This document shows, one piece after another, positions 1 through 25,595 of a DNA stretch of 25,595 nucleotides. How positions within the stretch are numbered: position 1 is the first letter of the stretch; each line of letters starts with the position of its first letter. This stretch comes from a virus. Both the position numbers and the translations under genes were made by a program. A model generated the notes under the pieces. The model saw nothing but the letters and a program-made list of their open reading frames with translations. It searched no databases and was not told where the DNA came from. The stretch covers positions 1 through 25,595 of IMG/VR virus record IMGVR_UViG_3300028376_000033; one strand, written 5' to 3'.

Positions 1-1107
1 GGCGACCGCAGCCGCTATGGCATCACCAGCGGCACCAAGCTGTGTCTTGTTCCGCCGCCCCGGCTAGTGCAGGACACCAGCCCGCTGGAGGGGCTGTTTC
101 AAGGGGTGCACCACGATGGCAAGGGCCGTCCGGTGTCCTACCGGTGCGAAACCGTCACCACCGGACTGAAGGCAAAGCGTGACTATGCCGCGTTCGATGT
201 GGATGGGCGACCGCTGTTCATGCACGTGTTTGATCCGATGGACGCAACCGATGTTCGCGGCATTTCACTGTTGGCCCCGGCCTTCCGGAAGCACATTCAG
301 GCGGAAATGCTGGATGACGCGACCCTGCAAATGGCCATTCTGCAGACGGTCTTTGCCATCACGCTTACCAGTGAAGCGCCAAGCCAAGATGCCTACGAGG
401 CGCTGGAAGTGCTGAAGGAGAGCGAAGGCGGCACGGGGTACGCGCAGGAATATCTGGACTATCTTGGGGCGCAGCTGGACCGCGCTGCGGATAGCCGGAT
501 TTCAGTCGGCTCCGATCCACAGGTGTCGCACCTTGGTCCCGGCGAAAAGCTGGGCATGGAGAGCGCGCAGGTTCCCGGTCAGGACTTCCTGCCGTTTTCG
601 AACAGCCTTGCCCGAGACATGGCCCGCACCATCGGCATCACCTATGGCGGGCTGACAATGGACCACACCGCTGCGACCTATTCCAGCGTGCGCATGGAGA
701 ATGCGTCCATATGGGCCGTGGTCATGCGGCGGCGCGAGCGCATCGCAGCGCCGATGTGTCAGATGGTCTACGGCAATTGGTTGGATGAAGAAGTCGGCGA
801 GGGCCGAATTCCATTCAAGGGTGGATATGAAGCCTTCCGCGCAAACCGCGACCGGGTGACTGCCGCCAATTGGCAAGGGCCTGCGAAGCCCACGGCTGAC
901 GATTACAAGTCGGCGCGGGCTTCGACCGAACGGCTGGCGAATGGCACCAGTTCCATCGCCAATGAGACCGGCGACCTTGGGGTGGACCCGGACGCTCTAT
1001 TTGAGCAACGCCAGCGGGAACACCAGCGCTATGTCGATGCTGGTATGGAATCGCCCTATGCGGCGCGGGATGTGCAACCCATCATCGAAACGGAGCCTGC
1101 CCCATGA
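1..1107 (+). CDS. Phage portal protein, lambda gpB-like (5' end cut by window)
   Basis: The reading frame is open from base 1, so this is the C-terminal 368 residues of a longer protein; lambda-family portals are usually about 500 residues. The portal forms the dodecameric ring at one capsid vertex through which DNA is packaged and to which the tail joins. The visible part has the family layout: a mixed alpha/beta body, a segment around LARDMARTIGITYGGLT leading into an YSSVRMEN motif, and a C-terminal stretch (NWQGPAKPTADDYKSARAS, then a GT..I.NETGDLGVDPD pattern) typical of lambda-type portals. A GTG at 67 lies inside the protein and is not its start. The stop overlaps the next start (ATGA), so the genes are probably translationally coupled. 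Family call from sequence pattern and position; confident. Confidence 0.88.
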   Translation, partial: GDRSRYGITSGTKLCLVPPPRLVQDTSPLEGLFQGVHHDGKGRPVSYRCETVTTGLKAKRDYAAFDVDGRPLFMHVFDPMDATDVRGISLLAPAFRKHIQAEMLDDATLQMAILQTVFAITLTSEAPSQDAYEALEVLKESEGGTGYAQEYLDYLGAQLDRAADSRISVGSDPQVSHLGPGEKLGMESAQVPGQDFLPFSNSLARDMARTIGITYGGLTMDHTAATYSSVRMENASIWAVVMRRRERIAAPMCQMVYGNWLDEEVGEGRIPFKGGYEAFRANRDRVTAANWQGPAKPTADDYKSARASTERLANGTSSIANETGDLGVDPDALFEQRQREHQRYVDAGMESPYAARDVQPIIETEPAP

Positions 1108-1364
1108 GTACGATGAAGGTTGGGCAGGATGTCGTGCAGATGGATGATCCCTGCGCGATGGCCGATGCGCTGCGCAAGGTTCGCATTCGCTTGAGTGCGG
1201 GCCAGCTGCGGGAAACCGTGCGCATGGACGGCGAAGAGGTGACTTTCCAGCGGGCGCGGCTGGATGACCTGAAACGGCTGATTGCGGAATACGAAAACCA
1301 GTGCCGCCGGAAGACCGGCAGCGCGACCCGGACCAGACATGCGAAGCGGTTCCGCTTTACCTGA
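1104..1364 (+). CDS. gpW-like head-tail joining protein
   Basis: 86 residues. In lambda, gpW (68 aa) plugs the portal after packaging and makes the binding site for gpFII. The pattern fits gpW: an N-terminal helix (AMADALRKVRIRLSAG), a short beta hairpin with charged turn (VRMDGEEVTFQRA), a second helix (LDDLKRLIAEYENQ) and a basic tail ending RHAKRFRFT, like the RR...GF end of gpW. The start ATG overlaps the portal stop in ATGA. In lambda gpW precedes the portal gene; here it follows it, a common order in other phages. The call rests on length, helix-hairpin-helix pattern and location. Confidence 0.72.
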   Translation: MSTMKVGQDVVQMDDPCAMADALRKVRIRLSAGQLRETVRMDGEEVTFQRARLDDLKRLIAEYENQCRRKTGSATRTRHAKRFRFT

Positions 1365-1381
1365 CCAACAAGGAGACAGAC

Positions 1382-2452
1382 ATGACCATCTTGGTTGATG
1401 GCGAACTCGTTCTTTACGGGTTCGTCGGGGATGACTTCTGGGGTGACGGTTTTTCCGCATCGCAGGTCATCGACGCGCTGGCGATGCTGGGGCGAGACGC
1501 AGACATCACCGTGCGCATCAATTCCGGCGGCGGCTATACGGATGACGGCATCGCCATCTACAACGCGCTGAGGGCGCATCGCGGCGACGTGGCCGTGGTG
1601 GTTGATGCCATTGCCGCATCGTCTGCTTCGGTCATCGCAATGGCCGGTGATACGATCACCATGCGGGCCGGTGCCCTGATGATGATCCATGACCCGGCGA
1701 AGTTCACGTGGGGCAACGCAGGTGACCACGAAAAGTCCACCGAAAGGCTGAACAAGCTGGCAGACCTGATGGCCGACATCTACGCGGAACAGACTGGCGA
1801 AGATGTGGACGCCATTCGCGAAGACATGAAGTCGGAGCTATGGCTGAACGGCGCTGAAGCCGTAGAGCGCGGCTTTGCGACCGAAACAGAAGGGGGCCGC
1901 GCCAAGGCCGTCGCCGCCTTCGACTACCGGGTTTATTCCCACGCCCCCAAGAAACTCGTGGCCATGGCGAAGAAGGAAAAGTGGTCTTTCGAAGCTGCGA
2001 CCCGAAATGCGGCGTCCGCCGCGCAACCCCCGGACCATGAAAAGGAGAAACCGACCATGGCACCCAAGCCCGAAGCGGCGGACAAGACATCCGCCAACCC
2101 GCCCACCGGTCAGGCGACCGGCGGTGCCGATGCCTCCAGCGCATCGGATGTGAAGGCCCGCATCAAAGCCATCACCGAAGACGATGCGGCAAAGGGACAC
2201 GAAACCCTTGCAAAGCATCTGGCCTTCGACACCGACATGACTGCCGAAGACGCCATTGCGGCCCTGAAGGCGGCGGCAACAGACGCGCCGCAGGCCAAGA
2301 CCGACGATGCGCCCGACCCCGCCAAGTATCAGGCGAGCCGCAGCGCCGCTGCTGATCTTGCGCAGCCTGCGCCGGGCGCTTCGGCCAAACCGAAGGCCAC
2401 CATCAACACCGGGGGCATCTATGCCGCCCGCCGTTCCGGAAAGGAGGCGTAA
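1382..2452 (+). CDS. Head maturation protease, ClpP/S14-like, with C-terminal scaffold region (lambda gpC-like)
   Basis: 356 residues from the ATG at 1382, which follows a good ribosome site (AAGGAG); an upstream in-frame ATG at 1301 lies inside the gpW-like gene and has no such site. Residues 1 to about 185 are a ClpP-like serine protease fold: INSGGG oxyanion segment (47-51), nucleophile Ser80 in AIAASSASVIAMAG, and His103 in MMIHDP. The third triad position is unclear, because the usual Asp at the end of the following helix (GFAD in many relatives) reads GFAT at residue 167. Residues 226-356 are Ala/Lys/Asp-rich and low in complexity, as in a scaffold. The protease trims scaffold and head proteins during prohead maturation. 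A second start inside the gene is described separately. Confidence 0.88.
   Translation: MTILVDGELVLYGFVGDDFWGDGFSASQVIDALAMLGRDADITVRINSGGGYTDDGIAIYNALRAHRGDVAVVVDAIAASSASVIAMAGDTITMRAGALMMIHDPAKFTWGNAGDHEKSTERLNKLADLMADIYAEQTGEDVDAIREDMKSELWLNGAEAVERGFATETEGGRAKAVAAFDYRVYSHAPKKLVAMAKKEKWSFEAATRNAASAAQPPDHEKEKPTMAPKPEAADKTSANPPTGQATGGADASSASDVKARIKAITEDDAAKGHETLAKHLAFDTDMTAEDAIAALKAAATDAPQAKTDDAPDPAKYQASRSAAADLAQPAPGASAKPKATINTGGIYAARRSGKEA
2057..2452 (+). CDS. Nested in-frame scaffold protein (lambda Nu3-like)
   Basis: Inside the protease gene, codon 226 is an ATG in the same frame, preceded by AAAGGAGAAA with about nine bases between GGAG and the ATG, as strong a ribosome site as any in the window. 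Translation from here gives 131 residues, rich in Ala, Lys, Asp and Pro, matching the part of the protein downstream of the protease domain. In lambda, scaffold Nu3 is made from an in-frame internal start of gene C in just this way, and the protease domain is fused to the scaffold so that it enters the prohead. The site is seen in the sequence; production of the short protein is inferred. Confidence 0.68.
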   Translation: MAPKPEAADKTSANPPTGQATGGADASSASDVKARIKAITEDDAAKGHETLAKHLAFDTDMTAEDAIAALKAAATDAPQAKTDDAPDPAKYQASRSAAADLAQPAPGASAKPKATINTGGIYAARRSGKEA

Positions 2453-2455
2453 GCC

Positions 2456-2836
2456 ATGGAAAACGCAACCATGCAGACCCGCAATCTGTCGTTCCTGCTG
2501 TCTGAAGCCGCCGGTCGCCGGTCGCGCAGCATCGTCACCATCGCCAATGGCGCAGGCAAGCTGGAAGCTGGCACCGTGCTGGGAAAGGTGACCGCGACCG
2601 GCGAATACGTCCCCGCCCCCAATGCCGAGGTGGTCGGGAAAGAAGGTGCCGAAACCGCCGTGGCCATTTTGGCCTACGGCGTCGATGCGACCGATCAAGC
2701 GGTGGAGGTTACCGCCATCGACCGCGATTCCGAAGCCAAGCTGCCGATGCTGTCTTTCGACGCCTCGGTGGATGACCAGACCAAAACCGACGCGAAAGTC
2801 GCGCAGCTGGACGCTGCGGGCATCCGCGTGCGCTAA
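2456..2836 (+). CDS. Capsid decoration protein, lambda gpD-like
   Basis: 126 residues. gpD trimers bind the expanded lambda capsid and hold it against DNA pressure. The sequence fits the family: a short flexible N-terminus, then the beta-rich core (TIANGAGKLEAGTVLGKVTATGEYVP begins it) with the G.VLG.VTATG.Y pattern common to head decoration proteins, then AVAILAYGVDAT and a C-terminal Ala/Gly segment. A very strong ribosome site (AAGGAGG) lies upstream of the ATG, as expected for a protein made in hundreds of copies. It sits between protease/scaffold and major capsid protein, the lambda order C-Nu3-D-E. Confidence 0.88.
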   Translation: MENATMQTRNLSFLLSEAAGRRSRSIVTIANGAGKLEAGTVLGKVTATGEYVPAPNAEVVGKEGAETAVAILAYGVDATDQAVEVTAIDRDSEAKLPMLSFDASVDDQTKTDAKVAQLDAAGIRVR

Positions 2837-2849
2837 GGAGACCGCGACA

Positions 2850-3848
2850 ATGTGGGAAACTGAATTTTCTGTGCTTGCCCTGACGGCAGCAATCAACAAT
2901 CAGCCGTTCGTGCCGGGCCAACTTGGCGCGACGGGCATCTTCGATGAAGACGGCGTGGCCGTGACCACCGTCAAAATCGAAGAGAACAACGGAACGCTGG
3001 CGCTGATCGAGCCGACCCCGCGCGGCGGCCCCGGTCAGACCGTTGGCGACGATGACCGCCGCACCATCCCGTTCGAAATCGACCATTACGAAATCAACGA
3101 TTCCGTTCTGGCCGATGAAATCCAAGGTGTGCGTCAGCTGGGCAGCGATGATCAGCTGGAAACCATCCAGAACCGGGTCGATGCGAAGCTGGCAAAGCAT
3201 GCGCGGGCGCATGATGCCACGCTGGAACACCAGCGGGTCGGGGCCATCAAGGGCGTCATCCTGTCGGGCAAGGGCAAGGTGCTGCACAACCTGTATGACC
3301 GCTTCGGGCTTGCAGTACCCGCGCCGGTCGCACTTGGTATCGACGTTGAGGTTTCGGGCATCGCCAGCAAGATCAAAGGCGATGTGGTCTATGCCATCGA
3401 AGATGACCTGGACGCACCCTATGACCGCATCCACGCGATGTGTGGGCGCGACTTCCACGATGCCCTGTGGGACCAGAAGGAGGTGCGCGAAACCTTCCTT
3501 GCCGACAACATGGGCTATCAGCTGCGCGACGGTGCCCCGGACGTGTTCACGGTTGGCAAGATCACGTTTGAGCGCTACCGCACCGGCAAGAAAGCAACCG
3601 CTGCGAACAGTGGCGCGGCCTTCATCGCCGCAAACGAAGCGCGCGTGTTTCCGGTCGGCGTGCCAGATCTGTTCATCACGCGCTTTGCACCTGCGGACCT
3701 CGAAGAAACGGTGAACACCATCGGCCTGCCGCGCTATGCGCATCAGTACGGCATGCCCAACGGCAAGGGCCGTCACCTTGACAGCCAGATGAACGCGATT
3801 TCGCTCTGCACCCGGCCCGGCGTGCTGAAAAAGCTGACCATCGCCTAA
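2850..3848 (+). CDS. Major capsid protein, lambda gpE-like
   Basis: 332 residues from the ATG at 2850, which follows TAAGGAG; the frame is open further upstream but has no ribosome site there. Length and content match lambda gpE (341 aa), the HK97-fold shell protein. Supporting segments are VKIEENNGTLALIEPTPRGG near the N-terminus, the acidic IPFEIDHYEINDSVLADEIQGVR run, and the central FHDALWDQKEVRETF segment, all typical of this family. It lies directly after the decoration gene and is followed by a strong hairpin, which probably limits readthrough from the heavily expressed head genes. Confidence 0.9.
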   Translation: MWETEFSVLALTAAINNQPFVPGQLGATGIFDEDGVAVTTVKIEENNGTLALIEPTPRGGPGQTVGDDDRRTIPFEIDHYEINDSVLADEIQGVRQLGSDDQLETIQNRVDAKLAKHARAHDATLEHQRVGAIKGVILSGKGKVLHNLYDRFGLAVPAPVALGIDVEVSGIASKIKGDVVYAIEDDLDAPYDRIHAMCGRDFHDALWDQKEVRETFLADNMGYQLRDGAPDVFTVGKITFERYRTGKKATAANSGAAFIAANEARVFPVGVPDLFITRFAPADLEETVNTIGLPRYAHQYGMPNGKGRHLDSQMNAISLCTRPGVLKKLTIA

Positions 3849-3873
3849 GACCTGAAGCGCGGGATAGTGAACC

Positions 3874-3903
3874 AAGGCCCGGCGGGAAGCTGCCGGGCCT
3901 TTG
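3874..3903 (+). terminator. Strong hairpin / probable terminator after major capsid gene
   Basis: A perfect 10-bp stem (AAGGCCCGGC with GCCGGGCCTT) closes an 8-base loop and runs into TTT. It lies 25 bases past the capsid stop. The T tract is short, so it may be a partial terminator or an mRNA-stabilising 3' end. The rest of the 113-base gap to the next gene shows nothing else but the AAGGAG site of the next gene. Confidence 0.65.
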
Positions 3904-3961
3904 GCCGCATCCCCAAGCGCCCGCGCGGCGTTTCGGAATGCAGCCTGTGAAGGAGACAATC

Positions 3962-4348
3962 ATGGCACAGTCGAAGAAGAAGTGGGTGGCCTTCAAAAGC
4001 AACGCCACCGTGCCCGCCGATGTGGTGGGCGAAAAGGCCGATCAGAAGGTGCAGATCGGGGAACCCGTTCAGCTGCCGGAAGCCTATGCTGACCATGTGG
4101 TGCAGGATGGGTTCGCCGCGTTCTGCGATGCGCCGAAAAAGGCCGCGCCGAAGAAATCCGGCGGGCAGTCAGCCGAGGAAAAGGCCGCTGCGGACGCCGC
4201 CGCCAAGCTGGAAGCGGCGCAGACGCGCGTCGATGACCTGACCGCCAAGATGGCAGGCATGTCCGAAAGTGATGATGGGTGGGACGCTATCACGAAGGAA
4301 ATGGCTGACGCTGAAGCTGAATTTGCCGCGCTGCAGCCCGCATCCTGA
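3962..4348 (+). CDS. Small head-associated protein with coiled-coil C-terminus (positional gpFI analogue)
   Basis: 128 residues from the ATG at 3962, chosen because GAAGGAG lies just upstream; an ATG at 3938 is in frame but lacks a site. Residues 1-55 look like a small beta-rich domain (KKWVAFKSNATVPADVVGEKADQKVQIGE...). Residues 60 to 128 are Ala/Lys/Glu-rich with heptad spacing, so a coiled coil is likely (EEKAAADAAAKLEAAQTRV, then MADAEAEFAAL). It sits between major capsid and connector genes, where lambda has the packaging-assist protein FI. I see no firm family match; the FI analogy is by position only. Confidence 0.6.
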   Translation: MAQSKKKWVAFKSNATVPADVVGEKADQKVQIGEPVQLPEAYADHVVQDGFAAFCDAPKKAAPKKSGGQSAEEKAAADAAAKLEAAQTRVDDLTAKMAGMSESDDGWDAITKEMADAEAEFAALQPAS

Positions 4349-4719
4349 TGGACCAAAGTTTGCGTGAAGACCTGATGGCGGAAGTGGATGATGTGTGGTC
4401 GGAAACTGTCCGCCATCTTCCGCTGGCCGATGGTCGCCAAGACCCTGAACGCGCACCGGCGGAATTCACCGCTGTGCTGCGGACGGGTGACCGCGATGCG
4501 GAGCGAATGAACTTCGGGCGCGGGAACAGCGCCCGTGCGGGCGTGACGGCTGACGGCGGACATCTGCGCATCGACCGGTCGGTGTATGCCACGCTGGTGG
4601 TTCGCAAGGGTGACAAGGTGGTGGCGCTGGACCGCGATGGCCAGCCCGTGTTCGAAGTGCTGTCGGTCGATGACCGTTCGCACCTTCGACTGATTTGCGA
4701 ACTTGGGGATGCAAGCTGA
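4348..4719 (+). CDS. Head-tail connector / stopper candidate (gpFII-like by position)
   Basis: 123 residues, starting in a TGATG overlap with the previous stop and ending in the same kind of overlap with the next gene, so the three are probably coupled. An N-terminal helical segment (residues 1-20) precedes a beta-rich C-terminal half (VYATLVVRKGDKVVALDRDG, then PVFEVLSVDDRSHLRLICEL), as in small beta-barrel stopper proteins such as lambda gpFII (117 aa), which caps the filled head and docks the tail. The residue match is weak; length, order and fold impression support the call. Confidence 0.55.
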   Translation: MDQSLREDLMAEVDDVWSETVRHLPLADGRQDPERAPAEFTAVLRTGDRDAERMNFGRGNSARAGVTADGGHLRIDRSVYATLVVRKGDKVVALDRDGQPVFEVLSVDDRSHLRLICELGDAS

Positions 4720-5495
4720 TGTCGATGACGATGATGGCGTTGCGGATTGCTGCGGTTCAGGCGCTGAAGGCTGGCGGCACGCTTGTTGGTGACAACGTGC
4801 TGGACAGTCAGATTTCCGCTATCGACCAAACAGCGGACGGGCAGCTGCGCAGCGACCAGCAGCGGCCCTTCATCGCGGTCTACACCGATGCGGCCAAGTC
4901 CCAAAATGTGGGCCAGACCGGTCTACGGTCGAATGGAAGGGTGGACATCATGTTCAACTGCGGCGTGTCGGTCACGATGGCTGAAACGAACAAGGAAACC
5001 GGGGAGACGCAAATTGTGGATTTGTTCCCGGCGACCGACGCCAATCTGGAAGCGGTTCTGGATGCGCTGGACGTTCAGATAAGTCGTGTCCTGACCGACC
5101 CCGACAACCCTTGGGCGCAGGTCTTCGGAGATTTCGTGCAAGCCTATGTGGCGAAGGAACATGTCCGGTCAAGCAGCTCTGCGGAAAACGTCCGCCTTGC
5201 AGCTGGCCAAACCAAGCTGTCGGTCGATGTCTTTGCCGACCCGCGCCACGGTCAGCCGCTGGCAGAAGGCGGGCCGTGGCCGCGCTTCATGGCCCTGATG
5301 GCCGAACACAACGTGCCGCAGCTGGCGCTGTTCCAGCAGTTGCTGGGCGACCCCGCGTCCGGCCCCTATGAGGAGTTCGAGCGGCTGACCGGCATGACCA
5401 CCCGCGATGCGCATGGGTTGCGCCTTTACACCTTCGGCGGCGTGGCGCGTGACGTGGTTGTAACGGACGCGACAAATGATGCGGTGCCGGTCTGA
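4719..5495 (+). CDS. Uncharacterised tail-completion/terminator candidate
   Basis: 258 residues from the ATG at 4719, inside a TGATG overlap. I do not recognise a family with confidence. It opens with a helical segment (MALRIAAVQALKAGGTLVGDNVLDSQI) and then mixed alpha/beta sequence (QRPFIAVYTDAA..., GRVDIMFNCGVSVTMAE, ATDANLEAVLDALDVQISRVL). This start, with a helix leading into a strand and a target-value pattern, resembles tail terminator proteins that fix tail length and join it to the head. Its position between head connector and baseplate genes fits this. It ends coupled to the gpV gene. Confidence 0.5.
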   Translation: MSMTMMALRIAAVQALKAGGTLVGDNVLDSQISAIDQTADGQLRSDQQRPFIAVYTDAAKSQNVGQTGLRSNGRVDIMFNCGVSVTMAETNKETGETQIVDLFPATDANLEAVLDALDVQISRVLTDPDNPWAQVFGDFVQAYVAKEHVRSSSSAENVRLAAGQTKLSVDVFADPRHGQPLAEGGPWPRFMALMAEHNVPQLALFQQLLGDPASGPYEEFERLTGMTTRDAHGLRLYTFGGVARDVVVTDATNDAVPV

Positions 5496-5968
5496 TGGCG
5501 GGCCTTCCGGAAATCATTGATGACCTGCGCCGCCGGGTTGGCGAGTTGGAGCGGCGCATTCGGTCGCAGTCGCGGACCGGCGTGATTGAGCAGGTGGACG
5601 CCGCGAGCGGCGTGGCGCGGGTGCGGCTTTTGGAAGGCGATACGCCTTTCCTGACCGGCTGGATACCATGGGAAGAGCCAGCAGCGGGGGCGAACAAGAC
5701 ACATAACCCACCTTCGGTGGGGCAGCAGGTGAAGCTGTATTCGGAGTCGGGCGACCTGCACGATGCCAGCATTCAGGGCAGTCTGAATTCGGATACGAAT
5801 GGCCGACCCTCCGGGGCTGGCGATGAATACGTTCTGGCGTCTGTGGGCGCGGCCAGCGTGACTATAAGTGGCGGAGGGGCGACCATGGTCCTGAAGGTGG
5901 GCGCAAGTACAATAACCATGACGGATGGCGGCATCGTAATGGACTCGCCGCGCATCGACCTGAACTGA
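5495..5968 (+). CDS. Baseplate assembly protein V (P2 gpV / Mu gp45-like spike)
   Basis: 157 residues. gpV trimers form the central spike that punctures the outer membrane. Residues 1-30 are helical (EIIDDLRRRVGELERRIRS), followed by an OB-fold region (TGVIEQVDAASGVARVRLL, then PFLTGWIPWEE and SVGQQVKLYSESGDL) and a C-terminal beta-helix-like tail rich in G, S, T and I (SVTISGGGATMVLKVGAS..). It is shorter than P2 gpV (211 aa), and the tip function is supplied by the separate PAAR gene directly downstream. Confidence 0.88.
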   Translation: MAGLPEIIDDLRRRVGELERRIRSQSRTGVIEQVDAASGVARVRLLEGDTPFLTGWIPWEEPAAGANKTHNPPSVGQQVKLYSESGDLHDASIQGSLNSDTNGRPSGAGDEYVLASVGAASVTISGGGATMVLKVGASTITMTDGGIVMDSPRIDLN

Positions 5969-6261
5969 TGCCTGCCGTCACAAGAAAAGGTGATGCCTGC
6001 ACCGGGCATGGCTGCTGGCCAGCGCGCCCAAGTAGTGAGGGCAGCGGCGATGTCTTTGCCAATGGCATCGCCGTGCACCGGCAGGGGGATGCGTGGCAGC
6101 CGCACACCTGTCCAGCCATACCGGAAACGCACGCCGGGGCGCTGGCCAGCGGGTCGGCCACTGTATTCGTGAACGGGCGTCAGGTTGGACGCATCGGGGA
6201 CCCCGTGAATTGCGGGTCAAGTGTTGCCGGCGGGTCTGGCGACGTTTTTGCGGGCGGATAG
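5968..6261 (+). CDS. PAAR-domain spike-tip protein
   Basis: 97 residues. PAAR proteins form a sharp metal-bound cone on the tip of phage and type VI secretion spikes. The sequence has the repeated G.GDVFANG / GSATVFVNG turns, G.AVHRQGDA, GRIGD, and His and Cys residues (CTGHGC, HTCP, NCG) suitable for binding a metal ion. The start overlaps the gpV stop (TGATG), so tip and spike are probably made together. Confidence 0.88.
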   Translation: MPAVTRKGDACTGHGCWPARPSSEGSGDVFANGIAVHRQGDAWQPHTCPAIPETHAGALASGSATVFVNGRQVGRIGDPVNCGSSVAGGSGDVFAGG

Positions 6262-6283
6262 CCCAAATCCAAGGAGTGAAGAA

Positions 6284-6511
6284 ATGACCGACACCAAAAC
6301 CGCCACGGCGGACTATGAAGTGACCCAATCTCGCGAAATCGGGGGCGTGTATCGCGCGGCGGGCGAGGTGATCACGATGATGCCCGCGCAAGCGAAATAC
6401 TATCTTCCGCCCTACGGCGCTGGCCTGAAACCCGCCGCAGCAAAGGCGGCAACAAAGCCGAAGGCGGATGCCGAAAAGCCCGCGACCAAGGGCGACAAGG
6501 CGGAAGGCTGA
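6284..6511 (+). CDS. Small protein with Ala/Lys-rich tail, function unknown
   Basis: 75 residues from the ATG at 6284, which follows AAGGAGTGAAGAA. The first 50 residues form a compact sequence (YEVTQSREIGGVYRAAGEV, then MMPAQAKYYLPPYGAGL), and the rest is a repetitive Ala/Lys/Pro tail. Similar short proteins occur between spike and gp25 genes of P2-like phages in alphaproteobacteria, but I know of no role. Position suggests a baseplate or tail accessory part. Confidence 0.55.
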   Translation: MTDTKTATADYEVTQSREIGGVYRAAGEVITMMPAQAKYYLPPYGAGLKPAAAKAATKPKADAEKPATKGDKAEG

Positions 6512-6516
6512 CCGCC

Positions 6517-6906
6517 ATGGACCTGAACCATAACACCGGGGGCGCGGTCGAAGGGTGGGATCACGTGGTGCAAAGCATCCAAACCATCCTTTCCACGCGG
6601 CTGAACGCCCGCGTTTTCCGGCGTGAATTCGGGTCCGAGGCTCCCGCACTGGTGGACGCGCCGATTAATGAGGCAAGCGTTCTTATGCTTTATGTCGCCG
6701 TGGCTGAGGCTTTGGAGCGGTGGGAGCCGCGATTTGAGTTGACGGACGTGTCAGTGGATGGCGCGGCCAGCGGGGTGATTACCATGACCCTGATCGGCAA
6801 CCACCGTCCAAATGCCCATACGGGTGACCTGACTACCGTTGTGGACCAAATTCAGACGATCCGCGTCATGCGTGACCGGGTGGAAAATTGGAGTCTTGCC
6901 GCATGA
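6517..6906 (+). CDS. Baseplate wedge protein W (P2 gpW / T4 gp25 family)
   Basis: 129 residues. gp25-family proteins are the lysozyme-like-named baseplate subunits that nucleate sheath assembly. Supporting patterns: an N-terminal VVQSIQTILSTRLNARV helix leading into FRREFGSEAPALVDAPI, the RR.FGS motif characteristic of the family, then the helical LMLYVAVAEALERWEPR segment followed by a strand (FELTDVSV), and a C-terminal strand. It lies directly upstream of gene J, the standard P2 order, and the stop overlaps the J start (ATGA). Confidence 0.87.
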   Translation: MDLNHNTGGAVEGWDHVVQSIQTILSTRLNARVFRREFGSEAPALVDAPINEASVLMLYVAVAEALERWEPRFELTDVSVDGAASGVITMTLIGNHRPNAHTGDLTTVVDQIQTIRVMRDRVENWSLAA

Positions 6907-7859
6907 GCCGCTTCGCCGCACTGGACCTTAGCGCACTACCGGACCCGGCTGCCATCGGCGTGTTGGACTTCGATGCCATCTTGGAGGCGCGACTGGCCGA
7001 ACTGGAAGCGCAGCTGGCAGAGGTGTTCGACGCGCCGAAGGTTGCCGAAGTCATGGCGCTGGCCCGCAACATTGCGTCCAGCCCGATGCGCTACCTGAAT
7101 GAAGCGGCGGCGGCGCGGGAACTGTATCTGGAAAATCGCATCAATGAAGCGGTGCGGTCTGTCTTCCTGTCCACGGCGCGCGGCGATGACCTTGACCAGA
7201 TCGGGGCCAATCGCGGCGTTGTGCGCAAGTTGCTGGATGACAGTGATCCGGAAAGCCCCGTCATGGAAGGCGACGAGGCATTTCGCGCGCGCATTCAGTT
7301 GGTCATCGAAGCTTGGTCGCCGCACGGCACAGAAGGGTCCTATGTTTATTGGGCGCTTGATGCGGATGACCGCGTGGCGGACGTGGCGGTCTATGGTCCG
7401 AACCACGGGCTGCACCCGGCCATTCCGCCCGCTGAACCCAAGATGGTCATCCTGTCCAGTGAGGGTGACGGCACGGCGGATGCCGCCCTTTTGGAGGCGG
7501 TCTTTACGCACTGCACCGTGGATAAGCGCCGCCCTGTCGCTGACAAGCTGACCGTTGTGTCCGCGCAGCCGGTGCCTTACGCCATCGAGGCCGTTCTTCA
7601 CGTCACGACACCGGAGACAGCATCGGCGGTTCAGGCCACCGCGCAGGCGGCTGCGGAAGCGTTCGTGAATAGCCGCATTCGGATCGGGCGGAAGCTATAC
7701 CGCACGTCACTTGCTGCCGCCCTGACCGTGAAGGGCGTGGTGGATGTGGAGTTGGTGTCGCCTGCGGCTGATTTGGACATCGGCCCCTTTGAAGCGCCCT
7801 ACTGCACCGGCATCACCCTGACGCTGCAGTCCATCACGGGGGGCTGGCGCGATGTTTGA
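6903..7859 (+). CDS. Baseplate assembly protein J (P2 gpJ-like)
   Basis: 318 residues from the ATG at 6903 in an ATGA overlap. gpJ forms the baseplate wedge with gpW and gpI. Seen: an N-terminal helical region, a segment (FLSTARGDDLDQIGANRGVVR) matching the G.dLD..g...g..R signature of baseplate J proteins, the conserved EAFRARIQLVIEAWSPHGTEGSY stretch, then a beta/alpha C-terminal part. Length is close to P2 gpJ (302 aa). The stop lies past the start of the next gene, so the two overlap by eight bases. Confidence 0.9.
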   Translation: MSRFAALDLSALPDPAAIGVLDFDAILEARLAELEAQLAEVFDAPKVAEVMALARNIASSPMRYLNEAAAARELYLENRINEAVRSVFLSTARGDDLDQIGANRGVVRKLLDDSDPESPVMEGDEAFRARIQLVIEAWSPHGTEGSYVYWALDADDRVADVAVYGPNHGLHPAIPPAEPKMVILSSEGDGTADAALLEAVFTHCTVDKRRPVADKLTVVSAQPVPYAIEAVLHVTTPETASAVQATAQAAAEAFVNSRIRIGRKLYRTSLAAALTVKGVVDVELVSPAADLDIGPFEAPYCTGITLTLQSITGGWRDV

Positions 7860-8694
7860 TGTGAAGGACACACTGCTGCCGCCCACGGCTACGCCGCTGG
7901 CAAAGGCGCTGGACATCTTGGAAGAGCGGCTGTTTCACCTGCCGGTCGAAATGATTTCCAAGAACCCGCAAACAGTCGATACCCGGCTGCTGGATCACTT
8001 GGCATGGGAAGAGTCTGTAGACGTTTGGGACTTTGACTGGCCAGACGATGTAAAAAGAAACGTGATCGCCGCAAGCGCGGAAGTGCACCGCTTTAAGGGC
8101 ACGCCGCACGCCATCAAATTAGCGCTCGCGGCCTTCGACGTAGATACGGAACTTCTTGAATGGTTCGAGCCGGAAGGCATTCAGGACGGACTTGAGCCGG
8201 GCAGCTTCCGCGTTACCGCTTATGCCGGGCGGTCGCTTTACGGTGACAGCGAAAACACCCTGAACAACCGAATGGTTGCGGCCATGAATGCCGTGTTGCG
8301 GCGTGTCGCGCCGGTTTCTCGAAAGCTGGTATTTCGGCTGGGCGAAAAGTTCCAGACCGCGACCTATATCCGCAATCGCGCAGGGCAATCCCAAAGGCAA
8401 GACGGCGCAACTGACGTTGATCCACGCCCGGAAGTGTCCAGCCCTATCGTGGCGGTCCGTACGGCCAATCGGGCATCGCTGCGGGCCGGGGGTGAACTTG
8501 AGGTACTGCCGCCAGAGGTTCGCGCCGCAACGGCAATGGTTGCCCGAACAGAAATCGCCGTAGCAGTTCGGAATTCGTGGTTGGCCAACCCCGCACCGAG
8601 GGACATCCAATCATCGGTCGGCCTGACCCTGCAGCCTGCTGCGCGGGCAGTCGCCCTTAGCAGCGAATTCCATGACATCCAGAGGAGGGCATAA
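7852..8694 (+). CDS. Tail protein I (P2 gpI-like), C-terminally extended
   Basis: 280 residues, longer than P2 gpI (176 aa). The N-terminal two thirds match: LLPPTATPLAKALDILEERL, then a DTRLLDHLAWEESVDVWD motif (the LA....VD.WD pattern of the family), and KGTPHAIKLALAAFDVDTEL leading to W. About 100 residues from roughly 180 on are extra and are rich in R, A, T and V. They may hold the fibre attachment or a baseplate-specific addition. It overlaps J upstream and is followed by the fibre gene after five bases, as in P2 (J-I-H). Confidence 0.85.
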   Translation: MFDVKDTLLPPTATPLAKALDILEERLFHLPVEMISKNPQTVDTRLLDHLAWEESVDVWDFDWPDDVKRNVIAASAEVHRFKGTPHAIKLALAAFDVDTELLEWFEPEGIQDGLEPGSFRVTAYAGRSLYGDSENTLNNRMVAAMNAVLRRVAPVSRKLVFRLGEKFQTATYIRNRAGQSQRQDGATDVDPRPEVSSPIVAVRTANRASLRAGGELEVLPPEVRAATAMVARTEIAVAVRNSWLANPAPRDIQSSVGLTLQPAARAVALSSEFHDIQRRA

Positions 8695-8699
8695 ACCCA

Positions 8700-9878
8700 A
8701 TGCCGATGACACTTCTAACAGACATTGCGGAATCAAAGATTACCGCAGCGGCGGGCAGCGGTTCGTCTGTCGCCATCACGCACATCGCCATTGGCGATGG
8801 CAACGGCTCCAACTATGCCCCCGGCCACGCGGCAACCGGACTTCGCCGGGAATTGGCGCGTCAGCCCATTGCCACCCGCCATATCGAGGGCGGCAACGCA
8901 TGGCGCGTGCGCGCGGAATTCGGCCCCGAAACACCCACGTTTGCCGTCCGCGAAATGGGCTTTTTCGACGCGGACGGTGACCTTATCGCCATCTGGGCCG
9001 GGAACGATGTCGAGCCGCGCCAGACCGGCGCAATCAGCTACCTTGTGGATCACGTCCTTAGCTTCACCCGCGTTGCCGATGGGCTGGTGATTGTAGATGC
9101 GCCCGACGATGAACTTGCGGAAGCGCGCGGCGATTTCGCGCGACTTGGTGCCCGGCTTGATGCGATGGACCAGTATGCGCCGGACGATCAGGTTGCGATG
9201 GCCACGGGCGTCCAGCAGGCAATGAACTTGGGCGGAGTGCTGCTGCGCGAAATGGACGTGCTTCGCCGCCGCGTTCTTGCGCAGGGCGTCGTTCTTATCA
9301 AGAACAAGTACGTCATTTCGGGCATGCAGCTTTCCAAAAGTGAAGTCCGGACGCTGCATCTGTCGCAGACCGGCACGGTTGCCTCCGGGCTTTCGAAGGC
9401 AAAACTGGATGGCCTGATCGTCGCCCTTGCGGATGATGACTATCACGTTTCCGTACCCACAAATGAGACTGCCGACCCGGTGCAATACTACGCGTATCTG
9501 GTGAAGGATGGCGCAGAATACCGTGTTCAGATTGGCCTTGCGGTTCCCGACGCGGCGCTTGCGCTTTACCGCATCGACATTCCCGCTGGCGACACGGCCA
9601 GCAATCTCGATGCCGTGACGCTGGTTGACCTTCGGGTCATCCATCCTGAAAACGCATGGACATCGGTCATTGAACCTTTTGCAAGCGTCGCCTTTCCCAA
9701 TGGCCTGCCATCGGCGGACTACGGCGTTCAGGTCGAAATCGAAGACGCAACCGACATCGCCGCCGTGGGTCACGTCAGCATCTATGACAAGGCGAATAAC
9801 GGCTTCAAGGTCCGCCAGTCGGGCAGCGCGGACAATGTTCGCCTGCGCTGGACCGTGCTCAATCCAAACTATCAATAA
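8700..9878 (+). CDS. Tail fibre protein (P2 gpH-type N-terminus)
   Basis: 392 residues, with an AGAGGAGGG ribosome site upstream. Residues 1 to about 150 are the phage tail-fibre N-terminal domain that docks on the baseplate: LLTDIAESKITAAAGSG, ITHIAIGDGNG, the L.ReLaRQPI segment, VREMGFFDADGDLIAIW and ISYLVDHVLSFTRVADG. The rest has a helical linker (LAEARGDFARLGARLDAM...) and beta-rich sequence. It is shorter than P2 gpH (669 aa) and shows no trimming into a large receptor-binding tip; that role may be played by the DGR variable protein two genes downstream (inference). Confidence 0.84.
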   Translation: MPMTLLTDIAESKITAAAGSGSSVAITHIAIGDGNGSNYAPGHAATGLRRELARQPIATRHIEGGNAWRVRAEFGPETPTFAVREMGFFDADGDLIAIWAGNDVEPRQTGAISYLVDHVLSFTRVADGLVIVDAPDDELAEARGDFARLGARLDAMDQYAPDDQVAMATGVQQAMNLGGVLLREMDVLRRRVLAQGVVLIKNKYVISGMQLSKSEVRTLHLSQTGTVASGLSKAKLDGLIVALADDDYHVSVPTNETADPVQYYAYLVKDGAEYRVQIGLAVPDAALALYRIDIPAGDTASNLDAVTLVDLRVIHPENAWTSVIEPFASVAFPNGLPSADYGVQVEIEDATDIAAVGHVSIYDKANNGFKVRQSGSADNVRLRWTVLNPNYQ

Positions 9879-9890
9879 GGGGGTGACCAA

Positions 9891-10244
9891 GTGAACGTCA
9901 CGCATATGAATGAGGGCCAGAAGGTCGCCTATTCCTTGGATGGAAGCATCCTGACCATCGGGGAAAGCGTCGTTTTGGATCTGGATGAAGAACAGGAAGA
10001 CGTGGAGCGCGCGGTCAGCATCTTCGCCGGGGATGACGGCACGCTATCCCAAGACGGCCACAACTACGCCGCCACAATCATCCTGCCGCCCCGCCGCTAC
10101 GCCGATGAAGAGGTGGATGAAATCATGGACGGCGAAGAGGTTGTTCAAATCGTGCCTGTCGCTCAACCGCTTCAGGTCGCCGCCGTAACCCTTCAGCTGT
10201 GGTCAATTGGGACGGCCCATGCAGAATCTGAAAACGAGGAGTAA
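9891..10244 (+). CDS. Small acidic protein between fibre and DGR target, function unknown
   Basis: 117 residues. The GTG at 9891 is chosen because TAAGGGGG lies seven bases upstream; an ATG five codons later is an alternative. The protein is acidic (DLDEEQEDVE, ADEEVDEIMDGEEV) with a strand-rich start and no membrane segment. It lies between the tail fibre and the variable protein, both spaced by only a few bases. This suggests a linker or assembly factor for the fibre-adhesin complex. I do not recognise a family. Confidence 0.6.
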   Translation: MNVTHMNEGQKVAYSLDGSILTIGESVVLDLDEEQEDVERAVSIFAGDDGTLSQDGHNYAATIILPPRRYADEEVDEIMDGEEVVQIVPVAQPLQVAAVTLQLWSIGTAHAESENEE

Positions 10245-10249
10245 CCACA

Positions 10250-11329
10250 ATGGCCATCACAATTTCCACGCCCGACGCGCTGCGCCAATCGGTCGAAGCG
10301 GCATCAGGGGGCGTCAACACCGTCCTTTACGACGCAAAGGGCTATCCTTCGGTGATGTGCATCATCCCGCGCTTCAATATCGAAGACATCGACCCGGCAA
10401 TGGGGGCGGGAACGCACCCCGCATTCATCGTCAACGGGGTGCCCAAGTCGGAAATTTTCGTGGGCAAGTTTCTGGCGCACATCCACGACAACCATGCCCT
10501 GTCGCTACCGGGCCAAGACCCATCGGCCAGCATCAATTTCGACACGGCGGACACGCGGTGCACCGCGAAAGGTCCGGGCTGGCATATGATGACCAACGCC
10601 GAATGGTCGGCGGTCGCTCTGTGGTGCTGGAAGAACGGGTTCATGCCGCGCGGCAATACCCAGTATGGCCGGGACCACGTGCAGCAGTACGAAACAGGGC
10701 GGCGGCAAGACGCTGGTGCGCCGGGGGATGCCAGCGGCACGGCACGAACGCTGACCGGCTCCGGCCCGGCCAGCTGGTTCCATGACAACAGCCCGGCAGG
10801 TATTGCGGATCTGACCGGGAACGTCTGGGAATGGCAGCGCGGTCTTCGATTGGTTGATGGAGAAATCCAAATCATTCCCGACAACGATGCGGCCGCGACC
10901 GATGCCGACCACTCCGACACCAGCCCGCTTTGGAAAGCCGTCATGCAAAACGGCACACTGGTCGCGCCCGGCACAGCAGACAGCCTGAAGTGGAACGCAA
11001 CCGGGGCGGACGGCACCGGAAACCCGGAGCTTGACACTGCCGTCACCAGTCAATCGGACGGGTCCACGTCCGCATCGGCCATGTACAAGGATGTCGCTGC
11101 TGCGGCAGGTGTCACGGTGCCGGAAATGCTGAATCTTCTGGGGCTTTTCCCGCACGATGCCACCATTGATCGGGGCCGCTTCTACATGCGCAACGAGGGC
11201 GAGCGTCTGCCGAGCCGTGGGGGCAACTGGGACGTCGGCAGCGGTGCTGGCGTGTTCGCCCGCAACCTGCACAACCCGCGTTCGAGCGTGAGCTCGAGCG
11301 TCGGCTTCCGGCCCGCTTTCGTAATCTGA
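10250..11329 (+). CDS. DGR variable protein: C-type-lectin/FGE-like adhesin
   Basis: 359 residues, with a GAGGAG site upstream. It belongs to the DGR target proteins with a formylglycine-generating-enzyme-like C-type lectin fold, such as Bordetella phage Mtd and its relatives. Seen: a central region with MTNAEWSAVALW and the FGE hallmark GNVWEW (190-195), and a C-terminus ending SRGGNWD... to GFRPAFVI, where residues 318-356 are encoded by the variable repeat. Residues at template adenines that now differ are D328, V329, G330, G332, H341, S346, S348, S349, S350 and V351; in this fold such positions form the ligand-binding face. It follows the tail fibre, so it is probably the receptor-binding tip. 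Stop codon and VR end lie within 13 bases. Confidence 0.93.
   Translation: MAITISTPDALRQSVEAASGGVNTVLYDAKGYPSVMCIIPRFNIEDIDPAMGAGTHPAFIVNGVPKSEIFVGKFLAHIHDNHALSLPGQDPSASINFDTADTRCTAKGPGWHMMTNAEWSAVALWCWKNGFMPRGNTQYGRDHVQQYETGRRQDAGAPGDASGTARTLTGSGPASWFHDNSPAGIADLTGNVWEWQRGLRLVDGEIQIIPDNDAAATDADHSDTSPLWKAVMQNGTLVAPGTADSLKWNATGADGTGNPELDTAVTSQSDGSTSASAMYKDVAAAAGVTVPEMLNLLGLFPHDATIDRGRFYMRNEGERLPSRGGNWDVGSGAGVFARNLHNPRSSVSSSVGFRPAFVI
11201..11317 (+). repeat. DGR variable repeat (VR)
   Basis: This 117-base stretch aligns without gaps to the template repeat 558 bases downstream. It matches at 103 positions. Of the 14 differences, 12 fall on adenines of the template (nine A to G, two A to T, one A to C) and two are T to G. 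The 3' part (GGCTTCCGGCCCGCT) is identical in both copies, as expected for the region where cDNA homing starts (IMH). All changes leave the reading frame intact. Confidence 0.96.
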
Positions 11330-11353
11330 AATCGGACCACCTGATTTCTGTTG

Positions 11354-11375
11354 GGTGCGGGCGATAGCCCGCGCC
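11354..11375. promoter_or_regulatory. DGR target-recognition hairpin/cruciform next to VR
   Basis: A perfect 6-bp stem (GCGGGC with GCCCGC) closes the four-base loop GATA; across one T-G mismatch the stem extends to nine pairs. It begins 24 bases past the VR stop codon and is absent after the TR. Bordetella phage BPP-1 and other DGRs carry a hairpin of this kind, with GRNA loops, just past the VR, needed for efficient homing. GATA fits GRNA. A weak terminator is a second reading, since CTTGCTTTT follows, but the T tract is broken. Confidence 0.75.
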
Positions 11376-11403
11376 TTGCTTTTGACTGCCGAAGGAGTTT
11401 GCG

Positions 11404-11760
11404 GTGGAAGACTTAAAAATCCGCCGCAAGTGCGAAGACATGATTGCATACGGCTATGTCGTGTTGCGGCAATTTCCCAAATCGGAACGTCACGTTTTGA
11501 GTCAGGAAATCCGGAACACGATGTGGTCGCTTCTTCGGTTAATTATCATCTGCAATAAGCGGTACTTCAAAAAGTCCACAATGCAGGATTTGGATGCGGA
11601 GCTTGATTTGCTGCGCAGTCAAATCCGGATGGCCCAAAAACTCGGATACCTTTCGTTTAAAAGCTATGAGGTATGGAGCCGTCATCTTGATGAAATTGGC
11701 CGCATGATTGGCGGTTGGTTTAAAAGCCTTCAGAAAGGGGGCGCAGGTAATGTGGCTTGA
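11404..11760 (+). CDS. avd: DGR accessory variability determinant (Avd)
   Basis: 118 residues from a GTG at 11404, after GAAGGAG. Avd is a small barrel-shaped pentamer of four-helix bundles that binds the RT and the template RNA; it is required for cDNA synthesis in BPP-1. Seen: four amphipathic helices, roughly 4-27, 31-55, 59-85 and 87-112, with a basic surface (KIRRKCED, KRYFKKS, KSYEVWSR) and the MIAYGYVVLRQFPKSER start typical of the family. The last codon group and stop overlap the start of the TR. Base use is more AT-rich than in the neighbouring tail genes (ATT, TTA and AAA codons), suggesting separate ancestry of the cassette. Confidence 0.88.
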   Translation: MEDLKIRRKCEDMIAYGYVVLRQFPKSERHVLSQEIRNTMWSLLRLIIICNKRYFKKSTMQDLDAELDLLRSQIRMAQKLGYLSFKSYEVWSRHLDEIGRMIGGWFKSLQKGGAGNVA

Positions 11761-11899
11761 GCGTCTGCCGATCCGTGGGGGCAACTGGAACAACGACAGC
11801 AATGCTGGCGTGTTCGCCCTCAACCTGAACAACCCGCGTTCGAACGTGAACACGAACATCGGCTTCCGGCCCGCTCTCGGGAAATGCCAGAAGGTGTAG
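11750..11899 (+). CDS. Possible small reading frame through the TR
   Basis: An ATG inside the last codons of avd opens a 49-residue frame which translates the TR in the same frame as the VR (MWLERLPIRGGNW..., ending ...FRPALGKCQKV). AAAGGGGG lies nine bases upstream. Translation would give an unmutated copy of the lectin C-terminus. It may simply reflect that the TR descends from a coding repeat. Low confidence as a real gene. Confidence 0.2.
   Translation: MWLERLPIRGGNWNNDSNAGVFALNLNNPRSNVNTNIGFRPALGKCQKV
11759..11875 (+). repeat. DGR template repeat (TR)
   Basis: The donor copy for mutagenic homing. It begins at the avd stop codon and holds 26 adenines, 20 of them in ten AAC/AAT codons (11783, 11789, 11792, 11801, 11822, 11828, 11831, 11843, 11849, 11855). 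Adenine mutation of AAY codons can give about fifteen amino acids and never a stop, the usual design of DGR templates. Seven of these ten codons differ in the present VR. After 11875 the two copies diverge (CTCGGG against TTCGTA). Confidence 0.96.
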
Positions 11900-12041
11900 C
11901 CCTACCGGGGTTTCATCCAGCGCACCCTCGAAAGGACCCGCGCTCCTCGGCCAAGTGCCGAAATATATAAACAGACCGGGGTGGAACAGTAGCCGAACCT
12001 AGGCGGCGAACCTTCGCCCCGGTCGCCCATGGAAAAAAACA
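11876..12041 (+). ncRNA. DGR RNA spacer downstream of TR, with long-range stem
   Basis: 166 bases lie between TR and RT with no supported gene. In BPP-1 the equivalent spacer is part of the DGR RNA, binds RT-Avd and supplies the self-priming site for cDNA. Here GACCGGGG (11974-11981) and CCCCGGTC (12017-12024) form a perfect 8-bp stem around a 35-base loop. Inside it GGCGAA and TTCGCC (12005-12018) form an alternative small hairpin. An AT-rich stretch (AATATATAA) lies at 11961-11970. The stem is visible; its role is inferred from other DGRs. Confidence 0.6.
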
Positions 12042-13112
12042 ATGGCAAAAACCTACACCGGCCTGTTCGAGCAGTTCACAACATTCGAAGCGCTTCACCG
12101 GGCATATGGTCGGGTCGTAAAGGGGCGCAGACACCAGCTGGATGTCATACGCTTTGAAGCCGATCTGGAATCCAACCTGATAGACATTCAGAACAGCCTG
12201 CTGTGGAAGACTTACCGCACCGGACCCTACCGGAATTTCAAAGTGTTCGAGCCAAAGGAACGGGATATTTCCGCGCTTCCGATAAAGGACAGGATAGTCC
12301 AGCATGCGCTAGTCGAGACCATTGACCCGATTTGGTCGCCGCGCTTCATTCATGATACCTACGCCTGCCGACCGGGAAAGGGTGCCCACGCTGGCGCGGA
12401 CCGCGCGCAGATGTTCCTGCGGGACGCCTTGCGCGAAAGCGAAGTCATCTACGTGCTGAAGGCGGATATTTCGAAGTACTTTCCTTCGATCTGCCATGAC
12501 GTTCTGAAGCGCCTGCTGCGCCGCCGCATAGCCTGCAAGGACACCTTGCGGGTCATCGACAACATCATTGATAGCTCCTTGGAGCCGGGCGACCCCATGC
12601 CGCGCGGTATACCGATTGGCAACCTGACATCGCAACTGTTTGCGAACATCTACCTTCATGAACTGGATGAATTCGTGAAGTTCGACCTGCGCGAAGGGCG
12701 CTACCTGCGATATATGGATGACTTCGCAGTGGTCGGTAGTGACAAAGACCATCTGCACCGGGTCCGCCGCGACATTGAAGACTTCCTGCACGCAAGGCTT
12801 GGGCTGCGGTGCAATAGCAAAACCCAAGTTTTTCCGGTGTCGAAGGCGAACGGTCGAGCGCTGGATTTCTTGGGGTATCGGATATGGCCGACGCACCGGA
12901 AAATCCGAAAGGACAGCGCCAGCCGCATGCGCCGCAAGATGAAGCGCATGGCGCGCCTTTACCACGAAGGGAAGATGACCCTGAAAGAGGTCGATCAGGT
13001 CATCATGAGTTGGATCGGCCATGCGGGGCACGCAAACACCTACCGGCTTCGAACCCGCGTTTTGGGAGATGTGCCGTTCATCCCGCCACCCATGCACCTG
13101 CGAAAGCGGTGA
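12042..13112 (+). CDS. DGR reverse transcriptase
   Basis: 356 residues. It copies TR RNA into cDNA with errors at adenines. Seen: the finger region (LLWKTYRTGPYRNFKVFEPKE.. then a DRIVQHALV motif at 83-91), palm motif with Asp142 (LKADISKYFPSI), the RT motif IGNLTSQ at 192-198, and the catalytic YMDD box at 224-227 followed by FAVVG. The SQ ending of the GxxxSQ motif (instead of SP, as in retroviral and group II intron RTs) is the DGR hallmark. The C-terminal thumb is basic (SRMRRKMKRMARLYHEGK). There is no maturase or endonuclease domain. The ATG has only a weak ribosome site (GGAAAAAAAC), so expression may be low. Confidence 0.95.
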   Translation: MAKTYTGLFEQFTTFEALHRAYGRVVKGRRHQLDVIRFEADLESNLIDIQNSLLWKTYRTGPYRNFKVFEPKERDISALPIKDRIVQHALVETIDPIWSPRFIHDTYACRPGKGAHAGADRAQMFLRDALRESEVIYVLKADISKYFPSICHDVLKRLLRRRIACKDTLRVIDNIIDSSLEPGDPMPRGIPIGNLTSQLFANIYLHELDEFVKFDLREGRYLRYMDDFAVVGSDKDHLHRVRRDIEDFLHARLGLRCNSKTQVFPVSKANGRALDFLGYRIWPTHRKIRKDSASRMRRKMKRMARLYHEGKMTLKEVDQVIMSWIGHAGHANTYRLRTRVLGDVPFIPPPMHLRKR

Positions 13113-13135
13113 CGCTACAAAGGAAAGGGCCTGCC

Positions 13136-13480
13136 ATGTACGAATATAAAGCCTGCGTTGTCGATGTGTATGACGCGGACACCATCACGGTCGATGTGGA
13201 TCTGGGATTTAACGCTTGGCTGCGCGGGGTGAAGGTTCGACTGACCGGCATAGATGCCCCTGAAGTTCGCGGCGAAGAACGTCCCGATGGGCTGGTTTCG
13301 CGCGATTGGCTGCGGGCTGAAATCCTTGGCCAAGACATCGTGATGAAGACCACGAAAGATGGCACCGGCAAGGGAAAATATGGCCGATGGCTGGCCGAAC
13401 TTTTCCGCGCCGATGGCGACGTTATCAGCATCAATCAAGAGCTGGTGACCAAAGGCTTGGCGGCACCGGCAAGCTATTGA
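13136..13480 (+). CDS. Staphylococcal-nuclease-like (SNase/TNase) protein
   Basis: 114 residues from the ATG at 13136, which follows AAAGGAAAG; the frame is open farther upstream only inside the RT gene. The SNase OB-fold is recognisable: YDADTITVDVDL, then VRLTGIDAPE with Arg35, Asp40 and Glu43, and GKYGRWLAELF with Arg84. These correspond to R35, D40, E43 and R87 of S. aureus nuclease, so the active site looks intact. There is no signal peptide, so it acts in the cytoplasm. It lies 23 bases after the RT and before a terminator, so it may be carried with the DGR, or be an independent phage nuclease. Confidence 0.85.
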   Translation: MYEYKACVVDVYDADTITVDVDLGFNAWLRGVKVRLTGIDAPEVRGEERPDGLVSRDWLRAEILGQDIVMKTTKDGTGKGKYGRWLAELFRADGDVISINQELVTKGLAAPASY

Positions 13481-13527
13481 GCGGGTCTTTCGGCCCATAA
13501 CCCCAACCCGGCTGACCCCGGACCACA

Positions 13528-13556
13528 CCCGGCAAGACACCGCCGGGATTTCTTTT
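13528..13556 (+). terminator. Rho-independent terminator after DGR/SNase, before sheath
   Basis: Stem CCCGGC/GCCGGG with an 8-base loop, followed by ATTTCTTTT. It isolates the DGR block from the tail sheath gene, whose ribosome site (AAAGGAG) comes directly after. Nothing else is seen in the 92-base gap. Confidence 0.7.
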
Positions 13557-13572
13557 GTCAAAGGAGACGAAG

Positions 13573-14751
13573 ATGAGCTTCCTTAGCTTCCACCACGGCA
13601 CCCGCCTTAAGGAGTCCAATGAAACCCCGGTGCTGGTGCAAATCGCGCAGACTGCGGTTGTTGGCCTCATGGGCACCGCGCCCGATGCGGACCCCGTGAA
13701 ATTCCCCATCAACACGCCCGTTCTTCTGAAGGGCAACCCCGCCGCCGCTGCGGACCTTGGCGACACCGGCACCCTGAAAGATGCGGTCGATGATGTGTTT
13801 GACCAGATCGGTGCTTACACCATCGTTATCCGCGTCGAAGAGGGTTTGGATGCCGCTGAAACCATGTCCAATCTGGTGGGTGATGCCACGCAACTGACCG
13901 GCGTGCACGCGCTGAAAAAGGCGGAAGCGCAGCTTGGCATCAAGCCCCGCCTGATCGCCATTCCGGGCTTCACCAGTGGCGACGGCCAGACTGCGAACCC
14001 GGTGGTGGCGGAGCTGGTCGGTGTGCTGGATGAACTGAAGGCCGTGGCTTTTGTCGATGGCCCCGACACAACCGATGCGGATGCCCTCGCGTACCGCGAA
14101 CTGATCGGGTCGCAGCGCGTCTATATCGTGGACCCGAAGGTGCTGGTCTGGGATACCACCACCAGCGCCTATGTCGCCCGTCCGGCATCGGCACGCTTTG
14201 CCGGGGTTCAGGCTCGCGTCGATACCAATCTGGGCTTCTGGCATTCGCTGTCGAACAAGCCCATCAACGGGATTGGTGGCGCATCGCGCACCGTGACCTA
14301 CGGCCTTCAGGCGAACTACCTGAACGAAAACCATGTCGGAACAATCATCAACATGGGGTCCGGGTTCATCACGTGGGGCAACCGTGCCGCGACCGAAGAT
14401 GACCTTTGGGTGTTCCTGTCGGTGCGCCGGACGGCGGACTTCATCAATGAGGCTATCGAAAAGGCGTATCTGGAATTCGTGGATAAGCCGTTTTCGGCGG
14501 CGAACCTGAAGTTCATGCTGGAAAGCGGCAACGCGGCCATGCGGACCTTCAAGGCGTCCGGGGCCATTCTGGGCGGTCGCGTCTGGATTAACGAAACCCT
14601 GAACGAACCGACCGAAATGGCGGCGGGCAAGATCACGCTGTCCATGGAGTTCGAGCCGCCCGCGCCGATGGAAGACATCCGTTTCGTCGCGCACCGCAAC
14701 ATCCAGTACTATCTGGAACTGACCAAGGAAGCACTGCAGGCGGCGGCATAA
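13573..14751 (+). CDS. Tail sheath protein (P2 gpFI-like)
   Basis: 392 residues, close to P2 FI (396). The ATG at 13573 follows AAAGGAGACGAAG. The protein forms the contractile sheath. Signature segments: FHHGTRLKESNE near the start (P2-type sheaths begin with HG..), VVGLMGTAPDAD, GAYTIVIRVEEG, KPRLIAIPGFT, INGIGGASRTV, the helical end region GNRAATEDDLWVFLSVRRT (WG.R......W.F..vRR motif), and a C-terminal handshake region (ITLSMEFEPPAPMEDI, then YYLEL). Its presence shows the virion is a myovirus. Confidence 0.93.
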   Translation: MSFLSFHHGTRLKESNETPVLVQIAQTAVVGLMGTAPDADPVKFPINTPVLLKGNPAAAADLGDTGTLKDAVDDVFDQIGAYTIVIRVEEGLDAAETMSNLVGDATQLTGVHALKKAEAQLGIKPRLIAIPGFTSGDGQTANPVVAELVGVLDELKAVAFVDGPDTTDADALAYRELIGSQRVYIVDPKVLVWDTTTSAYVARPASARFAGVQARVDTNLGFWHSLSNKPINGIGGASRTVTYGLQANYLNENHVGTIINMGSGFITWGNRAATEDDLWVFLSVRRTADFINEAIEKAYLEFVDKPFSAANLKFMLESGNAAMRTFKASGAILGGRVWINETLNEPTEMAAGKITLSMEFEPPAPMEDIRFVAHRNIQYYLELTKEALQAAA

Positions 14752-14773
14752 GTCCGCCCTGGTGACGAACTAG

Positions 14774-14801
14774 CCCGAATGCGCCGAAGGTCGCGTTCGG
14801 G
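14774..14801. terminator. Hairpin between sheath and tube genes
   Basis: CCCGAATGCG and CGCGTTCGGG pair over ten bases with one T-G, around an 8-base loop. No T run follows (TCGATTAAAC), so it is more likely an attenuator or mRNA-processing hairpin between two highly expressed genes than a full terminator. Confidence 0.45.
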
Positions 14802-14834
14802 TCGATTAAACGCGGCTTACAAGGAGTAACAGCC

Positions 14835-15341
14835 ATGAAATCCACCCCCGCTTACATCCTGCGGAACTGCGCCCTGTGGGCCAATGAAGACGTGAAGGTC
14901 GGTCAGTTTTCCGAAGTCACGATTTCGATGCCGAAGGAGAAGACCGAAGGTTTCCGCAACGGCGGCATGATCAAGGAGCGCAAGGCCAGCATGGGCTATG
15001 AACATGATGATCTTGAATTCACCCTGACCGCCTTCGACCCGGCCACCCTGAAGCTGATGACCGGCAAGCCCGGCACCGAAAACGCCTTCATGGTTACCGG
15101 CGCGCATGTCGATGAAGACGGCGAGACGCACAGCGCCGTCTATTACGTGCGCGGTCGCCTCGTTGCTGGCGATGCCGGGAACTGGAAGCCCGGCGACATG
15201 GCCGAACTGAAGTGCACCGTGGTGCAGAACTACGCCAAGCTGGAAATCGACGGGTCGGAAATCTTCGAGATTGACGATTTCGAATTTTCGGCGGGCGGTG
15301 TCAGCCAGACCGGCGACATTCGCGCCGCGCTGCTGCTGTAA
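14835..15341 (+). CDS. Tail tube protein (P2 gpFII-like)
   Basis: 168 residues (P2 FII is 172). It stacks as rings inside the sheath. Seen: PAYILRNCALWANEDV with the N-terminal family pattern (p..l.n.n.f.dG...G), VTISMPKEKTEGFRNGGM, EHDDLEFTLTAFDP and the KCTVVQNYAKLEIDGSE segment typical of FII proteins, where the tube interface strands lie. A strong AAGGAG site lies upstream. It is followed by the tail chaperone gene after nine bases. Confidence 0.92.
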   Translation: MKSTPAYILRNCALWANEDVKVGQFSEVTISMPKEKTEGFRNGGMIKERKASMGYEHDDLEFTLTAFDPATLKLMTGKPGTENAFMVTGAHVDEDGETHSAVYYVRGRLVAGDAGNWKPGDMAELKCTVVQNYAKLEIDGSEIFEIDDFEFSAGGVSQTGDIRAALLL

Positions 15342-15350
15342 GGGGGCATT

Positions 15351-15650
15351 ATGGACTATCCCATTGAAGTGACCCTTCAGCGCCCCGTCACCGTGGACGG
15401 CAAGACCATCGACAAGCTGGTGTTCGATGAACCCGATCTTGGCACCAGCATCGCGGTCGAAGAGGCAAAATCGCCCGCAGAACAGACCGCCGTCCTGCTG
15501 GCGGGCATGGCGGGCGTGGATCGGTCGGTGATGCTGAAGGTCAAGGAAAGCGACTTCCGCGAGATCGGTAAGCGCGTTCTGACTCCCTACCAAGCGCACG
15601 TGGCCGCGCAGCAGGAATCCGCTTCGGGAAACGGAAAACCGGCAAAGTAG
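15351..15650 (+). CDS. Tail assembly chaperone E (P2 gpE-like), unshifted form
   Basis: 99 residues; P2 gpE is 91. The tail assembly chaperones bind the tape measure before the tube is laid around it. Seen: IEVTLQRPVTVDGKTIDKLV, the paired-strand start typical of the family, and a helical region (VEEAKSPAEQTAVLLAGMAG then LTPYQAHVAAQQ). The start follows AAGGGGGC. The last ten codons hold a frameshift site described separately. Confidence 0.82.
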   Translation: MDYPIEVTLQRPVTVDGKTIDKLVFDEPDLGTSIAVEEAKSPAEQTAVLLAGMAGVDRSVMLKVKESDFREIGKRVLTPYQAHVAAQQESASGNGKPAK

Positions 15651-15799
15651 CGAAAGACCTGCGCTTTGCCGCGGGGTTTGTTGCGAAGGCGTTGGCGACC
15701 CCGCTTCCGCAGGTGCTGGCCATGAAGATCAGCGAATTCGAAATCTGGCAAGAGACAGCACGCGACTTATGGGACGCGACTCGCCTGAAGTTCGAATAG
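15351..15799 (+). CDS. E-E' fusion made by -1 ribosomal frameshift (P2 gpE+E'-like)
   Basis: A slip of -1 at 15626-15632 continues translation past the E stop (TAG 15648) to a TAG at 15797. This gives 94 residues of E plus 55 of E', about 149 in all; P2 E+E' is 142. The added part has no start codon of its own near its beginning. It contains ATPLPQVLAMKISEFEIWQE followed by TARDLW, matching the GpE' pattern of a loop, an M-s-EL-like helix and a W...A segment. No other gene covers these 150 bases in sense. The frame and site are seen; use of the site is inferred from the conserved rule in P2 and lambda. Confidence 0.82.
15626..15632 (+). promoter_or_regulatory. Programmed -1 frameshift slippery site GGGAAAC
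   Basis: The heptamer lies in correct phase, G GGA AAC (X XXY YYZ), eighteen bases before the E stop. After slipping, the frame is open for 55 codons. It is close in form to the lambda G/GT site GGGAAAG. Confidence 0.8.
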
Positions 15800-15801
15800 C
15801 G

Positions 15802-16020
15802 TCAGTCGTCAGACATCGGGCGCTGGAAGGCGTTCAGCTGGTCGCGCTTCAGCGGGCGACTTGGCCCGCTTTGGTGGGTCATGGCCCGGTAGGTCGCCAC
15901 CAGCAGTGCTGCGAAGGCCAGTGCGCCCCAAAGCCCACCTGCAAACACGCCCACAAGGATTGTCGCCGCGACAGCGGCGGCAATCATGAAGATGGCAAAG
16001 ATCATCGCAAAAACTTCCAT
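15802..16020 (-). CDS. Small two-helix membrane protein on opposite strand (moron candidate)
   Basis: 72 residues from the first ATG; a second ATG at 16005 has a GGAAG eight bases upstream and may be the real start (67 residues). Two hydrophobic segments, about residues 4-26 and 28-44, are followed by a polar, basic tail (TYRAMTHQ..RPLKRDQ). It is the only minus-strand gene within the tail operon, ends three bases from the E' stop, and has its own sigma70-like promoter. These are traits of morons, genes expressed from the prophage that often alter the host envelope or block superinfection. No family recognised; role inferred. Confidence 0.6.
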   Translation of the reverse strand: MEVFAMIFAIFMIAAAVAATILVGVFAGGLWGALAFAALLVATYRAMTHQSGPSRPLKRDQLNAFQRPMSDD

Positions 16021-16036
16021 CGCCTAAAGATAGGCG
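16021..16036. repeat. Perfect inverted repeat overlapping -10 of the moron promoter
   Basis: CGCCTA, loop AAGA, TAGGCG. It directly precedes the minus-strand ATG and covers the -10 box. It could be a small operator, or a hairpin ending E/E' transcription on the plus strand (TTT follows). Confidence 0.45.
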
Positions 16037-16055
16037 TTTCCCCCTAGAATTTCAA
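16027..16055 (-). promoter_or_regulatory. Sigma70-like promoter for the minus-strand membrane gene
   Basis: On the minus strand TTGAAA (16055-16050) and TATCTT (16032-16027) are separated by exactly 17 bases. The expected start of transcription falls at or next to the first ATG (16020), so the mRNA would be leaderless for that start, or have a leader of about 15 bases for the second ATG. Confidence 0.5.
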
Positions 16056-16071
16056 CGTGAGTGTGCAACCT

Positions 16072-19000
16072 ATGGCGACCAAGCGCATCGAAACCCAACT
16101 GTCCATCAAGGCGGTGGACCAGTATTCCAGCGTGCTCAAGGGCATGCGGACGGTGACCGGGCGCTTTGCCGATGGCGTGCGCACTGAGATGAGCAACCTT
16201 CAGGGCATGCGCGGCCCGCTTCGCATGATCGAAGACTTCCGCAAGCAGCAGCAGGTTGTCGCGCGGTCCGGCGAATCCCTGCAGCAAGCGCGGGAGCGCG
16301 TCCGCCAGCTGCGGCACGCCATCACCACAACCCGCAATCCGACCGCGCAGATGCGCCGCGAATTCGAACGCGCGCGCACAACTGCTGACCGGCTGGAACA
16401 GCAGCACCGGCAGAACCGCCGGGCGCTGTCCGGACTGCAGGGCCAGCTGCGCCAAGCAGGCGTGAACACTGGCGACCTTGCCGGGGAGCAGCGGCGGTTG
16501 TCCGGTGCGCTGGATGGCGCGACCACGGCTTTCGGTCGGCAAATCGAAAAAATGCAGCGCATCGAAACGATGCAGACCCGCATCGCCGAAGCGCGCGAAC
16601 GCATGGACCGGTCGCTGGCCACGGCGGCGAACCTGAATTTTGCCGGAATGGCGTCGATGCAGACGGGCCGTCGCATCCTGACCGCGCTGTCCGGGCCGAT
16701 CCAAGGGGCCATCGCATTTGAAAGCGCGATGTCCGATGTCCGCAAGGTCGTGGATTTTGACACGCCAGAAGCCTTTGCGCAGATGTCCGATGACGTTTTG
16801 GAACTGTCCACACGCATTCCGGTGGCGGCGGAAGGGTTGGCGCAAATCTTAGCCGCTGGCGGGCAGTCGGACCTCTCTCCGGACGAGTTGCTGCCCTTCA
16901 CCGAGGCGGCTGCCAAAATTGGTGTCGCCTTCGATATATCGGCGGACCATGCCGGAACATCGTTGGCTAAGATCAAGACCGCACTTGGCCTGACGCTGGA
17001 TGAGACCGTGCTTTTGTTCGACGGCATCAACCACCTGTCGAACAATCTAGCCGCAGATGCGCCGGATGTTCTGAATTTTACCACGCGGGTCGCGGTGGAT
17101 GGTGAAGTGAAAGGCTTTTCCGCGACGGAAACGATGGCCTTCGGCTCTGCTATGATTGCATCTGGGGTCAGTGCCGAGGTAGCCGCAACATCCTTCCGAA
17201 ATATGGGCAAGGCTCTTGCGCGTGGCGAAAGCGCTACCGACCGCCAAAAGTCGGCTTATGAAGCTCTAGGCTTAAGCGCTGTTGATGTCGCGCAGCGCCT
17301 TCAAGAAGATGCTGTCGGTACCACATTGGATGTGATGGAGCGGATCAACGAGGTTCCCGCACACCTAAGGTCCTCGCTTTTGTCCGATCTCTTCGGGGAT
17401 GAAGCCCGCGCTCTTGCGCCGCTGATTAGTAAATTGGACCTGTTGCGGAAGTCGCTTGGTCTGGTTTCCGATGAGCAGGATTACCTTGGCAGCGCGGAGC
17501 GCGAATACGCGGAACGGGCGAAGACCACCGCAAACAACCTTCAGCTGATGCGCAACCAGATGGCCCGCCTTGGCGTCAGTATCGGGGAAGTGGTGCTGCC
17601 GCCCCTGAATGACCTTCTGGAAATGTCGCAGGGCGTCATCGAGCGGGTGGTTACGTGGACCAAAGAACATCCGAAGCTGATCAAGTGGCTGGTCATCGGT
17701 GCCGCAGCGGTAGGCGGCTTGGCGGTTGCTGGCGGCGCACTCCTGACGGCTGCGGGCGCGTTGATCGGCACGATGGCCGTGTTGCGCTTTGGTCTGGTCG
17801 GATTGGGCGCGCGCGCCATCTTCGCTGGCGGCGAAATCGCATCGCTGGCGGCTGGTGTCACTCGCGCGGGCCGTAGTGGTTCCGGGCTGGCGCGCATCGG
17901 CACCAGCCTTGCCGCCTTCACCAGCAGCCGCGCGGGCGCTATGCGCGGGGTCACCGCAGCGCTGCGCGGCATCGCGGGCGTCACGGGACTGCGCGTGGTC
18001 GCGACCGGCCTGACGGCCCTTGTCGGCGTGGTGGGCACCATCAGCGCCCCGATTTGGATTGGCATTGCTGCGGCAGTGGCGGCTGTCGGGGCCGCGTGGA
18101 AATATTGGGACCGGATTTCTTCCATCGTCAGCGGTGTGGCATCGGCTATTGGTGAGCGGCTGCAGCCCGTGCTGGAGGCCATCAGCCCCGTGCTGGAATT
18201 CCTGCCGCCGGTCATAGACGGGGTGAAGACCGCGTTTTCCGGCATCGGAAATGTCATCAGCGATGTGGTCACGGCCATCCAAGACTTCTTTTCGGGCGAC
18301 CTGTTTTCGCGCGAAGTGCTGGACGATGAAGAAAAGGCCCGACTTGAAGCCAGCGCCGCTGAAATGACCGGCAAAATCATCGACGGTATCGCGTCAGGGA
18401 TTTCAGGCGTCTTCCAGCTTGGGCGCGACATCATTGTCAGCCTTTGGGATGGCGCGCTAGCTGAATTTGCCAGCTTCATCGAATGGGTGAGGTCAATACC
18501 ATCGCTTATCGTTGATGCGATTGGGTCAATCGACCTGTCAGGCATCATCGACTGGCCGGAACCGCCGCGCTGGTGGAACTATCTCTTCGGGGAAGAAGAG
18601 GTGACCGTGCCGCAGCCCGCCGTGACCGATGCGCCCGGCTTCGACCAGCTGCCCGCTGCAGAACAGGCGGCGGCGGAAACGGTTGTTTCGGTGACCCAAT
18701 CCGGCCCGCTCCCAACCCCTGCACATCTGCAGGAACTGCGCGACTATGCGACCGGCCTGCGCGATGAAATCGCCGCCATTCAGGGTGAAATCGACAACCT
18801 TGGCCAAGGTCCGATGGCTGACACCATGGCGATGCCGTTGCGGCAAACCATGGATGCCCGCCGCAGGGACTTGCGGGAGGTGGAAGCAGAGCTGTCGAAT
18901 ACTGAAGGGCGCGCTGGCGATTTGGCCACGGCCCTTCAGGTCATCCATGGAACAGAGGTCGCGCCTGAAATCGGCACGGCATCTATTGAGCGGGCCAATG

Positions 19001-19527
19001 ACCTGATTGCCCAAATGCTGGCGAACCTGCGGGCCGCGTCGGGCGCTGAAATCGGGGCAACGGTTACACCGCAGCCCGCCGGTGCCCGCGCCCGTGGCGG
19101 CCCGGTTCGCACGGGCCTGCCCTATCTGGTAAACGAAAACACCCCGCGTTCGGAGTGGTTTGTTCCAAGCCAGTCGGGCGGCATTCTTAATGTCGGGCAG
19201 GCGCAGTCGGCCCTCCGGTCGCACCTGTCCGCATTCGCACCGCGCCCAATCAGCCGCAACCCTGACCTTGCGCGACTGCATCGCGGTGCGCAGGGCCTTC
19301 GCGCGGCAAGCCTTGCCGTACTGACCAGTTCGGCGCTTGCGGCCCCTGCTGCGGCGCAGCCTGCGCAGGCTGCGAGGCCCGGTCCGGGAGCGGTGACGGT
19401 GCAGATTGAAAACTTCACTGTACACGTGCCGTCCGGCGTTTCCGACCCTGACGCCATCGCGGACCTTGTGTCCGACCGCATCGGCCAGCGGGTTTCTGCC
19501 ACGCTGTCTGCCAGCTTTTCCGACTAA
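16072..19527 (+). CDS. Tail tape measure protein (P2 gpT-like)
   Basis: 1151 residues from the ATG at 16072; a GTG at 16057 is an alternative, and neither has a clear ribosome site. This protein sets tail length and passes into the host at infection. Seen: a long N-terminal coiled coil (SLQQARERVRQLRHAI.., then LQGQLRQAGVNTG), the central TMP core with the FESAMSDVRKVVDFDTP motif and LAQILAAGGQS, two hydrophobic stretches (about residues 537-580 and 643-678) and the C-terminal beta-rich end. Length predicts a tail of roughly 170 nm by the usual 1.5 Angstrom per residue rule. Codon use between about 16845 and 17460 is more AT-rich than the rest. Confidence 0.9.
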   Translation: MATKRIETQLSIKAVDQYSSVLKGMRTVTGRFADGVRTEMSNLQGMRGPLRMIEDFRKQQQVVARSGESLQQARERVRQLRHAITTTRNPTAQMRREFERARTTADRLEQQHRQNRRALSGLQGQLRQAGVNTGDLAGEQRRLSGALDGATTAFGRQIEKMQRIETMQTRIAEARERMDRSLATAANLNFAGMASMQTGRRILTALSGPIQGAIAFESAMSDVRKVVDFDTPEAFAQMSDDVLELSTRIPVAAEGLAQILAAGGQSDLSPDELLPFTEAAAKIGVAFDISADHAGTSLAKIKTALGLTLDETVLLFDGINHLSNNLAADAPDVLNFTTRVAVDGEVKGFSATETMAFGSAMIASGVSAEVAATSFRNMGKALARGESATDRQKSAYEALGLSAVDVAQRLQEDAVGTTLDVMERINEVPAHLRSSLLSDLFGDEARALAPLISKLDLLRKSLGLVSDEQDYLGSAEREYAERAKTTANNLQLMRNQMARLGVSIGEVVLPPLNDLLEMSQGVIERVVTWTKEHPKLIKWLVIGAAAVGGLAVAGGALLTAAGALIGTMAVLRFGLVGLGARAIFAGGEIASLAAGVTRAGRSGSGLARIGTSLAAFTSSRAGAMRGVTAALRGIAGVTGLRVVATGLTALVGVVGTISAPIWIGIAAAVAAVGAAWKYWDRISSIVSGVASAIGERLQPVLEAISPVLEFLPPVIDGVKTAFSGIGNVISDVVTAIQDFFSGDLFSREVLDDEEKARLEASAAEMTGKIIDGIASGISGVFQLGRDIIVSLWDGALAEFASFIEWVRSIPSLIVDAIGSIDLSGIIDWPEPPRWWNYLFGEEEVTVPQPAVTDAPGFDQLPAAEQAAAETVVSVTQSGPLPTPAHLQELRDYATGLRDEIAAIQGEIDNLGQGPMADTMAMPLRQTMDARRRDLREVEAELSNTEGRAGDLATALQVIHGTEVAPEIGTASIERANDLIAQMLANLRAASGAEIGATVTPQPAGARARGGPVRTGLPYLVNENTPRSEWFVPSQSGGILNVGQAQSALRSHLSAFAPRPISRNPDLARLHRGAQGLRAASLAVLTSSALAAPAAAQPAQAARPGPGAVTVQIENFTVHVPSGVSDPDAIADLVSDRIGQRVSATLSASFSD

Positions 19528-19536
19528 GGGGGTGAC

Positions 19537-19959
19537 ATGTCTGGACCTGTGACCATGGCCTTGGGGCCATTCATGTTTCGCGCCCATGGCTTCGGCTACA
19601 CCGGAGTTGGGCGCAAGTTGGACACCACGTGGGCTGAAATCGAAACTGCGGGGCGGCTGAACGCCCTGCAGTGGACCGGCCCGCGCACGGAGGTGGTGAC
19701 CATCAATGGTGTGCTGTTCCCGCAAGAATTCGGCGGGGCTGGCACATTGGAGGGCGTGCGGCTGGCCGCGAAGTCCGGGGTGCCGCTGATGCTGGTGTCC
19801 TTGGGCGGCAAGATTTTCGGTAGTCACGCCGTCCAGAAGGTCGATGAAGACCGCGCTTTCCATGACCGCTACGGCACGCCGGGCCGGAATGCCTTCACCA
19901 TCGAAGTGAAGCGTATCGGTGCAGGGTTCAGCCTGCTTTCACTGCTGGGGATTATCTGA
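19537..19959 (+). CDS. Tail protein U (P2 gpU-like)
   Basis: 140 residues with an AAGGGGG site. P2 gpU is 159 residues and acts in tail completion. Seen: MALGPFMFRAHGFGYTGVGR (MA.LG.F.F... opening), the WAEIETAGRLNALQWTGPRTE segment with the family's QwtG.g...i.G motif, TINGVLFPQEFGG, and a C-terminal part (RNAFTIEVKRIG). The order T-U-X-D that follows is the same as in P2. Confidence 0.88.
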   Translation: MSGPVTMALGPFMFRAHGFGYTGVGRKLDTTWAEIETAGRLNALQWTGPRTEVVTINGVLFPQEFGGAGTLEGVRLAAKSGVPLMLVSLGGKIFGSHAVQKVDEDRAFHDRYGTPGRNAFTIEVKRIGAGFSLLSLLGII

Positions 19960-20171
19960 TGGCCAGCGTTTACGTGACTTCAGCCGGGGATGCGCTGGAC
20001 CTGATTTGCCTGCGCGAATACGGCGCGCAGGCGGGCGCGGTCGAGCGCGTGCTCGAGGCGAACCCGCATATCAAGAACGTGGCCCACCGGCTGCCGGTGG
20101 GCACTGAAATCACCCTGCCCGACATGGTGGTGCAGGATAAGGCTGGCCAGCCATTGAGGTTGTGGGACTGA
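19959..20171 (+). CDS. Tail protein X (P2 gpX-like, LysM domain)
   Basis: 70 residues, the family's usual length. gpX carries a LysM-like peptidoglycan-binding motif. Seen: YVTSAGDALDLICLREYG (the opening tdGDtLd.ic...yG pattern), VERVLEANPHIKNVAHRLP and VGTEITLPD. It starts at the end of U and its stop overlaps the start of D (TGATG). Confidence 0.88.
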   Translation: MASVYVTSAGDALDLICLREYGAQAGAVERVLEANPHIKNVAHRLPVGTEITLPDMVVQDKAGQPLRLWD

Positions 20172-21163
20172 TGACGCATCCGCGCATTCTGGTGACTGTC
20201 GATGGCGTGCCCGTGTCGGGGGCGTTCTTTGATCGGCTTGTCAGCCTGACCATCACCGACCGCGAAGGCATCCAGTCTGACACGCTGGATCTGGTGTTCA
20301 ATGACGCGGCTCCGCACTTTCAGTCGCCTCGGCGCGGGGCGGTCGTGATGGTCACTATCGTGAACGGCATCAGCGGCGCGTTCGTCGGGGCCTATATCAT
20401 CGACCGGGTGGAATTCGCGTGCCTGCCCCACACGATCACGGTCAGGGGTCATTCGGCTGACCTGCGGTCGGAAATGAAGACAAACAAGACCAAGCATTGG
20501 GACGATGCGTCCGTGAAGGACATCGTGGAAGAAAAGGCCGGTGACTATGGCCTGCAGTCCAAGATTTCAGATGCGGTGTCGGGTCATGTCTATGAGTGGA
20601 TCGGGCAGCAAGACGAATCCGACCTGAACTTTCTGGAACGTTTGGCGCAGCGCCACGGGGCGCTGTTTACCATCAAGAACGGCACGCTTCTTTGGCTTGA
20701 GCGCGGCACCGGAAAGACGGCGGACGGCACGGCCATTCCGCCATCGCTGGTGTTTGTGCCTTCCATCATCGAAGGGTCGTGCCGGGTTTCGGAGACCGAT
20801 GTGGACCGGTTCGCCACGGTCAAAGCCTATTGGCAGGACCGCAAGGGCGCGAAGCGGCAGGAGGTTGTCGTGGATGCCGACCCCGAAGCAAGCGGGGAGC
20901 ATGTGCTGCGCGATCCGTACAGTTCAAAAGAAGAGGCAACCGCCGCCGCCAAGGCCGCAGCCCGCGAAATGATGCGGGGTCTGATTGAAACCGGGTGCTC
21001 AATCGTCGGTCGCCCGGCGCTGATGGCGGGCCAGCCTGTCATCTATGCGGGTGTGCGCCAGCTGGTCGATGGCCGTGAATTCATCCTTGACCGGGTGACG
21101 CACACCTTCACGAAGTCCGGCGGTCTGCGCACCGCTTTTACAGGCAAACTAAAGGCTGAATAG
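20171..21163 (+). CDS. Late control protein D / tail hub (P2 gpD-like)
   Basis: 330 residues from the ATG at 20171 in a TGATG overlap. gpD is the hub of the baseplate, related to T4 gp27. Seen: VDGVPVSGAFFDRLVSLTITD, DTLDLVFND, an RGHSADLRSEMKTNKTKHWD segment (G.sad.r.s.k..rs..w), VKDIVEEKA, the QQDESDLNFLERLAQRHGAL motif shared by all hub proteins, and a C-terminal TGKLKAE. It ends the tail operon; seventeen bases separate it from the first lysis-module gene. Confidence 0.92.
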   Translation: MTHPRILVTVDGVPVSGAFFDRLVSLTITDREGIQSDTLDLVFNDAAPHFQSPRRGAVVMVTIVNGISGAFVGAYIIDRVEFACLPHTITVRGHSADLRSEMKTNKTKHWDDASVKDIVEEKAGDYGLQSKISDAVSGHVYEWIGQQDESDLNFLERLAQRHGALFTIKNGTLLWLERGTGKTADGTAIPPSLVFVPSIIEGSCRVSETDVDRFATVKAYWQDRKGAKRQEVVVDADPEASGEHVLRDPYSSKEEATAAAKAAAREMMRGLIETGCSIVGRPALMAGQPVIYAGVRQLVDGREFILDRVTHTFTKSGGLRTAFTGKLKAE

Positions 21164-21180
21164 CTATTAAGGGGGCAGGC

Positions 21181-21486
21181 TTGTTTGGCAAAAGCCTTGA
21201 ATATTGGGCGGTTATCATCGGCATGATTTTCTATGTCATGAGCCGTGATGCGGAACGGGAGCCGGTGGCGCGGCGGGCAGTAAAGACCGTGGCTTCCGCC
21301 TTTCTTTCCTACGGACTTTCGCCCACACTGGCCCCGATAGCGCGCGGATCGGAAGTTCTGGCGGCGCTTGCCATCATGGCCTTCGCGCTGGTCCTTTTGG
21401 ACACCATCACCGCGCTCCTTGCCGACCGTGAGTTCGTTAAGGACTTGGTGCGCCGCCGCATCGGCAAGGGGCCGAAAGATGATTAA
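21181..21486 (+). CDS. Putative holin: small protein with about three membrane segments
   Basis: 101 residues from a TTG at 21181 that follows AAGGGGGCAGGC. Hydrophobic stretches lie at about residues 7-22, 37-55 and 58-80, followed by a basic, charged C-terminal tail (RRRIGKGPKDD), a usual holin form. Its stop overlaps the next gene. It opens the lysis module, next to gene D. There is no motif that proves holin activity; a second candidate follows the endolysin. Confidence 0.5.
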   Translation: MFGKSLEYWAVIIGMIFYVMSRDAEREPVARRAVKTVASAFLSYGLSPTLAPIARGSEVLAALAIMAFALVLLDTITALLADREFVKDLVRRRIGKGPKDD

Positions 21487-21964
21487 CACCCGCGCGGCCT
21501 TGCGCCGGAATTTCGTGATGATTGTGCTGCTGCTGACGATGGCGGCAATCAGCGGGTTTCCGGCGGCGCGGGACGCCCTGTCAGAATACCGGTGGTTTCG
21601 CGATATCACGATGCAGGCCCCGTTCTACGCGGTGAGCGCCGAAGCTGAACCGGTCGATGGCGGGCTGGCCGTGCGCGGCACGATGGTAAAGCGCAGGTGC
21701 GAATATCAGGGGCTTCGGGCGTATGTGGTGCGCGCTGACGGTTTGCGCATGCCTGTCCCGCTGGACGTTTCGCCGGAAACCGAAGTCTGGGGCGGCGGGT
21801 CGCGGCCTCCATCCGAAATCGCCGAAGCGTGGGGGCCGTGGGTTATATCCGCGCCGGGCCACGGTCGCGCGGAAAGGTGGGAAGTCTTCGCGTTCCACCG
21901 GTGCCCGAATGGGCGGATGCAAGTGAACCTGTTTGCTGATGGCCCACGGCTGCCCGCGAACTGA
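21479..21964 (+). CDS. Membrane-anchored or secreted protein of unknown function
   Basis: 161 residues from the ATG at 21479, overlapping the previous gene by eight bases. Residues 12-27 (FVMIVLLLTMAAISGF) form one N-terminal hydrophobic helix, a membrane anchor or uncleaved signal. The rest is a soluble domain with two cysteines (KRRCEYQG and HRCPNG), predicted outside the cytoplasm, where a disulphide could form. Placed in the lysis module; it may work in envelope disruption or exclusion. No family recognised. Confidence 0.6.
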   Translation: MINTRAALRRNFVMIVLLLTMAAISGFPAARDALSEYRWFRDITMQAPFYAVSAEAEPVDGGLAVRGTMVKRRCEYQGLRAYVVRADGLRMPVPLDVSPETEVWGGGSRPPSEIAEAWGPWVISAPGHGRAERWEVFAFHRCPNGRMQVNLFADGPRLPAN

Positions 21965-21994
21965 CCTGATTTTCAACAATTGAAGGAGGTGGCG

Positions 21995-22390
21995 ATGGCT
22001 GCTGATGCCGTTCAGGCGTCCCTGAATGGACGCTTCACCTATCGTGCGGACAAAGGCGAAAGCTGGCGCATCATGGGTGGCGATGGCCCCGTGGCGGGCG
22101 ACTGCGAAGATTATTCGCTGACGCTGATTTGGCTCAATGAGGGCCGGTCAATGCTGCGCTTTTGGTGGGCACTGATCACGTTCAAATACCTTCTTTGGCA
22201 TTGCCTGTCGCCAAGTGGCGCGGGCCATGCAGTTCTTTGGCGGCGCGGCCATGGCTGGACCGACAATATTCAGCGCCACGTGGTGACGCGCCAAGCCCTG
22301 AAGTCGCAAGGGTACCGCCTGCGGTTTCCTTACCTGTTCCCGCTGGTCGCGCTGAAGTTCCTTTTGCGACCCGTTCTGCGGCGCATCTGA
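21995..22390 (+). CDS. Transglutaminase-like cysteine peptidase-fold protein
   Basis: 131 residues. The ATG at 21995 follows an excellent site (GAAGGAGG). A Cys-His-Asp triad pattern of the bacterial transglutaminase-like fold is visible: Cys37 in GDCEDYSL, His78 in GAGHAVLW and Asp90 in GWTDN. The GDCEDYA/S and GHAVL motifs are the recognised signature of this family (BTLCP-like). It is short for the family and ends with a hydrophobic, basic helix (LVALKFLLRPVLRR). In a lysis module it may cut peptides in the cell wall or modify an envelope protein; substrate not known. Confidence 0.65.
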   Translation: MAADAVQASLNGRFTYRADKGESWRIMGGDGPVAGDCEDYSLTLIWLNEGRSMLRFWWALITFKYLLWHCLSPSGAGHAVLWRRGHGWTDNIQRHVVTRQALKSQGYRLRFPYLFPLVALKFLLRPVLRRI

Positions 22391-22433
22391 CGCGCGGCAC
22401 CCCCTGAAAATCGAAATTGAAGTGAGGTGTGAC

Positions 22434-23249
22434 ATGCAAGTGTCGGACATCCAGATGCTGCTGGCCGATGTCGGCTGGTACACGGGCGCAATCGACGGCG
22501 ATGCCGGGCCGAAGACGTGGGCGGCAGTGTCGCGGGCAGAGCAGCTGCAGGGCACGAATTACCGCGATGCGCCGTCGCGCTGGTCGAATCGCCGTCGCCT
22601 GATTGGTGCCGGTCAGGCCGCGCTGACTGTCATGGAGCACGAACCCGGCGTCATCGACGGCTATACCGGCCACAATACCTCTGAAGCCCTGACCGCGTGG
22701 CGCAGCGCTAAAGCGGGCGTTTCGGCTGCGGTGGAGCGTTCGCCAGTCGCCGGGTCGCGCAGTCACCCGCAGCAAGATGCCTTTCCGCGCCAGCGCGACA
22801 TGGCCGATTTCTATGGCGAAGCCGGTGGTCCGCAGTGCACGGCGGGAAAAGTGGACCTTGCCTATCCGATGGTGATCGCGTGGAATAAGCGCCAGACCAT
22901 CCAGCGGTTTTCTTGCCACGAAAAGCTGGCGCAGCCGCTGACAGACATCTTCCGCCGCGCCCTGCAGCACTACGGTCAGGCTGACATCGAACGGCTGCAG
23001 CTGAACGTCTTTGGCGGGTGCTTCAATTTCCGCAAGAAACGTGGCGGCAGAACGCTGTCCACCCACGCCTATGGCGCGGCGGTGGACCTGAACCCGGAAC
23101 AGAACCAGCTTCGCTGGGGCGCTGATCGGGCGCAGTTCGCCCGGCCTGAATATGAACCCTTCTGGAACATCGTGATGGCCCACGGCGGCACGCCTGCGGG
23201 CTACGCATGGGGCAAGGACTGGATGCACTTTCAGTTTGCGAGGCTTTGA
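22434..23249 (+). CDS. Endolysin: M15-type peptidase with N-terminal binding repeats
   Basis: 271 residues from the ATG at 22434 (GTGAGG site upstream; an in-frame GTG at 22422 is a weaker choice). Residues 1-90 look like two peptidoglycan-binding repeats (VSDIQMLLADVGWYTGAIDG, and VIDGYTGHNTSEALTAW). Residues about 145-271 are a VanY/M15-like metallopeptidase: THAYGAAVDLN gives His211 and Asp218, and DWMHFQF gives His265, the three zinc ligands. It should cut the stem peptide of peptidoglycan to release virions. No signal peptide, so a holin is needed. Confidence 0.85.
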   Translation: MQVSDIQMLLADVGWYTGAIDGDAGPKTWAAVSRAEQLQGTNYRDAPSRWSNRRRLIGAGQAALTVMEHEPGVIDGYTGHNTSEALTAWRSAKAGVSAAVERSPVAGSRSHPQQDAFPRQRDMADFYGEAGGPQCTAGKVDLAYPMVIAWNKRQTIQRFSCHEKLAQPLTDIFRRALQHYGQADIERLQLNVFGGCFNFRKKRGGRTLSTHAYGAAVDLNPEQNQLRWGADRAQFARPEYEPFWNIVMAHGGTPAGYAWGKDWMHFQFARL

Positions 23250-23250
23250 C

Positions 23251-23496
23251 ATGCTGAAGTTCTTCGGTCGATTCATCATCGGTGGGCGGTCGGGCAAGCG
23301 GGAACAGGCGTGGGCCGTATTTCTTCTGTGGTGCGCGGGCTTCGGCTGGATGGCCATCAAGGAGTCGGCAGGGATCGCAATGGATGGCACGCAATCCATC
23401 CTGTCGCTGGCGTTTCCGCTAGTCATCGCGAACCTTGCGCTGGCGCATGGCATGGAGTGGGTCAGCACCCAAACCGGATGGGATGGCAGGCGATGA
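23251..23496 (+). CDS. Small membrane protein, second holin candidate
   Basis: 81 residues, starting one base after the endolysin stop. Two hydrophobic segments, about residues 20-38 (AWAVFLLWCAGFGWMAI) and 46-66 (TQSILSLAFPLVIANLALAHG), follow a basic N-terminus (MLKFFGRFIIGGRSGKR). This form, and its position between endolysin and spanins, fits a class II holin or antiholin. No motif confirms it. Confidence 0.55.
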   Translation: MLKFFGRFIIGGRSGKREQAWAVFLLWCAGFGWMAIKESAGIAMDGTQSILSLAFPLVIANLALAHGMEWVSTQTGWDGRR

Positions 23497-23855
23497 TGGC
23501 GGTGGTTCTTCGATACGGCTGGCGTTTCCTGACCAGCCGCATCGGCTTGGCGGCGGTGGTCTGCAGCCTTCTGTGGGGCTGGCACGTCTATGACAAGCGC
23601 CAAGCGATCAGCACGGCCCGCGATGGGTTCGTGCGCGAATTCGAGCTGACCGCAGTGCAGGCCGAACTGGATGCGATGCGCCGCAGGATGGCTGCGGCGG
23701 ATGAAGCGAACCAAGCCCTGCGGGAAAAGGTGCAGGCGGCAACTGGTGAAGCCCTGCGCTTCGCCGCCGAATTGGAGGCATACGAACGTGACACCCAAGT
23801 CAATCCTGACGGCGTTGTGGATTCCGGTCTTCTTGAGCGCTTGCGGGCAAACTGA
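23493..23855 (+). CDS. Rz-like inner-membrane spanin
   Basis: 120 residues; starts in an ATGA overlap. A single membrane segment (about residues 15-32, TSRIGLAAVVCSLLWGWHVY) is followed by a long periplasmic coiled coil (VREFELTAVQAELDAMRRRM, then NQALREKVQAATGEALRFAAELEA). This is the layout of Rz i-spanins, which pair with an outer-membrane lipoprotein to fuse the two membranes in the last step of lysis. The next gene overlaps its 3' end in another frame, the usual Rz/Rz1 arrangement. Confidence 0.78.
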   Translation: MMAVVLRYGWRFLTSRIGLAAVVCSLLWGWHVYDKRQAISTARDGFVREFELTAVQAELDAMRRRMAAADEANQALREKVQAATGEALRFAAELEAYERDTQVNPDGVVDSGLLERLRAN

Positions 23856-24081
23856 CACCGCCCGTATTCAGGCCGCTGCCGAAGCAACGGGCGCGGCGCG
23901 GGCGGAAGCGCTGCTGCCCGACTACCCCGATGATTGCCGCCGCCTGTCCTATAGTGGCGTGCGGGCGGGCGACCGGCTGGATGTCGCGGTGCTGAAGGCT
24001 GACGCCGCGCTTACCCGTCAGAACGCCAGAACCGCGCGCTGCGCCGATTGGTATGACCAGCTGCAAGCTGCGCTTCAGTAG
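23788..24081 (+). CDS. Rz1-like outer-membrane lipoprotein spanin
   Basis: 97 residues from a GTG at 23788, with GGAGG nine bases upstream; it overlaps the Rz gene by 68 bases in a different frame. Residues 1-18 form a lipoprotein signal (hydrophobic LTALWIPVFLSA) with lipobox LSAC, so Cys19 is lipidated. The mature 79 residues hold two further cysteines (DDCRRLS and ARCADWY). It is longer than classic Rz1 (40 mature residues in lambda) and extends well beyond Rz, a known variant arrangement. It ends the lysis module. Confidence 0.78.
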   Translation: MTPKSILTALWIPVFLSACGQTDTARIQAAAEATGAARAEALLPDYPDDCRRLSYSGVRAGDRLDVAVLKADAALTRQNARTARCADWYDQLQAALQ

Positions 24082-24160
24082 TCAACCGCCGCACCACCCC
24101 CCCTGCAAAGTCAAACATCCACCCGGAAGGGGTCGCCGCTCCTGACCGGGGCGAATCCGC

Positions 24161-24177
24161 TTTGCCAATTTCTTGCC
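24161..24177. repeat. 17-bp direct repeat copy 1 (TTTGCCAATTTCTTGCC), candidate arm site
   Basis: Identical to 24404-24420. It lies about 170 bases from the probable crossover. Each copy contains TTGCC twice, six bases apart. An inverted partial copy (TGGCAAA) occurs at 24207-24213. Confidence 0.7.
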
Positions 24178-24234
24178 AAAACGCCCTGCGAGTTCGTGCG
24201 ATGTTCTGGCAAATCGCGGCAGAAATGGACCGCT

Positions 24235-24254
24235 AGCCCGTAATGCGGGGCTTT
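24235..24254 (+). terminator. Probable terminator after lysis module
   Basis: AGCCC and GGGCT pair over five bases, extendable with one bulge, and TTT follows. It lies about 155 bases past the Rz1-like stop and before the attachment core. Confidence 0.4.
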
Positions 24255-24283
24255 GCGTATCCATTTGTTTTAGTGGGTTTTTC

Positions 24284-24343
24284 TGGCGGAGACGAAGGGA
24301 TTCGAACCCTCGAGACCCGTCCGGGCCTACTCCCTTAGCAGGG
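24284..24343 (-). other. Attachment core: 3' part of a tRNA-Ser(GCT), probable attP
   Basis: Read on the minus strand, this holds the anticodon loop CTGCTAA (anticodon GCT), the 3' side of the anticodon stem (GGGAG), a long class-II variable arm (CCC ggac GGG), a T arm (GAGGG, TTCGAAT, CCCTT), the acceptor strand and CCA. The 5' half of a tRNA is missing: only two bases of the 5' anticodon stem match, and phage-like sequence then follows. Phages that integrate in tRNA genes carry such a 3' part so that integration restores the gene. The 300-base gap 24082-24381 has no supported gene; it holds this core, two repeat elements and a terminator. Confidence 0.83.
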
Positions 24344-24381
24344 CTGAAGGCGGTCGGATAAAATCACGTAAAAACAATTCA

Positions 24382-25359
24382 CTATGATGCACTGCGCATA
24401 ATGTTTGCCAATTTCTTGCCGATAGTATCGGAGGCGCGTTCGGCGGGATCATCGGTGTGGATGTAGGTTTCATCGACCAAGCGAACGGACTTCCAGCCGC
24501 CTGCATCCGCGATGACCCGCGCGGACCAGCCTTCGCGTTCGAGTGCCGTGGCGAAGCTATGGCGTCCCGGTTGGTGGGTTCCGAGGTATTCGACGCCAGC
24601 CCTTTTGCATGCCCGCCTCAGCGTTCCGTAAATGCTGCGGCGGTCGCAATAGCCAAAGATGCGGCCATTCACGGGCGGTAGGTCGCGCAAGATGTCCACC
24701 AGCATCGGCACAAGGTGCGCCGCTACGGCATCGCCGTTCTTGGTTTTCTGGATGTGCACCTTCGCGCCGGACAGGTCGATGTCATCCGGTGTCAGGGAAA
24801 TTGCATCGCCCACCCGGCGACCGGTGGTGTGCAGGAACAGCATCAAGGCGAACATGTTGATGGGCAGATGGGGCTGCAGGGCGGCGAGGTATTCGTGCCC
24901 GACCGCCTTCTTCTTTGGCTTTTCTACCGGGAATGCCCGCACCTTGATCGGCGCGCACCAGCCTTGGTCGTGGGCGTAGTTGATGACCGCCCGAACAGGG
25001 GTGATGCCCTGACGGTTTCTGGTGGCGTTCGCGGCGGTTGGATAGGCTTTCCTGGCCGCTTCGCGCACCACGCGCGGGGTAATGTCGCGCAGCAAGACCC
25101 CTGCCAGTTGCTCTGTCATCTTCACAAGAAACCGCGTGTCGCCATCGTCTTCAGCATATGCCAGCGCGGCTTGGTCGAAGGTGATGGCAGACTGCGGCCC
25201 GTATAGGTCAATCTGCCAGAGTTTTGCCTCTAGGTTCGACCGGAGTTCTTCTGCGCGGCGAGGGTCCGCAGTCTTAAGAGCGCGTCGGATTCGCTTGCCA
25301 TCGGGTCCGGTGCCGTGGGCATAGGCCCATCCATTTTTCCATTTGATCTGCAAGCGCAT
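24382..25359 (-). CDS. int: Tyrosine-type integrase
   Basis: 325 residues. It should recombine the tRNA-Ser core with the host gene. Seen: a short N-terminal arm-binding region (KWKNGWAYAHGTGPDGKRIR), core-binding helices (about 60-145), and catalytic domain with Arg181/182 (HTTGRRVGDAISL), Lys205 or Lys207 (QKTKNG), Arg266 (HQPGRHSFAT; the box His is His262 in the HxxGRH variant), Trp289 in the second His/Trp position (GGWKS) and nucleophile Tyr299 (ETYIHTD). The gene points to the core, 39 bases away. Its ATG lies inside the upstream HTH gene, with an overlap of about 130 bases; AAGG is the only weak ribosome site. Confidence 0.93.
   Translation of the reverse strand: MRLQIKWKNGWAYAHGTGPDGKRIRRALKTADPRRAEELRSNLEAKLWQIDLYGPQSAITFDQAALAYAEDDGDTRFLVKMTEQLAGVLLRDITPRVVREAARKAYPTAANATRNRQGITPVRAVINYAHDQGWCAPIKVRAFPVEKPKKKAVGHEYLAALQPHLPINMFALMLFLHTTGRRVGDAISLTPDDIDLSGAKVHIQKTKNGDAVAAHLVPMLVDILRDLPPVNGRIFGYCDRRSIYGTLRRACKRAGVEYLGTHQPGRHSFATALEREGWSARVIADAGGWKSVRLVDETYIHTDDPAERASDTIGKKLANIMRSAS
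24404..24420. repeat. 17-bp direct repeat copy 2, inside 3' end of integrase gene
   Basis: Identical to 24161-24177. It encodes GKKLAN near the integrase C-terminus and lies about 75 bases from the probable crossover, on the other side of the core. Confidence 0.7.
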
Positions 25360-25571
25360 TCTGTCAAAACCTTACGCATTTCCAAAATATTTTCACGGTA
25401 GAAGACTTTTCGATTGCCGCGCAACTCGAAATGAACACCGGGGCGAATCCCCTTGTTCTTCAGCGCTTGGTCCAAGGTGCTTCTGGAAATGCCCAATGCT
25501 TCCGCAGCCTGAACAATATTCAGCGGCGGTGCAGCCCATCCGGGGGCGTTGTGCCGGTCGATTGCGCCCAT
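25230..25571 (-). CDS. Excisionase-like helix-turn-helix protein
   Basis: 113 residues; the ATG at 25571 follows AAGGAGGGG, one of the best sites in the window. Residues 16-60 carry a MerR/AlpA-type HTH: PLNIVQAAEALGISRSTLDQ then an ALKNKGIRPGVHF turn and a RKVFYREN wing. The rest is polar with no clear fold. It lies upstream of the integrase on the same strand and overlaps it, so the two are probably made from one mRNA. Excisionases commonly have this form and position; a regulator of integrase is the other reading. Confidence 0.72.
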   Translation of the reverse strand: MGAIDRHNAPGWAAPPLNIVQAAEALGISRSTLDQALKNKGIRPGVHFELRGNRKVFYRENILEMRKVLTECACRSNGKMDGPMPTAPDPMASESDALLRLRTLAAQKNSGRT

Positions 25572-25595
25572 TGCGTTACCCCTCCTTGCCCGGCA

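Follow-up and report, generated by a model that had tools for sequence, protein, structure and literature searches.

The locus at positions 10250-13112 of the window (a linear IMG/VR record, whose 25,595 bases are the whole stretch analysed here) raises the question of whether it holds a complete diversity-generating retroelement (DGR), which protein such an element would vary, whether it has acted recently, and whether its place among the tail genes has a counterpart in described phages. The best explanation overall, which we hold with high confidence, is that this is a complete, probably recently active DGR of a temperate, contractile-tailed, VHML-like phage, mutating a probable receptor-binding protein at the fibre tip.

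The DGR is complete. Its parts, namely a variable protein with its repeat (VR), a hairpin, avd, a template repeat (TR), a spacer and a reverse transcriptase (RT), were found in the order given by the original prediction:

10250..11329, + strand: DGR target (variable protein), 359 aa, with a predicted C-type lectin / FGE-sulfatase-like fold of the TaqVP family
11201..11321, + strand: variable repeat (VR), 88% identical to the TR, coding for the C-terminal residues 318-357
11353..11376, + strand: hairpin/cruciform downstream of the VR, with a GATA loop (fits GRNA) and a G+C-rich stem of 9-10 pairs
11404..11760, + strand: avd, accessory variability determinant (NCBIfam NF033474 DGR-Avd equivalog; Pfam bAvd; phrog_3206)
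11759..11879, + strand: template repeat (TR), with 26 adenines and ten AAY codons
11874..12024, + strand: structured spacer RNA between TR and RT (Rfam RF02921 RT-14)
12042..13112, + strand: DGR reverse transcriptase, 356 aa, with IGNLTSQ and YMDD motifs (phrog_1423)

We observed in this locus adenine-centred differences between TR and VR, an RT of the DGR clade, Avd, an IMH-like end and a hairpin 3' of the VR, and a structured spacer. The avd product scored 127.3 bits with the NCBIfam model NF033474 (cut-off 80), which settled its identity; a phmmer search of Avd against the PDB gave no match. The VR ends with a G+C-rich, IMH-like stretch, and the hairpin that follows has a DNA folding z-score of -5.2. 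A hairpin with a four-base loop was located after 74 related VRs, and in 72 of them the loop was GRNA, the published consensus for phage DGRs (PMC3240598). The spacer RNA scored 50.6 bits in cmscan against the Rfam gathering threshold of 48.1, and its helices showed compensatory changes at 16 of 23 consensus pairs (23 sequences). The TR is the same, letter for letter, in the window and in two further contigs of the same phage, L002 and L122. A count of its AAY codons gave the ten that had been predicted, and the template would in principle allow about 2.4e15 protein variants. The first 11 positions of L002 diverge from the window just upstream of position 11743, at the end of the contig and just upstream of the TR, probably as an assembly end effect. 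In another related contig, L075, we observed one template and two apparent VRs (8381-8524, 9228-9327 and 15280-15423), a possible two-target DGR.

The TR and VR of the window differ at 15 of 121 positions, and 12 of these fall on the 26 template adenines (hypergeometric p=2.6e-7). The expectation of changes at template adenines therefore held for most of the mismatches, but three of the 15 lie elsewhere: two T>G and one C>T near the 3' end. The adenine pattern is not a matter of chance, because it is repeated in 96 distinct TR/VR pairs from the window and its relatives, with adenines changed in 50% of cases and the other bases in 0.3-1.6%. The commonest change at an adenine in these pairs was A>G.

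In the same 96 pairs, changes hit template T in 1.55% of cases, against a rate of about 0.35% at C or G (Fisher p about 3e-7). Most T changes, 20 of 28, put a G in the VR (T>G), which parallels A>G as the commonest change at adenine; the two T>G sites of the window are 11214 and 11262, while L122 adds one T change (T>C). The papers searched made no mention of a T>G bias in VRs. It is conceivable, and we suggest it tentatively, that the RTs of this DGR lineage have template uridines as a secondary target, with misincorporation of dC leading to T-to-G changes in the VR. If so, variation would reach codons without adenine and at times framework positions. Residue 338 (position 11262) is arginine in the VR of the window, via T>G, and leucine in 47 of 49 aligned relatives; this L338R change could possibly be harmful or an assembly error.

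By analogy with Bordetella phage BPP-1, the RNA of the TR and spacer would be copied by an RT-Avd complex with errors at adenines, and the resulting cDNA would replace the VR of the adjoining target gene. The replacement would be guided by the nearly identical, IMH-like 3' end and by the GRNA-loop hairpin, the latter in the role known from BPP-1. Up to 16 C-terminal residues of the lectin-fold protein would be altered in this way.

The genes next to the DGR are as follows:

8700..9878, + strand: tail-fibre N-terminal-domain protein (Pfam Phage_tail_fib PF12571, E 1.7e-16)
9891..10244, + strand: small conserved gene, phrog_8734, between fibre and target
13136..13480, + strand: SNase-fold nuclease-like gene between RT and sheath
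13573..14751, + strand: contractile tail sheath gene (phrog_23, E 6e-93; Pfam Phage_sheath_1)

Upstream, the fibre N-terminal-domain gene is preceded by gpV, PAAR, gpW, gpJ and gpI, and the upstream part of the window also holds head genes, namely a portal of the lambda family, a ClpP-type protease, a decoration protein (D) and a capsid protein (E). Downstream, the nuclease-like gene and the sheath are followed by tube, tape measure, U, X and D, after which an endolysin and, on the - strand, an integrase are encoded. The presence of sheath, tube and tape measure genes together with an integrase suggests, therefore, that the phage is probably temperate and contractile-tailed. Baseplate and fibre genes before the target, a contractile tail and a lambda-like head had all been named beforehand, and we recovered each of them. 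The DGR was correctly placed between baseplate/fibre genes and the sheath; the RT and the sheath are, however, separated by the nuclease-like gene. This gene matches Pfam SNase (E 1.9e-8, in a longer ORF at 12884-13480) and phrog_452 endonuclease (E 9.6e-24). Among the loci compared, a nuclease-like gene at the junction of RT and sheath was seen elsewhere only in a prophage of Antarcticimicrobium sediminis and in L002. The phrog_8734 gene travels with the target in several relatives.

The target is a full-length homologue of the crystallised TaqVP, the variable protein of a Thermus aquaticus prophage (5vf4; phmmer E 2.6e-109), and matches phrog_2889 with E 6e-146. Its AlphaFold model (pLDDT 94) gave a Foldseek TM of 0.94-0.96 to 5vf4, with weaker superposition on the Treponema variable protein and on Mtd. 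Homology and the predicted model together identify it as a C-type lectin-fold DGR variable protein of the TaqVP type with a C-terminal VR, in agreement with the lectin fold proposed earlier. As in TaqVP, the VR lies at the extreme C-terminus, and the two proteins are about 52% identical in the structural alignment; the host and phage background is different, and the VR residues differ as expected. Codons with template adenines correspond to residues 318-351 of the target. Between the variable codons stand nearly invariant framework residues (R323, G324, G325, W327, G334, R344 and G352), a pattern of conservation that appears as expected of a lectin scaffold. Judging from the alignment with TaqVP, the variable residues would be exposed at a putative binding face.

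Gene position and precedent suggest that the target is located at the tail tip and binds the receptor: most likely it is the receptor-binding tip of a tail fibre whose N-terminal domain is encoded apart, and the product of 8700..9878 likely attaches it to the tail. The precedent comes from the Pseudoalteromonas phages ACA1 and ACA2, P2-like phages in which a homologous gene, the DGR-driven antireceptor, adjoins a separate fibre N-terminal protein (PMC10612066), an arrangement that matches the pair formed by the 8700-9878 gene and the target. A genuine DGR could instead act on some other virion or cell-surface protein or on an FGE-like enzyme, as the Pfam label of the fold (FGE-sulfatase) and the lack of an assigned function for phrog_2889 might suggest. 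We consider this improbable. The target gene comes directly after the fibre gene (here with the small phrog_8734 gene between), as it does in many relatives, and some of the closest viral models carry the name tail collar fibre. With respect to an enzyme, the authors of the TaqVP study judged FGE activity unlikely, since catalytic residues and the substrate site are missing.

Contig L122 comes from another metagenome and represents the same phage, sharing 99.58% identity with the window across 10,435 bases. As many as 14 of their 44 differences fall inside the 121-bp VR, about 45-fold above the rate elsewhere (Fisher p=3e-17), with 11 of the 14 at template adenines and three at other positions; both sequences are metagenome assemblies, so that either VR may be the consensus of a mixed population. 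A related pair of phages, L012 and L013, differs at 22 positions in 19.2 kb; the VR holds 15 of these, all 15 at template adenines. L002 (99.85% identical to the window) starts downstream of the VR and so yields a TR and no VR. For the window and the A. sediminis prophage, acceleration of the VR was not demonstrable (24 VR differences against a background of about 19%); since their TRs differ, that pair is uninformative on this point, and L122, which belongs to the same species as the window, took its place in the comparison.

The DGR probably acted recently, because VR differences pile up between near-identical contigs with an identical TR. Such VR-concentrated, adenine-specific differences in natural sequences, as opposed to an experiment, are what recent mutagenic homing should leave, and the expectation that the VR would vary among sampled genomes was borne out within a single phage species. 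On the other hand, the parts of the DGR could be intact in sequence with diversification ended and the VR difference old. The framework change L338R in the VR of the window would fit such decay, as would the fact that two haplotypes only were seen for this species. We nevertheless find it very unlikely: the frames of RT, avd and target are open and conserved, and a VR divergence about 45 times that of the rest of 10.4 kb stands beside an identical TR.

The RT carries the SQ-type motif and the YMDD that were noticed at the outset, the former as IGNLTSQ. Its best solved relative is the bRT structure of BPP-1 (8ub7, E 2.9e-67). In a maximum-likelihood tree of 52 RTs, the RT of the window grouped with BPP-1 Brt and the VHML RT inside the DGR group (support 95/93). 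Group II intron and retron RTs from genomes related to A. sediminis served as the outgroup and fell apart from the DGR group, some of their branches being long. Assigning the RT to group II introns or retrons, with the repeat as a coincidence, would draw on partial matches to such models, all below curated cut-offs; this reading can practically be dismissed, as it is contradicted by the tree, Avd, the Rfam spacer and the adenine bias. PADLOC also reported matches to DRT-family enzymes; this assignment was rejected on the tree, the matches reflecting general RT similarity.

The analogy with BPP-1 drawn originally was upheld by the RT tree and by a common layout: target with VR, avd, TR, a spacer of about 140-160 nt and RT, together with a GRNA hairpin. 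BPP-1 is, however, another type of phage with Mtd as its target, while the target in the window belongs to the TaqVP type, with a fold that resembles Mtd only distantly.

The original prediction could match the arrangement to no described phage; in fact, two Vibrio phages of the genus Vhmlvirus, VHML and VP58.5, have it. As in the window, gpW, J and I are followed by a lectin-fold target of the DUF323/FGE type, avd, TR and RT, and after the DGR the sheath, tube, tape, U, X and D come in the same order. Their capsid and tail genes are related to those of the window, and all their TR/VR differences are at adenines (7 in VHML, 12 in VP58.5). The RT is 40-49% and the target 43-44% identical to those of the window, and the host group is different. 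VHML and VP58.5 have one small gene between RT and sheath; in the window, unlike in these phages, the RT is followed by the nuclease-like gene and the target is preceded by an additional small gene. VHML itself has been described as combining a P2-like tail with remaining genes similar to lambda and N15 (PMC10612066); our comparison with the two Vibrio phages excludes replication genes, the window being a genome fragment.

With its P2-like tail genes, its E-type capsid and a DGR that lies between the fibre and sheath genes, the phage is organised like VHML yet falls outside the genus Vhmlvirus: its proteins are about 25-50% identical to those of the genus, and none of 50,697 phage records matched the DNA of the window in a megablast search.

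The prophage of A. sediminis S4J41 (NZ_SMFP01000022.1), a strain isolated from sediment, has the gene order of the window, including the nuclease-like gene, as far as the contig was read. Its RT and avd are each 95% and its target 87% identical to those of the window, and the DNA that the two share is about 81% identical; the prophage differs in TR and VR, and its tube protein is only 49% identical. Among relatives whose hosts are named, prophages of Antarcticimicrobium, Pseudoruegeria and Rhodobacter come nearest, which is why we infer a host that is probably in Rhodobacterales. In a family-level search around A. sediminis, avd was found in one of 198 sampled genomes, that of A. sediminis only; DGRs with this Avd therefore appear to be rare in the family.

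ACA1 and ACA2 differ from the window in having a P2-like genome, a TR translated as an extension of the RT, and an RT that is 48.5% identical. The VRs of these near-identical phages differ from each other (PMC10612066).

Cassettes with an RT 82-86% identical to that of the window were observed beside very different tail genes (L004-L010 and L083-L085). Since close relatives of the DGR, such as those in L004-L010, are paired with quite different tail genes, it appears that cassette and target travel together from one tail module to another. In L006 the RT is 86% but the target only 42% identical; hence, the target may be exchanged independently of RT/avd.

The arrangement is thus not new but a further DGR in a VHML-like setting, and the understanding of DGRs is unchanged by it. 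The phage is of marine type and carries a complete DGR of a well-known kind. The value of the locus is that an unclassified temperate phage offers a DGR with all its parts cleanly present, and that a named strain with a genome sequence, A. sediminis S4J41, carries a related prophage. Natural sequences add evidence that a probable receptor-binding protein is changing against an otherwise static genome, and the locus would be usable as a non-Bordetella, TaqVP-type model for the effects of DGRs on phage adsorption.

Follow-up and report, generated by a model that had tools for sequence, protein, structure and literature searches.

The window analyzed here, a 25.6 kb virus fragment from IMG/VR taken over its whole length, almost certainly carries a complete and probably functional diversity-generating retroelement (DGR) of a phage. 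The element is a further, ordinary member of an already known class. The sequence features that characterize DGRs were found together: the reverse transcriptase (RT) motifs, Avd, a target with a lectin fold, the TR and VR repeats, a putative IMH/IMH*-type marker, and a hairpin. The components are as follows.

10250..11329, plus strand: target gene, coding for a 359-amino-acid variable protein with an FGE-sulfatase/C-type-lectin fold; VR lies at its 3′ end
11201..11317 (homology to 11321), plus strand: VR, the variable repeat, a direct repeat of TR
11318, plus strand: putative IMH/IMH*-type marker, a T in VR facing a C in TR (11876)
11354..11375, plus strand: hairpin/cruciform 3′ of VR with a GRNA loop (GCGGGC-GATA-GCCCGC; perfect core 11357-11372)
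11404..11760, plus strand: avd, accessory variability determinant, 118 amino acids (Pfam bAvd, E = 8e-34)
11759..11875 (homology to 11879), plus strand: TR, the template repeat, a repeat of VR that starts inside the avd stop codon
11874..12024, plus strand: RT-14 structured RNA, the DGR spacer region between TR and RT (Rfam RF02921, 50.6 bits against a gathering score of 48.1)
12042..13112, plus strand: DGR reverse transcriptase, 356 amino acids (Pfam RVT_1; PHROG 1423, E = 4e-143)

The target protein scored above the cut-off of the Pfam FGE-sulfatase family and matched PHROG 2889 (E = 6e-146), and the avd product matched the PHROG described as "Avd protein of DGR" (E = 1.6e-44) and the Avd of Bordetella phage BPP-1 (25% identity, E = 3e-7). 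The RT translation carries the YMDD catalytic box and the region-4 TSQ motif. Its best match in the PDB was 8ub7 (E = 3e-67), whose RT has 328 amino acids, like BPP-1 brt. VR ends 12 bases short of the end of the target open reading frame. No second VR was found in the 25.6 kb record, in which the TR/VR match occurs only at these two copies.

VR (11201-11317) and TR (11759-11875) align over 117 bases without gaps at a spacing of 558. Although TR is composed of 26 A, 39 C, 33 G, and 19 T, the 14 differences from TR to VR comprise nine A>G, two A>T, one A>C, and two T>G, and the hypergeometric probability that at least 12 of the 14 fall on adenines is 8.8e-8. The two T>G changes are located at 11214 (I322S) and 11262 (L338R). 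Four more bases can be added to the alignment, which then covers 121 bases and gains a 15th difference (C>T at 11876/11318). Seven of the 10 AAY codons in TR are changed in VR. A first-pass annotation of the window had already described the gapless 117-base repeats, the placement of 12 of the 14 changes on the 26 template adenines, and the seven altered AAY codons, and our recount reproduced all of these figures exactly. It had also pointed out that no stop codon had appeared. VR is indeed devoid of stop codons, as are the VRs of 93 relatives, but in the window this observation is uninformative: adenine substitution cannot turn any codon of TR into a stop, and the lack of stops is thus no evidence for or against selection.

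A single genome is a snapshot shaped by selection; two near-identical phages with one template and two variable repeats constitute a clean natural experiment. Such a pair is formed by the window and L120 (IMGVR_UViG_3300031393_000030), a 10.7 kb metagenome contig that shares 99.5% identity with the window across 7.8 kb. While the TRs of both are identical, the VRs differ at 14 of 117 bases (12%), as compared with 24 differences in the other 7.68 kb (0.31%, i.e., 99.7% identity; P = 2e-16). The rate of difference in VR is thus 38 times that of the background. Eleven of the 14 differences are located at a template A and the other three at a template T. The turnover of VR, far faster than that of the rest of the sequence while TR stays fixed, fits the prediction of mutagenic retrohoming. 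About 25 further groups with an identical TR stretch also carry differing VRs. Since L120 shares its TR with the window but differs in VR, the DGR appears, judging from the sequences, to be active or to have been so recently.

That the element was active once and is now inactive, its VR being altered only by ordinary mutation and recombination, is an unlikely explanation. Activity in the sampled phage itself is deduced from sequence, which leaves some room for such a relic; however, avd, RT (with its YMDD and TSQ motifs), TR, the RT-14 RNA, and the hairpin are all intact, and VR has turned over since the window and L120 separated, a period in which the remaining sequence diverged by 0.3%. In addition, RT is identical in L003, a relative with the same TR and 99.85% identity to the window across 5.27 kb. 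Less probable still is that the window and L120 came to differ in VR through the swapping of VRs between phages by homologous recombination. Related phages do share the frame sequence, and the target gene upstream of VR also shows six differences in 951 bases between the two. Nonetheless, the VR differences are mostly found at the adenines of the phages' own, identical TR, and the remaining three at template T, whereas a donor with another TR would import fixed non-A differences. An exact frame search of IMG/VR found no further VR donors.

The confinement of changes to adenines was then compared across relatives of the RT taken from IMG/VR and GTDB genomes. The RT-proximal copy was used as the template, and the repeats were extended with equal penalties for every mismatch, so that the adenine result is not built into the alignments. 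This symmetric scoring replaced an earlier repeat search that penalized adenine mismatches lightly and so ran the risk of circularity. As a positive control, BPP-1 was run through the same pipeline, which returned its annotated TR and VR. In 97 unique TR/VR pairs, a tally that includes two loci of wrong orientation or noise (L102 and L118) omitted from the 93-pair set, the changed positions were 1111 of 2356 for A (47%), 60 of 3620 for C, 36 of 3242 for G, and 41 of 2033 for T. The first-pass annotation had suggested counting substitutions by template base in related pairs; the outcome was 47% at A against 1-2% at C, G, and T, and an even spread of mismatches over the four bases did not occur.

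These per-base rates refute an ordinary duplication, in which the 3′ end of the target gene would have been copied long ago and the two copies would have diverged by point mutation and selection. The two copies are alike in length and in frame, and selection could cluster changes in surface codons, but such a history accounts neither for the concentration of changes at A, in the window as well as in the relatives, nor for an L120 TR that is identical while its VR differs 38-fold above background, and we consider it highly improbable. Past mutagenic retrohoming from TR to VR, the activity that the first-pass annotation had proposed, is in turn strongly supported by the adenine confinement in the relatives and by the L120 comparison.

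The pooled adenine changes of the 97 unique pairs were distributed as A>G : A>T : A>C = 553:308:250 (50%, 28%, and 22%). The 9:2:1 ratio of the window departs significantly from equal thirds (P = 0.004), whereas against the pooled spectrum the difference is not significant (P = 0.07). The bias toward A>G that had been noticed in the window is thus real (nine of 12 adenine changes) but is not peculiar to this element, being general to DGRs. A>G was the commonest adenine change in a DGR survey (PMC3521204) and about half of the adenine changes in a DGR survey (PMC6642488), and BPP-1 bRT in E. coli misinserts mainly dC, which leads to A>G (59%) (PMC12875486). An adenine deaminase or a similar A-to-G editor acting on VR would agree with the nine A>G but is hardly credible, as half of the changes in the family are A>T or A>C, neither of which arises by deamination, and the template copy has remained unaltered.

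Some of the relatives deviate from the common arrangement. L031, L051, L053, and L094 have at least five interior non-adenine differences between TR and VR and may represent DGRs in decay or after recombination. In L076 (4897-4998 and 11796-11897) and in L155 (52-218), a single TR is accompanied by two VRs, with one match direct and the other inverted in L155. In L029, L090, L091, and L114, VR precedes TR by about 1.17 kb rather than about 0.55 kb, and an extra gene probably lies between the target and TR.

In the mechanism that we propose for the window, TR would be transcribed together with the RT-14 spacer RNA, and RT and Avd would make cDNA from it, with the start at TR position 117 or immediately 5′ of it. 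Misinsertion would take place mostly at template adenines, with dC as the favored wrong base. The cDNA would then take the place of VR in the 3′-terminal part of the C-type-lectin target gene, and two elements would act as target-site signals, namely the hairpin with its GRNA loop and the GC-rich 3′ end of VR. The outcome would be up to ~10^15 variants of a tail-associated protein.

The 3′ limit of the transferred segment can be approached through the columns that follow the 117 bases. At 11876/11318, a C in TR corresponds to a T in VR in 27 of the 28 relatives whose TR has C, and the next column shows C>T in 17 of 17 relatives. The RT-14 model starts at 11874 with the conserved letters CUCU. 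The fixed C/T just past the 117 bases probably marks the 3′ transfer boundary and may have an IMH/IMH* function. The simplest reading is that the RNA requires base 11876 in TR, that the target site or the coding frame requires base 11318 in VR, and that the cDNA starts before base 11876. The cDNA of BPP-1 reportedly begins within the GC-rich 3′ end of TR.

The hairpin starts 32-35 nt past VR and consists of a GATA loop on a perfect 6-bp stem that can be extended to 9 bp with one G-T pair. Its place (about 28-38 nt past VR) and its GRNA loop are conserved in most relatives, and the stem sequence varies with pairing kept. The loops found in the relatives were GATA (46), GGTA (14), GAAA (5), GACA (4), and GGAA (2). 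The window hairpin obeys the rule described for phage DGRs, a GC-rich stem with a GRNA loop 4-34 bp after VR (PMC3240598).

The overall arrangement resembles that of the BPP-1 DGR (mtd-avd-TR-brt). Both have the gene order target-avd-TR-RT with TR directly after avd, a VR at the 3′ end of a lectin-fold target, adenine-confined changes, and a GRNA-loop hairpin 3′ of VR (PMC3240598). The RT of the window and BPP-1 bRT share only 41% identity. The two elements differ in the length of the TR/VR homology (134 bases in BPP-1 and 117-121 in the window), in the presence of a 21-bp block in BPP-1 in the place of the short terminal marker, in the position of the hairpin (near the end of VR in BPP-1 and about 32-35 nt downstream in the window), and in the target, which is Mtd-like in BPP-1 and TaqVP-like in the window.

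The target protein matches PDB 5vf4, the DGR variable protein TaqVP of Thermus aquaticus, over its full length (E = 2.6e-109). Adenine changes in the window VR alter residues 328, 329, 330, 332, 341, 346, and 348-351, and the T>G changes alter residues 322 and 338. Across the 93 relatives, the residues that differ between TR and VR are 322, 326, 328, 329, 332, 339, 341, 342, 346, and 348-351. The first-pass annotation had taken residues 328-351 as the diversified set; these limits are too narrow on the left, the set starting at 322/326, and the set is discontinuous. The seven AAY-coded variable residues named for TaqVP (348, 351, 354, 361, 364, 368, and 370; PMC6328139) fall on target residues 326, 329, 332, 339, 342, 346, and 348, once the four additional residues of the PDB chain, deduced from D348/W349, are taken into account. 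The variable residues of TaqVP are solvent-exposed and form a putative ligand-binding site (PMC6328139). The Thermus aquaticus prophage DGR therefore shares with the window a target homologous over its full length and variable residues in the same alignment columns, and is unlike it in host, in residue repertoire, and in the number of variable residues, nine in TaqVP and about 13 in the window. The template permits about 2e15 protein variants. The cassette is flanked by baseplate/tail-fibre genes on one side and the tail-sheath gene on the other in a contractile-tailed phage that has an integrase at the right end. Gene neighborhood and fold suggest that the target is a tail-associated protein, presumably the receptor-binding tip.

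The pooled TR/VR pairs reveal the spectrum of errors that DGR reverse transcriptases make in nature. RTs grouped near L108 were considered as BPP-1-like and rejected, their identity to BPP-1 brt in tblastn being only 36%, and the second comparison set was built from relatives of BPP-1 brt itself. T>G was the commonest interior non-adenine change, accounting for 17 of 37 such changes in the 89 pairs of the window's set (loci L004-L118) and for 27 of 43 in the 52 pairs of the non-overlapping set of BPP-1 brt relatives (L177-L246), and both non-adenine changes in the window are T>G. Template T was changed at 15 per thousand in the window's set and 32 in the BPP-1 set, as compared with 2.4 and 3.5 for C and G together (P = 4e-8 and 4e-12, respectively; the sequences are not fully independent, and these P values, like those for AAC below, are optimistic). 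After events of the same local context were collapsed, T>G numbered 15 and 19 in the two sets versus 7 and 4 for T>C. Within groups of identical TR there were about 15 VR-specific T>G, the raw count of 20 including five double counts from nested groups, versus three T>C and no T>A.

Two other origins of the T>G class were considered. Relics of former template adenines were rejected, as T>A is nearly absent although equally expected, and T>G is VR-specific at one TR. Amino-acid selection was judged unlikely: T>G occurs alike at codon positions 1, 2, and 3 (6/483, 6/638, and 5/576), with synonymous changes included. Insertion of dC opposite U would explain T>G and would tie it to A>G through the same wrong base. 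T>C, instead, has been reported as preferred, in a survey set that was less strictly filtered (PMC6642488). The T>G class is possibly new.

The bases next to a template adenine also appear to influence its fate. At the second A of AAC, A>C accounted for 11% of changes in the window's set (93 relatives) versus 31% for AAT, and the contrast persisted when stratified by column (odds ratio 0.24, z = -4.1). Because AAC and AAT encode the same residues, it is less open to selection. The direction is opposite to that in the BPP-1 bRT assay, where NAC raises A>C (PMC12875486); unlike in BPP-1, this position shows no rise in A>C in the window's set. In the natural BPP-1 set, it amounted to 23%, not significantly above AAT (Fisher P = 1.0). 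The neighbor rule found for BPP-1 in the laboratory is thus not clearly visible in nature, and significance is reached only by the suppression seen in the window's set. We lean slightly toward the interpretation that the RTs of these lineages have a second, weaker error class at template U, seen nearly always as T>G, together with a neighbor rule unlike that of BPP-1, in which AAC suppresses A>C. If so, the specificity of the enzyme for adenine is not strict and its bias varies among lineages, which bears on the use of DGRs for protein diversification and on the prediction of reachable receptor-binding variants.

The window belongs to a phage or prophage of alphaproteobacteria, in a record without an assigned host. 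Among cultured relatives, the nearest is a prophage of Antarcticimicrobium sediminis (loci L083/L004), which contains the same cassette, with 95% protein identity in RT, 87% in the target, and about 84% DNA identity across 8.7 kb, but with TR and VR sequences that differ from those of the window. A staphylococcal-nuclease-like gene directly 3′ of RT (13139-13480) is probably an unrelated cargo gene; it was dropped as a DGR accessory because, apart from this phage, it is present just in L003 and in the prophage of Antarcticimicrobium. At 9891-10244, immediately 5′ of the target gene, there is a small conserved gene of unknown function (PHROG 8734) that could be a companion of the target protein.
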